64,000 nucleotides of DNA. It comes from an uncultured Gammaproteobacteria bacterium. GTDB taxonomy: Bacteria > Pseudomonadota > Gammaproteobacteria > GCA-002705445 > GCA-002716945. The notes under the pieces are model-generated. The model was not told where the DNA came from. It was given only the letters and a program-made list of their open reading frames with translations, and made no database searches. The stretch covers positions 62,001-126,000 of the forward strand of contig CABYTF010000001.1 in NCBI GenBank assembly GCA_902521725.1, in the 5' to 3' direction. The translations under genes were made by a program, and so were the position numbers. Below, piece by piece: positions 1-64,000 of this stretch (the first letter of the stretch is position 1; each line of letters starts with the position of its first letter).

Positions 1-1
1 G

Positions 2-766
2 ACTGCAGGTCAATGTGAAATAGGAACTTTGTTCAACACACTCGTTAAAAAAGCTGACGAAGTACAAAAGTACAAGTATGTAGTACAAAATGTTGCACAT
101 GCTTTTGGTAAAACTGCTACCTTTATGCCGAAACCAGTAGTAGGTGATAATGGAACAGGTATGCATGTACACCAATCACTGTCTAAAGATGGTAAAAACA
201 TTTTTGCAGGTGATAAATATGGTAACTTATCACAAGAAGCTTTATGGTACATCGGTGGAATCATCAAGCATGCAAGGGCTTTAAATGCATTCACTAATGC
301 ATCTACTAATAGTTACAAAAGGTTGATTCCTGGTTTCGAAGCTCCGGTGATTTTAACTTACTCTGCAAGGAATAGATCAGCATCAATAAGAATTCCATAC
401 GTCATGAGCGATAAAGCAAGAAGGATTGAAGTCAGATTCCCTGACTCAACTGCAAATCCATATCTAGCTTTCTCTGCAATGATGATGGCTGGTCTCGATG
501 GTATTAAAAATCAAATTGATCCAGGTCCATCAATGGATAAAGACTTGTTTGCTATTAGCAGGGAAGAAGAAGCGCTCCTCCCAACTGTTGCACCTGGTCT
601 TGATGTTGCGCTTGATGCACTTGATAAAGATAGAGCATTTTTAAACGCTGGTGATGTATTCACTAACAACATGATTGACTCGTATATTGATCTAAAGATG
701 GATGAAGTACAAAGATTAAGACAATCTACTCATCCATGTGAATTTGAAATGTACTATAGTCTATAA
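2..766 (+). CDS. glnA: Glutamine synthetase type I, C-terminal part (5' truncated by window edge)
   Basis: Makes glutamine from glutamate, ammonia and ATP in the cytoplasm; the main ammonium-assimilating enzyme. The frame is open from base 2, reading AGQCEIGT and then [21 protein letters not shown], which are typical class I GlnA sequences, so the gene begins outside the window. The active-site stretch NRSASIRIP and the C-terminal EFEMYYSL are present. At the position of the E. coli adenylylated tyrosine (Tyr397 in NLYDLPPEE) this protein has DLFAISREE, with phenylalanine (codon 548-550), so the usual GlnE-mediated shut-off site is missing. It is followed by a hairpin and then ntrB-ntrC, the classic glnA-ntrBC order. 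Identity is very secure. Confidence 0.97.
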
Positions 767-772
767 AAAATA

Positions 773-797
773 TATGCTGCCCTCCTTGGGCAGCATA
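773..797 (+). terminator. Perfect 10-bp hairpin between glnA and ntrB
   Basis: TATGCTGCCC (773-782), loop TCCTT, GGGCAGCATA (788-797). It lies just after the glnA stop and only 8 bases before the ntrB start codon. No T-run follows on the plus strand, so it is not a textbook intrinsic terminator. It may protect the glnA message 3' end or attenuate read-through into ntrB. The stem is certain; its role is inferred. Confidence 0.6.
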
Positions 798-805
798 CTA
801 AAAAA

Positions 806-1888
806 ATGGAATTACAGGATAAAATAGCATTAGATTCGAAATTGCTTTTGGATATTCTCGAGAATATCTCAACATCAGTTATTGTGCTAAATGACGATAA
901 TAGTTACTTTTTTGTCAATATTGCTGGATTAGACTTACTTGGTATCAGTGGTAAGTTTCCTGAATTGTCATCTCTGAAATCAATCATTGGCCATCAACAT
1001 CTTTTACAACATATAAACTCTGTTCGTCAGGAGAGACACTCAAAGATGATTAGAGATTTTAAGTTTAAAAACTTTGAAGGTCACGAAAAAATTGTTGATT
1101 GTAATTTGTCCTTAGCAAGATTTGACAATAAAGAGGTTACTTTGATTGAATTTACTGAAACGGGAAGACTTCACAGTATTTCACTTGAGCAGAACCTTAT
1201 TGAGCAAGAGAGAGCAACTAGAGAAATGATAAAAGGTCTATCTCATGAAATAAAAAACCCACTGGGCGGTATATTGGGTGCGGCGCAGATTCTTGAAAAA
1301 TCGTTAGATGATTCTTACATTAAATTTACAGATATCATAAAAAAAGAAACTGGACGATTAGTGAATCTTCTTAATGATATGGCGTTACCAGCGACTTCAG
1401 TCAAGAAATCACCAATTAACATTCATGAAGTTACAGAACATGTGGTTGATCTCTTTCAATTTGATCTTAAAAATAAAAATGTACACTTCATAAAAGATTA
1501 TGATCCTAGTATTCCTGATGTAAATACAAATAAGGAACAACTCATACAGGCATTGATCAACCTTGTTAGAAACTCTATTCAGGCTCTAGAGTTTAAAGGT
1601 AATGTAACAATCAAAACAAGAACAGAGCCAAGTTACACTATCGGTAACGAATATCACCCCCTGGTTACGAAAATTAGTGTAATCGATAATGGTCCCGGTA
1701 TCCCTGAAGAAAAATTAAAAGATATATTCTACCCAATGGTAAGCACAAAAACAGATGGAATGGGGTTAGGGCTTACAATTGCACAATCAATTATAATGCA
1801 AAATTCTGGTCTTATTGAATGTTCAAGTAAGCAGAGAGAAACTTGTTTTACTGTAGTTCTTCCTGTGAGGAGTAATGTCCATGACTAA
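806..1888 (+). CDS. glnL: Nitrogen regulation sensor histidine kinase NtrB
   Basis: Cytoplasmic sensor kinase/phosphatase of the nitrogen two-component system; with PII it controls phosphorylation of NtrC. The N-terminal ~120 residues form a PAS-type sensor with no membrane segment. The H-box is GLSHEIKNPLGG with the phospho-acceptor His147. The N-box is LINLVRNSIQAL (Asn256), and the ATP-lid motifs are DNGPGIP (294-300) and GMGLGL (318-323). The 360-residue length is normal for NtrB. The ATG at 806 has no Shine-Dalgarno and lies directly behind the glnA hairpin, so translation may depend on an unusual leader. The gene overlaps ntrC by a few bases. Confidence 0.95.
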   Translation: MELQDKIALDSKLLLDILENISTSVIVLNDDNSYFFVNIAGLDLLGISGKFPELSSLKSIIGHQHLLQHINSVRQERHSKMIRDFKFKNFEGHEKIVDCNLSLARFDNKEVTLIEFTETGRLHSISLEQNLIEQERATREMIKGLSHEIKNPLGGILGAAQILEKSLDDSYIKFTDIIKKETGRLVNLLNDMALPATSVKKSPINIHEVTEHVVDLFQFDLKNKNVHFIKDYDPSIPDVNTNKEQLIQALINLVRNSIQALEFKGNVTIKTRTEPSYTIGNEYHPLVTKISVIDNGPGIPEEKLKDIFYPMVSTKTDGMGLGLTIAQSIIMQNSGLIECSSKQRETCFTVVLPVRSNVHD

Positions 1889-3278
1889 AATCTGGGTAAT
1901 TGACGACGAGGAGAGTATAAGAACAATTTGCACGAGCGCGCTCGAAGACCTGTTCACAGTAGAGTCATTTGCAAATGCGTCGGAGGCACTTCTTGAACTT
2001 AATTCAACGCAGCCTGACCTCATTATCACAGATATAAGAATGCCAGGGATGTCTGGTCTAGAATTCCTCGATAAAGTATCTGATAAATTTCCAGAAATAC
2101 CGACAATAATTATCACTGCACACGCAAACATTGATAATGCTCTATCAGCATACAAAGGTGGTGCATTTGAATACTTAACAAAACCCTTTGATATAGATGA
2201 AATAAGAAAACTAGCTATCAAAGCTACTCGTGCAAGTAATAGTTATAACGGCGACTTTAGTAACAGTACAGAGAATAATATTGTTGGCAAAGCTGATTCA
2301 ATGCAAGATGTATTCAAAGCTATAGGTAAAATATCAAAAACAGACATCACTGTACTTATCAGAGGTGAATCAGGTACAGGAAAAGAGCTAATAGCACAGT
2401 CAGTACACGCTAACAGTCCTAGGAGTGATAAACCTTTTGTTGCCATAAACGTCGCAGCAATCCCTCATGAGTTACTTGAAAGTGAACTATTTGGTCATGA
2501 AAAAGGTTCATTTACTGGAGCACAAACTCAAAGGATAGGAAGATTTGAACAAGCATTAGGCGGTACTTTATTTCTTGATGAAATTGGAGATATGCATCCT
2601 GAGTTGCAAACAAGACTTCTTAGAGTATTGTCTAGTCATGAGTTCTACAGGGTAGGTGGACAAAAACCAATTAAATCAGATGTGCGAATAATTGCTGCCA
2701 CGAATCAAAACATAGAAAATTTAATCAAAAACGGCAAATTCCGAGAAGATCTTTACCATAGATTGAATGTCTTTAGGATTGAGCTACCTCCCCTCAGAGA
2801 CAGAAAAGAGGATATAAATGAACTCGTGAAATACTTCTTAAGCAAAAGTGCTAATGAACTTAACAGTGATTCAAAAACTATAGAAAACACGGCTATGGAA
2901 TTATTAAATAAGTATGATTGGCCAGGTAATATAAGACAGCTTGAAAATCTATGCAGATATATGACAGTTATGGCTCCTTCATCTACAATCACAGTAGATG
3001 ATGTTCCTGACGAAGTTAGAGATTTGAGTTCAAATAGTAGTAATCCAACTTTAAATGAAACCAAGAATACAGGTTCATCATGGGAGGAAAATTTATCCAG
3101 TCACATAAAAGGTGTACTCTCAGATAGCAATGATTTAAGTGAATTTTCTCGTGAGCTTGAGAAATTACTACTAAGGGAAGCATTATCCGCAAGCAAAGGA
3201 AAACGAATAGAAGCGGCTAGAATATTAGGCATGGGAAGAAACACAATCACAAGAAAAATAAAGGAACTAGACTTGTAA
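1881..3278 (+). CDS. glnG: Nitrogen regulation response regulator NtrC (sigma-54 activator)
   Basis: Phosphorylated by NtrB, it activates sigma-54 promoters for nitrogen scavenging. Receiver domain: VIDDEES near the N terminus, phospho-acceptor Asp in ITDIRMPG (about residue 51), Lys in LTKPFD. AAA+ domain: Walker A GESGTGKE and the sigma-54 contact loop GSFTGA. C-terminal Fis-type helix-turn-helix: RIEAARILGMGRNTITRKIKEL. Two ATGs are possible, 1875 and 1881. GAGGAG at 1867-1872 stands 2 bases from the first and 8 from the second, so 1881 is preferred. The 3' end overlaps the convergent gpsA by 12 bases with no terminator between them. Confidence 0.95.
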   Translation: MTKIWVIDDEESIRTICTSALEDLFTVESFANASEALLELNSTQPDLIITDIRMPGMSGLEFLDKVSDKFPEIPTIIITAHANIDNALSAYKGGAFEYLTKPFDIDEIRKLAIKATRASNSYNGDFSNSTENNIVGKADSMQDVFKAIGKISKTDITVLIRGESGTGKELIAQSVHANSPRSDKPFVAINVAAIPHELLESELFGHEKGSFTGAQTQRIGRFEQALGGTLFLDEIGDMHPELQTRLLRVLSSHEFYRVGGQKPIKSDVRIIAATNQNIENLIKNGKFREDLYHRLNVFRIELPPLRDRKEDINELVKYFLSKSANELNSDSKTIENTAMELLNKYDWPGNIRQLENLCRYMTVMAPSSTITVDDVPDEVRDLSSNSSNPTLNETKNTGSSWEENLSSHIKGVLSDSNDLSEFSRELEKLLLREALSASKGKRIEAARILGMGRNTITRKIKELDL

Positions 3279-4280
3279 AAATTCCTTAAGTAGCCCCTCA
3301 CGCTCTTTAATCTCAGACTTCAAAATCTCATACAAAAGTGATGTTAAACCATTGCTACCTAGCTCCGAATTCTCCATTAGAGTTTGGCAGCAGTCATAAC
3401 CCTCGACAGTTCCAATAATATCTCTGGCGTCTTCAATACTTGTTTCTTGATCTGCTATAAGCTTCCCAAATTGATAGTTCCGAGACTGATTTTGTTTGCA
3501 GGTTAAAATCATGTCCCCTATGTAGCCTGGAGAGGAGATAATTATATCTTTATGGTGATTAGTATCATCAATCATTTTTTGATACTCCTTAGCATGAAGA
3601 TGACTAAATGATTCTTCTGCTAATCGCCATGTATCTTCGCATGCCTTTTTGATAATTTTGTTAGTATAAATACCCTTATCAAAATATTTATCGACCATAC
3701 CGCATATAATTGCGGCAATATTTTTTATAACTCCAGCTATTTCAATATGATGAATATATTTTGTTGGGGTCATCTGAAAATATGAACTTCTAGTCACGTC
3801 AGACATGTCCTTGCATAGATCATTGTCTAGAGAGGCAAATGATACAATAATCTTTTTCCTATCACATAAATCCTTAGCAAAGGAGGGGCCAGATATTAGT
3901 CCATATTTTTGTATATTTGTAAATCTATCAGATAAATAATTGCTAAATAGTCGTCCACTTTGATGGTCAATTCCTTTTGTAAGAGATACTAACTCAGTCA
4001 ATCTACTAAAGTAGTCATCATGATTATTTAGTAGATCTCTGAAACCTTTACTGTTGACAGCAACGATATTTATTTCATCATCAAGTTTCTGATCATCAAG
4101 CGTGACTAATAATTTAATATGTTTCGGTGTGACATTCTTTAATCCAAGTTTTTTGATACTATCAGACTCTAAGCTTGTATCTCTTCTGAATATTTCGACA
4201 CTATGACCTAAGTTCAAAAGGTGATCTGAAAAGGCTAACCCCCACACGCCAGCACCAAGCACCCTGAATTTAGTTGTCAT
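3267..4280 (-). CDS. gpsA: Glycerol-3-phosphate dehydrogenase [NAD(P)+]
   Basis: Reduces dihydroxyacetone phosphate to sn-glycerol-3-phosphate, the backbone for phospholipids. The N-terminal Rossmann motif is GAGVWGLAF (residues 9-17). The family motifs SGPSFAKD and VIKNIAAIICGMVDKY, which includes the catalytic lysine, are present. 337 residues is normal. It is the last gene of arsR-yibN-secB-gpsA; its ATG overlaps the secB stop by one base (TAATG), indicating translational coupling. The sequence is rather divergent in its C-terminal half, but the operon context supports the call strongly. Confidence 0.93.
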   Translation of the reverse strand: MTTKFRVLGAGVWGLAFSDHLLNLGHSVEIFRRDTSLESDSIKKLGLKNVTPKHIKLLVTLDDQKLDDEINIVAVNSKGFRDLLNNHDDYFSRLTELVSLTKGIDHQSGRLFSNYLSDRFTNIQKYGLISGPSFAKDLCDRKKIIVSFASLDNDLCKDMSDVTRSSYFQMTPTKYIHHIEIAGVIKNIAAIICGMVDKYFDKGIYTNKIIKKACEDTWRLAEESFSHLHAKEYQKMIDDTNHHKDIIISSPGYIGDMILTCKQNQSRNYQFGKLIADQETSIEDARDIIGTVEGYDCCQTLMENSELGSNGLTSLLYEILKSEIKEREGLLKEFLQV

Positions 4281-4717
4281 TAATTTTCTTTTCTTTTTTC
4301 AAGCTCGTTTTGATAGATAGTATGAAAGTCTATGGGGGATAAAAATAAGGGAGGGAATCCACCCTTTTGTATAATGCTAGATATATTTTCTCTTGCATAT
4401 GGGAATACTATCTCAGCACAGTGAACGTTGAGAAATCTTTTTTTGAGATCTTCATTATCTGTTGAAATGAGAAAAACTCCACATTGCTTTAACTCAACTA
4501 AATACAGAGTCTTATCATCTACTTCCGCTTTGACATTGAAAGTGAGTGTCAATTCATGTAAATCATCTGTCAATTTATTTATATTAGATTCAAAGTTAAA
4601 TCCAACCTTCGGGGACGATGACATATTTGTAAAAACATCGGGTGTCATGGGTGATTCAAATGAAAGATCTTTCAGATATACTCTTTGAATATTAAATTGA
4701 ACTTTATTATCGTTCAT
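4280..4717 (-). CDS. secB: Protein-export chaperone SecB
   Basis: Cytosolic tetrameric chaperone that keeps preproteins unfolded and delivers them to SecA. The beginning (FNIQRVYLKDLSFESPMTP) is the family signature, and the later segments CGVFLIS and CAEIVFPYARENISS fit SecB. The 145-residue length is normal. It overlaps yibN by 4 bases (ATGA) and gpsA by one. The order yibN-secB-gpsA is the enterobacterial yibN-grxC-secB-gpsA order without grxC. Confidence 0.95.
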   Translation of the reverse strand: MNDNKVQFNIQRVYLKDLSFESPMTPDVFTNMSSSPKVGFNFESNINKLTDDLHELTLTFNVKAEVDDKTLYLVELKQCGVFLISTDNEDLKKRFLNVHCAEIVFPYARENISSIIQKGGFPPLFLSPIDFHTIYQNELEKRKEN

Positions 4718-5121
4718 TTTCCCTCCACAAGAGGAAGATTATTTTCAGTCCAAGATTGAATCCCGCCCTCTAAGTAAAGTACTTTCACAGAGTTGTTTTT
4801 CGATATTTTCTCTGCACTGGACACACTTGTCATTTCATCTTTATCATATACAACCACTTCAGTGAAATCTATTTTTTTTGTGCTTGATGAGTCATGGAGT
4901 ATAGCCTGTGAGATGTGTCCTTTTTTATATTCAGATTTTTCTCTAGTATCAAGAACAACAATCTGACTTTCATTAATTTTAGTAACAAGGTCACTACAAT
5001 TAATTCCTTTATATTTTTTAGTAAAGTTTTTAATCTCAAAAGAAATGATGAGATAAATAAAAATAAATAATGCTACTGATAAAACTGGATGATTAAGTAT
5101 AAATTCTAATGAGTGATCCAT
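4714..5121 (-). CDS. yibN: YibN-like membrane-anchored rhodanese-domain protein without catalytic cysteine
   Basis: One N-terminal membrane helix (about residues 12-28) followed by a cytoplasmic rhodanese fold: VVLDTREKSEYKKGHI, then VVVYDKDEMTS, then VLYLEGGIQSW and NLPLVEGK. The C terminus closely resembles E. coli YibN, and the position just before secB agrees. Active rhodaneses carry a cysteine after the VVV strand (VVVCDTG in E. coli YibN). Here that loop has no cysteine; the only one is Cys42, outside the active site. The protein therefore probably does not transfer sulfane sulfur and may act as a binding or scaffold domain. The gene lies 8 bases downstream of the arsR-type gene. Confidence 0.85.
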   Translation of the reverse strand: MDHSLEFILNHPVLSVALFIFIYLIISFEIKNFTKKYKGINCSDLVTKINESQIVVLDTREKSEYKKGHISQAILHDSSSTKKIDFTEVVVYDKDEMTSVSSAEKISKNNSVKVLYLEGGIQSWTENNLPLVEGK

Positions 5122-5129
5122 TGTATGGA

Positions 5130-5471
5130 TCAGTTATGTTTGGAACAGAAAACTTCTCTCATCATATCAATCAACTTTAATGTTTTAAAATCACTGACTT
5201 TGTAAAAAACTTTATTAGCATCTTTTCTTGCAGAAAGAATGCCCTTGTCTCTAAGTATCGCTAGATGTTGAGAGATATTACTTTGAGATGTACCAACATT
5301 ATCAACTATGTCTTGTACGCTAAACTCACCCTCACCAAGTTTGCATAATATCATCAACCTCAAAGGATGTGACATTGCTTTCAATGATCGTGAGGCAGTT
5401 TCAATATCTCTTTCTTGATCTGCAGAAGAATAACCAATCTTTTCTTCTAACTGTACTTGTTCGTTTTCCAT
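5130..5471 (-). CDS. ArsR/SmtB-family regulator, SqrR/BigR-like cysteine pair
   Basis: Winged-helix dimeric repressor of 113 residues. Helix-turn-helix region: FSVQDIVDNVGTSQSNISQHLAILRDKGIL. The metal-binding ELCVC motif of ArsR/SmtB is absent. Two cysteines remain, Cys43 (MILCKL) and Cys109 (VFCSKHN). They are 66 residues apart, the same spacing as the redox/persulfide-sensing pair in SqrR (Cys41/Cys107) and BigR (Cys42/Cys108), so a thiol- or sulfide-responsive role is inferred. It heads the yibN-secB-gpsA operon and is divergent from ctpA. A TATAAT box ends 6 bases before the ATG, which predicts a leaderless transcript. Confidence 0.88.
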   Translation of the reverse strand: MENEQVQLEEKIGYSSADQERDIETASRSLKAMSHPLRLMILCKLGEGEFSVQDIVDNVGTSQSNISQHLAILRDKGILSARKDANKVFYKVSDFKTLKLIDMMREVFCSKHN

Positions 5472-5477
5472 TGTATT

Positions 5478-5483
5478 ATTATA
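5478..5483 (-). promoter_or_regulatory. -10 box for leaderless arsR-operon transcript, overlapped by AT-rich dyad
   Basis: TATAAT on the minus strand. Seven bases beyond its last base is the A of the arsR-type ATG (5471), so the start codon should coincide with the transcription start. No good -35 is visible. A small dyad, ATATA-CC-TATAT (5481-5492), overlaps the box and could be an autoregulatory operator. Confidence 0.5.
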
Positions 5484-5528
5484 TACCTATATTAGATGAA
5501 ACTAATAATAAATCTAGTAATAAAGTGC

Positions 5529-5534
5529 TATTAT
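5529..5534 (+). promoter_or_regulatory. -10 box for ctpA, near-leaderless
   Basis: TATTAT (5 of 6 to consensus) on the plus strand. The predicted transcription start is 5541, one base before the ctpA ATG at 5542. No Shine-Dalgarno is possible in such a transcript. The -35 is not recognisable. Confidence 0.4.
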
Positions 5535-5541
5535 TAGCCTG

Positions 5542-6732
5542 ATGATTAATAATAATAAACCCATAAAAATTGTACTTTTATCTGCATTCTTTGCTTTAAT
5601 TTGTGTACCTGGATACTCATCTGATAATGATGTGCCAACAGAAAAAATTCAGCAGTTTGTTGACGTGTATAAGAAAATCAAAGATCAGTATGTTGATGAG
5701 GTAGATGATACTACTCTCTTTAACTACGCAATTGAGGGGATGGTCTCTAATTTAGACCCCTATTCAGATTATCTTTCTAAGGATGATTTTTCTGAGCTAA
5801 AAATCGGGACAACTGGAAAATTTGGTGGTATTGGGATAGAAATTACAATGGATGAAGGCTTCGTAAAAATTATATCACCAATTGATGACACGCCTGCACA
5901 AAGAGCGGGGCTTAAAGCTGGTGACCTAGTGATTGAAGTAGAGGATATTTCACTCAAGGATAAATCTATCAATGATGCTGTAAAATTAATGCGTGGTGAA
6001 CCTGGCACAAAAGTAAAAGTAAAAATTTTGCGAGAAAAAGAAGAAGCGCCACTAGATTTTGAATTAGTAAGACAAATCATAGTATCTAAGGGGATTAAAA
6101 CCGAAATTTTCAATGGTGAAGTTGGATATCTGAGGCTATCTAGTTTTCAATCTAACTCAACCTCAAATGTTAGAAAAGCAATATATGACTTAAGAAAGAA
6201 AAGCGGAAATATGATGGTTGCGCTTATTCTTGACCTTAGAAACAATCCAGGTGGTGTGCTTGGTTCTGCTGTCGGCATATCTGATTTATTTTTGAAATCC
6301 GGCAAGATTGTTTACACAAAGGGACGTACAAATAATTCTGATTTAGAATATTTTGCTAACAGTGAAGATATCCTTGAGGGTTTACCTCTGTATGTTCTAA
6401 TAAATGGTGGTTCTGCATCTGCCTCTGAGATTGTAGCAGGGGCTCTTCAAGATCATAAAAGGGCGATAATTTATGGAGAAAAATCTTTTGGCAAAGCCTC
6501 CGTTCAATCGATACAGGAAATGATGGATGGGTCTGCCCTCAAACTTACAACTGCTAAATACTACACACCCAATGATAGGCATATACATGAGAATGGCATC
6601 TCACCAGATGTAGAAATCGAATTCAAAGAGCTAGAGGTACCAAGCTCATTAGTGCCTGACCCTTACAATACTGATAATCAAATCATTTCTATCTTAGAAG
6701 ATTATAGGACAAATATTTCTCAGCTTAGATAA
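5542..6732 (+). CDS. ctpA: Carboxy-terminal processing peptidase (S41 family)
   Basis: Periplasmic protease that trims or degrades proteins from their C termini. Signal peptide about residues 1-26 (KIVLLSAFFALICVPGYSS). PDZ domain about 85-170, including GGIGIEI and AGLKAGDLVIEV. Catalytic domain: RNNPGG (233-238), Ser293 in GGSASASEI and Lys318 in SFGKASVQ, the 25-residue Ser-Lys spacing of the family. 396 residues is typical of the short CtpA form. In many gammaproteobacteria this gene sits beside the yibN/secB region, as here. Divergent from the ArsR-type gene with only 70 bases between them. Confidence 0.94.
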   Translation: MINNNKPIKIVLLSAFFALICVPGYSSDNDVPTEKIQQFVDVYKKIKDQYVDEVDDTTLFNYAIEGMVSNLDPYSDYLSKDDFSELKIGTTGKFGGIGIEITMDEGFVKIISPIDDTPAQRAGLKAGDLVIEVEDISLKDKSINDAVKLMRGEPGTKVKVKILREKEEAPLDFELVRQIIVSKGIKTEIFNGEVGYLRLSSFQSNSTSNVRKAIYDLRKKSGNMMVALILDLRNNPGGVLGSAVGISDLFLKSGKIVYTKGRTNNSDLEYFANSEDILEGLPLYVLINGGSASASEIVAGALQDHKRAIIYGEKSFGKASVQSIQEMMDGSALKLTTAKYYTPNDRHIHENGISPDVEIEFKELEVPSSLVPDPYNTDNQIISILEDYRTNISQLR

Positions 6733-6737
6733 CGTTA

Positions 6738-7745
6738 ATGCTGAATAAAATCACATTTTGGGTACTCGTGGTGATGCTAATGGTGTCTTGTTCAAGAAAA
6801 ATCTCTGATCCATGTGAAAACGTAAATCCTCAAAGTACTATAGATATAGTATCAGATACACTTGTCTGTTTTGATTCTATTGATAGCTATGACTTGAACT
6901 ATAAAAACAAAAATAGTGTCATTATAAATGGTAAATTATTCCTACCGAAGGTCAAACGAGAAATCTACAACGCTGTAATAATGACTCATGGATCTGGGGG
7001 TAAAAGAAGGTATCATAATAAATACGTAGATCTACTTACAGATAGTGGCCTTATTGTCTTTCAAATTGACCATTACTCGGCAAGAAAAATCAAGTACGAC
7101 AAAACTTTTTCCAAAGTATCAGGGATAACTTTTATGAATGACGCATACGCCGCTCTAAACTTATTGAAAACAAATACTAAGATTAACAATGTTGGTTACC
7201 TAGGCTGGTCACAAGGTGGGGTAGGTCCAATTTTATCGCATTTTAAATTTGTCAATGATCTCATTCCTACAGATTATAAGTTTCAATCTGCAGTTGCTAT
7301 ATACCCTTACTGTGGATTCACATTCCCTGGCTCATCAGAAACTGAAACTCCACTGTTAATGATCACTGGAGCCGATGATGACTTGACGCCTGAGGCTGCA
7401 TGCAGGAACTTGTACTCAAAATTCTTCAGGGATGATGGTAAAATCGAATTCTTATCGATAGATAATGCTCGACATGGTTTTGATAACCCATTTTTATACT
7501 TTGGATTTACATTTGAAAAGCTGCCTAACCTAATGGTGATGAACTTAGATTGCACATTGACAATAACTAGTGATGGTGAAATTCAAAATATGAATGGAAC
7601 GATTATAAATACCCCAGAGTTAAGTGAATTCTTTTTGAATAAATGCTCAATTAAAGGTGTTACTGTCAAATATGACTCCAATGCTACCAAAATTACGCTG
7701 GACAAAGTCCAAAATTTCTTCATGAAAACTTTAACAGAAGAATGA
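6738..7745 (+). CDS. Lipoprotein alpha/beta-hydrolase, dienelactone-hydrolase-like
   Basis: The N terminus is a lipoprotein signal with lipobox MVSC (Cys18), so the protein should be lipid-anchored. An alpha/beta-hydrolase fold follows: oxyanion-side HGSGGK (84-89), nucleophile elbow GWSQGG with Ser158, acid residue in GADDDLTP (about 214) and His246 in ARHGFDN. The layout resembles the dienelactone hydrolase family, but the substrate is unknown. It begins 5 bases after ctpA and is probably cotranscribed with it. The C-terminal ~60 residues after the His form an extension I do not recognise. Confidence 0.78.
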   Translation: MLNKITFWVLVVMLMVSCSRKISDPCENVNPQSTIDIVSDTLVCFDSIDSYDLNYKNKNSVIINGKLFLPKVKREIYNAVIMTHGSGGKRRYHNKYVDLLTDSGLIVFQIDHYSARKIKYDKTFSKVSGITFMNDAYAALNLLKTNTKINNVGYLGWSQGGVGPILSHFKFVNDLIPTDYKFQSAVAIYPYCGFTFPGSSETETPLLMITGADDDLTPEAACRNLYSKFFRDDGKIEFLSIDNARHGFDNPFLYFGFTFEKLPNLMVMNLDCTLTITSDGEIQNMNGTIINTPELSEFFLNKCSIKGVTVKYDSNATKITLDKVQNFFMKTLTEE

Positions 7746-7764
7746 TTTATATTCTTATAAGTCA

Positions 7765-7770
7765 TATAAT
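7765..7770 (+). promoter_or_regulatory. -10 box for leaderless SHOCT-gene transcript
   Basis: A perfect TATAAT whose predicted transcription start (7777) is exactly the A of the next gene's ATG. There is no Shine-Dalgarno and no clear -35. Confidence 0.5.
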
Positions 7771-7776
7771 GCACAT

Positions 7777-8094
7777 ATGAGAAGTATCTTATTCATAGCT
7801 TTAGCTTTGTTATCATTGCAAGTTATTGCTGATGATAAAGCAAGACCGGCACCTCATAATAAGATAGGTCTTACCAAACAATCAGCAGCAGAAAAGAAAG
7901 ATTCATTTTTATATAAGATTTTTAACAACGAATCTGATCTTATGGGGTCGAGTAATAAGAATCAGAGTTTCAATGATAGTAATACTGAAATACTATCGCA
8001 GATTGAGAAACTAGCTGATCTACGAGATCGTGGAATTATCACTGAAGCTGAATTTAGTGATAAGAAATCGATATTATTAAATAAAATCCAATAA
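7777..8094 (+). CDS. Exported protein with C-terminal SHOCT domain
   Basis: 105 residues. A signal peptide (RSILFIALALLSLQVIA, cleavage about residue 18) precedes a polar, low-complexity linker. The C-terminal helical hairpin (ILSQIEKLADLRDRGIITEAEFSDKKSILL) is a SHOCT domain, a short module found at protein ends and thought to mediate oligomerisation or binding. The function is unknown. It is preceded by a leaderless-type promoter, suggesting it can be expressed apart from the upstream hydrolase. Confidence 0.75.
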   Translation: MRSILFIALALLSLQVIADDKARPAPHNKIGLTKQSAAEKKDSFLYKIFNNESDLMGSSNKNQSFNDSNTEILSQIEKLADLRDRGIITEAEFSDKKSILLNKIQ

Positions 8095-8097
8095 TAA

Positions 8098-8235
8098 ATG
8101 GTCGTATTTATAATCTGGGTGCTATTGATAATATTATGGAATTATGGATATCCTGAAGCCTCGCCACTTTATGATGTTATAGCTTCTGTAGTTTTATTTT
8201 TCTTTTCCAAACTTTTAAATACTCTCTCTATCTAG
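8098..8235 (+). CDS. Small hydrophobic membrane protein (45 aa)
   Basis: An ATG 3 bases after the SHOCT gene opens a 45-codon frame ending with TAG at 8233. It encodes two hydrophobic stretches (MVVFIIWVLLIILW and VIASVVLFFFSKLL) separated by a short polar turn, NYGYPEASPLYD. The tight spacing suggests translational coupling. I do not recognise a family. The 3' end overlaps the convergent SRAP gene by 8 bases. It is short, so coding is likely but not certain. Confidence 0.5.
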   Translation: MVVFIIWVLLIILWNYGYPEASPLYDVIASVVLFFFSKLLNTLSI

Positions 8236-8806
8236 GTTGTACACAATTTGTGTCATTGTTTTTTGGAGAGTTGACATAAGTCGATACTCTATGGATTTGG
8301 ATATTTTTTGAGAGGCTGTCTCTTAAAATATGATCACCACTAATCCATTTTTCTACTTGTGATTCTTCTAATAATAGCGGCTGACGGTTATGTATTTCAG
8401 AGATAGGCTTAACTGATTTTTTCGTCACACAGACACATCGACCCCTCTGATATAAACCGGCCACAAAAATAATCTCGCTGTTAAGATGATGGTAATATGG
8501 ATCTTTAACGTTCTCTCTTTTGCTCCAGTCAAAAAATCTTTTCCATTCATACCAACCATCCATAATAAAAACGCACCTACTCATATTTTTAAAAGATGGT
8601 TTTTCATCAATAGTCTCATATCTAGCATTAATTAGATTCATAGGCTTTTTGGCCCAAGATGGTGAGTAATTCCATTCCATCCACTCGGGCTTATTTGTAT
8701 AGACAAGAACTTTTGAACTAGGACAGATATTAAAGTTTTGTTCAATATCTATTTCAAATTTTCTCTTTACTTCTTTCTTATTTGTAAGAGTATATCTTCC
8801 GCACAT
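8228..8806 (-). CDS. yedK: SOS response-associated peptidase family protein (SRAP/YedK/HMCES)
   Basis: SRAP proteins bind abasic sites in single-stranded DNA and form a protective DNA-protein crosslink through Cys2. The start must be the ATG at 8806, which yields MCGRYTL with the cysteine at position 2; the frame is open upstream but an earlier start would bury the Cys. Other family motifs: NARYETIDEKPSFK, RCVFIMDGWYEWKR, FVAGLYQ and HNRQPLLL. About 192 residues. Third gene of acs-unknown-SRAP, 4 bases after the unknown gene. Confidence 0.9.
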   Translation of the reverse strand: MCGRYTLTNKKEVKRKFEIDIEQNFNICPSSKVLVYTNKPEWMEWNYSPSWAKKPMNLINARYETIDEKPSFKNMSRCVFIMDGWYEWKRFFDWSKRENVKDPYYHHLNSEIIFVAGLYQRGRCVCVTKKSVKPISEIHNRQPLLLEESQVEKWISGDHILRDSLSKNIQIHRVSTYVNSPKNNDTNCVQPR

Positions 8807-8810
8807 ACGG

Positions 8811-9197
8811 CTATTTGCCAAACTTGTCCCAATTATTTAGAGCTTTGAATTCATTTAGTTTTTCATCCCACTCAGAAAATTGTCTTTGAAATTCAGAATT
8901 TGCCTTATCAGAATCTGGTTCGTCCCCAATTTTGTAGAATGCTGCACTTCGATTCTTGCATATATGTGTGTATTGATTCTGTTTCATCAGGTCTAATGAG
9001 AGATAGAATTCCTCACATTGTTGTAAGGTTCCGTCTCCAATTTTAGATTTACTTTTCTCTGTCAACCTACGGAAGGAGCCTGTGAGTTCTTTTACACAGC
9101 TCGGTGACAAATTAGTTCCGAACTTTTCATTGAAGTGTTTTTCTTTTCTTAATTGGTTATCCCAGTCTATTACCCTTTTTTTTACTATGTCTATCAT
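8811..9197 (-). CDS. Hypothetical protein between acs and SRAP gene
   Basis: 128 residues, mostly charged and helical, with no signal peptide or membrane segment. Three cysteines (in SPSCVKEL, QQCEEF and HICKN) and tryptophans in WDNQL, WDEKL and NNWDKFG. I do not recognise a family. Its ATG lies one base after the acs stop and its end is 4 bases before the SRAP start, so it is almost certainly translated in the acs operon. Confidence 0.7.
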   Translation of the reverse strand: MIDIVKKRVIDWDNQLRKEKHFNEKFGTNLSPSCVKELTGSFRRLTEKSKSKIGDGTLQQCEEFYLSLDLMKQNQYTHICKNRSAAFYKIGDEPDSDKANSEFQRQFSEWDEKLNEFKALNNWDKFGK

Positions 9198-9198
9198 G

Positions 9199-11139
9199 TT
9201 AAATATTTTTCCTATTTTTTATGAGACCATCTACTACAGTAGCGTCTGCAAGAGTAGATGTATCTCCAAGATTATTATAATCATTTATAGATATCTTTCT
9301 CAGAATTCTTCTCATAATTTTTCCTGATCGGGTTTTTGGCAGACCCTCGGTAAATTGTAAGAAATCAGGCTTAGCAATTGATCCAATTTCTTGTTTAACC
9401 CACTCTAATAGTTCATTTTCAAGACGACTACTTGATTCAACATTTTTATTAAGTGCGACAAAAGCATAAAGTCCTTGACCTTTAATCTTATGGGGATATC
9501 CAACTACGGCTGCCTCTGATACATCTTTATGAAGCACAAGCGCGGATTCAACCTCTGCAGTACCCAAGCGATGCCCTGATACATTTATGACATCATCCAC
9601 CCTTCCTGTTATCCAATAATAACCATCTTCATCCCTCCTGCACCCATCTCCTGAAAAATAACGACCAGGATATTGCGTAAAATATGTATCTATAAACCTT
9701 TGGTGATCACCGTAAACTGTACGCATTTGACCAGGCCATGACATATTGATACATAAGCTGCCCTCTCCAGGTCCTTTGATCTCATTGTTATTATCATCCA
9801 CTAAAACTGGTTCGATTCCAAAAAACGGAAGTGTTGCAGACCCTGGTTTCATATCAATGGCTCCTACAAGTGGCGTTATCATAATGCCTCCTGTCTCTGT
9901 TTGCCACCAGGTATCCACAATTGGGCAGTCAGAATTTCCAACCACATCATAATACCAGCGCCAAGCCTCAGGATTAATTGGCTCTCCAACACTTCCTAAT
10001 ATCCGAAGAGATTTTCTAGATGTCTTATCAACATGTCCTTTACCTTCTGACATGAGTGCTCTTATGACTGTTGGTGCGGTATAGAGAATATTCACTTCAT
10101 GCTTATCAACAATCTCCCAAAACCTACTAGGTGTTGGATAGTTTGGAACTCCTTCAAACATAATTGTTGTGGAACCATTACACAATGGTCCATAAATTAT
10201 ATAAGAATGCCCAGTTACCCAACCCACATCTGCGGTACACCAGTAAATATCCTCGTCATGACAATCAAATATGTATTGATGTGTAATAGATGCATAAACA
10301 AGATAACCACCAGTGGTATGTAAAACACCTTTTGGCTTTCCTGTTGAGCCAGAAGTGTACAGAATAAATATCGGGTCCTCAGAGGACATTTTTTCTGGTT
10401 CACAAATATTTGAGGCAGATGATACTAACTCATCGTACCAGTGATCAATACTGCTGTCCCAATTAATTGCATTACCAGTTCTTTTCACGACAACACATTT
10501 CTTAAAATCCTCTATCTTGGAAATGGCCTTATCAACATTTTCCTTTAGGGGTATTGTCTTGCCGCCTCTGACGCCCTCGTCCGCAGTTATTATGTATTTA
10601 GAATCACAATCTTCTAAACGACCTGCGAGAGCCTCGGGAGAAAATCCTCCGAATACAACAGAATGGACAGCGCCGATTCTGGCACATGACAACATAGCAA
10701 TAGCAGCTTCAGGAATCATAGGCATGTAAATGGTAACTCTGTCGCCTTTTTTTACACCTAAAGATTTTAACCCATTAGAAAATTTACATACCTCTGTGAG
10801 TAGTTCTTGATACGTAATTTTTCTCGAATTAGAGGGATCATCTCCCTCCCAGATAACTGCAATCTTGTCAGCATTTTTTTCTATATGTCGGTCGAGGCAA
10901 TTATATGATGCGTTAAGTTCGCCATCTTCATACCACCTAATATATAGCTCATCTTTCGCATATGAGTAGTCTCTAACCTTTGTATAGGGAGTAAACCAAT
11001 CTAATCTTTGTCCTTGCTCAAACCAAAACTCATCCGGTTTAGAGATAGATTGTTCGTACATAGCTTTATAATCATCATTTTTTATAAAGGCTTTTTCAAC
11101 AATCCAATCTTTAGATTTATACACATCAGATGAGCTCAT
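9199..11139 (-). CDS. acs: Acetyl-coenzyme A synthetase
   Basis: Activates acetate with ATP and CoA to acetyl-CoA, with acetyl-AMP as intermediate. The 646 residues fit Acs. Motifs: P-loop-like [40 protein letters not shown], and the C-terminal SGKIMRR carrying the lysine that is acetylated to inactivate the enzyme. The N-terminal segment ([17 protein letters not shown]) also matches. No good Shine-Dalgarno precedes the ATG, but a possible 23-codon leader ORF overlaps it. It lies downstream of the proteorhodopsin cassette on the same strand, separated by the DUF2721 gene. Confidence 0.96.
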
Positions 11140-11207
11140 TTGTTTGAATATTCCTCGTATTCATTCACGTCTCTTAAAAAGTAGAATATTTCAGCTGTAA
11201 TTATCAC
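11136..11207 (-). CDS. Possible short leader ORF overlapping the acs start (23 aa)
   Basis: GGGAGG (11211-11216, minus strand) is the only strong Shine-Dalgarno upstream of acs. It stands 3 bases before a GTG that opens 23 codons ([18 protein letters not shown]...). The TGA stop overlaps the acs ATG as ATGA. The spacing is shorter than ideal and the peptide is unrecognised, so this could be chance. If real, it would couple acs translation to the leader. Confidence 0.3.
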
Positions 11208-11289
11208 TTACCTCCCTTTTTTTTATTGACCACCCTCTAATATTACATAATATCAAAATAAAGAAGAGTAATAATATAAATATATGTAC

Positions 11290-11724
11290 TCAGTTGTATA
11301 ACTTATCAGAGCTATTTTTGCTGTATTTTTCAAGATCTCTGAGATGTAAACTAAGTGCATAATGTGACTGCTGTGACTCAATAATGAATAAGATAATTGC
11401 TATTGATAAGATAAATACGGCACCGCCAAAGAAATTTAGTGCTATGTTCATGACGCCTATGTAACCAAATAAAATTGTTAACAGATTCAGCAAGAATGAA
11501 GCCCCAGACAAAGATTGCATCCATCTAAGTAATAATAATCTATAGGAAAGTATTTGGATTCTCTCAGCCGACAGATAGTTGCCTGAATTATCATATGACA
11601 TAACATGTAATTTTCTAATCAGCATAGCGAGTGCTGTGTATTTATTGGTGAACACTAAAAGCATTATTGGTATAGCCGGAAATAAAAGAGCGGGGTACCA
11701 TAAGTATATTCCTATATCTTGCAT
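11290..11724 (-). CDS. DUF2721 family membrane protein
   Basis: 144 residues from the ATG at 11724; the frame is open to a TTG at 11757, but the ATG gives the expected family start. Membrane segments lie near the N terminus (YPALLFPAIPIMLLVF) and twice near the C terminus. They flank a cytoplasmic, Arg-rich stretch (RIQILSYRLLLLRWMQ), and the protein ends with a charged tail (HLRDLEKYSKN). This matches DUF2721, whose function is unknown. It follows blh on the same strand after about 117 bases and may be the last gene of the proteorhodopsin transcript. Confidence 0.7.
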   Translation of the reverse strand: MQDIGIYLWYPALLFPAIPIMLLVFTNKYTALAMLIRKLHVMSYDNSGNYLSAERIQILSYRLLLLRWMQSLSGASFLLNLLTILFGYIGVMNIALNFFGGAVFILSIAIILFIIESQQSHYALSLHLRDLEKYSKNSSDKLYN

Positions 11725-11841
11725 ACTTAAGAGGATGCATATATCATGCCAACACAAATAGTTGAGGGGTATGTTGGAACAAAGACCATCCCAACAATAA
11801 TTTATATATCTACTTAACTTATCATTAGATCTAGTAAATTC

Positions 11842-12750
11842 TTATCCGCTTTCTTTGCTGAATCTTTTTTCATAGATTGAATTTAAAAGCAGGTGAGGAA
11901 GTGTAAGGCATGCCAAGGTAATAAAAATATATTTTATTATCGCGCTCTCGAGTGATATTTCTGCCAATGACGATAACATAAAAAGTATAATGAAAGTGAA
12001 AGCAATTGTTAGAAATAAAAAGAAAACAACATATTTAGTTAATGAAATCTTTTTTTCAAATAAATTAGAATCTATCAATGCATCTAAGTAGTGTCTTAAT
12101 GAGTGATGAAAACAGAAATATAAAATAAATGATAATAGGGGCGGGAGATATATAAAATTTATTAATAGTAGAACATACAATAATGATAATCTTCGTGCGT
12201 ACAAAAATATTACAGCTAGTACTGTAAGGATATACATAGTTTGATGAAGAGCGGAAAATACAATGTCAGAGATCTCTTGGTTCAGTAGAATAGCAAATAG
12301 ACTAAAAACATCATCCGTCTGGAAAATTATAGGAGTAAAAATTGGCACTCCCCCCAATATAAACATCAGAATAATATTCTTAGAATCTAGATTACCTGAT
12401 TCTTCAACTGCAAAATGATACTGAGCCATCAATAAGAATACTATAAGTGCAAAAATCGGTGAAACAATCCATACATATAAGTATAACAAAGATGTTGCTG
12501 TATAGACCAAGATAAACTTGCTCAACCAATAATCAGAGTTGGAGTAAAGTTTTTTAGCAACAAGAAAGTCAAAGTATCCATGCGGTATACCTATAATAGT
12601 TACAGTTGTAACAAGTAATATCAGTTGAGTATTAATTGAAACTAGACTTGGAGCAAGAATGATAATTACCCAAGATAGAACACTCAGGTTAGTGAGGAGA
12701 ATTAATTGATATTTACTATATCTTTGATGCTGTGAATGACTTAATTGCAT
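11842..12750 (-). CDS. blh: Beta-carotene 15,15'-dioxygenase, Brp/Blh family
   Basis: Integral-membrane enzyme that cleaves beta-carotene into two retinals, the chromophore of proteorhodopsin. 302 residues with about seven or more hydrophobic helices. Diagnostic histidine motifs: IGIPHGYFDF near residue 60, AQYHFAVEE, and CFHHSLRHYLD. The ATG at 12750 lies inside the end of crtY (35-base overlap), so the two are translationally linked. Position next to crtY in a proteorhodopsin cluster is typical. Confidence 0.93.
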   Translation of the reverse strand: MQLSHSQHQRYSKYQLILLTNLSVLSWVIIILAPSLVSINTQLILLVTTVTIIGIPHGYFDFLVAKKLYSNSDYWLSKFILVYTATSLLYLYVWIVSPIFALIVFLLMAQYHFAVEESGNLDSKNIILMFILGGVPIFTPIIFQTDDVFSLFAILLNQEISDIVFSALHQTMYILTVLAVIFLYARRLSLLYVLLLINFIYLPPLLSFILYFCFHHSLRHYLDALIDSNLFEKKISLTKYVVFFLFLTIAFTFIILFMLSSLAEISLESAIIKYIFITLACLTLPHLLLNSIYEKRFSKESG

Positions 12751-13837
12751 ATTTGATGAATATTACTTTAGGCATGTTCCATATGATAGATATTATATCT
12801 ACCAGCGTTGGTGTGTCAGATAGAAATCTAATAATTCTCTTTGCCTTATTACGATTAAACATTTCAAAAAGGATTTTTTTACTTTCTGCTGGATGATCTC
12901 TTATTATCATCAGTAGTAAGTTATCCATCTTTCTAAGAACTTTGTTCTTAAGGGTCTTGGGATATTCAATGAATTTTTTACCATTTAACATTCTAATATA
13001 TTCGTCTGCTTGTTTTTGAATGTTTAAAAAAGTGTATCCTGTAGAGGCTCTCGTAGAACCTGCGGGAATACCAATTTTGATATAGTTGGATTTATTCTCG
13101 TTTAGTTTTATATTTGTTGTAAGGGGTATTTCACCATACTCTTCTCGAACTACTGAATAACCATCTCCATATTTTTCTTTAATGTAATCATGAACCTCAT
13201 TAGTCATCAATTCACAATCCATATTTAGGGGTGTGTAATAAGTAGATTCAAATAAATACTTAGTTTTTCCCAATGGAAGACTATAAAAAAAATGAAACTG
13301 GTCTTTATCTGAAAAATCCATTAAGTGAGCTTTAAAGTTTTCGAGAGGTTCATGGAATTCAACGAAAATTCCTTTAAATATTTGCTTCATGCTAAAGGGT
13401 GATTTATTTGGTCTGCTATCGAATACATAACGCGCACTACAATCAAAATTCTCTGAAACTCTGAAAATATATTCAGTACCTTCTAGTCCTATATCTTCAA
13501 TATTTGTCTCAAAGATAATATCTATGTTTTCGCTTTGTTCTAATTCAGAAAAAACAAAATTATCAAAATCATTAGAGTCAATTGTAGAGTAGTTATATGT
13601 ATTACAATCTAGTATTGTTTGTGAGGAGTTTTTTACTATAAGAGAGCTGTTAGAATAGGCTTGCAAGTGTTCAAATGGATGTTGATATGTATTCCAGTAT
13701 GACCAGGTCTTCCTATGCCTGTTATCTCTTTTCATATTATCTAGTACGCATACTTTGAGAGGTGACCCAATCAATCTGTAGGCTAGACTAAGACCCGAGC
13801 AACCTGCACCTATTATTACCACATCATACTGTTTCAT
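12716..13837 (-). CDS. crtY: Lycopene beta-cyclase (CrtY type)
   Basis: FAD-dependent cyclase forming the two beta-rings of beta-carotene from lycopene. The N-terminal dinucleotide fold is VVIIGAGCSGLSLAYRL; later segments include YVFDSRP, LPLGKTKYLFESTYYTPL and IPAGSTRASTGYTF, as in bacterial CrtY. 373 residues is normal. It overlaps crtB by 14 bases and blh by 35. Downstream of CrtB and CrtI, it completes beta-carotene synthesis. Confidence 0.93.
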   Translation of the reverse strand: MKQYDVVIIGAGCSGLSLAYRLIGSPLKVCVLDNMKRDNRHRKTWSYWNTYQHPFEHLQAYSNSSLIVKNSSQTILDCNTYNYSTIDSNDFDNFVFSELEQSENIDIIFETNIEDIGLEGTEYIFRVSENFDCSARYVFDSRPNKSPFSMKQIFKGIFVEFHEPLENFKAHLMDFSDKDQFHFFYSLPLGKTKYLFESTYYTPLNMDCELMTNEVHDYIKEKYGDGYSVVREEYGEIPLTTNIKLNENKSNYIKIGIPAGSTRASTGYTFLNIQKQADEYIRMLNGKKFIEYPKTLKNKVLRKMDNLLLMIIRDHPAESKKILFEMFNRNKAKRIIRFLSDTPTLVDIISIIWNMPKVIFIKYAIKSFTASKI

Positions 13838-14651
13838 TGACGTACGGGAGTCCCTGTAGTGATTTATGAAGAGTTTGGTTATGTTGCTTTCTATTAGATT
13901 GTATTAAAGACATAGTCATAAACTCAAAAAATGACTTAAAAAATATAATCATCTTTTCACTCAATGTAGTATTTATTTTTTCTTTGAAATACTTTTGTTG
14001 TTCTCTTAAAATTTTGTGACCGATAGCCTGATAGAGCCTCAATGCGTAGAGTATAGAAAAGCGCGATCTGATTGGTATAAGTTTGATACCACTTAAGGCG
14101 CTATTGTAATAATCATCAGCGAGTTTGATTAGCTTCGTTACAACGGATAGTATTTCTGCGTCTGTCATAGATGAAATTTCATTATCTCCTATCATGGTGC
14201 TTGGTAAGTATACCCTGCCACCTCTGTAGTCAATTAGGACATCCCTGCATATATTTGTTATTTGCATAGCAATTCCTAAGTCTATTGCGTAATATCTTGC
14301 TAGGGTACCTTTGATAGATAATACATCACACATCATTAGCCCGACACAGCCAGCTACTTTATATGAATACTTCAGCAAGTCGTTAAGATCTTTAATACTA
14401 GAACGATTGATATCGGAATTAATGCCATTTTTCAATTCCCTTACGACACTGCCATCTATCCCCAGTTTGAGAATATATTCTTCTAAGTCATTTGTGTCAT
14501 CCTTCCTATCAAGGTCCACGTTATCATCATAAAGTCTACAAAAAGAGTAAACTTTAAAAACATCCCTCCTCACGTATTTAGGCAGGAGCCTAGAAGCAAT
14601 GTAGAAAGTTTTGCTATTTGATTTAAGTACATGTTCAAAAGTTCTAGGCAT
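13824..14651 (-). CDS. crtB: Phytoene synthase
   Basis: Condenses two geranylgeranyl diphosphates to phytoene. Aspartate-rich motifs: YDDNVD in the first half, and ITNICRDVLIDYRGGRVYLP in the second. The start is placed at the ATG 14651 (MPRTFEHVLKSNSKTFY), giving 275 residues. The frame runs open for 59 more codons upstream, but that stretch lies inside crtI and does not resemble CrtB. The ATG overlaps the crtI stop by 8 bases (ATGCCTAG). Confidence 0.93.
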   Translation of the reverse strand: MPRTFEHVLKSNSKTFYIASRLLPKYVRRDVFKVYSFCRLYDDNVDLDRKDDTNDLEEYILKLGIDGSVVRELKNGINSDINRSSIKDLNDLLKYSYKVAGCVGLMMCDVLSIKGTLARYYAIDLGIAMQITNICRDVLIDYRGGRVYLPSTMIGDNEISSMTDAEILSVVTKLIKLADDYYNSALSGIKLIPIRSRFSILYALRLYQAIGHKILREQQKYFKEKINTTLSEKMIIFFKSFFEFMTMSLIQSNRKQHNQTLHKSLQGLPYVNETV

Positions 14652-16113
14652 TATATTTAAGTATAAGCTTTTCAGTAACTTTTGCAGAGGATAATACACC
14701 CGGTACACCTGCTCCTGGGTGACTGCCTGCACCAACAAAATATAAATTGTTGAGTTCTTGTGATTTATTTGAGTATCTAAAATAAGCAGATTGTCTGAAA
14801 ATAGGCTGTATACCAAAACCACTTCCATTAAATGAATTCAATTCGTTCTCAAAATAGTCAGGTGTAACAAAGAACTGGTCAACAATATTAGATTTAAGAT
14901 CAGGTAGTACAGTCTCGCTCAGTATGCTTATAACGTGCTGACAGAACTCTTCTCCTTTTTCATTCCAGTCAATATTACTTTGATTATTAGCCACTGGCGC
15001 AAGAACATAAAAAGAATCGCAACTATTTTGAATGTTTTTCTTATCAGTTGCAGAGGGTCTATGAAGATACAGACTGGGATCGTTGATATAAATTTTATTA
15101 TCAAATATATCATCAAGCAGTTCTTTATGTCGTTTGTTAAAAATTATAGTGTGGTGCTGAACATCACTATAAATCTTTTTTGTAGAGAAATAAAAAACGA
15201 ACAGTCCCATTGAATGCTTCAAGATAGATTTTTTATTGAATATTTTCTTAGGTGCAATTTTAAGTATATTCTCATAGAAATGTGATGGATCTGCATTACT
15301 CACCACTAAATCAGCCTCCAAAGTACCCTCAGAAGTCTCTACTGTTTTAATACGCTTATTGTCATGATTAACATTTAAAACTTCACAGTTAGTCTTATAC
15401 ACTATTCCCTCTTCATCAAACAACTTCTTAAAACCACTCACAATAGAGCGGGTCCCGCCATCTCCATAATAGACACCCCATTTCCACTCTAAATATTGAA
15501 TGAGAAGGTAAATAGATGTAGTTGTATATGGATTACCACCTACTAAAAGTGGATGCATGCTGAGTGCTTTTACAAGATTTTCATTATGAAGGTATGACTT
15601 TACAGAACTATGTACTGATTTGTAAAACTTGATCCTCATCAACTCGGGAACATAAGGAAACATGCTTTGAATATTCTCAAAAGGATAATCCGCCAGTTTA
15701 AGATACGCCGTATCAAAAATACGTTTGGAATGTTTCAAAAGTCTAAGATATCCGATAGCATCCTCTTTTGAATAGTTTTTCTTGATTTGATTAAGCATCC
15801 CTTTAAGTGATGATCCATAGTCAAAAGAAGATTTATCACTAAATACAAATCTATAATAAGGCTTAACTCTTAATAGATTAAAGTAATCTCTCGAATCTTT
15901 ATCGAAAAGATCAAATATTTCATTTAATAGATATGGAGCGGTAATTACCGTAGGTCCAGCGTCATATTCAAAACCATTATGATAGAGAGTTCTGGCTCTG
16001 CCACCCAGATTGTCTAGCTTTTCTAGAACAGTGACATCATGTCCCATTGCTTTTAGTCTGCAAGCAATTGCTAGGCCACCGAAGCCTGAACCAATAACAA
16101 TAGTTTTTTTCAT
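14644..16113 (-). CDS. crtI: Phytoene desaturase
   Basis: FAD enzyme that desaturates phytoene to lycopene. N-terminal FAD motif IVIGSGFGGLAIACRL, followed by LDNLGGRARTLYHNGFEYDAGPTVIT. The C-terminal signature YFVGAGSHPGAGVPGVLSSAK is strongly CrtI-like. 489 residues is normal. Its ATG is 10 bases downstream of an 11-bp hairpin behind the proteorhodopsin gene, and has no free Shine-Dalgarno (an AAGGAG lies inside the hairpin). It is therefore probably expressed at a lower level than the rhodopsin. Confidence 0.95.
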   Translation of the reverse strand: MKKTIVIGSGFGGLAIACRLKAMGHDVTVLEKLDNLGGRARTLYHNGFEYDAGPTVITAPYLLNEIFDLFDKDSRDYFNLLRVKPYYRFVFSDKSSFDYGSSLKGMLNQIKKNYSKEDAIGYLRLLKHSKRIFDTAYLKLADYPFENIQSMFPYVPELMRIKFYKSVHSSVKSYLHNENLVKALSMHPLLVGGNPYTTTSIYLLIQYLEWKWGVYYGDGGTRSIVSGFKKLFDEEGIVYKTNCEVLNVNHDNKRIKTVETSEGTLEADLVVSNADPSHFYENILKIAPKKIFNKKSILKHSMGLFVFYFSTKKIYSDVQHHTIIFNKRHKELLDDIFDNKIYINDPSLYLHRPSATDKKNIQNSCDSFYVLAPVANNQSNIDWNEKGEEFCQHVISILSETVLPDLKSNIVDQFFVTPDYFENELNSFNGSGFGIQPIFRQSAYFRYSNKSQELNNLYFVGAGSHPGAGVPGVLSSAKVTEKLILKYNA

Positions 16114-16123
16114 TTAGACATAA

Positions 16124-16149
16124 TACAAGGAGCGCAAGCGCTCCTTGTA
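16124..16149 (-). terminator. 11-bp hairpin between proteorhodopsin and crtI
   Basis: Arms TACAAGGAGCG and CGCTCCTTGTA around a 4-base loop. In transcript direction no T-run follows, so complete termination is unlikely; a partial terminator or mRNA-stabilising 3' structure is more plausible. The upstream arm contains AAGGAG, which would be the only Shine-Dalgarno-like sequence near crtI, and the stem sequesters it. Confidence 0.65.
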
Positions 16150-16166
16150 CATATTTTTAAGTTTAT

Positions 16167-16928
16167 TTATGCAGTTTCTGCTGAATCTGCTATTGCAGCT
16201 GCCCAGATAAATACACCGAATGCGATTTTGTTTACAAAATCAGCTAGGTTATAAATCAAGTTCAAGCTTGCTGCATCTACACCACCCATTAAGTATCCGA
16301 ATAGATACCCGAGTGGATAAATCGCCCAACCGACTAATACGATCATACGACATGCATTGAATGCCATTTGTGCACCCACGCTTCCACAAGACGTACTTTT
16401 TTGTCCTGCTTCACCAGCAAATATTTCATACAGGATGTATATCCAGCCTGCCATCCCGATGATGAATCCGAGCATCGCATTGATTACTCCAGCTTCACCT
16501 AAGTAACCACCAATCAACATGACTAGTGTACCTACAAGCAGTCTATTGAATACACCTGCACTAACAGTTGTTACAGCTGCTAGTATTAAGTAGAATTCGA
16601 TCATTTGTAACGGTACAGTTAAAATCCAATCAATGTATCTGAATACAGTTGGAGATTCGCCTGTCTCAACCCATACTTCTCTCATATAGAAATAGTGTAC
16701 AGCTGCGATTAACGTTACTAGTGATATGACTGATAACGATGTTTGCCATTTAGCTGATACTCTTGATCTTTCAGAGAAGAAGAAGAGAGTTGCTGCAACC
16801 ATCGAAATCGATATTATCCAGAATGTCACTCCTACAAAATCGTTAGCTTGAAGATCCCCAGCGAATGCCACGGATGGTAGAGCTGTTACGAACAGTAGTG
16901 AGAGAGCATATGATAAAACGTTCCTCAT
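16167..16928 (-). CDS. Proteorhodopsin, blue-absorbing type
   Basis: Light-driven proton pump of the inner membrane. Signal peptide about residues 1-23, then seven helices. The key residues of proteorhodopsin are present: His78, proton acceptor Asp100 (RYIDWILTVP), proton donor Glu111 and retinal Schiff-base Lys234 (ADFVNKIAFG). Residue 108, equivalent to position 105 of the green type, is Gln (VPLQMIEF), the blue-tuning residue. A strong AAGGAG (16934-16939 region) stands 6 bases before the ATG, in contrast to most genes here. First gene of the rhodopsin-crtI-crtB-crtY-blh cassette. Confidence 0.98.
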   Translation of the reverse strand: MRNVLSYALSLLFVTALPSVAFAGDLQANDFVGVTFWIISISMVAATLFFFSERSRVSAKWQTSLSVISLVTLIAAVHYFYMREVWVETGESPTVFRYIDWILTVPLQMIEFYLILAAVTTVSAGVFNRLLVGTLVMLIGGYLGEAGVINAMLGFIIGMAGWIYILYEIFAGEAGQKSTSCGSVGAQMAFNACRMIVLVGWAIYPLGYLFGYLMGGVDAASLNLIYNLADFVNKIAFGVFIWAAAIADSAETA

Positions 16929-16974
16929 AAATAACTCCTTTTTTTTAAATTAATTTAAAATTAGATGTATAACT

Positions 16975-17002
16975 ATTCTATATAAAATCGGGCATTTATC
17001 AA
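16975..17002 (-). promoter_or_regulatory. Candidate proteorhodopsin promoter
   Basis: On the minus strand, TTGATA (16997-17002) and TAGAAT (16975-16980) are separated by 16 bases, a reasonable sigma-70 match (4 of 6 and 5 of 6). Transcription would start about 40 bases before the ATG, leaving room for the strong Shine-Dalgarno. The 112-base gap upstream of the gene supports an independent promoter. Confidence 0.5.
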
Positions 17003-17040
17003 TTATCTATTACAAAAAGTATGGTCAAATTTGGTGCAAA

Positions 17041-17313
17041 TCAGAGAAAAACACCCTGATTTTGATAAATTATGATATCTGGCATGTTAAGTAGTGTCAT
17101 CAGGATGGGCGAGGTGATGATTCCTAAAATTGCGAATACGATACTTAGTATACCAGCTGTGTATTCCTTTTGAAGACATGCCAAGGAACCGAGTATCAGC
17201 GCCAGAGGGCTAAAAAGTGGTGATAGAATAAAAATTCCTACAAATCCAAATATGATACCCAGTGTTCCATAAATAGGAGTTGACTGCTTTATAATAATTT
17301 TTTCTTCATTCAT
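17041..17313 (-). CDS. Small membrane protein, unknown
   Basis: 90 residues. A short charged N terminus (NEEKIIIKQ) is followed by three hydrophobic stretches rich in Gly, Leu and Ile (TLGIIFGFVGIFILSPLF, LALILGSLACL, GILSIVFAILGIITSPIL). It resembles DUF4190-like small membrane proteins, but I cannot assign it. The ATG directly abuts the TAA of the TIGR03643 gene, so they form an operon with ytoQ. Confidence 0.65.
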   Translation of the reverse strand: MNEEKIIIKQSTPIYGTLGIIFGFVGIFILSPLFSPLALILGSLACLQKEYTAGILSIVFAILGIITSPILMTLLNMPDIIIYQNQGVFL

Positions 17314-17535
17314 TTACTTGTAGTGCATCCTTCTTTTTGAAAATTTTTTCACACGCTCTCTCCATTTTTTATAGGAACCAAACGAAATATTTTGTTTCAT
17401 TATTCTTTTAATTTGATCACTGTCGATACCAAAACGTTCATTGATACTATCAAAACTCACGTCATCTGAAAGAGCCATGAAAATAATTTCTCCGATTTGA
17501 GCTTCAGTAAGTTTGTTATTTTTATTAGTAGCCAT
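17314..17535 (-). CDS. TIGR03643/DUF2805 family protein
   Basis: 73 residues from the ATG at 17535 (MATNKNNKLTEAQIGEII). A TTG three codons upstream overlaps the ytoQ stop and is an alternative. The sequence MALSDDVSFDSINERFG, then IKRIMKQNISFGSYKKWRERVKK, matches this small conserved family, which has a putative helix-turn-helix character. Function unknown. Middle gene of ytoQ-this-membrane protein. Confidence 0.75.
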   Translation of the reverse strand: MATNKNNKLTEAQIGEIIFMALSDDVSFDSINERFGIDSDQIKRIMKQNISFGSYKKWRERVKKFSKRRMHYK

Positions 17536-17544
17536 CCTTTGCAA

Positions 17545-17991
17545 TTACAGAGAGCCTTGGACAATATACTTAAGTATCTTTACTGCCTGACTCTGATCTT
17601 TTGTCACTGCACATGCAGCAGCATCAACTTCCTTAAGTGGATGTTGATGTTCATCTCCATGGATAACAACTATAGATTTATTCAATGCTGAAGCGTAGCC
17701 TGCATCGAATGCAGCGTTCCACTGTTTGTATTTTTCTCCAAACTTAACTATAACAACATCGCTATCCTCAATTGATTTTTTTGTGCGTATTGAATTTATG
17801 TTTGCTCCTTTGTTATCTTTCCAAAAGTTATTTTCTTCAGCTCCAAGAATATCTACACCACAATTGTCTGATAATTCATGATTAGTGACTGGTGATGAAA
17901 AGTTAATATCAAGACCCTCTTTTTTACATTCATCAATAATCTCTTGTCTCCAATCAGTATGAATTTCACCTGATAAATATACGTTCAGCAT
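17545..17991 (-). CDS. ytoQ: YtoQ family protein
   Basis: 148 residues starting MLNVYLSGEIHTDWRQEI. Segments VTNHELSDNCGVDILG, SDVVIVKFGEKYKQWNAAFDAGYA and HPLKEVDAAACAVTK are characteristic of YtoQ, related to nucleoside 2-deoxyribosyltransferase-like folds. The substrate is not established. First gene of a three-gene minus-strand group ending before the proteorhodopsin promoter. Confidence 0.85.
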   Translation of the reverse strand: MLNVYLSGEIHTDWRQEIIDECKKEGLDINFSSPVTNHELSDNCGVDILGAEENNFWKDNKGANINSIRTKKSIEDSDVVIVKFGEKYKQWNAAFDAGYASALNKSIVVIHGDEHQHPLKEVDAAACAVTKDQSQAVKILKYIVQGSL

Positions 17992-18087
17992 TACGTTCTC
18001 CTTGCGTTTACTATTTTAGCTATTATATAAGTTATTCTAATAGTTGTATAATGCTAAAGATCAGGGAGGACTGACTAACTTAAAAAT

Positions 18088-18783
18088 ATGGATAAACAAA
18101 TCATAGCAATTGGTGGTGGTGGATTTGGGAGAAATCCTGGGATTGGTGTTATTGAAAAATATATACTAGATCAATCAGATAAAGATACCCCAAACATTTG
18201 TTTTATTCCGACAGCAACAGGAGATAGTGAATCTTATAAAGTTAGTTATTATTCAACAATGACTAAGTTGGACTGTAATCCAACTCATTTAGATTTTTTT
18301 AAGAGAACTCCAAACCTTGAAGAATTAATTCAGATGCAAGATATCATCTTTGTAGGCGGTGGAAATACTAAAAGTATGTTAGCTGTTTGGCGTGAATGGG
18401 GTTTGGATATAATTTTAAAGAATGCATACGAATCAGGAACCATCATGAGCGGAGTTAGTGCTGGCGCGATATGTTGGTTTGAAAAAGGCATTACAGATTC
18501 ATGGGCAAATAATCTAAATGTTTTAGAATGTTTAGGTTATACAAAAGGTAATTGTTGTCCACATTATGATGAAGAGCCTGAGAGAAAACCCTCTTTATCT
18601 AATTTCATCTCAAATGGAGAGATTAGTGACTGTTTTGCAATAGATGGTGGATGTGCATTACATTTGAAAAATGATCGGGTATTTAAAGCAATTTCTTTCA
18701 AAGATGGCAAGAACTCTTTTTTAGTTGAAAAAGAAAACAAAGACATTATCGAAACTACACTACCAAGCATTAGTCTTGTATAG
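18088..18783 (+). CDS. Peptidase S51 family protein (peptidase E-like)
   Basis: 231 residues. Motifs: GGGGFGRNPG at the start, VGGGNTKSML, the nucleophile GVSAGAICWF (Ser in SAGA), HYDEEPERKP and AIDGGCALHL. These match the S51 family of dipeptidase E and cyanophycinase-like serine peptidases with a glutamine-amidotransferase-like fold. The probable role is cleavage of short Asp-containing peptides, but specificity cannot be read. A TATAAT (18047-18052) precedes it; its only Shine-Dalgarno-like GGGAGG is about 18 bases from the ATG, too far to be useful. Confidence 0.82.
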   Translation: MDKQIIAIGGGGFGRNPGIGVIEKYILDQSDKDTPNICFIPTATGDSESYKVSYYSTMTKLDCNPTHLDFFKRTPNLEELIQMQDIIFVGGGNTKSMLAVWREWGLDIILKNAYESGTIMSGVSAGAICWFEKGITDSWANNLNVLECLGYTKGNCCPHYDEEPERKPSLSNFISNGEISDCFAIDGGCALHLKNDRVFKAISFKDGKNSFLVEKENKDIIETTLPSISLV

Positions 18784-18842
18784 TAAGTACATATGTAATT
18801 TATACCCTGTGTGTAAAAGGTCTTTCTGCTCAATTAAAAATT

Positions 18843-19325
18843 TTAGAGTAAATTTATGATTTTTTTATTCTTCGGTCTGATAATTATTTGTACTCTGGCA
18901 CTGGTAACATCATCCGAAGTGAGTTTGAATTGAGCGAAAACACATGTTGGATAATCGATAAAATTAGATTTCAAGAGATCTGAGATTAATTCTGATACTC
19001 CGGGATTATGTCCAACTATCAATAAACTTTTATTACTACAATTTTGAACTATTTCTTTTATCTTGTTCGAAGAGGCATGATATAGGCTATCGAGGTAATT
19101 TACCTCATCAATTGAATGCGGGGAAACTTCGTTGATAATCGATATTGTCTCTCTGGTTCTCTGTGAAGATGAGCAAAGTGTATTCTCGAAATTAATATTA
19201 TTTTTGCGAAGATACTCCCCTAATGTACGTGCATCATTTCGACCTCGCTCAGATAAGACTCTATCATAATCATCTTCATAAGATTCCCAAGAGGATTTAG
19301 CATGGCGAAGGAGGTATAGATTCAA
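18843..19325 (-). CDS. sixA: Phosphohistidine phosphatase SixA family
   Basis: 160-residue histidine phosphatase. The catalytic LLRHAKSSWESYEDDYDRVLSERGRNDA is SixA-like, with the RHA motif instead of RHG. The second conserved His is in LIVGHNPGVSELI. SixA removes phosphate from phosphohistidine proteins such as those of phosphotransfer systems. It is convergent with the S51 gene, with 59 bases and no clear terminator between them. Confidence 0.85.
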   Translation of the reverse strand: MNLYLLRHAKSSWESYEDDYDRVLSERGRNDARTLGEYLRKNNINFENTLCSSSQRTRETISIINEVSPHSIDEVNYLDSLYHASSNKIKEIVQNCSNKSLLIVGHNPGVSELISDLLKSNFIDYPTCVFAQFKLTSDDVTSARVQIIIRPKNKKIINLL

Positions 19326-19399
19326 AGTTACTCTACTGTTACTGAATATTCTACTTTGAACAGGATGGTTATCGGTCCAGACATATTCAATTCCCCGAA

Positions 19400-20392
19400 T
19401 TACTCTAACACTAACTTTAATTGGTTTGCTAATATTTGCGCAAAATCCACTGGAACAGCATTACCTATCATTTTATAACCATCAGTTACATTGTCATAGA
19501 TAAACTCATAATCATCTGGGAAAGTTTGAATCCTAGCGCACTCTCTTACACTAAGTCTTCTGTATAAACTTTCACTCCCTTTTTTAAAAATTTTTTTATT
19601 TTTACCCACATGAACCATTTCAGGTGCTTGAGGGTGTATTGGTGCGTGCCTTCCACCTGCTTGTATAGTAAAAGAAACCTTATTCCATGGTCTTACTCGA
19701 TTCCTTGACATATAAATTGGTGAGAATGAACCAATCATGTATTCATGATTTAAAACTTTACATTTACCATTGTTAGCGTAATTTTTTGCTTGTGCGGGAA
19801 TAGCATTATTTGCTAAATCATATATACAATCCTTTAAAGTAATTTTATCCTCATCAAGACTAGTTGTTGTTTTTGGAAAAATAAACTTAGTATCCAAGTC
19901 ACTTCTTATGCCTACGAATATAACTCTTTTACGATCTTGAGGTATGCCATAATCACTGACATTAAGTAATTTGTAAGACACTTCATAACCACAATCCTTA
20001 AACAAACCTATAATGCCTTTCAATGCATGCGCATTTCTCGCTGCTAGCATACCGGATACATTTTCTGCTAGAAAAAACTTTGGTTGTTTACCTCTGATTA
20101 TCCGTATGAAGTCAAAAAAAAGTTGTCCTCTTAAATCCTTTATCCCTCTGAGTGCTCCTGCCTCACTCCAACTCTGACATGGAGGACCTCCAATTATTCC
20201 ATCACAATCCGGCACATCTTCAGATTCAACTTTAGTGATGCTTCGTTTGTCTAGTCTAGTTTTTGGGAAGTTTTTTTCAAATGTATCAAATATTTTTTTG
20301 TCATTTTCATTAGCATAGATTATTTTAAAACCCGCTTTCTCAAAACCTAAATCTAATCCACCTGCGCCAGTGAAAAATGATGCTAATTTCAT
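19400..20392 (-). CDS. DNA (cytosine-5-)methyltransferase, M.HaeIII-like (predicted GGCC)
   Basis: 330 residues with all main m5C methyltransferase motifs: I FFTGAGGLDLGF; IV GGPPCQSWSEAG (catalytic Cys72); VI ENVSGML; VIII QDRKRVIFVGIR; and X GYKMIGNAVPV. Between VIII and X, the target-recognition stretch MSRNRVRPWNKVSFTIQAGG and the following HPQAPEM closely resemble M.HaeIII from memory, so GGCC is the inferred target. It is divergent from the HaeIII-like endonuclease gene, with 60 bases between them. No control protein or Vsr gene is seen. Confidence 0.92.
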   Translation of the reverse strand: MKLASFFTGAGGLDLGFEKAGFKIIYANENDKKIFDTFEKNFPKTRLDKRSITKVESEDVPDCDGIIGGPPCQSWSEAGALRGIKDLRGQLFFDFIRIIRGKQPKFFLAENVSGMLAARNAHALKGIIGLFKDCGYEVSYKLLNVSDYGIPQDRKRVIFVGIRSDLDTKFIFPKTTTSLDEDKITLKDCIYDLANNAIPAQAKNYANNGKCKVLNHEYMIGSFSPIYMSRNRVRPWNKVSFTIQAGGRHAPIHPQAPEMVHVGKNKKIFKKGSESLYRRLSVRECARIQTFPDDYEFIYDNVTDGYKMIGNAVPVDFAQILANQLKLVLE

Positions 20393-20452
20393 AAGTTAAT
20401 TTTCTCATATATGCTAGTGTTAATAAATAAATTATTGTAATACGAATAAATT

Positions 20453-21304
20453 ATGACTAGTAAGTCAAATGATAATGGCAGAGCACTAGAATTCAGTATA
20501 GTTGATTATTTTCAGAGAAATCACCCAAATACCATATTGTCTAAGAATACTTTAGATGACCAAAAAAGAGATAGTATTAAATTTCAAAATCTATCACAAG
20601 ACCTTAAGAATAGATTCAGGATTGCAGCGAAGAAGTTTTTTATATGGTACCAGTCATTAAATACTAATCAAAAGATTATCAAGATTGATAGACTACGAGA
20701 TAGCAGTGGTGTAGTTCAAGATGTAGAGATTAATGGAATAAACTTTTCTATTAAACATAATCATTATGCTTTAAAACATCCCAGACCTTACTCATTAGCG
20801 AAACAGTGTGGTTTCAATAGTAGTAGTACTGAGGATATTACACATCGAAATGATATGAAAGTTGTTGCAGATGCTTATAGGAGGAATTTAAATGGTATAA
20901 AAAAATATAATGAAGACCAACAATTACTCTCGCAGTTATATAAGAATATTAATCAAGTATGTAAAAATTCTATAGATAAGTGGTGTAAACAAAATCCATT
21001 GATTGCAGTTAATTTTTTTAATTTCATTGTTGGTATAAACTTTTACAAGGTAATTGTGAGTGAGACCGACGAAGTGAATGTGGAAATTCAGGATTTTCTA
21101 AATATACCTAAACCACAAAATTTAATCTGTGGTTTTGATCCACAAAGATCGAATTATCTGAATTTTTCTTTTAACCATAATTGGATAATTGATTTAAGAC
21201 TTCATACTGCTTCATCTACAATTAATACAAATCCAGAAAATCAATTATCCTTAAAATTTGATGCACAAAAAATATCAGGCAGTGTAAAAACATATAATAT
21301 TTAA
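20453..21304 (+). CDS. HaeIII-family type II restriction endonuclease
   Basis: 283 residues. The N terminus (SKSNDNGRALEFSIV), the central NFSIKHNHYALKHPRP and the C-terminal LRLHTASSTI and LSLKFDAQ resemble the HaeIII endonuclease family. The divergent M.HaeIII-like gene makes this pairing convincing. Predicted to cut unmethylated GGCC. No truncation or frameshift is visible. Its base composition looks even more AT-rich than its neighbours. The catalytic residues cannot be named with certainty. Confidence 0.8.
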   Translation: MTSKSNDNGRALEFSIVDYFQRNHPNTILSKNTLDDQKRDSIKFQNLSQDLKNRFRIAAKKFFIWYQSLNTNQKIIKIDRLRDSSGVVQDVEINGINFSIKHNHYALKHPRPYSLAKQCGFNSSSTEDITHRNDMKVVADAYRRNLNGIKKYNEDQQLLSQLYKNINQVCKNSIDKWCKQNPLIAVNFFNFIVGINFYKVIVSETDEVNVEIQDFLNIPKPQNLICGFDPQRSNYLNFSFNHNWIIDLRLHTASSTINTNPENQLSLKFDAQKISGSVKTYNI

Positions 21305-21523
21305 TCTTCAACGAGTTTATTGGTCTTTGTACAACTCTCTACTACAAGATAATGTAAATCTTATGAAAACATATTCATGTAAATAAAAACTAAGAATTAT
21401 ATGAGTATAATTAAATGGCAAGTAGTTGTAGTGTGAGCGTCAGTTTTGTGCCTGTGGATAACTTTATACTATGTCGCTCATGTGATAACTTGTTCTTACA
21501 CAACCCACCCTGTTCAGAGTTAA
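21305..21523. other. Gene-free convergent region between restriction gene and glmS
   Basis: 219 bases, the longest gene-free stretch in the window. Both flanking genes end here. No ORF, no T-tailed hairpin and no tRNA was seen. It contains one perfect DnaA box (21453-21461). Confidence 0.6.
21453..21461 (-). promoter_or_regulatory. Perfect DnaA box
   Basis: TTATCCACA on the minus strand (TGTGGATAA on plus) in the otherwise gene-free region next to glmS. A single box about 18 kb from dnaA could titrate DnaA or be chance. Confidence 0.45.
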
Positions 21524-23338
21524 CTACTCAACTGTGACTGATTTTGCTAGATTTCTAGGTTTATCAACATCTGTCTTTTTCTTAATTGCAACATGATAAC
21601 TTAAAAGTTGGGCAGGAATGATATATAGAATTGGCACGATAAGATCAGGGCAATCAGGCATTTTAATTACCTTAACTTGTTTCTTATTCTTGGCAATTTT
21701 TTTATTAGTAAAAATAAATGTCTGTCCTTGCCTTGCTTCTACTTCAGCGAGATTAGATAAAACTAATCTTGCCAAGTGATTATCTGGAAGAAAACAGACT
21801 ACTGGCATCCTTCTATCAACAAGTGCCAAAGGTCCATGTTTGAGTTCCCCAGAATGATATGCTGATGCATGAATGTATGATATCTCTTTTAGCTTCAAAG
21901 CAGCCTCAAGTGCTATTGGATATGACGCACCTTTACCTAAAAAAAGTGTATGCTCTTTATTTTTAAATTTGGTAGAAATTTTCTTAATCTCTGGTTCCAT
22001 TTCATACAGTTCTTCAATTTTTTTACCTATTTTTCTTATATCCTGGACCATTCTCTTTTCAGTATTGTCATACCTTCTTGATATGATTGCCGTTAACAGC
22101 AGGAGAGTGAAAAGTTGTGAGGTAAAAGCTTTTGTAGATGCAACGCTGATTTCTGGTCCTGCGTTCATTAGAAAGTTCATCCCGGACAGCCTTGTGAGTG
22201 TGCTTTCTGCAACATTACAAATTGCTAGGGTATTTGTATATTTTAGTTTCAGCGCTTTTTTCAAAGATGAGATAGTATCAGCTGTTTCCCCAGACTGAGA
22301 AATACTCACAAATAGTGTGTCGGGCAATACATTGATTTTTTTGTATTTATACTCACTTGCGACCTCTGCAGTGCATGTCACAGTCGTAAATTGTTCTATC
22401 CAGTCTTTGGCGACCAATGATGCATGATAACTAGTTCCGCATGCTACAAAATGTATGTGCTTGATCTCTTCTAGAAGTTTATCTGTGCTATGACCAAAGA
22501 TATTAGGTAATATTTTATCCTTACCAACATAACGATTTATCATATCTTCTATGATAGCTTTTTGTTCATAAATCTCTTTGTGCATAAAATGCTTATGTCC
22601 CATTAGCGATGCTTGGTTCTTATTAATTTTTGATACTTTAGTTGGCTTTGAAAGTACTCTTTTATTTTTGTTGAAGATTTTAATATCTAAAGAACTTATT
22701 TCTGAAAATTCATTGTCATCCATGGGTATATAATTTTTAGTGTGATCAACTATTGGAGTCATGTCTGATGATATATAATTAGATGAAACGTCTTTACCTA
22801 GGATAATTGGACTACCCTTACACGCCGAATAAATAGTGTGAGGAGTCTGAGCGTTGATAGCAGCTAATGCATAACTTCCCTCAAGTGAATTTGCAGTTGA
22901 GATAATTGCAGATTGCATATTAGCTGATTTACTAAAATAATAGTTTATTAAATGACAAATTACCTCTGAGTCAGTATCACTCTTAAATACAAAGCTCTTC
23001 TTTTTAAGATATGATTTAAGATCCATATAGTTTTCTATAATTCCATTGTGAACAGTACAAATATCACCAGACAAGTGAGGATGAGTATTTTTTAGCGTTG
23101 GCTGTCCATGTGTTGCCCATCTAGTATGTGAGATGCCTGTCGTTATTCCTTGTAGCTTATATAATTTGCTTTTCAGGTTCTTAATTGGGCCAGTCGCTTT
23201 AATTGTAACTAATTGATTCTTAATTCCATGGCCTGAGATGCCTGCTGAATCATAACCCCTGTACTCAAGTTTTGATAATCCCTTAATCAGTTGGTTTGAA
23301 ATCGGTTTAGTTGAGGATATTCCAAAAATGCCGCACAT
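21524..23338 (-). CDS. glmS: Glutamine-fructose-6-phosphate aminotransferase (isomerizing)
   Basis: First step of UDP-GlcNAc synthesis: fructose-6-P plus glutamine to glucosamine-6-P. The N-terminal glutaminase domain begins MCGIFGISS (Cys nucleophile after Met removal) with LEYRGYDSAGI and SHTRWATHG. Two SIS domains follow with FVACGTSYHASLVAKDW, SISQSGETADT and FLGKGASYPIALE. It ends with the KSVTVE tail. 604 residues is standard. Directly after glmU (one-base overlap) and the atp operon, a common proteobacterial order. Confidence 0.97.
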   Translation of the reverse strand: MCGIFGISSTKPISNQLIKGLSKLEYRGYDSAGISGHGIKNQLVTIKATGPIKNLKSKLYKLQGITTGISHTRWATHGQPTLKNTHPHLSGDICTVHNGIIENYMDLKSYLKKKSFVFKSDTDSEVICHLINYYFSKSANMQSAIISTANSLEGSYALAAINAQTPHTIYSACKGSPIILGKDVSSNYISSDMTPIVDHTKNYIPMDDNEFSEISSLDIKIFNKNKRVLSKPTKVSKINKNQASLMGHKHFMHKEIYEQKAIIEDMINRYVGKDKILPNIFGHSTDKLLEEIKHIHFVACGTSYHASLVAKDWIEQFTTVTCTAEVASEYKYKKINVLPDTLFVSISQSGETADTISSLKKALKLKYTNTLAICNVAESTLTRLSGMNFLMNAGPEISVASTKAFTSQLFTLLLLTAIISRRYDNTEKRMVQDIRKIGKKIEELYEMEPEIKKISTKFKNKEHTLFLGKGASYPIALEAALKLKEISYIHASAYHSGELKHGPLALVDRRMPVVCFLPDNHLARLVLSNLAEVEARQGQTFIFTNKKIAKNKKQVKVIKMPDCPDLIVPILYIIPAQLLSYHVAIKKKTDVDKPRNLAKSVTVE

Positions 23339-24714
23339 TATTTTTTCTTTGTTTTTATGGTATTTCTATTCTTCCAATTCCTTATGGTCATTTGCTTGCT
23401 TCTAGCAATGGTTAAATGTCCTGATCCTGAAGTATCTTTAGTAATTGTAGAGCCAGCAGCAATAAATGAACCTTTGCCAATAATCACTGGTGCTACCAGC
23501 ATTGAACCCGAGCCGATGAAAGAGTTGTCTCTTACAATCGTTTTATGTTTATTCACGCCATCATAGTTACATGTTATCGCGCCTGCGCCTATATTCACTT
23601 CTTTCCCTAGTGTTGCGTCTCCTACATAGCTTAGGTGATTTATCTTTGTACCATCTCCTATTGTGGAGTTTTTAATTTCGACAAAGTTTCCTATGTTACA
23701 AGATTTTTTAATGACTGTGCCTGGCCTAATCCGCGCGAATGGTCCAACAGTTGAATTATCACCTATGGTAGCGCCAAAGATAATGGTGTTTGGCTTTATA
23801 TTCACATTTTTCCCAATTTTACATCGGTTCAATAGGCAGTTGTATCCGATAGAACTATTCTCTCCAATAGAGACATCGTCTTCGAACACACAGTTTATAT
23901 CTATTTCAACATTTTTGCTTACCGTTAATTTTCCTCTGATGTCTGTTTTTGATGGGTCTCTTATCAAAGTACCTTTTTCAAGAAGTTGTTCAGCTTTGTG
24001 TCTCAAGTATTGTTGTTCTAGGTTTACTAAATCAACTTTTGAGTTCACACCTCTTACTTCGAGTTCATTGCTGAATTTAAAGGTAGTCACTTTCTTATCA
24101 TGATCTATTAAAATTTTAATGATATCTGTAAGGTAATATTCTTTTTTTTGATTATTGTTTTTTATCAATGAAATATATTTTCTCAGTACATTTTCTTGGA
24201 TAGCGATAATGCCAGTATTGACCTCTCTGATCTGTCTTTCATCAGGAGTTGTCTCTTTTTCTTCAACGATAGAACTAAATTTGTTATTGACACGTACTAT
24301 CCTCCCATAACCCTTCGGTGATTCAAGCTCTACAGTTCCTACCACTGCATCATGATTTTTGAGCTTTGCAACGAGCTTTTTAATTGAGTTGCTTGTAATG
24401 AACGGAACATCTCCACACAGAATAAGTATCTTTGAGTTAGAATTCTTTTTCGATTTAAGAGCAGCCTTAACTGCACCTGCTGTTCCATCTAATATTTTTT
24501 GATATGCAAAACTGATTTTTTCAGCTTGTAAAATTTTTTTCAATTCAGCTGAGGAGTTATTTATAACACATATATTATGTTTTGCTTTTGCAGCCTTTAA
24601 AGACGATAAGATATGATTGATTACGGGTTTACCGGCAATATTAAAGAGAAGCTTTGATTTGTTGGCTTTCATTCTAGTGCTTTTTCCTGCACCAAGAATT
24701 ACAGATGTGAACAT
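23338..24714 (-). CDS. glmU: Bifunctional UDP-N-acetylglucosamine pyrophosphorylase / glucosamine-1-phosphate N-acetyltransferase
   Basis: Makes UDP-GlcNAc from glucosamine-1-P in two steps. N-terminal uridyltransferase: LGAGKSTRMKANKSKLLF, LCGDVPF. C-terminal left-handed beta-helix: repeated hexapeptides (DNSTVGPFARIRPGT, VNIGAGAITCNYDG, IGSGSMLVAPV). 458 residues is normal. It lies 16 bases after atpC and overlaps glmS by one base, so wall-precursor and ATP synthase genes are probably on a shared transcript. Confidence 0.96.
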   Translation of the reverse strand: MFTSVILGAGKSTRMKANKSKLLFNIAGKPVINHILSSLKAAKAKHNICVINNSSAELKKILQAEKISFAYQKILDGTAGAVKAALKSKKNSNSKILILCGDVPFITSNSIKKLVAKLKNHDAVVGTVELESPKGYGRIVRVNNKFSSIVEEKETTPDERQIREVNTGIIAIQENVLRKYISLIKNNNQKKEYYLTDIIKILIDHDKKVTTFKFSNELEVRGVNSKVDLVNLEQQYLRHKAEQLLEKGTLIRDPSKTDIRGKLTVSKNVEIDINCVFEDDVSIGENSSIGYNCLLNRCKIGKNVNIKPNTIIFGATIGDNSTVGPFARIRPGTVIKKSCNIGNFVEIKNSTIGDGTKINHLSYVGDATLGKEVNIGAGAITCNYDGVNKHKTIVRDNSFIGSGSMLVAPVIIGKGSFIAAGSTITKDTSGSGHLTIARSKQMTIRNWKNRNTIKTKKK

Positions 24715-24730
24715 ACAAGCTACCCCTTGC

Positions 24731-25155
24731 TTATTTTTTAGTATTACTTCTCAACTTTTTAATAAGACGTAATTGTGCAGCTGCTTGTAATAATTCTGTT
24801 TTAGCTTTTGAAGAGTCAATCTCACTAGAACTATTTTTCATAGCTTCCTTAGCTTGACGCTCTGCTTCAAGAGCTCTTTCTTCATCCAAATCATCTTCAC
24901 GAATAGCAGTATCTGACAAAATCGTCACCTCGTTTGGTTGTATTTCCAATATACCACCACTAACGTAAAAGGTCTTCATTTCGTCTTTGCTAATTTGAGC
25001 TCGAACGTCGCCAGGCTTTAGCTTTGTTATTAGTGGAGTGTGTTTAGGTGATACGCCAACTTCACCCATTTCTGCTGGCGCATAAACCATTTCAACATCT
25101 TCTGAAAAGAGCTCCTCTTCAGCGCTTACAATCTCAAGTCTTATTTTATCTGCCA

Positions 25156-25156
<1 letters not shown>
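24731..25156 (-). CDS. atpC: ATP synthase F1 epsilon subunit
   Basis: Central-stalk subunit that inhibits ATP hydrolysis. The N-terminal beta-sandwich (IRLEIVSAEEELFSEDVEMVYAP, GEVGVSPKHTPLI) is followed by the C-terminal helical hairpin (EERALEAERQAKEAMK). 141 residues is normal. The ATG overlaps the atpD stop by one base. Confidence 0.95.
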
Positions 25157-26544
<1,388 letters not shown>

Positions 26545-26549
26545 CTATA

Positions 26550-27413
26550 TTAAAGCGCTGCTGCACCAGAGATAATCTCTGAAATTTCTTGTGTAATAGC
26601 GGCTTGTCTATTTTTATTATAAATTAATTGTAATTCTGATATTAAATCTGAAGCATTATCTGAAGCTGCTTTCATTGCTACCATTCTTGAAGCTTGCTCA
26701 CATGCTAAGTTTTCAACAAGTCCTCTGTAAATTAGTGACTCGATATATCTGGTAAAAAGTGACTCGAGCACTGCTTCAGCATCTGGTTCATATAAATAGT
26801 CCCAATAATAATCATACTCCTCATTTTTATCTTCTGTTTGTATAGGTAATACTTTTTGCACTATGGGTTCTTGACTCACAGTATTGATGAATTTGTTATA
26901 GACAATGTATACCTCATCTATATCTTTGCTAATGAAACTGTCGATAGTATTTTTTATTAAACCAAGTACTTGCTCTATTTTAGGTTTGTCACCAAGTTGT
27001 GACGTCTGAGCTATCACATCCCCTCCCATCCTTTGAAAAAAAGATGAGGCTTTGCCGCCTATCAGGGAGAAGGCGGGCTTTATGCTTGAACTGCTATCCT
27101 TTTCAATATTTTCAACAACAAGTTTAAATAAGTTATTATTTAAACCCCCGCAAAGTCCTCTATCTGAGGATATTATGATGTAACCCTTCTTTGATACATC
27201 TCTCTGAGCAAAAAACTCAGAAGTATACTCAGGATGAGCATGTGCTAAATGTTTTATTACATTTAATATTTTATCTGCGTACGGTCTCGCTTTTGTCATC
27301 TGGTCCTGTGCTTTTTTCATTTTACTGGCTGCAACCATCTCCATAGCTTTTGTGATTTTTTGAGTATTTTGAATACTTGCTATTTGCGTTCTGATCTCTT
27401 GACTGCCCGACAT
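26550..27413 (-). CDS. atpG: ATP synthase F1 gamma subunit
   Basis: Rotor shaft between F0 and F1. The N-terminal helix (EIRTQIASIQNTQKITKAMEMVAASKMKKA) and the C-terminal helix (ASRMVAMKAASDNASDLI, NKNRQAAITQEISEIISGAAAL) are the coiled-coil parts; GYIIISSDRGLCGGLN lies between them. 287 residues is normal. Between atpA and atpD with 2- and 14-base gaps. Confidence 0.97.
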   Translation of the reverse strand: MSGSQEIRTQIASIQNTQKITKAMEMVAASKMKKAQDQMTKARPYADKILNVIKHLAHAHPEYTSEFFAQRDVSKKGYIIISSDRGLCGGLNNNLFKLVVENIEKDSSSSIKPAFSLIGGKASSFFQRMGGDVIAQTSQLGDKPKIEQVLGLIKNTIDSFISKDIDEVYIVYNKFINTVSQEPIVQKVLPIQTEDKNEEYDYYWDYLYEPDAEAVLESLFTRYIESLIYRGLVENLACEQASRMVAMKAASDNASDLISELQLIYNKNRQAAITQEISEIISGAAAL

Positions 27414-27415
27414 GA

Positions 27416-28957
27416 TTAATAGACTCCCTTTTCTTTGAAGTCATCCATAAGAGTTTTAAGCTTAGCTGCTACATCATCATTGTAGTCACAGTTAGTATTA
27501 ATCTCTTCAACTAGATCTGGATATTTTTCAGCAGAAAACTCATGGAGAGATTTCTCATAAGATATAATTTTTTCCAGATCAACATCATCAAGATAACCCT
27601 CATTGGCTGCATAAAGTGAAATAGCCATGCCAGCAACAGATAGCGGTGAATACTGTGATTGTTTCATAAGTTCTGTGACACGTTTACCGCGCTCTAACTG
27701 TTTTCGTGTTGCTTCATCTAGATCAGACGCAAATTGTGAGAAAGCTGCCAACTCACGGTATTGAGCAAGAGCAAGTCTGACACCACCTCCAAGTTTTTTA
27801 ATAATTTTTGTTTGAGCAGCACCACCGACACGGGAAACTGATAATCCTGCATTAATTGCTGGTCGTATTCCTGCGTTAAATAAATCTGTTTCTAGAAATA
27901 TTTGACCATCTGTAATAGATATAACATTTGTTGGAACGAATGCAGATACATCTCCTGCTTGTGTTTCGATAATAGGAAGCGCTGTTAATGACCCTGTCTT
28001 GCCTTTAACCTTCCCGCCAGTAATATCTACAACAGCATCCTCATTAATCCTAGCTGATCTCTCTAATAGTCTTGAATGCAAGTAAAATACATCTCCAGGA
28101 TAAGCCTCTCGCCCAGGAGGTCGTTTCAATAAGAGTGATACTTGACGATACGCCCACGCTTGCTTAGTTAAGTCATCATAGACTATTAACGCGTCCTCTC
28201 CAGAATCTCTAAAATATTCGCCCATTGCACAACCTGAGTAAGGCGCTATATATTGCATGGCTGCAGAATCTGATGCTGATGCAGCAACAATAATCGTATG
28301 TTTAAGAGCATCATGCTCTTCAAGTTTTCTCACAACAGCGGCTATCGACGAGGCTTTTTGACCAATAGCAACATAAATACATTTCACACCTGTATCTTTC
28401 TGGTTGATGATCGCATCAATCGCAACAGCCGTTTTACCAGTTTGTCTGTCACCAATAATCAACTCTCGTTGTCCGCGTCCAATTGGGACCATTGAATCAA
28501 TGGACTTTAGACCTGTCTGAACAGGTTGGTCCACAGATTTTCTTTCAATAACACCGGGGGCAATCTTTTCTATAGGAGATTTAAGTTTTGTGGTTATGGG
28601 TCCTCCATTATCTATTGGTTCTCCGAGAGAATTTACCACTCTACCCAATAACTCATCGCCCACAGGTACTTCTAGGATATTACCAGTACACTTTACTGTA
28701 TCTCCTTCTGAGATAGATTTATAATCACCCAGAATTACGGCACCGACAGAATCTCTTTCGAGGTTAAGTGCTAAGCCATATATATTATTTGGGAACTCTA
28801 ACATTTCACCTTGTAGAGCATCTGTAATTCCATAAATTCGAGCTATGCCGTCAGTAAGAGATACTACTGTACCCTCGTTATGAGACTGAGTTTTAATATC
28901 AAGATTCTTTATCTTGTCTTTAATGATATCGCTAATTTCTGTTGGATTAATTGTCAT
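27416..28957 (-). CDS. atpA: ATP synthase F1 alpha subunit
   Basis: Non-catalytic nucleotide-binding subunit of F1. Walker [14 protein letters not shown], Walker [13 protein letters not shown], the signature [14 protein letters not shown] and [18 protein letters not shown]. 513 residues, as in E. coli. The gap to atpG is 2 bases and to atpH 4 bases. Confidence 0.98.
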
Positions 28958-28961
28958 GACT

Positions 28962-29501
28962 TTACCTATTATTTATGATTTGTTCTTTCATTAGATTTAA
29001 CTTGTTTCTTACGCTGTAGTCGGTTACCTCATTGTTGACACTGATTTTAATACCCGCTAAGAGTCTTTCATTTATTACTTCATGGATTTGAATTTTTTTA
29101 TCATATTTTTTTGAAAGACTGTTAACAATATCACTTTTTTGTGTATCACTCAGGGCAAAAGCTGTTTCAACCTCAGCAATCATTGTTTTTTTATCCTCCA
29201 AAACCATATCGTTAAATAGTTTGTAAACCTCATCGAGGAAATAAACTTTCTTATTGGCTATCATTATGCTGAGAAAATTACTGAATGATTCATCCTTTTG
29301 AGTCAAGAAACTCATGAGAAAATTAAGAGTTTGATTTGAGTCAATTTTGGGACTTGCTATTATAGCCTTGACTTCCATATCTACTATAATTTCCGATAGA
29401 GTCATAAGATTGTCATTCCACATTGGTATGGATTTCGACTCTGATGCGATTTTATGTGCCGCCTCTGCATATGGTCTAGAATATGTAATGCTATCGGTCA
29501 C
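28962..29501 (-). CDS. atpH: ATP synthase F1 delta subunit
   Basis: Connects the peripheral stalk to the top of F1. The N-terminal helical domain ([13 protein letters not shown]) and the C-terminal [18 protein letters not shown] follow the family pattern. 179 residues is normal. It overlaps atpF by 4 bases. Confidence 0.94.
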
Positions 29502-29965
29502 TTGTTCACAACCTCATCGATAATCTTGTCATGCATTTTTTTGTCAATTTCTTTACTGATGATCTTCTCCGCACATAATAATGACATAGCTGCAACCTCA
29601 GATTTAAGTTTTTCTCTAGCAGCGTTTATCTCTTGTTCTAATTGCTGTGAAGATGTTTTTGCAATTTTTTGCGCCTCTTCCCTTGCTGCTAACCTTGCTT
29701 CTTCTACGATACTTTTTGACTTTGATTCAGCGTCTGTAATGATAGATGAAGCCTGTGTCTTTGCTTGATCAATACGCGTAGAGAATTCTATCGTCGCTTG
29801 TTCTATTTTTTTTTGGCCTTGTTCAGCAGCTGCCAGGCCTTCCGATATTTTCTTAGTTCTACTATCCATTGCCTGTGTTAAAGGCTCCCATAGATAAGCT
29901 TTAATAAACCATACAAACACAATAAATGTGATCATTTGTCCAAAAAGTGTCGCAGTTACATTCAT
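29498..29965 (-). CDS. atpF: ATP synthase F0 b subunit
   Basis: Peripheral-stalk subunit. One N-terminal membrane helix (MNVTATLFGQMITFIVFVWFI) is followed by a long charged coiled coil (LAAAEQGQKKIEQATIEF and onward). 155 residues is the usual length. In a complete atp operon. Confidence 0.95.
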   Translation of the reverse strand: MNVTATLFGQMITFIVFVWFIKAYLWEPLTQAMDSRTKKISEGLAAAEQGQKKIEQATIEFSTRIDQAKTQASSIITDAESKSKSIVEEARLAAREEAQKIAKTSSQQLEQEINAAREKLKSEVAAMSLLCAEKIISKEIDKKMHDKIIDEVVNK

Positions 29966-29979
29966 TAAGACTTAGCTCC

Positions 29980-30273
29980 CTATGCTCCAAGCGCAGCTTT
30001 TGCTGCTCCTACAAATGGATTCGCAAACACAAAGAACATTGCAAAGGCAAGCACAATGAATGGAAATGATTCCATCAGGCCTGCTGTGATAAACATTTGT
30101 GTTCTAAGTGCAGGAAGCATTTCTGGTTGTCTAGCGATACCCTCGATATACTTCATGCAGATCAAGCCCCAACCTAGTGCTGATCCAAGTCCAGCTGCAG
30201 CTAACATTATAGACACACCTAGACTAGTAGATGAATAAATTTGAGTGATCATGTCTGGTGATAGTGTTTCCAT
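29980..30273 (-). CDS. atpE: ATP synthase F0 c subunit
   Basis: Ring subunit carrying the ion. Two helices with the loop ARQPE. The ion-binding carboxylate is Glu68 (GLMESFPF), where E. coli has Asp. At the place of the Na+-coordinating Gln of sodium-type rings there is Trp35 (SALGWGL), so proton coupling is expected, although Ser69 follows the Glu. The 97 residues include a somewhat longer N terminus (METLSPDMITQIYSS) than E. coli. Confidence 0.96.
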   Translation of the reverse strand: METLSPDMITQIYSSTSLGVSIMLAAAGLGSALGWGLICMKYIEGIARQPEMLPALRTQMFITAGLMESFPFIVLAFAMFFVFANPFVGAAKAALGA

Positions 30274-30295
30274 TATTTTTCCTCTTTAATTATCG

Positions 30296-31075
<780 letters not shown>

Positions 31076-31083
31076 CTAACTAC

Positions 31084-31434
31084 CTAATAAATCGTCTTAT
31101 TCTTATTAAAGACATACCCTATTTGTGTGACTGCGAATGCGACCAACATTTGCAGAGCGTCTAGGCTCAAAGTCACGATGCCAATGTAGAAACCCACTAA
31201 AATAAGAGCTATCCTAATCAGCAAACTCTTAAATAAAACTAGTGTGCCTCCACTAACATTTTGCTCAAGTGCAGCCTCGCCTGCTTGTTCTACACTTTTA
31301 GCAAGAAGAATAGTATTGAGTATCGAGATAACCCCGCCAAATAGAGATGATTCTATTTTTTGGTAGCCCATATACATAAATACGAGCGCTGTAACTAACG
31401 CTATTGTGCCTTGAAAGGCAATTACTCTTCTCAC
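31084..31434 (-). CDS. atpI: ATP synthase accessory protein I
   Basis: Small four-helix membrane protein that helps F0 assembly. 116 residues starting with GTG at 31434 (MRRVIAFQGTIALVTALVFMYMG); helices FGGVISILNTILLA and LIRIALILVGFYIGIVTL follow. First gene of the atp operon, as usual. The sequence is weakly conserved in the family; position and topology support the call. Confidence 0.85.
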   Translation of the reverse strand: MRRVIAFQGTIALVTALVFMYMGYQKIESSLFGGVISILNTILLAKSVEQAGEAALEQNVSGGTLVLFKSLLIRIALILVGFYIGIVTLSLDALQMLVAFAVTQIGYVFNKNKTIY

Positions 31435-31460
31435 TTTTGATGTTCACCATGAGCAATTAC

Positions 31461-31476
31461 GACCAACATTTTGGTC
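31461..31476 (-). repeat. Inverted repeat in the atp operon leader
   Basis: GACCAA-CATT-TTGGTC, a 6-bp perfect dyad between the candidate atp promoter and the atpI start. It could be a leader hairpin or a binding site. It has no T-run. Confidence 0.5.
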
Positions 31477-31482
31477 ACGCTT

Positions 31483-31511
31483 AGTATAGTTTAGTATGGC
31501 TGTGGATTCAA
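31483..31511 (-). promoter_or_regulatory. Candidate atp operon promoter
   Basis: Minus strand: TTGAAT (31506-31511), 17-base spacer, TATACT (31483-31488). This is one of the best sigma-70 matches seen in the window. The transcription start would be near 31476, about 40 bases before atpI, in the 107-base gap after parB. Confidence 0.6.
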
Positions 31512-31541
31512 TTTATATGCAGAAAAAACTCTATCACTACA

Positions 31542-32399
31542 TCATTTCTTGTTGGTATTCCTTATCTTTTCAATAATGCCCTGAAGTTCGTTCATAGTTG
31601 AGTACTTTATGCTAATGACTCCGCCACTTTTGCTATGTTTAATATTTATTTTGGCTCCCAGTGACTCAGACAGCTGCCTCTCAAGTATAGCTGTATCAGG
31701 ATCCTTGTTTTTGGACTGAGTCTTAGAATTTGGTTTTGCAAGATTTTCAACAGCTCTGACAGATAGATTTTTACTCACTGCTTCTCTCAGTATCCGGGAT
31801 TGCTCATCAGGAGGCAAAGTCAATACTGCTCTTGCATGACCCATAGTAATTGTTCCGGTTCTTAATTGTTCTTTTCCATATTCTGATAAGTCGTTCAGCC
31901 TTATTAGATTAGTGACATGCGTTCTTGATTTACTTATGTATTTCGAAACATCCTCATGACTCATTCCAAATTCATTTACCAAGCGAAGCAAGGATTCTGC
32001 CTCTTCCATAGAATTTAGGTCCTCCCTTTGGACATTTTCAACAATAGATAAAACTGCTGAAGTTTTTTCATCGGCATCAATTATTACTGCATCGATTGTG
32101 TCCTTCTTCAATAGCTGTGTAGCTCTCCATCTTCTTTCCCCTACTATGAGCTCAAATTTTTCTCCCATTTTTCTAACAACTATTGGTGAAATTTGTCCAT
32201 TCTCATTTATCGAATCTGCAAGCTGTTTAATTTCATTTTCATGGAATACTTTTCTTGGTTGGTGCCTGTTTCTCACTATCTTATGCACCGGTAAAGATGA
32301 TGATGATTGGCGCTGATCGGAAGTTTCAGATTCTGTAACGCGGCGAGCACTGCTAAGAAGTGAATCTAGCCCTGAACCCAATGCCTTGCGTTTAGTCAT
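31542..32399 (-). CDS. parB: Chromosome-partitioning protein ParB
   Basis: CTPase clamp that loads at parS sites near the origin and organises it. N-terminal KALGSGLDSLL, the CTP-binding region with IVGERRWRA and ENVQREDLN, and the helix-turn-helix MSHEDVSKYISKSRTHVTNLIRL. 285 residues is normal. 42 bases after parA. Two parS-like sites lie about 10 kb away inside recF. Confidence 0.95.
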   Translation of the reverse strand: MTKRKALGSGLDSLLSSARRVTESETSDQRQSSSSLPVHKIVRNRHQPRKVFHENEIKQLADSINENGQISPIVVRKMGEKFELIVGERRWRATQLLKKDTIDAVIIDADEKTSAVLSIVENVQREDLNSMEEAESLLRLVNEFGMSHEDVSKYISKSRTHVTNLIRLNDLSEYGKEQLRTGTITMGHARAVLTLPPDEQSRILREAVSKNLSVRAVENLAKPNSKTQSKNKDPDTAILERQLSESLGAKINIKHSKSGGVISIKYSTMNELQGIIEKIRNTNKK

Positions 32400-32441
32400 A
32401 TATCAAATATAACCCTAGACATCATTTTTGTACATAACTGT

Positions 32442-33206
32442 CTATTCGTCTTTTATTATTTCGCCTGAGAGCGAGTAATAGGATAATGATCCTTTAGATA
32501 AGCCATCATACTCTAAAATTGATTTTCCAAAACTAGGAGCCTCAGCAACTCTTATATTTCTTGGTATTTTTGTCTTGTATAATTCACTAGGAAAGTGTTC
32601 TTTAAGCTGATCACTCACGTCATTAGATAGATTATTCCTTGAATCAAACATAGTTCTGAGTATTCCCTCGATTTTTAACTTTTCATTGGAAGTATTTTGT
32701 ATCTGGTTAATAGTGTTGACGAGTTCGCTTAAGCCTTGAAGTGCAAAGAACTCGCATTGAACTGGAATCAATACGCCAGTTGCAGAGACGAGCGAGTTGA
32801 CTGTAAGAATATTCAGTGAGGGTGGACAATCCATAAGTATATAGTCATACCTACTAAGAACTGATGTCAATTTGTTTTTAAGAATAAATTCGCGCTCATC
32901 TCTAGCGACTAAAGCTACCTCGCTCTCTGTGAGTGATGGTGTTGCTGGCAATATATCGTATCCGTCAAATTGTGATTTTATAATGGCTTTTTCAATATCA
33001 ACTCTATCAAGAAGAACATCATTAATGCTATTTTGTATTATAGATGCATTTATTCCCGAACCCCTCGTGGCATTAGATTGAGGATCGAGATCAACCAAAA
33101 GAACTCTTCTCTTCATTTTATAAAGACAAGCTGATAAATTAATTGACGTGGTTGTTTTACCAACACCTCCTTTCTGGTTCACGATAGACAAAATTTTCAT
33201 AGACAA
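32442..33206 (-). CDS. parA: Chromosome-partitioning ATPase ParA (Soj)
   Basis: Deviant Walker ATPase that moves ParB-parS complexes. NQKGGVGKTTTSINLSA (residues 10-26), VDLDPQSNATRGSG, and LMDCPPSLNILTVNSL. 254 residues is normal. It overlaps the end of rsmG by 10 bases. Order rsmG-parA-parB is standard near the origin. Confidence 0.96.
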   Translation of the reverse strand: MSMKILSIVNQKGGVGKTTTSINLSACLYKMKRRVLLVDLDPQSNATRGSGINASIIQNSINDVLLDRVDIEKAIIKSQFDGYDILPATPSLTESEVALVARDEREFILKNKLTSVLSRYDYILMDCPPSLNILTVNSLVSATGVLIPVQCEFFALQGLSELVNTINQIQNTSNEKLKIEGILRTMFDSRNNLSNDVSDQLKEHFPSELYKTKIPRNIRVAEAPSFGKSILEYDGLSKGSLSYYSLSGEIIKDE

Positions 33207-33838
33207 ACCTCAGCAATGTAACGGGATGTATCAAAATAAGGTGAGTCAATCTTATTCACATTCATCTTGTAATCCTCATGAAATTGCTTACTTAACTGTA
33301 ACACTGGGGTACCTGTAAGAATATATACTTTCGATACAGATTTGCTCTTTTTGGTAGTTCCTATCAAATACTTTAGTTTATTTTCAAAATCCATTTTAGC
33401 TATTTTTTTGTTACTAAAATTTTTAAATAACGTACATTTGGAATTAATACTAAATTTATTATCAAAAAAATCTTGCTTTTCGACGACGACATTTTTCAGC
33501 TTGAGCTCAGACTTTACTATTTCTAAAAAATCAATAAATGTTGTCTTTCTATCTATTAAAGTGACTTTTTTATTAGGATTAAGTATGGCTAGTATCATAC
33601 CTGGTATCCCCCCGCCAGACCCAACGTCTGTAATAGAACTTACTGAAATGAATTTACTGAGTATACTTGAATCAAATATTTCTCTTTTGATAACATACTC
33701 CTCATCTGATGAGGACACTATGTTATCTGTTTCATGCCATTTAAATAATAGAGTTAGATAATTTTTGATCAGGTTTACCTGCTCCAAAGGAAGCTTTGAA
33801 AAGACCTCATCTACGGTGACGGCGATTTTATCTGCCAT
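33197..33838 (-). CDS. rsmG: 16S rRNA (guanine527-N7)-methyltransferase RsmG
   Basis: Methylates G527 of 16S rRNA in the 530 loop. SAM motif ITDVGSGGGIPGMILAI, N-terminal LPLEQVNLIKNYLTLLFKWHETDNI. 213 residues is normal. The C-terminal half is divergent, but location between mnmG and parA makes the identity secure. Confidence 0.94.
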   Translation of the reverse strand: MADKIAVTVDEVFSKLPLEQVNLIKNYLTLLFKWHETDNIVSSSDEEYVIKREIFDSSILSKFISVSSITDVGSGGGIPGMILAILNPNKKVTLIDRKTTFIDFLEIVKSELKLKNVVVEKQDFFDNKFSINSKCTLFKNFSNKKIAKMDFENKLKYLIGTTKKSKSVSKVYILTGTPVLQLSKQFHEDYKMNVNKIDSPYFDTSRYIAEVCL

Positions 33839-33839
33839 G

Positions 33840-35717
33840 TTAAATAACTTTATTTTTTTTTAGGTGTATTTTAATGAGCGCTACTGATGAAGAGTTGATA
33901 CCGGAAATACGAGACGCTTGTCCAATACTCTCAGGTCGTGCATTGTTCAGTCTTTCGACTGCCTCATTTGATAAGCCTTTAATATCAGCATAATCAACAT
34001 TCTCAGGTATTAGTGTCTTATAGCTTGCCTTTAGTTGCTCAATTTCTTTTTCTTGCTTAGCAACATAGCCTGCGTACCTTATGTCAGATGCAACAAGATG
34101 TCCTACGGATGCATTTGTAGTCATTCCAAAATTAGATAAGTTCATTAAGTCAGAATATTGTATTTTTGATGTTTTAAGTAAAGAAGCATATGACTTATTT
34201 TCAGATAAATGAAGACCATATTTGCTTTTAAGTAATTCATGATCTTCTGATTCGATTTCAACTTTTATTTTATCAAGACGAGTCTTCTCAGAATTGATTC
34301 TGTCAACTTTATCGCAAAATGACTGATACCTCGCCTTGCCGACTACACCAATTTCAAATCCCTGTTTGGTGAGACGTATGTCTGCGTTGTCATCTCTTAG
34401 CCTCAATCGATACTCCGCCCTACTTGTAAACATCCTATATGGTTCTGTAACACCTTGAGTTATTAGGTCATCAATAAGTACACCGATATATGACTCATGG
34501 CGCTGAGGTGTCCAACTAGATTTACCTTGAGATTTTCTTGCAGCATTGATCCCTGCGATTATACCCTGAGCAGCAGCCTCTTCGTAGCCGGTCGTGCCAT
34601 TTATTTGCCCAGCGAAGAATAGGCTATCAATATTTTTTGTTTCAAGGCTTGATTTCAAGCCCCTAGGGTCGAAGTAACTATACTCAATAGCATATCCCGG
34701 CTGTGTTATTTCGCAACGTTCCAAGCCAGATATTGTTTGTAAGAAGTCTTCTTGTACTTCTAGCGGTAAACTCGTTGATAGACCATTTGGATATATTTCT
34801 AAGTTATCGGAAGTCTCAGGTTCAAGAAAAACTTGATGGCTAGATTTGTCTGAAAACCTGAAAACCTTATCTTCAATTGAGGGACAGTATCTCGGCCCAA
34901 CTGATTTGATTTTTCCATTGAATAACGGTGACTTATCTTTACTAGATTCTATGATCTCATGTGTATGCATATTTGTATGAGTTATATAGCATGGTATCTT
35001 TTCGATATGACTTGGAGAAAATTCGTAGTGATCATTTAGATATGACAGCATAGGGAGAGGATGGTCGCTGTCTTGTTTTTGAAGTCTGTCGAAGTTAATA
35101 GATTCGGTCTTAATTCTCGGTGGCGTTCCTGTCTTCAATCTTTCAATATTGAATCCGGAATCTTTAAAGTACTTTTCTAATTCGACAGAGGCTCTGTCAC
35201 CCGACCGCCCGGCAGAAAATGTTTTTTCTCCCATATGTATTACACCGTCTAAAAATGTTCCGGCAGTCAGCACTACACATTTTGATTTTATGTAATCTCC
35301 CGTTTCAATAACAACACCCTCAGCTCTGTTTTTTGAAAACTTTACAGACTTTACAGTTGATTGAAGGACAGTAAGGTTTTCATGATTCAAAATATCCTTT
35401 TGCATAGCTTTCTTATACTCATCTCTGCAAGTTTGAATCCTAGTTGCTCTGACCGCTGCGCCTTTGCTTGAATTGAGAACTCTTGACTGAAGAGAGGCAT
35501 CATCCGCAGCTTTGCACATTAGACCATCAAGAGCGTCGACCTCGCGAGCAAGGTGAGATTTCCCAATACCCCCAATAGCTGGATTACAGCTCATTTGACC
35601 AATACCATCTATTTTCATCGTAATTAAAAGTGTCTTAGAGCCAAGACGAGCGCTTGCGTGGGCAGCTTCACAACCAGCATGACCTCCACCAACAACTATT
35701 ACGTCATAAATATTCAT
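33840..35717 (-). CDS. mnmG: tRNA uridine-5-carboxymethylaminomethyl modification enzyme MnmG
   Basis: With MnmE it modifies U34 of tRNAs reading two-fold degenerate codons. FAD motif VVGGGHAGCEAAHASARLG; family motifs CNPAIGGIGKSHL, LKTGTPPRI, FAGQINGTTGYEEAAAQG and YRMFTSRAEYRL. 625 residues is normal. Overlaps the mnmE stop by 4 bases, fitting their joint function. Confidence 0.97.
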   Translation of the reverse strand: MNIYDVIVVGGGHAGCEAAHASARLGSKTLLITMKIDGIGQMSCNPAIGGIGKSHLAREVDALDGLMCKAADDASLQSRVLNSSKGAAVRATRIQTCRDEYKKAMQKDILNHENLTVLQSTVKSVKFSKNRAEGVVIETGDYIKSKCVVLTAGTFLDGVIHMGEKTFSAGRSGDRASVELEKYFKDSGFNIERLKTGTPPRIKTESINFDRLQKQDSDHPLPMLSYLNDHYEFSPSHIEKIPCYITHTNMHTHEIIESSKDKSPLFNGKIKSVGPRYCPSIEDKVFRFSDKSSHQVFLEPETSDNLEIYPNGLSTSLPLEVQEDFLQTISGLERCEITQPGYAIEYSYFDPRGLKSSLETKNIDSLFFAGQINGTTGYEEAAAQGIIAGINAARKSQGKSSWTPQRHESYIGVLIDDLITQGVTEPYRMFTSRAEYRLRLRDDNADIRLTKQGFEIGVVGKARYQSFCDKVDRINSEKTRLDKIKVEIESEDHELLKSKYGLHLSENKSYASLLKTSKIQYSDLMNLSNFGMTTNASVGHLVASDIRYAGYVAKQEKEIEQLKASYKTLIPENVDYADIKGLSNEAVERLNNARPESIGQASRISGINSSSVALIKIHLKKNKVI

Positions 35718-37051
35718 TTACCAATACAAAAACTTGTGAAAATTTTATTTAATAATTCTTCTGTTGGATTTTGCCCTAAAATAGATGATAAAGCTACATG
35801 TGCGTTTCTCATGTCCTCTGCGAGAATGTCATACTTACAGTCTGAGATATGACTTGGACATCGATTGATACATTCTTTTGCATCCATCAGATGGTCAATA
35901 TGCCTTGATCTCGCAAGATAGAGATCCTCGGCTTTCTCTACTTTAATAAAGTCCTCGTCAACTCTATCTCTAATAAGATCTATGCCTATATTGTTGATGG
36001 CAGACAGATAGATCTCGATGGGAGAATTTCTAATTACTCTTGGCTCAAGACCGTCTAGATCAATTTTATTAAATACGATGTCATAGTTTGTAATATCATA
36101 GTTTTTCAATATAGCGTGATCATCTTTATCCAGTCCTCTAGAAACGTCGACTACGTAGAATATCTTATCGGCCTTTTGTAAAGCTTTTATAGATCTTTCA
36201 ATTCCCTCAATTTCGACTTTATCTTGAGCTGTTCTTATTCCAGCAGTGTCTACAATTGTTACAATCTTATTATTTATGGATAATTCATACTCAATAGAAT
36301 CTCTAGTTGTACCTGCTATGCTGGTTACAATAGACGCGTCCTCTCTTAGCAAGCAGTTTATAATAGATGATTTGCCTGAATTAGGTTTGCCGATAAATGC
36401 GTATGTTCTTTTGTGATTTAAAGAGCGGCCCTCTTTTGAATTGATAAGTATACTATCAATAAGCAAAGCTATTCGCTCTATTTGCTCAGTAATTTTTTTG
36501 ATTATTAGGTCTGGAGTGTCATCATCTTCGGGGAAGTTAATAATAGTTTCAAGCTCGGCTCGAAGACTAACTATACTAGTTAGGACCTCGTTTACATCAT
36601 CATAAAATCTCCCACTTAGAGAATTTTGTGCTGCCCTCACAGCCTGGATATCTGAGGCAGAAATCAAATCAGCAACTGCCTCAGCTTTCTCTAGAGAAAT
36701 CTTGTTATTTATGAAAGCTCTCTCGGTAAACTCTCCAGGCGCAGCATTAGAAACGCCATGCTGGCACAAGAGCTCTATGATGGAGTTCATTATCACAGGA
36801 TTTCCATGAGTGATAATCTCTATCACATCCTCACCAGTATAAGATTTTGGGGCGCAATATAAGATTACTATGCAATTATCAAATACGACATCCTTAAATT
36901 TAACATCAGTTAAAATGGCCCTTCTATCCGAGAGTTTTTTTGCAAATAAGTGAGATAATAATGCATTTAGATTCTCTCCGCTTATTCTGATTACGCCTAG
37001 TGCTGAACTTCCTTTGGCTGTTGCAATAGCGCATATTGCATTTGATTTCAT
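35714..37051 (-). CDS. mnmE: tRNA modification GTPase MnmE
   Basis: Partner of MnmG. The N-terminal tetrahydrofolate-binding domain (AICAIATAKGSSALGVIRISG) precedes a helical domain and an inserted G domain: GKPNSGKSSIIN, IAGTTRDSIEYE, DTAGIR. The C-terminal catalytic CIGK ends the protein. 445 residues is normal. Confidence 0.97.
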   Translation of the reverse strand: MKSNAICAIATAKGSSALGVIRISGENLNALLSHLFAKKLSDRRAILTDVKFKDVVFDNCIVILYCAPKSYTGEDVIEIITHGNPVIMNSIIELLCQHGVSNAAPGEFTERAFINNKISLEKAEAVADLISASDIQAVRAAQNSLSGRFYDDVNEVLTSIVSLRAELETIINFPEDDDTPDLIIKKITEQIERIALLIDSILINSKEGRSLNHKRTYAFIGKPNSGKSSIINCLLREDASIVTSIAGTTRDSIEYELSINNKIVTIVDTAGIRTAQDKVEIEGIERSIKALQKADKIFYVVDVSRGLDKDDHAILKNYDITNYDIVFNKIDLDGLEPRVIRNSPIEIYLSAINNIGIDLIRDRVDEDFIKVEKAEDLYLARSRHIDHLMDAKECINRCPSHISDCKYDILAEDMRNAHVALSSILGQNPTEELLNKIFTSFCIGK

Positions 37052-37053
37052 TG

Positions 37054-38619
37054 TTAGCCGACAATTCTTTTGTTAATAACATACTGTTGAGCAATTGACA
37101 GAATGTTGTTGGTCAACCAGTACAATACCAAGCCTGATGGGAACGTTGCGAAAAGGGCAGTAAAGATAAAAGGCAAGAAAAGAAATATTTTTTGTTGTGT
37201 TGCGTCAGTAGGAGCTGGGTTAAGCTTTTGTTGAATATACATCGATACACCCATAGCTATGGGTAGTATAAAATATGGATCGGCTGACGCAAGGTCCTTG
37301 ATCCACCCGACAAAGGGAGCGTGCCTCATTTCTACACTCTCAACAAGCACCCAGTACAACGCTATAAAAACGGGTATTTGTATTAAAATAGGTAGACATC
37401 CTCCAAGAGGATTTACTTTTTCCTCTTTGTACATTCTCATAAGAGCTTCGCTGAATTTCTTTTTATCTTCAGCATATCTCTCTTTCAGTGCCTGCATTCT
37501 AGGGTTAAGTTTTTTCATTTGCGCCATTGATCGATAACTCGTCTCTGATAATTTGAAGAATATGGCCTTGATTAATATCGTTAAGACAATAATAGATATG
37601 CCCCAATTATCAAAAACCGCATGTATTATCTCTAGGATCCAAAACAGAGGAGCAGACAGAAATGTAAGAACGCCATAATCTACTGTAAGATCAAGACCTT
37701 CAGCTAGATCAGAAATTTCGGATTGAAGTTTTGGACCAACAAACATTAGTGACTTAAATTCATAGTTCTGGCCGGGCTCTAAAGTATCATACTGTGTTGT
37801 GCTTCCAATTGTAAAAACTCCACTCTCGTGGTTGGTATAGACAGTTTTTGTTTGTGCATTAGTTGGAAGCCATGCAGAGAAAAAATAATGCTCTATCATG
37901 CTTATCCAGCTATCTTGTACTCTGATTGCCTGTTCACTTTCCAGCATATCGTCAAAAGAGATTTTTGAGAATTTGTTTTCCCTATCGTAAAAGGCGCTAC
38001 CTGTGTAGGTTGGCAACATTAAACTTGCAGCACTATTGTTATCCCGTGAAATTATCTCATAGTTCCTAACGTATATATTCTTATTTGAATTATTAGTTAT
38101 GTTGTTTGTAACCAATAGCTGATGGCTGCCCTCGATAAGCGCTATTTTTTTTGTGAGTATGATGTTTGGTAAATTAGTAGAGGTTAATTTTACACTGTCG
38201 TCTGATTTCTCAACAACGCTGAATACTGGTCTGGACTGTTCATCTTTTATTTGTATGTTAGATGCTGCGGTATATCTTTTTTTGTCGTAATCTAAAATTA
38301 CAACACTGTCTTGTGCGCCTAACTCTATAGGATAATTTTTTAGTTTGGAAAATAATAATTCACCTGATTTTGCGTCAAAGTTTATAAAAAGTTTATTATT
38401 TTCTAATGACGTAATTTCTTTTTGAATTAACTTTGCGCTACCTTGTGGCGTCTTATTGATTATTGAGCTTTGAGGTGGTTGCTTGGCAGATTCATTTGTG
38501 CTGTCAATGGTTTCGGATTGAGCATTTTCTGTTTTTGGTTGATTGTAATCCCTATCATACGCGTCAAATATTAAAATTAGTATGAAAAGGAAGCCGCTAT
38601 ACAAAAATAGTCTGTTCAT
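37054..38619 (-). CDS. yidC: Membrane protein insertase YidC
   Basis: Inserts and folds inner-membrane proteins, including the F0 c subunit. N-terminal helix ([15 protein letters not shown]), a large periplasmic domain of about 300 residues, then five C-terminal helices with the conserved [19 protein letters not shown] and [21 protein letters not shown]. 521 residues matches the long Gram-negative form. The order rpmH-rnpA-yidD-yidC-mnmE is intact. Confidence 0.97.
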
Positions 38620-38858
38620 TTCTCTCTCTTAGGCACAGGGTCGAAGCCATGAGTTCCTCCGGGTCTACACCTTGATATTCTTTTCAATGATAAGTAGACC
38701 CCTTTTATTACCCCATGTGTTTTTATTGATTCAATAGAATATTCTGAACATGTAGGATAATGCCTACATGATGGGCCCATCACAGGTGATATAACAAACT
38801 GATAGAATTTGATGATTCCAACGATAATTAGAGTAATTGGCTTAGTAAAGATTTCCAT
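38616..38858 (-). CDS. yidD: Membrane protein insertion efficiency factor YidD
   Basis: 80 residues. Typical [25 protein letters not shown], and [17 protein letters not shown] at the C terminus. The short N-terminal segment is hydrophobic ([16 protein letters not shown]). Overlaps rnpA by 31 bases and yidC by 4. Small helper of YidC-dependent insertion. Confidence 0.95.
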
Positions 38859-39163
38859 TCACGCATTAGAATATCATTTATAATTTTTTTTTCAGCCTGA
38901 ATTTTTGTAGTTAAGGACAACAAAATCACATATGAGCTGTTTGGGAATTTTTGATCTCTGAAGAAACCTCTCATTCTTCGTCTGAGGGAGTTCCTAGTAA
39001 CTGACAGCGGTACGATTCTTTTCGGGATTACAATTCCTAAGCGTTTTGTGTTTGATTCAGAGAACTGTAGCTTGAGATGAGCTGATTTCAGAGCCTTTTT
39101 ATCACTAAAATATTTGAGGGTGTCTCTAGAGATAGTGATGAGATCTTTTTTGAATGTGTACAA
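38828..39163 (-). CDS. rnpA: Ribonuclease P protein component
   Basis: Protein subunit that helps RNase P RNA trim tRNA 5' ends. The arginine-rich signature is [16 protein letters not shown]. 111 residues. It starts with TTG at 39163, immediately after the rpmH TAG with no gap (TAGTTG), so its translation probably depends on ribosomes finishing rpmH. The N terminus is divergent. Confidence 0.9.
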
Positions 39164-39298
39164 CTATGGGCAAAGAACAGCTCTTCCTTTTGCTCTTCTT
39201 GATGCGAGAACTGCTCTTCCGGCTGCAGTCTTCATCCTAGAACGAAATCCATGAGTTCTCTTTCTTTTAATATTACTTGGTTGAAATGTTCTTTTCAT
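39164..39298 (-). CDS. rpmH: 50S ribosomal protein L34
   Basis: 44 residues: [19 protein letters not shown] and so on, ending [11 protein letters not shown]. The L34 signature is unmistakable. The final residues (VLCP) differ from the usual RLTVSK-type tail, and the protein is slightly shorter than that of E. coli. First gene of the minus-strand rpmH-rnpA-yidD-yidC-mnmE-mnmG series, 80 bases from the divergent dnaA. Confidence 0.97.
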
Positions 39299-39378
39299 AG
39301 ATCAGTATAGTGATTCGATTATTACTTTATGTCAATATATTAATTCATATTTTTTCATGACATAGTTAACATCTCACT

Positions 39379-40677
39379 ATGATTACAAAACACAACATTT
39401 GGAACGAATGTCTAGACAAACTATCAAAGACTCTTACAGAAAAAGAGATGAGGTTGTGGATTGCCCCATTAAAGGTCAAGAAAGATGGTGACGCACTAAA
39501 GTTGTATGCTCCGAACAAGTTTATGAAGGAGGAAATTGAAAAGAACTTCCTTAGTAAAATAGCTAGTGTGGTGAACCAGCTCGCGGAAAATACATTGATT
39601 AGCTTGGACGTAAGTTCGCCAGTAAAAGCAGATGAAAAAGTTAGAACAATGCCGTCAGGTTTTATCTCAAATTTAAATAGTGACATGACGTTCGACTCAT
39701 TTGTTGAAGGAAAATCTAACCAGTTGGCAAAAGCTGCGTGTTTGTCTGTTGTTAATGAACCAGGTGCTTTCAACCCGTTGTATATTTATGGTGGTGTTGG
39801 ACTAGGAAAGACGCATCTTCTTCATTCGATAGGCAATATGTTAAACAATGAAAATAAAAAAGTGGTTTATCTCCACTCTGAGAAATTTGTACAAAACATG
39901 GTTACCGCATTAAGGAATAACCAGATTGAAGAGTTTAAGAAATTTTATAGAAATCTTGATGTTTTATTGTTGGATGATATACAGTTTTTTGCTGGAAAAG
40001 AGAGGTCACAAGAGGAGTTTTTTCACACATTTAATGCTTTATTTGAATACAAAAAACAAGTTGTTTTAACGTGTGATAAGTATCCAAAAGAAATAAACGG
40101 GTTAGAGGATAGGATCAAATCTAGACTTGTTTGGGGACTGAATGTATCTATTGACCCACCAGATCTAGAAACAAGAGTAGCTATACTTCAGTCTAAGGCA
40201 GAAACTCTTGGTCTGCCGATAGAAAATGACGTGGCATTCTTTTTGGCTAGAAATATAAATTCCAATGTTAGGGAATTAGAGGGGAACTTAAGAAGAGTTT
40301 TGGCGACAGCGAGATTTAGGAAATGTGATATCACATTAGAATTCACAAAAGAGACTCTGGCAGACCTTATCTCACTGAACCAAAGATTGATAACAATAGA
40401 ACAGATACAAAAAATTACAGCCAATTACTATAAAACAAGAGTTAGTGACATACTTTCAACAAAGAGAGACAAGAAAAATACACTGCCAAGACATATGGCT
40501 ATGGCGCTATGTAAAGATTTAACTAACAATAGCTTGCCATCAATTGGCGATGGGTTCGGAGGCAGGGACCATACAACAGTCTTGCACGCAAATAAAAAAA
40601 TACAAAAACTCAGAAAAGAAGATTCGCAAATAGAGCAAGATTATATCAACATAGTGCATATACTAAACAACGGGTAA
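39379..40677 (+). CDS. dnaA: Chromosomal replication initiator DnaA
   Basis: Binds DnaA boxes and melts the origin. N-terminal domain I (WNECLDKLSKTLTEKEMRLWI), a short linker, AAA+ domain with Walker A GGVGLGKTH (138-146) and Walker B LLLDDIQFFAGK, and the C-terminal DNA-binding signature GRDHTTVLHANKKI. 432 residues is shorter than E. coli (467), with the loss mainly in linker domain II. It heads dnaA-dnaN-recF-gyrB. Confidence 0.97.
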   Translation: MITKHNIWNECLDKLSKTLTEKEMRLWIAPLKVKKDGDALKLYAPNKFMKEEIEKNFLSKIASVVNQLAENTLISLDVSSPVKADEKVRTMPSGFISNLNSDMTFDSFVEGKSNQLAKAACLSVVNEPGAFNPLYIYGGVGLGKTHLLHSIGNMLNNENKKVVYLHSEKFVQNMVTALRNNQIEEFKKFYRNLDVLLLDDIQFFAGKERSQEEFFHTFNALFEYKKQVVLTCDKYPKEINGLEDRIKSRLVWGLNVSIDPPDLETRVAILQSKAETLGLPIENDVAFFLARNINSNVRELEGNLRRVLATARFRKCDITLEFTKETLADLISLNQRLITIEQIQKITANYYKTRVSDILSTKRDKKNTLPRHMAMALCKDLTNNSLPSIGDGFGGRDHTTVLHANKKIQKLRKEDSQIEQDYINIVHILNNG

Positions 40678-40705
40678 AAGCTGTTAATAACTTATGCTTT
40701 ATGTT

Positions 40706-40714
40706 TTATCCACA
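40706..40714 (+). promoter_or_regulatory. Perfect DnaA box in dnaA-dnaN gap
   Basis: TTATCCACA on the plus strand, 29 bases after the dnaA stop. Confidence 0.65.
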
Positions 40715-40814
40715 GGATACACACGCTGAAAGAACTATCAAACACATGTTAGTCAACATATTTTTATCGTACTAGTGCTATAAAAATAATAAGTTAGAAC
40801 ACATAAAAATAACA

Positions 40815-40820
40815 TATAAT
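40815..40820 (+). promoter_or_regulatory. -10 box for leaderless dnaN transcript
   Basis: A perfect TATAAT; 7 bases beyond its end is the A of the dnaN ATG (40827). TTAGAA at 40794-40799 is a possible -35, but the spacer would be only 15. There is no Shine-Dalgarno before dnaN. Confidence 0.5.
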
Positions 40821-40826
40821 AAATAT

Positions 40827-41933
40827 ATGAAAATAATCTTTAAGACAAAAAGTTTGATAGACAAAATAAAAAATATTGCTCCAACTGCTGAAGCGAAGCA
40901 AACACTCCTAATCTTAGGCAACGTCGTGATTAAAATAGAAAACAGTAAAGCTTACTTCACTGCCTCAGATCTTGAAATACAGGTATCCTCATCTATAGAA
41001 TGTGAGTCAGATAATGATTGCGAGTTTTCACTCCCAGCAAGGAAACTACTTGAAATATTGAGTGCGTTATCTAATTATGAATCTGTTACCTTTTCTGTTT
41101 CAGACAGTAAAGTAGATATCACAGCAGGAAAAAGTAAAATATCACTACCGAATTTACCTGCAGTAGATTTCCCATATATGGACCTTAATCAGCTTGATAA
41201 TGAAACAGATATAGCGAGCGATGACATGACAAATATCATCAATAAAACATCTTTTGCTATGGCTTATCAAGATGCAAGACACTTCCTCAACGGTCTACAT
41301 CTATGTACTGAGGGTGGTAAAATCGTTTCAGTATGTACAGATGGACATAGACTAGCGAAGTATAAATCTCAGGCAGATGGGGATGACAGTCTCTCTATAA
41401 TAATACCAAGAAAAGCTATCTTAGAAATTAATAGAATTATGAACTCTTTTAACGACAATAAACAGAATATAATCAAATATAGCTACAATTCAACGATGTT
41501 TCATATTCAGATTAACGATTATGCCATTATATCGAAGCTCATAGAGGGGAATTATCCAAATTTCAATAAAGTTATACCAGAGAGCACATCTTCCGAAATC
41601 ATAGTTAACAAGATTACTCTGAAAAACTCATTAAATATCATTTCAAAGGTAGTAAACCAGCAGTATAAAGGTGTTAAGTTAACACCTAGCAACAACACTA
41701 TGCATTTGATATCCAGCAATACTGACAGTGAAATTGGTGAAGACCAGATTGATGTAGAATATTCAGGTGAAGAAATGTCTATAGGATTTAATATTTCATA
41801 CTTGCAAGACGTCATAGATACACTCGAGGGAGATATTATACATATTTGTGTTAACGACCAAAATTCTGGCTGCGTAGTCCAAGACAATCAAGACCATGAT
41901 TCTACTTTTGTGATTATGCCTATGCGTGTCTAG
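40827..41933 (+). CDS. dnaN: DNA polymerase III beta subunit (sliding clamp)
   Basis: Ring-shaped processivity clamp. 368 residues, with three repeats of the clamp fold; recognisable segments are LEIQVSS, ARKLLEILSAL, VCTDGHRLAK, IEGNYPNFNKVIP and the C-terminal FVIMPMRV. Normal length. Preceded by a leaderless-type promoter and followed 2 bases later by recF. Confidence 0.96.
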   Translation: MKIIFKTKSLIDKIKNIAPTAEAKQTLLILGNVVIKIENSKAYFTASDLEIQVSSSIECESDNDCEFSLPARKLLEILSALSNYESVTFSVSDSKVDITAGKSKISLPNLPAVDFPYMDLNQLDNETDIASDDMTNIINKTSFAMAYQDARHFLNGLHLCTEGGKIVSVCTDGHRLAKYKSQADGDDSLSIIIPRKAILEINRIMNSFNDNKQNIIKYSYNSTMFHIQINDYAIISKLIEGNYPNFNKVIPESTSSEIIVNKITLKNSLNIISKVVNQQYKGVKLTPSNNTMHLISSNTDSEIGEDQIDVEYSGEEMSIGFNISYLQDVIDTLEGDIIHICVNDQNSGCVVQDNQDHDSTFVIMPMRV

Positions 41934-41935
41934 CG

Positions 41936-45433
<3,498 letters not shown>

Positions 45434-45434
<1 letters not shown>

Positions 45435-46204
45435 TGAAAATTGCAACTTGGAACGTTAACTCAGTAAATGTCCGTCTTCCAAATATACTTAAATACCTAA
45501 AAGATTATCAACCAGATATTTTATGTCTGCAGGAGCTTAAATGCAGCGAAGACAAGTATCCATTAGAGGACTTTGTAGCCGAAGGCTATCATTCAATACA
45601 GGCTTGTCAAAAAACATACAATGGTGTTTCCATTATCTCAAAATCTCAAGGCATGGACTGCCATAACAATCCAGTGGCTGTAAATGATAATGAAATGAGA
45701 TCTATATCAGCAACGTTTGGCGATTTACGGGTTATTAATTTTTATGTTGTTAATGGTCAATCTATCGGGTCTGATAAATATATTCATAAACTTAAATGGC
45801 TTGAAAAAGCACGAAAGTATATCGAAGAACAGCTATCATCATATCGTAAATTAGTTGTCGTTGGAGATTTTAATATTGTCCCAAATGAAAACGATGCATC
45901 TAATTTCTCACCAAACGACATTCTTTGTTCTGATAAAGAAAGGAAGGCCTTGCAGGCTATACTTAATCTAGGTTTGACTGATTGTTACAAACCACAAGAT
46001 AACGTGTCACCATATACCTGGTGGGACTATCGTGCAGGGGCTTTTCACAGAGACATCGGTTATAGAATAGACCTACTTCTGGGTAGCTCGTTGCTTATAA
46101 AGGATCTACAGCAGTATGAGGTGCACAGAGATACAAGGCATAAATCATGGTGCCCAGAGCAACCAAAAACATCTGATCATGCTCCAGTAATGATTACACT
46201 CTAA
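45434..46204 (+). CDS. xthA: Exodeoxyribonuclease III
   Basis: AP endonuclease and 3'-5' exonuclease of base-excision repair. Starts MKIATWNVNSVNVRLP; metal and catalytic motifs LQELKCSEDKYP, VVGDFNIVPNENDASN, RIDLLLGS and SDHAPVMI. 256 residues is normal. Its ATG overlaps the gyrB stop by one base. Confidence 0.95.
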
Positions 46205-46254
46205 AACAATCTAGACTAATATGCACAGTCTGATATATTAAAATAGAGAATCAT

Positions 46255-46890
46255 ATGTCTAGTATAATGGTCATAAACGCCAAAGGCGGCTCAGGCAAAA
46301 CAACAATTTCTACAAATTTAGCCTCATACTATGCTAACAGCGGATTCAAAGTTACTCTTGTGGACCTTGACCCTCAAGGATCTTCCTCAAAATGGCTCTC
46401 TTCGAGGCCTATTACAAAAGCAAAAATAAGGGGCGTTACATCTTTACCGCCTCAGAAAGTGTCAAAAAAAGAGGATGAGATCACAATATTTGACGTACCT
46501 GCTGCGATATATGGAGCAAGACTTCAAACATATATAAAAAAAGCAAGAAAAATTATTGTCCCTGTCCTACCCTCACCAATTGACATGTCTGCAGCAAAAG
46601 ACTTTCTGAATTCTTTGAGAAATCTTGGCAGCGTGATAAGAAACAGAACTGATATATGTCTTGTAGCTAATCGATGCAGAGCAAACACTAATATTTTTGA
46701 AGAGCTAGATGATTACCTGGTTAAGGAAAAAGGCATTCGCTATGTTACAGCATTTAGAGATAATACGAACTATATAAATGCTGCCAAAAGAGGGCTTGGT
46801 ATTTTTGAAATGGGTGAAGCGATGACCGCACAAGACAGGGAGGAGTGGAAACCATTACTATCCTGGCTGAAGCGCAAAAAGAAAAAATAA
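46255..46890 (+). CDS. Orphan ParA/MinD-family ATPase
   Basis: 211 residues. Deviant Walker A NAKGGSGKTTISTNLA, VDLDPQGSSSKWL, and a Walker B-like IFDVPAAIYGA in which the usual DxPP/DTPA is DVPA. It is shorter than and distinct from the ParA beside ParB, and no ParB-like partner follows. Such orphans position cargo such as chemoreceptors, enzymes or plasmids; the target cannot be read here. The C terminus is very basic (LKRKKKK). Confidence 0.8.
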   Translation: MSSIMVINAKGGSGKTTISTNLASYYANSGFKVTLVDLDPQGSSSKWLSSRPITKAKIRGVTSLPPQKVSKKEDEITIFDVPAAIYGARLQTYIKKARKIIVPVLPSPIDMSAAKDFLNSLRNLGSVIRNRTDICLVANRCRANTNIFEELDDYLVKEKGIRYVTAFRDNTNYINAAKRGLGIFEMGEAMTAQDREEWKPLLSWLKRKKKK

Positions 46891-46893
46891 TTA

Positions 46894-47733
46894 TTACTTT
46901 AGACAATCTTTTATACCTTCTCTAACATCTTTGAACTCTACAATGTTCGGGAATAATTCTAGCATTAATCGTGTATCTAAAATTCTTGACTCGTTTATGA
47001 AAGACTGTCTTTTCTTATCGTATAACTTGGACGCATCTTCATAATCAATGAATTTGGGATAAGGTTGTCCAATGAGGTCATAAATATGTAAATAGTAATC
47101 AGTTGTCTTGATTGCGGTACCATCACTTACGTTAATTATAGACATATCTGATTCTTTATTATGAACACTCGCAACTATGAGTCTAGCTAAATCTTTAACA
47201 TGTATTAAATTTGTATGTTTACAAATATCTCTCTTGATCAGAGGTAACCGTTCCTCGATCCTTTTCATTGGCAGCCTGCCTTTACCATAAATCCCAGGAA
47301 CTCTAAATATCGTATAATTTAGACCAGAGGATTTAATTTGAGATTCAGCGTCAACCCTTCTTTTTGCTCTATCAGTTATAGGTTCTATAGATTCACTCTC
47401 ATTTACAACTTTGTCTTTTTTGTCACCATAGACTCCACTCGTGCTCGTGTATATAATTTTTTGTATATTCTTTTTATTCACATTTAAAAGAAAGTTTTTA
47501 AGAACTAAATCTATACATCCATTTTGTTGTGGAGGAGCTAAATAGATAACTATGGATTTTTTGGTTATTAATTCTTTTAGTTTTTTGTTGTCTGCAGAAA
47601 TGTCTAATTTTATGTTAATGTCACAATTTTTTTTCTCTGATCTACAAACCCCTACATATTTCTTATTTTCAATTTTTATTTGTGATATGTAGCCACTTAC
47701 ATAGCCATTGCCTACCAAATAGATCATACTCAT
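46894..47733 (-). CDS. Atypical SDR-family NAD(P)-dependent epimerase/dehydratase-like protein
   Basis: 279 residues. The N-terminal VGNGYVSGYI is a loose nucleotide-binding motif. YTSTSGVYGDKKDKVVNESE and FRVPGIYGKGRLPMKRI resemble the YeeZ-type extended SDR family. The classical YxxxK is not obvious after the STSGVYG strand, so catalysis is uncertain. The end of hemD's frame overlaps its start by 4 bases, making a hemC-hemD-SDR operon. It ends 3 bases from the convergent ParA gene. Confidence 0.72.
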   Translation of the reverse strand: MSMIYLVGNGYVSGYISQIKIENKKYVGVCRSEKKNCDINIKLDISADNKKLKELITKKSIVIYLAPPQQNGCIDLVLKNFLLNVNKKNIQKIIYTSTSGVYGDKKDKVVNESESIEPITDRAKRRVDAESQIKSSGLNYTIFRVPGIYGKGRLPMKRIEERLPLIKRDICKHTNLIHVKDLARLIVASVHNKESDMSIINVSDGTAIKTTDYYLHIYDLIGQPYPKFIDYEDASKLYDKKRQSFINESRILDTRLMLELFPNIVEFKDVREGIKDCLK

Positions 47734-48434
47734 TTGGTTATGACCTTAATTTTCTCAACAATATCTGGGATATCATAGATATCTACCAACTTTGTCATAG
47801 ATGCAACATCCTTGTCACACTTTATCTCTTCATCTGACTTGTCTAAAACAATAAAGTGTACACTATCTAATTTTATATCTGAGTTATCTAGTAGAGGTTC
47901 TACACTGCTTTTACTGAAACCAATTACTACAGCTCCATTTTCTATCATTGCAGTCACACTATGAAGATTATCTTCATTAAGAACTCTCTCGTAAACATTA
48001 CAAACGTTATGATCCAGATTCTCTGATTCTAGAAAGTTTTGTATTGTTGTTTTCCCGCCTATGCCTTTCAGTAGGAGAGTTTTCCCAAGTTCGTATTTAT
48101 CATGTTTAATTTTTTCAATAAGCCCAGAGCTCGAATAGTCATGATCAGGTATTATGCAGTCTAAGCTGAATTTTCTCTTTACCCAAGTTCTGCAGTTCGG
48201 ACCAATACCATAAATATGCTTTGCGTTATAAATATGATTGTTACTAGAATCTATTTTTTTAATAGCATTTGCACTTTGAATAATTATAGTCTTGTATTCA
48301 TCATCGATTGGATATCTCTCAATGTGATTAATATCCTGTATCATAAGATCATGAAATTTATAGTCATTAGATTTGAGTGATTGCTCTAGCTCTTCTTTCA
48401 TTGAGTAGTTTGATACCAAAATAACATCTAACAT
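47730..48434 (-). CDS. hemD: Uroporphyrinogen-III synthase (divergent)
   Basis: Closes hydroxymethylbilane to uroporphyrinogen III. 234 residues with the two-domain pattern: IIIQSANAIKKI, HIYGIGPNCRTWV, LLLKGIGGKTTIQNFL, VYERV, VVIGFSKSSVEPLL. Sequence conservation of HemD is always low; the call rests mostly on these segments and the 7-base overlap with hemC. Confidence 0.85.
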   Translation of the reverse strand: MLDVILVSNYSMKEELEQSLKSNDYKFHDLMIQDINHIERYPIDDEYKTIIIQSANAIKKIDSSNNHIYNAKHIYGIGPNCRTWVKRKFSLDCIIPDHDYSSSGLIEKIKHDKYELGKTLLLKGIGGKTTIQNFLESENLDHNVCNVYERVLNEDNLHSVTAMIENGAVVIGFSKSSVEPLLDNSDIKLDSVHFIVLDKSDEEIKCDKDVASMTKLVDIYDIPDIVEKIKVITK

Positions 48435-49339
48435 TTCAGCATACCTTTTGAGCCCATTTTGATGAATAAATTTGAGAGTTTTGTTGACAGGTCCCTATAG
48501 TTGTCCTTGTTACCTTCAATTTTATTTCTGATATATCTTGTTCCATCAACTGTGGCAACAAACCCAGTAATAGAAATTAGATCTTTTTGGATTGTCGCAT
48601 GAGCACCTATTGGCGACATGCAATCGCCATCCATTTGGGCAGCAAATATTCTCTCAGCTGAAACACATATTTCTGTATTTAGATCTACTATCCTCTTAAT
48701 CTTACTCATAATCTCGCTATGTTGACTTAAACACTCTATACACAATACACCCTGTCCTGGCGAGGGGACAAACGACTCGACACTTAAATTCTGTGTTATT
48801 AGGTTATCCATTTCCATCCTACGAAGCCCGGCTTTAGCCAATATGATTCCATCTATATTTGAGTTTTTAAGCTTTTTTAGTCTGGTGTTTATGTTACCTC
48901 TCATCTCAACGACATGTATATTTTTTCCTAAACTCTTGATCATTGCTTGTCTGCGCGGACTGGATGAGGCTATAGTTCCATTTGATATCTCCTCTATACT
49001 TTTGTAAGAATTTGATATGAACACGTCACAGGGATCCTCTCTCCTCATAATGCTTGAAATCAAAAACCTATCATTCACTTTAGCGGGCACATCTTTCATA
49101 GAATGCACTGCAATATGAGCTCTACCCTCAATAAGAGCATTTTCAAGTTCTTTAAGAAATAAGCCTTTGCCCCCATTCCTCTTAAAGGTCTCATTATCAG
49201 CTTTATCACCGCTTGTAGACATCGCAACAATATCTATTTTATTGAAGACATTATTGTCTAGTAAATACTCTCTAACTATATTTGCCTGTCGTAGCGCCAA
49301 GGGGCTTTCACGGGTAGCTAGTTTTATATTATCCTGCAT
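48428..49339 (-). CDS. hemC: Porphobilinogen deaminase (hydroxymethylbilane synthase)
   Basis: Polymerises four porphobilinogens for heme synthesis. IKLATRESPLALRQA, AVHSMKDVPA, SSPRRQAM, VEMRGNINTRLKKL and the cofactor-attachment Cys240 in DGDCMSPIGAHA. 303 residues is normal. Divergent from argH. Hemes are also needed for the cytochromes matured by the ccm genes at the window end. Confidence 0.96.
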   Translation of the reverse strand: MQDNIKLATRESPLALRQANIVREYLLDNNVFNKIDIVAMSTSGDKADNETFKRNGGKGLFLKELENALIEGRAHIAVHSMKDVPAKVNDRFLISSIMRREDPCDVFISNSYKSIEEISNGTIASSSPRRQAMIKSLGKNIHVVEMRGNINTRLKKLKNSNIDGIILAKAGLRRMEMDNLITQNLSVESFVPSPGQGVLCIECLSQHSEIMSKIKRIVDLNTEICVSAERIFAAQMDGDCMSPIGAHATIQKDLISITGFVATVDGTRYIRNKIEGNKDNYRDLSTKLSNLFIKMGSKGMLKC

Positions 49340-49411
49340 AGTTGTATTACCAGAAATTCACATATAGTATACTGGCATTAAGAAAGATATTAAAATTTCT
49401 AGAGGAATATT

Positions 49412-50803
49412 GTGAAAAACGCGACTTGGTCAGGCAGATTTAAGAAAAGCCTCGATAAAGAGGTGCTCGAATTTTCTGAAAGCATTAGTGTCGACCATCT
49501 ATTGTTTGATTCTGATATTAAAGTTTGTATGGCACATGCACAAATGCTTTGTGAATGTAAGATTATTACGAAATCAGAATCGAATAAAATATGCAAAGGT
49601 CTACAAACGATTCAAAAAAAATATAATGATGGAAAGCTTTCTTTATCAATCAATCTAGAGGATGTCCACATGAACATTGAGCAAGCTCTCACAAAAGAGG
49701 TCGGAGATCTTGGTAAGAAAATACACATGGGCAGATCAAGAAATGATCTTGTTTCTACCGATCTAAGATTATATCTACGAGATTGTGTTGATTTGATACT
49801 AAAAAAAATTAAAGATACAAGATATGCGATAGCTATAACAGCTCTAGATAATTCAAATGTTGTCTTCCCGGGTTACACACATATGCAGCTGGCACAACCC
49901 ATTACTTTTGGACATCATTTATTGGCATGGCATGAGATGTTGCAAAGGGACGAGCAGAGACTTGATAGTGTAAGAGAAGTCATCAATGTGATGCCACTGG
50001 GGAGTGCTGCACTTTCTGGGACACCTTATCCCATAGATAGGAAGTTAGTAGCAAATAAACTTGGTTTTAAAACAACATCAGCAAACTCCATGGATGCAGT
50101 TAGTGACAGAGACTTTGTCTGTGATTTTGCTTACTCTTGCTCTATGATTATGGTGCATTTATCTAGAATATCTGAGGAGCTAATCTACTGGATGAACACA
50201 CACATCAAGCTTGTAGATATCGATGAAGCATTTTGTACAGGGTCATCGATCATGCCTCAGAAGAAAAACCCGGATGTCCCAGAATTAATAAGGGGTAAAT
50301 GCGGATCTGCTATAGGGGCCCTGACTTCGCTTCTCGTACTAATGAAAGGACTCCCTCTAACTTATAACAGAGACATGCAAGAGGACAAAGGCATTATAAT
50401 AGAATCTATATCGGAGGTTCTGTCATGTTTGAACTTAATGCCGAGATTAATTTTAACTTTAACAGTTAATCAAAAAAGAGCTTTGAGCTTTTCCAACCAA
50501 GGTTATTCAAATGCCACTGATCTTGCTGATTATTTGACAATGAAAGGCATACCATTTAGAGATTCACATGAGATAGTTGGAAAAATAGTAAGACATGCAG
50601 AATTGAAGAATACTTCGCTAGATGATTTACCTCTAAAAGATTTTAATAAGTTCTCAAAAATTATAGGAGAGGATGTTTACTCTGCAATTAACATAGAAAA
50701 GTCAATTCACAAAAAAATAACCTCAGGATCAACATCACCACTTAATGTTAAAAAATCTGCAAAAAAAATCTTAGCCTCTTTAGAGAAAAATGGGTATAAG
50801 TAA
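49412..50803 (+). CDS. argH: Argininosuccinate lyase
   Basis: Last step of arginine synthesis: argininosuccinate to arginine and fumarate. Starts with GTG at 49412, preceded by AGAGGA. Motifs TWSGRFKKSLD, MGRSRNDLVSTDLRLYLR, and the signature GSSIMPQKKNPDVPE. 463 residues is normal. hemD-hemC divergent from argH is the Pseudomonas order, without the algZR genes that lie between them there. Confidence 0.97.
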   Translation: MKNATWSGRFKKSLDKEVLEFSESISVDHLLFDSDIKVCMAHAQMLCECKIITKSESNKICKGLQTIQKKYNDGKLSLSINLEDVHMNIEQALTKEVGDLGKKIHMGRSRNDLVSTDLRLYLRDCVDLILKKIKDTRYAIAITALDNSNVVFPGYTHMQLAQPITFGHHLLAWHEMLQRDEQRLDSVREVINVMPLGSAALSGTPYPIDRKLVANKLGFKTTSANSMDAVSDRDFVCDFAYSCSMIMVHLSRISEELIYWMNTHIKLVDIDEAFCTGSSIMPQKKNPDVPELIRGKCGSAIGALTSLLVLMKGLPLTYNRDMQEDKGIIIESISEVLSCLNLMPRLILTLTVNQKRALSFSNQGYSNATDLADYLTMKGIPFRDSHEIVGKIVRHAELKNTSLDDLPLKDFNKFSKIIGEDVYSAINIEKSIHKKITSGSTSPLNVKKSAKKILASLEKNGYK

Positions 50804-51152
50804 GAATCTGTTTTACATATTAGCTGCACTGCCATTATTCATTAGCTTGAATGTTAATTCTTCAGATAGCATTCCTACAATCAAGGAGTATATTGATAAT
50901 CCTGAATCCTATGATTCTTATGTATTTGGGCTTGAAAGTGGACTAGAGTGGGCATCAGAATACTATTATCGGAAACATAATATTCAGCTGTACTGTAAAC
51001 CTGGGAACGTTCAGCTACCAGCAGAAATGCTCAGAGAGATGATAGCTAAGACAATTAGTATAAAGCCGGGTTTTTTTAAAAAGTATGAGAATGAGCAGCT
51101 TTTGGGTTTAGCCTTGAGAAATGGCTACATGGAAGCCTTTCCATGCCAATAG
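50790..51152 (+). CDS. Exported protein, Rap1a/Tai-like
   Basis: 120 residues. A signal peptide (about 1-24; LFYILAALPLFISLNVNS) precedes a small helical domain with LESGLEWASEYY, LYCKPGNVQLPAEMLREMI and a C-terminal GYMEAFPCQ. The paired cysteines and the ending resemble the Rap1a immunity-protein family (Tai), common as stray periplasmic proteins. Actual function unknown; no toxin gene adjoins it. It overlaps argH by 14 bases. Confidence 0.6.
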   Translation: MGISKNLFYILAALPLFISLNVNSSDSIPTIKEYIDNPESYDSYVFGLESGLEWASEYYYRKHNIQLYCKPGNVQLPAEMLREMIAKTISIKPGFFKKYENEQLLGLALRNGYMEAFPCQ

Positions 51153-51190
51153 TGCTTGTTAGTATCTTTCGAATTTTGTAATATATCTAG

Positions 51191-51217
51191 TCTAATAGGG
51201 TAAATTTACAGGAGGAG
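51191..51217 (+). promoter_or_regulatory. Possible promoter -10 and strong Shine-Dalgarno of the 118-aa gene
   Basis: TCTAAT (51191-51196) could be a -10 with a poor -35 (TTCGAA, 51168-51173). GGAGGAG (51211-51217) lies 4-6 bases before the ATG and is the strongest ribosome-binding site I noticed in the window. Confidence 0.4.
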
Positions 51218-51221
51218 TAAA

Positions 51222-51578
51222 ATGCCAGATCATCCAGTACCACAAGGAGATGACATCATATTGCCAGATGGAACCAAAGTAGGTTCATGGAATGGTGAGG
51301 ATGTAAAAGACCTTCAGGTAGAGGTCCAAAGAATTATGAAGGAACAAAAAGCAAGCGGAGCCGACAGAAATAACCTGTTGATCCGTTTTGGAATTCCGCA
51401 TATGGATCAGACACCAGATCATCTCAAAACCTTCATCGCCTATGCACTTTGGGGCGTTGACAAAAAAGGTATGTGCCTTACACACAGACGAGCAGACCAC
51501 TTTGAATCAGTTGAAAAAATAAATGAGAAATACGGAAGTGAAACTGCAATGGCTGCTGCACAAAGGCATCGCGACTAA
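51222..51578 (+). CDS. Conserved-looking hypothetical protein (118 aa), own transcription unit
   Basis: Soluble and hydrophilic, with no signal peptide. Composition is balanced, with segments DDIILPDGTKVGSWNGEDV, FGIPHMDQTPDHLKTF, YALWGVDKKGMCLTHRR and a helical C terminus. I do not recognise a family. A strong Shine-Dalgarno (6-base spacing) and a 12-bp hairpin just after the stop define a one-gene unit, which suggests substantial expression. Confidence 0.75.
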   Translation: MPDHPVPQGDDIILPDGTKVGSWNGEDVKDLQVEVQRIMKEQKASGADRNNLLIRFGIPHMDQTPDHLKTFIAYALWGVDKKGMCLTHRRADHFESVEKINEKYGSETAMAAAQRHRD

Positions 51579-51586
51579 CGTGTTAA

Positions 51587-51615
51587 TTTAAAGGGCAGTT
51601 AATCTGCCCTTTAAA
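51587..51615. terminator. 12-bp bidirectional hairpin between convergent genes
   Basis: TTTAAAGGGCAG, loop TTAAT, CTGCCCTTTAAA. It follows the 118-aa gene by 8 bases, and its right arm holds the stop codon of the convergent esterase. AT ends of the stem give short A/T runs on both sides, so it can serve both strands. Confidence 0.7.
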
Positions 51616-52231
51616 GCTTGTCATACATCCATTCACTCAAACTGTTGATCATGCCTTTGCTTATAGTGTGTCCACAATCATCTACATACTCTGTATGAGG
51701 AAGATTGTTTTTTTCTAAAAAACTTACTGACTTCTTGTGAGTTTCAATAGAAATAGTCGTATCATTTTTTCCGTGTGCGACATATATATCTTTATTATGA
51801 TCCACAATATTGATTTTTGAGGCTGACGGGACATATCCAGATATTGCAATTATTCCATCAGCTCTTACATCATTATTTAGTCCCATTGATAGAGAAAGAG
51901 CAGCACCTTGTGAGAAACCACCTAAGTACAATCTCTTCTCCTTATCTATATGTTCATGAAGCGCTTCGGCTAAATTTTTTTTTGAGTTCATTATTCCTTT
52001 ATCATCCTCGACTACAGAACCATTATCTGTTGTTGGTAGTGGATACCAAGACCTTTTACCGTTGTCCATAGGGGCATTTGGCATGACTACATGTAACCTT
52101 CCGTCTAAGTTTAGGTTTAAAAGTTTAATAAATGGCTCAAATCCCCAGTTATTTGCACCATACCCATGAAACCAAATAAGTACGATGTCTGCAGTACTTT
52201 TTTCACCTACAGTAATTACATCTAAGTTCAT
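51611..52231 (-). CDS. Carboxylesterase/phospholipase (Abhydrolase_2 family)
   Basis: 206 residues. Alpha/beta hydrolase with IWFHGYGANNWGFEPF, nucleophile elbow GGFSQGAALSLS, acid in VAHGKNDTTI and histidine in DDCGHTIS. This is the pattern of EstB/acyl-protein thioesterase-like carboxylesterases. No signal peptide, so cytoplasmic; the substrate is not known. Monocistronic and convergent with the 118-aa gene. Confidence 0.9.
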   Translation of the reverse strand: MNLDVITVGEKSTADIVLIWFHGYGANNWGFEPFIKLLNLNLDGRLHVVMPNAPMDNGKRSWYPLPTTDNGSVVEDDKGIMNSKKNLAEALHEHIDKEKRLYLGGFSQGAALSLSMGLNNDVRADGIIAISGYVPSASKINIVDHNKDIYVAHGKNDTTISIETHKKSVSFLEKNNLPHTEYVDDCGHTISKGMINSLSEWMYDKL

Positions 52232-52270
52232 TTATCACAAAACTCCGTTATATGTCAGTATGATTTAGAC

Positions 52271-52276
52271 TATAAT
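52271..52276 (+). promoter_or_regulatory. -10 box for lptM, near-leaderless
   Basis: A perfect TATAAT. The predicted transcription start (52283) is 6 bases before the lptM ATG, too short for a Shine-Dalgarno. No clear -35. Confidence 0.4.
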
Positions 52277-52288
52277 ATAACTAATCAT

Positions 52289-52411
52289 ATGAATAGATAT
52301 AAAAAATTTATTTTACTTATAGTATTGTCTACATCTCTGATGCTTATTTATGGTTGTGGCAACAAAGGCCCACTCTCTCCTGCGGAAAATATCATTTCAA
52401 TTAGTAATTAA
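52289..52411 (+). CDS. lptM: LptM (YifL)-like small lipoprotein
   Basis: 40 residues. A lipoprotein signal (NRYKKFILLIVLSTSLMLIYG) is followed by the lipidated Cys and the LptM signature CGNKGPLSP. LptM helps assemble and oxidise the LptD/LptE complex that exports lipopolysaccharide. Position directly upstream of lysA-dapF-xerC is where the family usually sits. It ends 2 bases before the lysA start. Confidence 0.88.
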   Translation: MNRYKKFILLIVLSTSLMLIYGCGNKGPLSPAENIISISN

Positions 52412-52413
52412 CT

Positions 52414-53649
52414 TTGAAAAGTCTAGAATACAAAAACGATAATCTTTTTTTTGACGGCATAGCGATTGAAGATATTGCGAAGAATATCAAAACCCCGTTT
52501 TATATATATTCAGAGGACTCAATAAAGAAAAACATTAAGGATTACATATCCGACGCCTCTCAAAAAACATTATTTTGTTATTCTGTAAAAGCCAATTCTA
52601 ATTTATCGCTTTTAAAGTTAATTGCATCTCAAGGCATGGGATTTGATGTTGTATCAAAAGGTGAACTCCACCGTGCAATTAAAGCTGGAGCTAATCCAAA
52701 ACGAATAGTTTATTCGGGAGTAGGAAAAACAAAAGAGGAAATTGCATATGCTCTGAATAATAAAATTCTATGTTTCAATGTTGAATCTGAAGAGGAACTA
52801 TTTGCCATTAACTCTCAAGCATCCCTGATGAAACTAAAAGCAGACATATCTATAAGAATTAATCCTGACGTTAAGGTCAAAACACACCCATATATCTCAA
52901 CGGGTATGCGTGAGAACAAATTTGGAATTGCATATGAAGATGCATTTGAAATTTATAAAAAAGCAAAACAACTAGATTCCATTAATATAGTCGGCATCGA
53001 TTTTCATATTGGATCACAGATAATGTCAATAGAACCATACCTAGATTCAATCTCGTCTGTCAAAAAGCTAATACACAAGCTTGACACAATTGATATAAAA
53101 CTTAGTCACATAGATGTTGGTGGAGGTTTAGGAATTAGTTACAAAGGCGAAAAACTTGTAGACAAATCTGAGTACGTAAAAACTATTATTAACTCTCTTT
53201 CAGATTTAGATTTAAATATTATTTTCGAACCAGGACGATCTGTTGTGGGCGACTGTGGAATATTAGTCAGTCAGGTTCAATATGTCAAAGAGTCGAGTGC
53301 AAAAAATTTCCTAATCATAGATGCAAGTATGTCCGAACTTATGCGCCCTCCACTATACGGAGCATACCATGAGATTACGCCAACCAGAAAAAGTGAGATG
53401 CCAAATAAAGTTTACGATGTCGTTGGCCCTGTTTGCGAGAGTAGTGACTTTATAGGCAAAGAGAGAAAACTTAATTGCAAATCAGGTGACTTACTAGTTA
53501 TTCAAGACGTAGGGGCGTATGGTTCAGTATTGTCATCTAATTATAATACTAGACCAAGACCGGCAGAGTATATGATCTCTAACAGTGAAATCAAACTCAT
53601 TAGAACCTCAGACACACTTGATCAAATCATTGAAAACGAAAGTTGTTGA
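52414..53649 (+). CDS. lysA: Diaminopimelate decarboxylase
   Basis: PLP enzyme converting meso-diaminopimelate to lysine. PFYIYSEDSI at the N terminus, PLP-binding Lys59 in CYSVKANSNLSLL, HIGSQI, HIDVGGGLGISY, FEPGRS and GPVCESSDFI. 411 residues is normal. Starts with TTG at 52414. Overlaps the methyltransferase gene by 7 bases. Confidence 0.96.
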   Translation: MKSLEYKNDNLFFDGIAIEDIAKNIKTPFYIYSEDSIKKNIKDYISDASQKTLFCYSVKANSNLSLLKLIASQGMGFDVVSKGELHRAIKAGANPKRIVYSGVGKTKEEIAYALNNKILCFNVESEEELFAINSQASLMKLKADISIRINPDVKVKTHPYISTGMRENKFGIAYEDAFEIYKKAKQLDSINIVGIDFHIGSQIMSIEPYLDSISSVKKLIHKLDTIDIKLSHIDVGGGLGISYKGEKLVDKSEYVKTIINSLSDLDLNIIFEPGRSVVGDCGILVSQVQYVKESSAKNFLIIDASMSELMRPPLYGAYHEITPTRKSEMPNKVYDVVGPVCESSDFIGKERKLNCKSGDLLVIQDVGAYGSVLSSNYNTRPRPAEYMISNSEIKLIRTSDTLDQIIENESC

Positions 53650-54302
53650 AGCGAGTCCCTGAACCAGATTTGATGGAACAAAAAGAACAGGCATATGCCT
53701 ATGCAAATGCTGATTTTTCAAGTTCAAATGAATTATTTTTAGAAAATCTATTTGGATTTTGCTCAATCACAGATGAAACACAAATATTGGATGTTGGATG
53801 TGGTGATGGCGAAATACCAATCGAAATATACAAGAAGACCAAAAGTAAGATAACAGTCCTGGACGGCTCCTCAGCGATGCTTGATGAATTCTCAAAAAAG
53901 ATGAGCGCCAATAATATTGACGATATTAAAATTATTCAAAGAAGGTATGAGGACACACACCTTAAGGAGAAAAGTTTTGATATTCTTATCAGCAACAGTG
54001 TTCTGCACCATGTCAAATCTCCAAAACAGTTTTGGGAAAAATCATTCAAATTAGTCCGACAACAGGGGCATATTGTGTTGATGGATTTATTTCGGCCTTC
54101 TAATGAGCATGAACTTTTAACTATCCTAGATAAATATGGAGGTAACAATCCAGTATTACTTAACGATTTTGAGAATTCTCTTAGAGCCGCTTACACACCT
54201 TATGAAGTTGAGGGACAACTCTCCTCTTTTCCTAACATATCATCTTCTGTAAAAGCTATATCAGATCGTCATTTTTTTGTTACTATAGAAATAAAAAAAT
54301 GA
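53643..54302 (+). CDS. Class I SAM-dependent methyltransferase
   Basis: 219 residues starting at TTG 53643 (an ATG at 53673 is possible, but the upstream RVPEPDLMEQKEQAYAYANADF is a conserved N terminus in this group). SAM motif ILDVGCGDGEIPIEI, then TVLDGSSAML and DILISNSVLHHVKSP. The substrate is unknown. Inserted between lysA and dapF, overlapping both (7 and 4 bases), so it is part of the operon. Confidence 0.82.
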   Translation: MLKRVPEPDLMEQKEQAYAYANADFSSSNELFLENLFGFCSITDETQILDVGCGDGEIPIEIYKKTKSKITVLDGSSAMLDEFSKKMSANNIDDIKIIQRRYEDTHLKEKSFDILISNSVLHHVKSPKQFWEKSFKLVRQQGHIVLMDLFRPSNEHELLTILDKYGGNNPVLLNDFENSLRAAYTPYEVEGQLSSFPNISSSVKAISDRHFFVTIEIKK

Positions 54303-55156
54303 TTCCATATTCAAAACTTAATAGCCATGGTAATGATTTTATATTGGTAGAGAACGATGGGACTAAGCCTTCACTGTCTGTTGATCAAATTAAATATTAC
54401 TCAAAAAGGGACGTAATTGGGTGTGATCAGTTTTTTATTATTAATACATCAAATATAGAGAATATAGTTTGTGATGTTTTTAATCAGGACGGGACAAAAG
54501 CATGTCAATGCGGCAACGGTCTTCGAGCAACAATGTTATACCTTAACAAAAAGTATAATTTAAAGAGAGCAAGGCTCGTTGTTTGTAATCAGGTTTATCA
54601 GGCAGAGTATGATAATGAGTTAATTTCGGTAAACATGGGCAGCCCTATTTATGTAGATAAAATTGATCTACTAAATGAAAGCAAATACTCAATTGAGAAC
54701 GATGGTCTAGTAGTCACGTTGGACGAATTAGATAGTGATTTGAAGTTTTCATTCATACCTCTATCGATTGGCAATGATCACTGTGTAGTTTTTTCACCAG
54801 AGTCCATAAATTATAAGGAGCGAATAAGTGAAATAATTAATGAAATTTACAACGGCACAATGAACATTGGATTTATAAATAATGCTTCTGATTTTATGTC
54901 AGATGATAAAACAATCTTAGATATTATGGTTAATGAGAGAGGAGCCGGCTATACTGATTCGTGTGGTAGTGGAGCTACAGCAGCAGCTATATGTATGTTT
55001 AAACTCTATGAATTAAGTCACGAATCAAGAGTTACTCAGTCTATGATTAGAGTGAAGCAGAAAGGTGGTATATTAGATATTAAGAAGACTTATAACCCAG
55101 ATGAATTTATGTTAATTGGTCCAAGTACTTTTGATGGAGAGGGTGCACTTGAGTAA
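54299..55156 (+). CDS. dapF: Diaminopimelate epimerase
   Basis: Interconverts LL- and meso-diaminopimelate for lysine and peptidoglycan. Starts SKLNSHGNDFILVE. The catalytic cysteines are in ACQCGNGLRAT (Cys71) and DSCGSGATAAAI. The first motif differs from the usual CGNGARC, but the reactive Cys and GNG are kept. 285 residues is normal. Confidence 0.95.
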   Translation: MIPYSKLNSHGNDFILVENDGTKPSLSVDQIKYYSKRDVIGCDQFFIINTSNIENIVCDVFNQDGTKACQCGNGLRATMLYLNKKYNLKRARLVVCNQVYQAEYDNELISVNMGSPIYVDKIDLLNESKYSIENDGLVVTLDELDSDLKFSFIPLSIGNDHCVVFSPESINYKERISEIINEIYNGTMNIGFINNASDFMSDDKTILDIMVNERGAGYTDSCGSGATAAAICMFKLYELSHESRVTQSMIRVKQKGGILDIKKTYNPDEFMLIGPSTFDGEGALE

Positions 55157-56030
55157 AACAGACTCATATATAAGTGATTTTCTAGATTACTTAAAAAACG
55201 AAAAACTATATACAAATGACACCCTCAAAAACTATCAGATCGATCTCAAGCAATTTAATGAATTTTTGCATAGTAAAAATCAAGATTTGTATACTGCAGA
55301 TAGACTCCACATCGAATCTTTTTTTATGAAATTGAATAGCTTAGGACTATCTCCTTCATCGCTTGCAAGAAAAGCATCTACATTAAGATCATATTTTTTA
55401 TTTCTCCTTAAGACATCTGTAATTTCTACTAGTCCAATGATCGATATTAAAACACCAAAATTATCAAAAAAATTACCAAATATCTTATCAATTAGTGACG
55501 TAGATACTCTTTGTAACATTGATGCATCAAGCAGTGTTTCGAAAAGGGATAGAGCAATAATAGAGGTAATGTACAGCTCTGCATTGAGACTGAGCGAGCT
55601 CTCAAGTTTAAATATAGATTCTGTAGATATTGAGTCCAAATGCGTCAAAGTCATAGGTAAAGGAAAGAAAGAGAGAATCCTACCACTGGGAGCAAAGGCC
55701 TCTGAGGCACTATCAGATTGGACCAGCGCAAGATGTGACCTTCGTCCAGTGGATAACGCTCTATTCATAAATAAATTCGGAACTAGATTGTCTAACAGAT
55801 CTATTCAGAACAGGATTAATTTCTGGGTTAAGAAACAAGGCTTGAATTGTAAGATATCACCCCATACATTAAGACATAGTTGTGCAACTCATCTTTTAGA
55901 GGCATCTGGAGATTTGAGGGCAGTCCAAGAATTTTTAGGGCATGAGGACATTAGCACGACACAGATTTACACTAATATGGATTTTGAGCATTTAAATAGA
56001 GTTTATAAGAATAGTCATCCTAGGGCATAG
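55149..56030 (+). CDS. xerC: Tyrosine recombinase XerC
   Basis: Resolves chromosome dimers at dif with XerD and FtsK. N-terminal SAM-like domain ([23 protein letters not shown]). Catalytic residues: Arg in [22 protein letters not shown], and Tyr in [14 protein letters not shown]. The start is taken as TTG at 55149: GGAGAGG lies 6 bases before it, and the TTGAGTAA overlap with the dapF stop copies the recF-gyrB junction. The frame is open further upstream (ATG 55134). Following dapF without a DUF484 gene favours XerC over XerD. Confidence 0.9.
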
Positions 56031-56032
56031 AT

Positions 56033-56581
56033 ATGAATAATAACGAAAAATTTCATGGCACAACAATAGTTGGAGTACGAAGAGGTAAAGAAGTAGTAGT
56101 CGGTGGCGATGGTCAAGTTACACTAGGAAATACAGTAATGAAAAATAATGCAAAAAAAGTGCGAAGACTTTATAAGGATAATGTTATTGCTGGTTTTGCA
56201 GGTGCAACAGCAGATGCTTTCACACTTTTTGAAAAATTTGAGGGCAAACTTGAAAAGTATAGTGGTCATCTAACTAGATCAGCTGTTGAACTTGCAAAGG
56301 ATTGGCGAACAGATAAGATTCTTCGTAACCTTGAGGCATTACTGATTGTTGCTGATAAGGAGGTATCACTGCTTATATCTGGTAATGGAGATGTTATAGA
56401 GCCCCAAGATTCTATAATCGCTATAGGATCCGGTGGTTCTTTCGCACAATCTGCAGCAAAGGCGTTGTATGACAATACTGAATTATCGGCAGAAGAGATT
56501 GTTAAAAAATCTTTGACCATCGCATCCGATATTTGTATTTACACAAATTCAAATCTTACAATCGAGAAGATAAATGTCTGA
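56033..56581 (+). CDS. hslV: ATP-dependent protease peptidase subunit HslV
   Basis: Threonine-type proteolytic core of the HslVU protease. After a 9-residue propeptide (MNNNEKFHG) the mature enzyme should begin [21 protein letters not shown], with the catalytic N-terminal Thr. [16 protein letters not shown] and [13 protein letters not shown] are family motifs. 182 residues is normal. Overlaps hslU by 8 bases. Confidence 0.97.
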
Positions 56582-57914
56582 GATGACACCAAGAGAAGTG
56601 GTTCAAGAGCTTGATAAACATATCATCGGTCAGGCCGATGCCAAAAGAGCTGTAGCTATTGCTTTGAGAAATAGATGGAGAAGACTTCAGCTTCCAGAAA
56701 AAATCAGTAACGAGATAACACCAAAAAATATCCTTATGATAGGTCCTACTGGAGTTGGCAAGACTGAAATTGCTCGGAGACTTGCGAAACTCGCACAAGC
56801 GCCTTTTATTAAGGTAGAGGCAACAAAATTTACTGAGGTTGGTTATGTTGGTAAAGAAGTTGATTCAATTATCAGAGATTTAACAGAGATCGGAATCACC
56901 CAAGTCAAGACTAAAGCTATGTCAAAAGTCAAACACAGATCAGAAGAGATAGCTGAGGAGCTAATTCTAGAGAAACTGCTTCCATCTCGTGAAAATGAAC
57001 TAGTCCAGGGTTTAGATACAGCAGATAATACAAACAATAGTGAAACCCGACAGTCCTTGCGCAAGGATTTACGTGAAGGTAAACTCGATGATAAAGAGAT
57101 TGAAATCGATGTGAGTGCATCAATGCCAGCATTTGAAGTAATGGCACCTCCTGGTATGGAAGAGATGACAGATCAGCTACAAGGTATGTTCAAAAACCTC
57201 TCCAGCAATAAAACTAAGTCACAGAAAATGAAAATTAAAGATGCTCTGTCTGTATTAGCTGAACAAGAGGCAAGAAAGCTTGTTAATGAGAATGATTTAA
57301 AACAAGATGCAATAAGGCAAGTTGAACAAAATGGCATAGTGTTCATTGATGAGATTGATAAAGTTGCCTCTAGATCAAATGCCGGAGGTGCAGATGTTTC
57401 CAGGGAGGGAGTTCAGAGAGATCTTTTACCACTAGTCGAAGGATCAACGGTAAACACTAAACATGGCCCTATAAAGACCGACCATATATTATTTATTGCA
57501 TCTGGAGCATTCCATCTGTCAAAACCCTCAGACCTAATACCAGAGTTGCAAGGACGGTTACCAATTAGAGTTGAGCTGAATGCATTATCGGTTGACGATT
57601 TTAAGTCTATCCTTGTTGAACCTGATTATTCACTTACACAACAATATACTTCACTTATGAAGACTGAGGGAGTTGAAATTATTTTTGATCAAAGTGCTAT
57701 AAGCAGACTATCTACAATTGCATGGACTGTTAATGAAAAAACTGAAAACATAGGTGCCAGAAGATTACATACCATCATGGAACGTTTGTTAGAGAATTTA
57801 TCCTTTGATGCAAGTGATATGAAAGAGAGTAAAATTACAATTGATGAGGACTACGTAAATAAGTATCTAAATGAGCTTACCGAAAACGAAGATTTAAGTA
57901 GGTATATATTATGA
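56574..57914 (+). CDS. hslU: ATP-dependent protease ATPase subunit HslU
   Basis: AAA+ unfoldase that feeds Hsl[31 protein letters not shown], Walker [17 protein letters not shown], Walker [12 protein letters not shown], pore-loop region [13 protein letters not shown], and the C terminus [10 protein letters not shown] used to open HslV. 446 residues is normal. Confidence 0.97.
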
Positions 57915-58267
57915 TTAAACCTACAGAACTAAGATATATAAAGAAAACTAACACCCTATCTATTACGTTTGAGGACGGATATAGCAGTGATATAACTTCA
58001 GAATACCTCAGATGTTTCTCGCCTTCCGCTGAGGTAAAGGGGCATGGACCTGGACAAGAAAAACTTCAAATTAACAAAGAAGATGTTGCCATAGATAAAT
58101 TAGAACCAGTAGGTAACTATGCCGTGAGAATTGTATTTGATGACGGACATGATACTGGTCTATATTCATGGGAACATCTCTATAACTTGTGTAAGAATTA
58201 TAAAGAAAACTGGCATAACTATTTAGAGAGATTAAAAGAAGCTGGTCACACTAGGAGAAAGCCATGA
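57911..58267 (+). CDS. DUF971 family protein
   Basis: 118 residues related to the N-terminal domain of gamma-butyrobetaine hydroxylase: [31 protein letters not shown] and [22 protein letters not shown]. Gammaproteobacteria often have this gene directly after hslU. The function is not settled; a role in metal or iron-sulfur handling has been suggested for the family. Overlaps hslU and ridA by 4 bases each. Confidence 0.88.
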
Positions 58268-58647
58268 GCAAAAAAGAAATAGTATGTGAAAAGGCGCCAT
58301 CAGCTATAGGCACGTATTCCCAAGCTGTAATAGCAGGCAATTTTATATTTGTCTCCGGACAAATTCCTCTGGATTACAAAGACATGACTGTTGTGCAGGG
58401 TTCTTTTGAAGAGCAGGTAGAAGTCATAATGCATAGCCTGAGTAATATCGCAGATTCCTCAGGAGCAAGCATAAATGATTGCGTCAAGCTAACGGTTTAC
58501 CTTAAAAATCTCGAAAACTTTTCATCTGTTAATAACGTAATGAAAAAGTATTTGTCTAAACCATATCCATCACGAGCAGCTGTTGAGGTAAGTAGGTTAC
58601 CAAAAGATGTCGAAGTTGAAATCGACGCAGTTATCTTCAAAGAATAA
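58264..58647 (+). CDS. ridA: RidA family reactive intermediate deaminase
   Basis: 127 residues. Hydrolyses reactive enamine/imine products of PLP enzymes. KAPSAIGTYSQAVIAGNFIFVSGQIP at the start and the family signature YPSRAAVEVSRLPKDVEVEIDAV with the substrate-binding Arg. Normal length. Between the DUF971 gene and recG (3-base gap). Confidence 0.94.
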   Translation: MSKKEIVCEKAPSAIGTYSQAVIAGNFIFVSGQIPLDYKDMTVVQGSFEEQVEVIMHSLSNIADSSGASINDCVKLTVYLKNLENFSSVNNVMKKYLSKPYPSRAAVEVSRLPKDVEVEIDAVIFKE

Positions 58648-58650
58648 ATC

Positions 58651-60702
58651 ATGCACAAAAAGCCCGATGATCTCTCAATAAGTGTGGGCTCTTTAAATGG
58701 TGTAGGCCCCAAAACGCTCTCGTTACTCAGACACATAGGTATAAACTCAGTATTTGATTTACTCTCTAGTGTGCCAAAAGAGTTGTGTGACAAATCTGAA
58801 GCTTTATCTTTAGAGAACATAAATCATGGCGACCGTGTTGTTGTATCAGGTGAGATTATTAAAGCAATAAGAACCAAGGGCTTTAAGCCCAACTACATAA
58901 TTACTATAAGAGGAAAAATAGGAACTTTTACAGTAAGGTTTATTCACAAAATTATTATATTTATGAATCTTCAACCCGGGATTAATGTGAGGGTTGATGG
59001 TAAAGTAAAAAAAAATAAAGACAGTATTGAATTCATTCATCCAGAAATAGAAACTTTCGTGGATAATAAGCCTTTGCAGTCTATCATTCCAACATATTCT
59101 CTTAGGGGAGTTATCTCTCAACAAAAGATACGAAAACTAATAGTGCAGGCTTTCAAGATACTTTCAAATAATTATAAGTTTTCTGCACTCGATGATTACT
59201 TCAATGAAAACTTTAGTTGCATGTCCATACTTAAGGCATTCAAAAAACTACATTTCCCTGAAGGAAGCTATGATGATGCATTTGAAGAATATCAAAGAGC
59301 AAAAAAAAGACTTATTTTTGAAGAAGTCTATTTATATAAACATGAATTTCTTGAAAGTTTATTAAAGTATGACAAGAAACAATCATTCGGTATTACTATA
59401 GAATCTAAATTTACAGAAAACTTTATAGAGAGACTGCCTTTCACACTTACAGACGGTCAAAGGAACGCTTTAGATAGAGTCTTTGATTCTTTGCAGTCTA
59501 CTCAGCCGTCAAGAGTATTAATACAGGGAGATGTTGGTTGCGGCAAAACAATAGTAGCGGTTATAGCATGCTTGAATGTTGTAATGAATGGATACCAGTG
59601 TTTAGTTTTAGTCCCAACGGAAGTTTTGTGCAATCAGCATTTTAAAACATTTACATCTCTATTTGATGACATTGGTAAAGTTGTGATGCTGAGTGGCAAG
59701 GATAGCAGTTCAAAAAAGGGAGATATCAAACTTGAACTGAAAAATGGGAAAATATCTATACTTGTTGCAACACATGCACTTTTATATGATGACTATGATT
59801 TTAAAAACTTAGCCCTTGTTGTAATTGACGAGCAACATAAGTTTGGCGTGAAACAGAGAGAACAAATCACATCAAGTTATGCTTATCAACCGCATTTAAT
59901 TTATATGTCTGCTACACCTATCCCAAGAACTTTAGCATTAGTTCTATATGAGAATATGAACTATATAAAAATACCTGATAAGCCCTCTTCGCAAAAAAAG
60001 ACAAAATCTGCTGTATACAGTGACCACAAAAGACAAAAAGTTTATGAGCTTGTACAAGATCATTTAGATAAAGGCGTTCAAACATACTGGGTTTGCACAA
60101 GGGTTGAAGACACAACTGATGATACTCTCCAGTCTGTAAAAATGTTTTCAGAAATAATAAAAAACCAATTCCCAAAATATAGAACTGCTGTACTACATGG
60201 AAAAATATCTTCTGATGAGAAAATTAGGATAATAAATGAATTCCAAAGAGGCAACATAAAAATACTCGTAGCTACAAGTGTAATAGAGGTAGGTATAGAT
60301 TGCCAAAATGCAAACTGTCTCGTAGTAGAGAATTCTGAGATGTTCGGGATATCACAGCTCCATCAATTAAGAGGAAGAGTCGGAAGAGGTAAAGATCAAG
60401 GATATTGTTATTTTATTCATACTGATGACGTTAAAGATGAAACAGTTGAGAAATTAAAATATTTAGAAGTAAATACTTCTGGATTTGATGTAGCAGAGCA
60501 TGACTTAAACACGAGAGGGGCTGGTACATATCTTGGGACAAAACAATCTGGTTTACCTGATAATTATAGAGTTACAAATATAAATGACATCATGAATAAT
60601 ATTCATGAGATAAAGAGTTTTACATATAATCTCCCATCTGCAAAAATCAAAGAGCTTAAAAAAAGATGGAACATAAAAAAAATTGATGAAGTACAACTAT
60701 AG
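58651..60702 (+). CDS. recG: ATP-dependent DNA helicase RecG
   Basis: Remodels stalled forks and branched DNA. N-terminal wedge/OB domain (VGPKTLSLLRHIGINSVFDLL, GDRVVVSGEI). Helicase motifs: Walker A GDVGCGKTIVAV, DEQHKFGVKQR, SATPIPRTLAL, VATSVIEVGIDC, and QLRGRVGRGKDQGYCYF. 683 residues is near the E. coli length (693). Its end overlaps ubiC by about 20 bases. Confidence 0.96.
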   Translation: MHKKPDDLSISVGSLNGVGPKTLSLLRHIGINSVFDLLSSVPKELCDKSEALSLENINHGDRVVVSGEIIKAIRTKGFKPNYIITIRGKIGTFTVRFIHKIIIFMNLQPGINVRVDGKVKKNKDSIEFIHPEIETFVDNKPLQSIIPTYSLRGVISQQKIRKLIVQAFKILSNNYKFSALDDYFNENFSCMSILKAFKKLHFPEGSYDDAFEEYQRAKKRLIFEEVYLYKHEFLESLLKYDKKQSFGITIESKFTENFIERLPFTLTDGQRNALDRVFDSLQSTQPSRVLIQGDVGCGKTIVAVIACLNVVMNGYQCLVLVPTEVLCNQHFKTFTSLFDDIGKVVMLSGKDSSSKKGDIKLELKNGKISILVATHALLYDDYDFKNLALVVIDEQHKFGVKQREQITSSYAYQPHLIYMSATPIPRTLALVLYENMNYIKIPDKPSSQKKTKSAVYSDHKRQKVYELVQDHLDKGVQTYWVCTRVEDTTDDTLQSVKMFSEIIKNQFPKYRTAVLHGKISSDEKIRIINEFQRGNIKILVATSVIEVGIDCQNANCLVVENSEMFGISQLHQLRGRVGRGKDQGYCYFIHTDDVKDETVEKLKYLEVNTSGFDVAEHDLNTRGAGTYLGTKQSGLPDNYRVTNINDIMNNIHEIKSFTYNLPSAKIKELKKRWNIKKIDEVQL

Positions 60703-61189
60703 GAAAAAATGGTTGAGGGAGAGCTCACTCGGGGGTTTACCAAACAACCTAAAAAAATTGTTGATAGATAACTCGTCATTAACAAAAAGGCTAGCAATGA
60801 AAAGCTCCATAAGAGTTTTATCTTCTAAGATGCATCTTACGAAAGAGTGTATTCATACGTCAAAGAGGTACTCTCTAGTAAGAAAAGTTCAGCTCCTAGG
60901 TAAGCTTGAAAAGCCTATTCTGGCGACATCATATACCCCAGTCAATAGGCTTAGAGGGCGACTAATTGCTATTAAATTTCTCAAGGATAGATCTCTAGCT
61001 TCACTTTTATTTAAAAAACCAAAGTTTAAAAAAAAATCAATTGAATATAAAATTTCCCCTGATCATGTGACCCGTTTGACTTATTTCGTGAGAAGAAGTT
61101 TGAGAATCAAAGTAGAAGAAGTTTTCCCAAAAAATAATAATTACCCTGATTTAAGATTAATTGAATGCAGAAGGAACATCGTTTATTGA
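60683..61189 (+). CDS. ubiC: Chorismate-pyruvate lyase (UbiC family)
   Basis: Converts chorismate to 4-hydroxybenzoate, the first step of ubiquinone synthesis. The 168 residues match UbiC length. Recognisable pattern: LKKLLIDNSSLTKRL, YSLVRKVQLLGKLEKPILATSYTPV (with the substrate-binding Arg), LASLLFKK and RRSLRIKVEEVFP (with the conserved Glu). Sequence identity is low, so the call is moderate. It lies after recG rather than next to ubiA. Confidence 0.75.
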   Translation: MMKYNYRKKWLRESSLGGLPNNLKKLLIDNSSLTKRLAMKSSIRVLSSKMHLTKECIHTSKRYSLVRKVQLLGKLEKPILATSYTPVNRLRGRLIAIKFLKDRSLASLLFKKPKFKKKSIEYKISPDHVTRLTYFVRRSLRIKVEEVFPKNNNYPDLRLIECRRNIVY

Positions 61190-61810
61190 TGACATGCAGA
61201 GAATTTTATTTGATGATGCATACTTTTCATTACCTAAGTAAATTGCCTTGGATATCCCAGCTGATAATCCCATATGAATATTTTTGATGGTATCCTCTAC
61301 AAGTACAGTTTTTTCGAAATCAATCCTGTATCTAGATCGTAGCATATACCAAAGTTGTACATCCTCTTTCACGTAATGCAGTTCGTGTGCACAAACCATC
61401 TCGTCAAAATATGGAGATAAGTCATATTTCTGTAATTTTATGTTTAATGTTTTCCTATGTGCGTTAGTAATTAGAATCATCTTCATTTTACCTTTCAATT
61501 TTTCTAAGCAAGAGATTGAACCCTCGTAGAGTCTTATTTTTCCATAGCTTTCTTCTGCTTTTTTTTGTTTTTCTATATCAATATCAAGCATATTTGACCA
61601 ATAATCTAAGTCGTACCAATCTTTAGAATTTTTTTTGTAATTAAATATTTGTATCGCGAGCCTTTTGGCATCCTCAAAGGATATTTGTCTTTTTTCAGCT
61701 AAAACACTAGGAATCTGGTTTTGCCAAAAATTATTGTCATAAGTATTATCTAAAATAACACCATCCATATCGAATAATAAGCATTCTGTATCTTTAAATA
61801 TCATAACCAT
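61157..61810 (-). CDS. yrfG: HAD-superfamily hydrolase, YrfG (GMP/IMP nucleotidase)-like
   Basis: About 217 residues. HAD motifs: I LLFDMDGVILDN, II LITNAH, III/IV LVEDTIKNIHMGLSAGISKAIYLG. In E. coli the related YrfG dephosphorylates GMP and IMP and lies close to nudE, as here, where nudE is divergent. The ATG at 61810 (or 61804) is preferred over an upstream one that would run into nudE. It is convergent with ubiC, overlapping by 33 bases. Confidence 0.8.
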   Translation of the reverse strand: MVMIFKDTECLLFDMDGVILDNTYDNNFWQNQIPSVLAEKRQISFEDAKRLAIQIFNYKKNSKDWYDLDYWSNMLDIDIEKQKKAEESYGKIRLYEGSISCLEKLKGKMKMILITNAHRKTLNIKLQKYDLSPYFDEMVCAHELHYVKEDVQLWYMLRSRYRIDFEKTVLVEDTIKNIHMGLSAGISKAIYLGNEKYASSNKILCMSSINDVPSAFN

Positions 61811-61842
61811 TAATGTATCATCAACTCTTATTATTTTACAAC

Positions 61843-62367
61843 ATGCCAAAAATTCTGAAAAAATCATCACTCTTTAAAAGTAGATTATTTAATGTCAATG
61901 AGGCAAAAATAGAATTTTCAAATGAAGTTTTAAATTACGAGATCATTTCAGGGACAGGACAGGGTGCCGTATTAATTATTCCTGTTCTTGATAATAATAT
62001 AATATTTATAAAGGAGTATGCAGCTGCTGTAGATGATTACATGTTAACTCTTCCAAAAGGAAAAATAGATTCTAATGAAACAATATATGAAGCAGCTGAT
62101 AGGGAATTACAAGAAGAAGTTGGATTCAAGTCTTGCAAGATAAATTTCATAAAAAAACTATATCTTGCTCCCGGTTATATTGATCATATTACTTATATGA
62201 TGCTTGCAGAGGGTTTAAAACCATCATCACTGATCGGGGACGAACCAGAAGATTTAGAAATCATAAAAGTAGAGATACCGCATATAAATTCACTGCTAGA
62301 AGAATATAAAATTATTGATTCTAGAGTTTATGCTGCGGTGAATTACATACAAAATAATTATGAATAA
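61843..62367 (+). CDS. nudE: ADP compounds hydrolase NudE (Nudix)
   Basis: Hydrolyses ADP-ribose, Ap3A and NADH. 174 residues from the ATG at 61843 (MPKILKKSSLFKSRLFNVNE); the frame is open a little further upstream without similarity. The Nudix box is GKIDSNETIYEAADRELQEEVGF; LPKGKID, LAPGYIDHI and GDEPEDLEII match NudE. Followed by cysQ with an 8-base overlap, the common nudE-cysQ order. Confidence 0.92.
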   Translation: MPKILKKSSLFKSRLFNVNEAKIEFSNEVLNYEIISGTGQGAVLIIPVLDNNIIFIKEYAAAVDDYMLTLPKGKIDSNETIYEAADRELQEEVGFKSCKINFIKKLYLAPGYIDHITYMMLAEGLKPSSLIGDEPEDLEIIKVEIPHINSLLEEYKIIDSRVYAAVNYIQNNYE

Positions 62368-63157
62368 ATTTGACGAACATATTCAAAATCTTGTGACCCT
62401 TTGTTCGAGAGTCGGGAAGATTCAACTAGAAAATCAAAGTAGTTTAAAGATCAAGACAAAATCTGATAAGTCACCCGTCACGAACATTGATTTAATCTCT
62501 AATGACATTATTGTCGAGTATTTATTATCTAATTTTCCTGATGATATCGTGATATCTGAAGAAAATATCGATAACACAAAAAGAGACAACTCTTACTGGG
62601 TAGTTGATCCTATTGACGGGACCAAAGATTATATTAGGGGGGGCAGCCAGTTCTGTATTTGCATCTCATACATAGAAAATAATTATCCAGTTTTTGGGAT
62701 CATTTATATTCCCAGTACGAAAGAATTCTATTATGCAATACAAGGTAACGGCTCGTACTTGATACGTGAGGACAAGGGAAGTGTAAGGTTACCCTCTAAA
62801 ATGAATATTAACGATTGTATATTTTTAAGCACTTCTGTTAGAGAGAGTATATTGGATATATTAGGTAATCACTTCCCTACTTCAGATAGAGTATTTATGT
62901 CTAGTGCGATTAAATTTTCAAAAATTGCTGAGGGCAGTGGTCATTTCTCAGTAAGACTCGGACCGACATATGAATGGGATACTGCAGCTGGACAGTGCAT
63001 TGTTGAGGAGTCTGGCGGCCTATTTTTAGACAAGAATTTAAAAAGATTTTCCTACGGTGCGGAGGATAATTTTCTTAATGGCCCTTTTTTTGTTATTAAT
63101 GGGAATTTAAGTGATTATAAAGATACCATTAGTCAGTGTCTTTCTTTGACAGGATAG
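62360..63157 (+). CDS. cysQ: 3'(2'),5'-bisphosphate nucleotidase CysQ
   Basis: Removes 3'-phosphoadenosine 5'-phosphate, a by-product of sulfate assimilation. Metal motifs: ISEEN, DPIDGTKDYI and EWDTAAGQCIVEESGG. 265 residues is normal. Member of the inositol-monophosphatase superfamily; NudE neighbourhood supports CysQ rather than SuhB. Confidence 0.92.
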   Translation: MNKFDEHIQNLVTLCSRVGKIQLENQSSLKIKTKSDKSPVTNIDLISNDIIVEYLLSNFPDDIVISEENIDNTKRDNSYWVVDPIDGTKDYIRGGSQFCICISYIENNYPVFGIIYIPSTKEFYYAIQGNGSYLIREDKGSVRLPSKMNINDCIFLSTSVRESILDILGNHFPTSDRVFMSSAIKFSKIAEGSGHFSVRLGPTYEWDTAAGQCIVEESGGLFLDKNLKRFSYGAEDNFLNGPFFVINGNLSDYKDTISQCLSLTG

Positions 63158-63272
63158 ATTTTTTATATGCATCTTTATTGAGCTTTTTCATGATTCTATA
63201 TTTGCCTAGGACGCTTTTACACCATGTAGTCATATTTTTTTCATAATCCTTCAATTTATTATTATCAGCCAT
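63129..63272 (-). CDS. Possible small basic protein (47 aa)
   Basis: A minus-strand ATG frame in the gap between cysQ and ccmC: MADNNKLKDYEKNMTTW, CKSVLGKYRIMKKLNKDAY and a Lys-rich end. It overlaps the end of cysQ by 29 bases. No Shine-Dalgarno, no recognised family. It fills an otherwise empty 149-base gap and reads like a real soluble basic peptide, but this is weak evidence. Confidence 0.35.
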   Translation of the reverse strand: MADNNKLKDYEKNMTTWCKSVLGKYRIMKKLNKDAYKKSILSKKDTD

Positions 63273-63306
63273 AGAATCGATTGTGTGTTATTATTTTTTG
63301 TGAATT

Positions 63307-64000
63307 ATGCTTAAAAGTTTATTATCAAAGATTTCCCCTGAAGGGTATTATAAATTTACTAGCGCCATAATACCATGGCTTCTTACCTTATCGCTATTTT
63401 TCATCTCTTTTGGTTTATATCAAGGACTTTTTGTAGCTCCACCTGACTATCAACAGGGAGATGCTTTTCGTATTATGTATGTTCATGTCCCAAGTGCATG
63501 GATTTCCCTATTCGCTTATTCTGTTGTTTTTTTCTCTGCAATTGTATCTTTGATATGGCATGTGAAAGTATATGACGTAATTCTACTTGCTTCATGTAAG
63601 CTCGGGGCGCTTTTCACTTTGTTTACTCTTCTCACTGGAGCTATTTGGGGAAAGCCAATGTGGGGTACATGGTGGGCATGGGACGCAAGATTAACATCAG
63701 AATTGATACTTTTCTTTTTATATCTTTCGATATTACTTTTACATGGCTCTTTCGAAGATAAAAAGAAAGCTGCTTCCGCAGTGAATATTTTAGCTATAAT
63801 TGGTTTTATAAATATCCCAATCATACATTTCTCTGTCGAATGGTGGAACACGCTGCATCAGGGTCCATCTGTAATTAAGTTGAGTACACCTAGCATTGCT
63901 GGGGAAATGTTAACACCACTTATTATCACTGCTTTGGGGTTTACATTATTTTTCTTTGGAGCTATGTTGAAATCTTCTCAAAATATTTTACTAGACTACG
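63307..64000 (+). CDS. ccmC: Heme exporter protein CcmC (3' truncated by window edge)
   Basis: Membrane component of cytochrome c maturation; it loads heme onto CcmE. About 231 residues are visible. Motifs: MYVHVPSAW (first heme-binding His), the tryptophan-rich WGKPMWGTWWAWDARLTSELI, and HFSVEWWNTLHQG (second His). Strong match to E. coli CcmC. The frame stays open to the last base. Neither ccmA nor ccmB precedes it; a possible TATTAT box (63289-63294) suggests its own start. Confidence 0.95.
   Translation, partial: MLKSLLSKISPEGYYKFTSAIIPWLLTLSLFFISFGLYQGLFVAPPDYQQGDAFRIMYVHVPSAWISLFAYSVVFFSAIVSLIWHVKVYDVILLASCKLGALFTLFTLLTGAIWGKPMWGTWWAWDARLTSELILFFLYLSILLLHGSFEDKKKAASAVNILAIIGFINIPIIHFSVEWWNTLHQGPSVIKLSTPSIAGEMLTPLIITALGFTLFFFGAMLKSSQNILLDY

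Follow-up and report, generated by a model that had tools for sequence, protein, structure and literature searches.

Among described systems, three come closest to the arrangement analyzed here. In the survey of Zheng et al. 2011 (PMC3160421), genes with a TATAAT-like signal located some 10 bp ahead of the start codon, designated TA-led, were recognized with a dinucleotide-shuffle test and were commoner among first than among operon-distal genes. According to this survey, such leaderless genes occur in 15 of 239 gammaproteobacterial genomes, mostly of Xanthomonadales and Legionellales, and account for about 3-6% of the genes there (3.0-5.7%). In the Deinococcus-Thermus group, a -10 motif lying about 6-7 bp before the open reading frame acts as the promoter for leaderless mRNA, an arrangement present in nearly one third of the genes of D. 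radiodurans (PMC12340547). In Salmonella Typhimurium, dRNA-seq revealed 16 exactly leaderless mRNAs together with 17 whose leaders are 1-6 nt long (PMC3293720).

The window studied here, a stretch of 64,000 nucleotides from the genome of an uncultured, probably marine gammaproteobacterium, belongs to a genome in which the same kind of arrangement is found. Our preferred reading, to which we assign a probability of about 80%, is that some 20-25 of about 930 genes, nearly all of them at the start of a transcription unit, have sigma-70-type promoters in which 6 nt separate the end of the -10 box from the start codon, and would therefore be transcribed as leaderless mRNAs. The signal, its behavior in the shuffle test and its preference for first genes are like those of the TA-led genes, the spacing is like that in Deinococcus-Thermus, and the predicted set, like that of Salmonella, whose 5′ ends lie at the A of the ATG or 1-6 nt before it, amounts to a few tens of genes. 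In contrast to the described cases, the lineage is an uncultured marine one, the proportion is about 2-3% of genes instead of nearly a third, and the leaderless mRNAs, which in Salmonella were measured, are predicted.

Boxes in the window and in the whole genome

The original prediction drew attention to three perfect TATAAT boxes, and their coordinates and exact spacing agree with our own reading, each box occupying positions -12 to -7 relative to its ATG. One of them (40815..40820, + strand) precedes dnaN, the gene for the DNA polymerase III beta clamp (40827..41933, +; Pfam PF00712/PF02767/PF02768), another (7765..7770, +) precedes a gene for a SHOCT-domain protein of 105 aa (7777..8094, +; PF09851), and the third (5478..5483, -) precedes the ATG at 5471 of a gene for an ArsR-family regulator (HTH_5) of 113 aa (5130..5471, -; PF01022). 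With 6 bases between box and ATG, transcription from the seventh base after the box would begin at the A of the ATG, which for dnaN puts the predicted transcription start at 40827. Two candidates that had not been listed before show the same distance of 6 nt, namely parB (31542..32399, -; PF17762/PF02195) with TATATT at 32406..32411 (-), and a flavin amine oxidoreductase-like gene (14644..16113, -; PF01593) with TATTAT at 16120..16125 (-). These five genes are the predicted window members of the leaderless set.

Four near cases had also been proposed, and all of their boxes are present as listed. The TATTAT of ctpA (5529..5534, +; ATG at 5542) implies a leader of 1 nt and makes this gene a weaker candidate, while the TAAAAT of an orphan ParA gene implies 4 nt, and the TATAAT of the lptM open reading frame (ATG at 52289) and the TATTAT of ccmC (ATG at 63307) imply 6 nt each. 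Pfam agrees with the gene names of ctpA (S41 peptidase), ParA (ParA/MinD-type ATPase) and ccmC (cytochrome c assembly). The lptM frame has no Pfam match; it contains a lipobox and the sequence GCGNKGPL, and we presume it to belong to the LptM family.

The window contains no surplus of exact TATAAT (91 occurrences, with 107 expected), so the question is one of spacing alone, and it was addressed across the genome. The assembly comprises 970,813 bases in 11 contigs, of which 74.5 kb are N and 896 kb readable. A home-made gene finder, built on a 3-periodic Markov model and taking no account of upstream signals, predicted 936 genes together with their start codons; among these, 380 were taken as first genes (upstream gap of at least 30 bp) and 507 as operon-internal (same strand, gap below 30 bp). 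Box counts were compared with 400 dinucleotide shuffles of the upstream sequence and with other upstream positions. In first genes the exact box stands at -12 to -7 in 14 cases against 1.23 after shuffling, and in none of the 400 shuffles was a count of 14 reached at any position; elsewhere the mean is 1.7, with a maximum of 5 from -38 to -7. When one mismatch is allowed, 33 boxes are found at -12 against 9.1 in shuffled sequence (0/400); because about 9-11 of the 33 are expected by chance, no individual weak box can be taken as certain. At this position, neither exact boxes (1 against 0.8) nor boxes with up to one mismatch (7 against 6.5) are in excess in operon-internal genes. The excess thus amounts to 12 genes with an exact box and about 22 with up to one mismatch, or 6% of first genes and 2-3% (2.4%) of all genes. 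Outside the window, exact boxes precede genes for YccV-like, GltD-like oxidoreductase, TsaD, PhoX, Fur-family regulator, penicillin-binding protein, AccA and BolA products.

Counting -10 boxes by their distance to the start codon against shuffled sequence therefore gives an excess at a single position, -12, as the original prediction would have it. Expressed as implied leader length, the maximum is sharp at 0 nt (14 against 3-5 at neighboring positions) and a slight excess of TATAAT exists for 1-3 nt (11 against about 5). For first genes no TATAAT excess was seen at implied leaders of 4-6 nt, so that ParA, lptM and ccmC, although their boxes are present, have no support from the position statistics. 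Two other ways of counting were set aside. The motif TAnnnT was not used because it is mildly in excess in operon-internal genes as well (23 against 14 at -12), and fitting a 6-mer by EM at every fixed position mainly picked up the Shine-Dalgarno signal.

The expected lack of Shine-Dalgarno sequences is borne out in 13 of the 14 exact-box genes, which have no Shine-Dalgarno-like 4-mer; in the exception, arsR, the AGGT lies upstream of the box and falls outside the predicted transcript. Across the genome, Shine-Dalgarno 4-mers are modestly above shuffles (22% against 11% in first genes, 32% against 20% in operon genes), and by the 4-mer and box tests most genes are neither Shine-Dalgarno-led nor leaderless. 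The 3′ end of 16S rRNA, sought for an anti-Shine-Dalgarno check, could not be located in the readable sequence. We were unable to detect enrichment of a TTGACA hexamer upstream of the boxes at a spacing of 16-18 bp (2.85 against 2.66 of 6 matches, not significant) or consistent enrichment of an extended -10 (TG) at the boxes. From what is established for leaderless mRNAs, the most likely course of events is that a sigma-70-type RNA polymerase would bind the -10 box, the -35 being weak by consensus, that transcription would begin at the A of the ATG, and that ribosomes would recognize the 5′-terminal AUG without a Shine-Dalgarno helix.

Conservation in related genomes

In a congener, G007, the peak of exact boxes at -12 recurs (10 against 1.8), and the box at -12 is kept in orthologues in 15 of 16 first-gene pairs, against 113 of 175 for boxes placed elsewhere (Fisher p = 0.012). 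Between the two genomes the box columns are 99% identical, positions -6 to -1 are 78% identical and the same columns in genes without a hit 82% (p = 3e-7); genes with a hit are also the better conserved in most columns around -36 to -27. A promoter would be expected to show just this, a conserved box followed by less conserved bases up to the ATG. For the individual window genes, G007 has an identical box at the amine-oxidoreductase gene, the same box spacing at ctpA, and a conserved TAAAAT at ParA. The parB box and its spacing are kept both in G007 and in G010, a member of the same family but of a different genus (ParB 77% and 49% identical, respectively). Matching coordinates of pattern and protein hits in G001, G002, G003 and G008 extend the comparison: the arsR box and spacing are kept in these four and in G007, and the SHOCT spacing is kept in G002, G003, G007 (with a GTG start) and probably G001, and is absent in G008.

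The dnaN promoter could be aligned with those of six relatives, whose DnaN proteins are 61-85% identical. A conserved block, TAAAAATAACATATAATAnATAtATG (40804..40829, +), stands out in this alignment, 21 of the 25 columns preceding the ATG being invariant, compared with 32 of 124 in the region upstream of them; the box is invariant in the six relatives, and its distance to the ATG is equal in all seven sequences. In G010, dnaN has an implied leader of about 2 nt. The block was also considered as a repeated operator and rejected as such, there being no second exact copy and the seven other sites with up to three mismatches looking incidental. The gap between dnaA and dnaN further contains a perfect DnaA box, TTATCCACA, at 40706-40714, which is conserved in relatives, as is the sequence CTGTTAATAA directly after dnaA. 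In G006 the sole dnaN match (G006:C1:228527-229306) is 41% identical and has many in-frame stops, unlike the parB and ArsR of that genome, which are 96-98% identical.

Just upstream of the arsR -10 box, between the divergent arsR and ctpA starts, lies an inverted repeat, ATTAG-N6-CTAAT (5491..5506, -), an operator candidate that may control both genes. G010 keeps this inverted repeat and the TATAAT, with its ATG 6 nt further on and hence 12 nt from the box; here the leader has changed but the promoter has been retained, which argues that the element acts as a promoter independently of the start codon. The ArsR-type protein has two cysteines, C43 and C109, and their spacing of about 66 residues may liken it to the persulfide-sensing ArsR regulators BigR and SqrR. 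A rhodanese gene (4714-5121, -) adjoins arsR. Another inverted repeat, CAAGGAGCGC-TT-GCGCTCCTTG (16126-16147), abuts the TATTAT before the amine-oxidoreductase gene, and G007 has the identical sequence; this repeat may be a terminator of the upstream gene or an operator.

Alternative explanations and the place of the lineage

In an AT-rich genome TATAAT is common, and boxes near start codons could simply have been picked from many. Of the boxes at -12 with no more than one mismatch, chance would indeed account for about one third, and TATAAT in the window is no more frequent than expected, so for a single weak box such an origin is possible; for the set as a whole it is refuted by the 400 shuffles, the recurrence of the peak in G007 and the conservation of the boxes, and we consider it extremely improbable. 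It is also conceivable that the box works in translation, as an A/U-rich, S1-binding or low-structure stretch, and is not a promoter. The AT-rich bias reported near -20 to -10 of genes without a Shine-Dalgarno sequence could stem from leaderless promoters or from S1 binding (PMC5397173) and fits either view, and the mild excess of TAnnnT in operon-internal genes would agree with a role in translation. Operon-internal genes, whose translation takes place in the same cell but which require no promoter at that place, have no excess of exact or one-mismatch boxes; moreover, the peak spans a single base, conservation of the box does not extend to the 6 nt before the ATG, and the arsR element of G010 is retained at another distance from the ATG, all of which makes a translational element very unlikely. 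A subtler alternative accepts the boxes as promoters but places the starts a few bases off, giving leaders of 1-3 nt instead of none. The slight excess of boxes at these distances and the dnaN of G010 speak for it, yet the maximum lies exactly at 0 nt, and we regard it as unlikely, though less so than the preceding two.

The original prediction had further suggested that leaderless transcripts seem frequent here and could reflect genome streamlining. The genome is small, its median intergenic gap is 9 bp and the peak is present, as this proposal would have it. However, no gene-level peak is seen (4 against 3.3) in G010, which at 1.05 Mb and 29% GC is just as small and richer in AT, and this ties the signal to the genus more than to small genomes generally. 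Pattern searches across a genome collection, which were not gene-aware and had one alternative spacing as control, gave 386 occurrences of TATAAT-N6-ATG against 226 of the frame-matched N9 form in 9 genomes of the genus (ratio 1.71), 732 against 602 in 16 other genomes of the family (1.22) and 2889 against 2605 in 182 other genomes of the class (1.11); the ratio thus falls from the genus to the rest of the family while genome sizes are alike. We therefore consider streamlining an improbable cause. In the class members G025, G026 and G072 the N6 form is rarer than N9 (48/67, 8/19 and 13/28), which may be avoidance of leaderless placement or scatter. A literature search on leaderless genes in connection with SAR86 or with genome streamlining returned nothing direct.

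As for frequency, an excess of about 22 genes, or 2-3% of all, does not bear out the description of leaderless transcripts as frequent; the proportion is ordinary among lineages that have leaderless genes. That they are rare for Gammaproteobacteria holds insofar as they are uncommon, but they were already known there, both from the 15 of 239 genomes in PMC3160421 and from Salmonella (PMC3293720). The leaderless arrangement is thus of a known kind and only moderately frequent here, and its signal is genuine and has been conserved in close relatives. A more speculative extension, which we think doubtful although less so than the alternatives above, is that core growth genes (dnaN, parB, bolA, accA, tsaD, the penicillin-binding protein and the fur- and arsR-type regulators) have been selected to stay leaderless in this genus, as a lineage-specific expansion of 5′-AUG-dependent initiation in which dnaN would be uncoupled from dnaA through its genus-conserved promoter block.

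With our results, a genus of uncultured marine gammaproteobacteria joins the lineages in which leaderless genes form a measurable class. The similarly small relative that has no such signal speaks against small genome size alone as a source of leaderless genes. Both the list of genes and the conserved dnaN promoter can be checked directly in marine metatranscriptomes.
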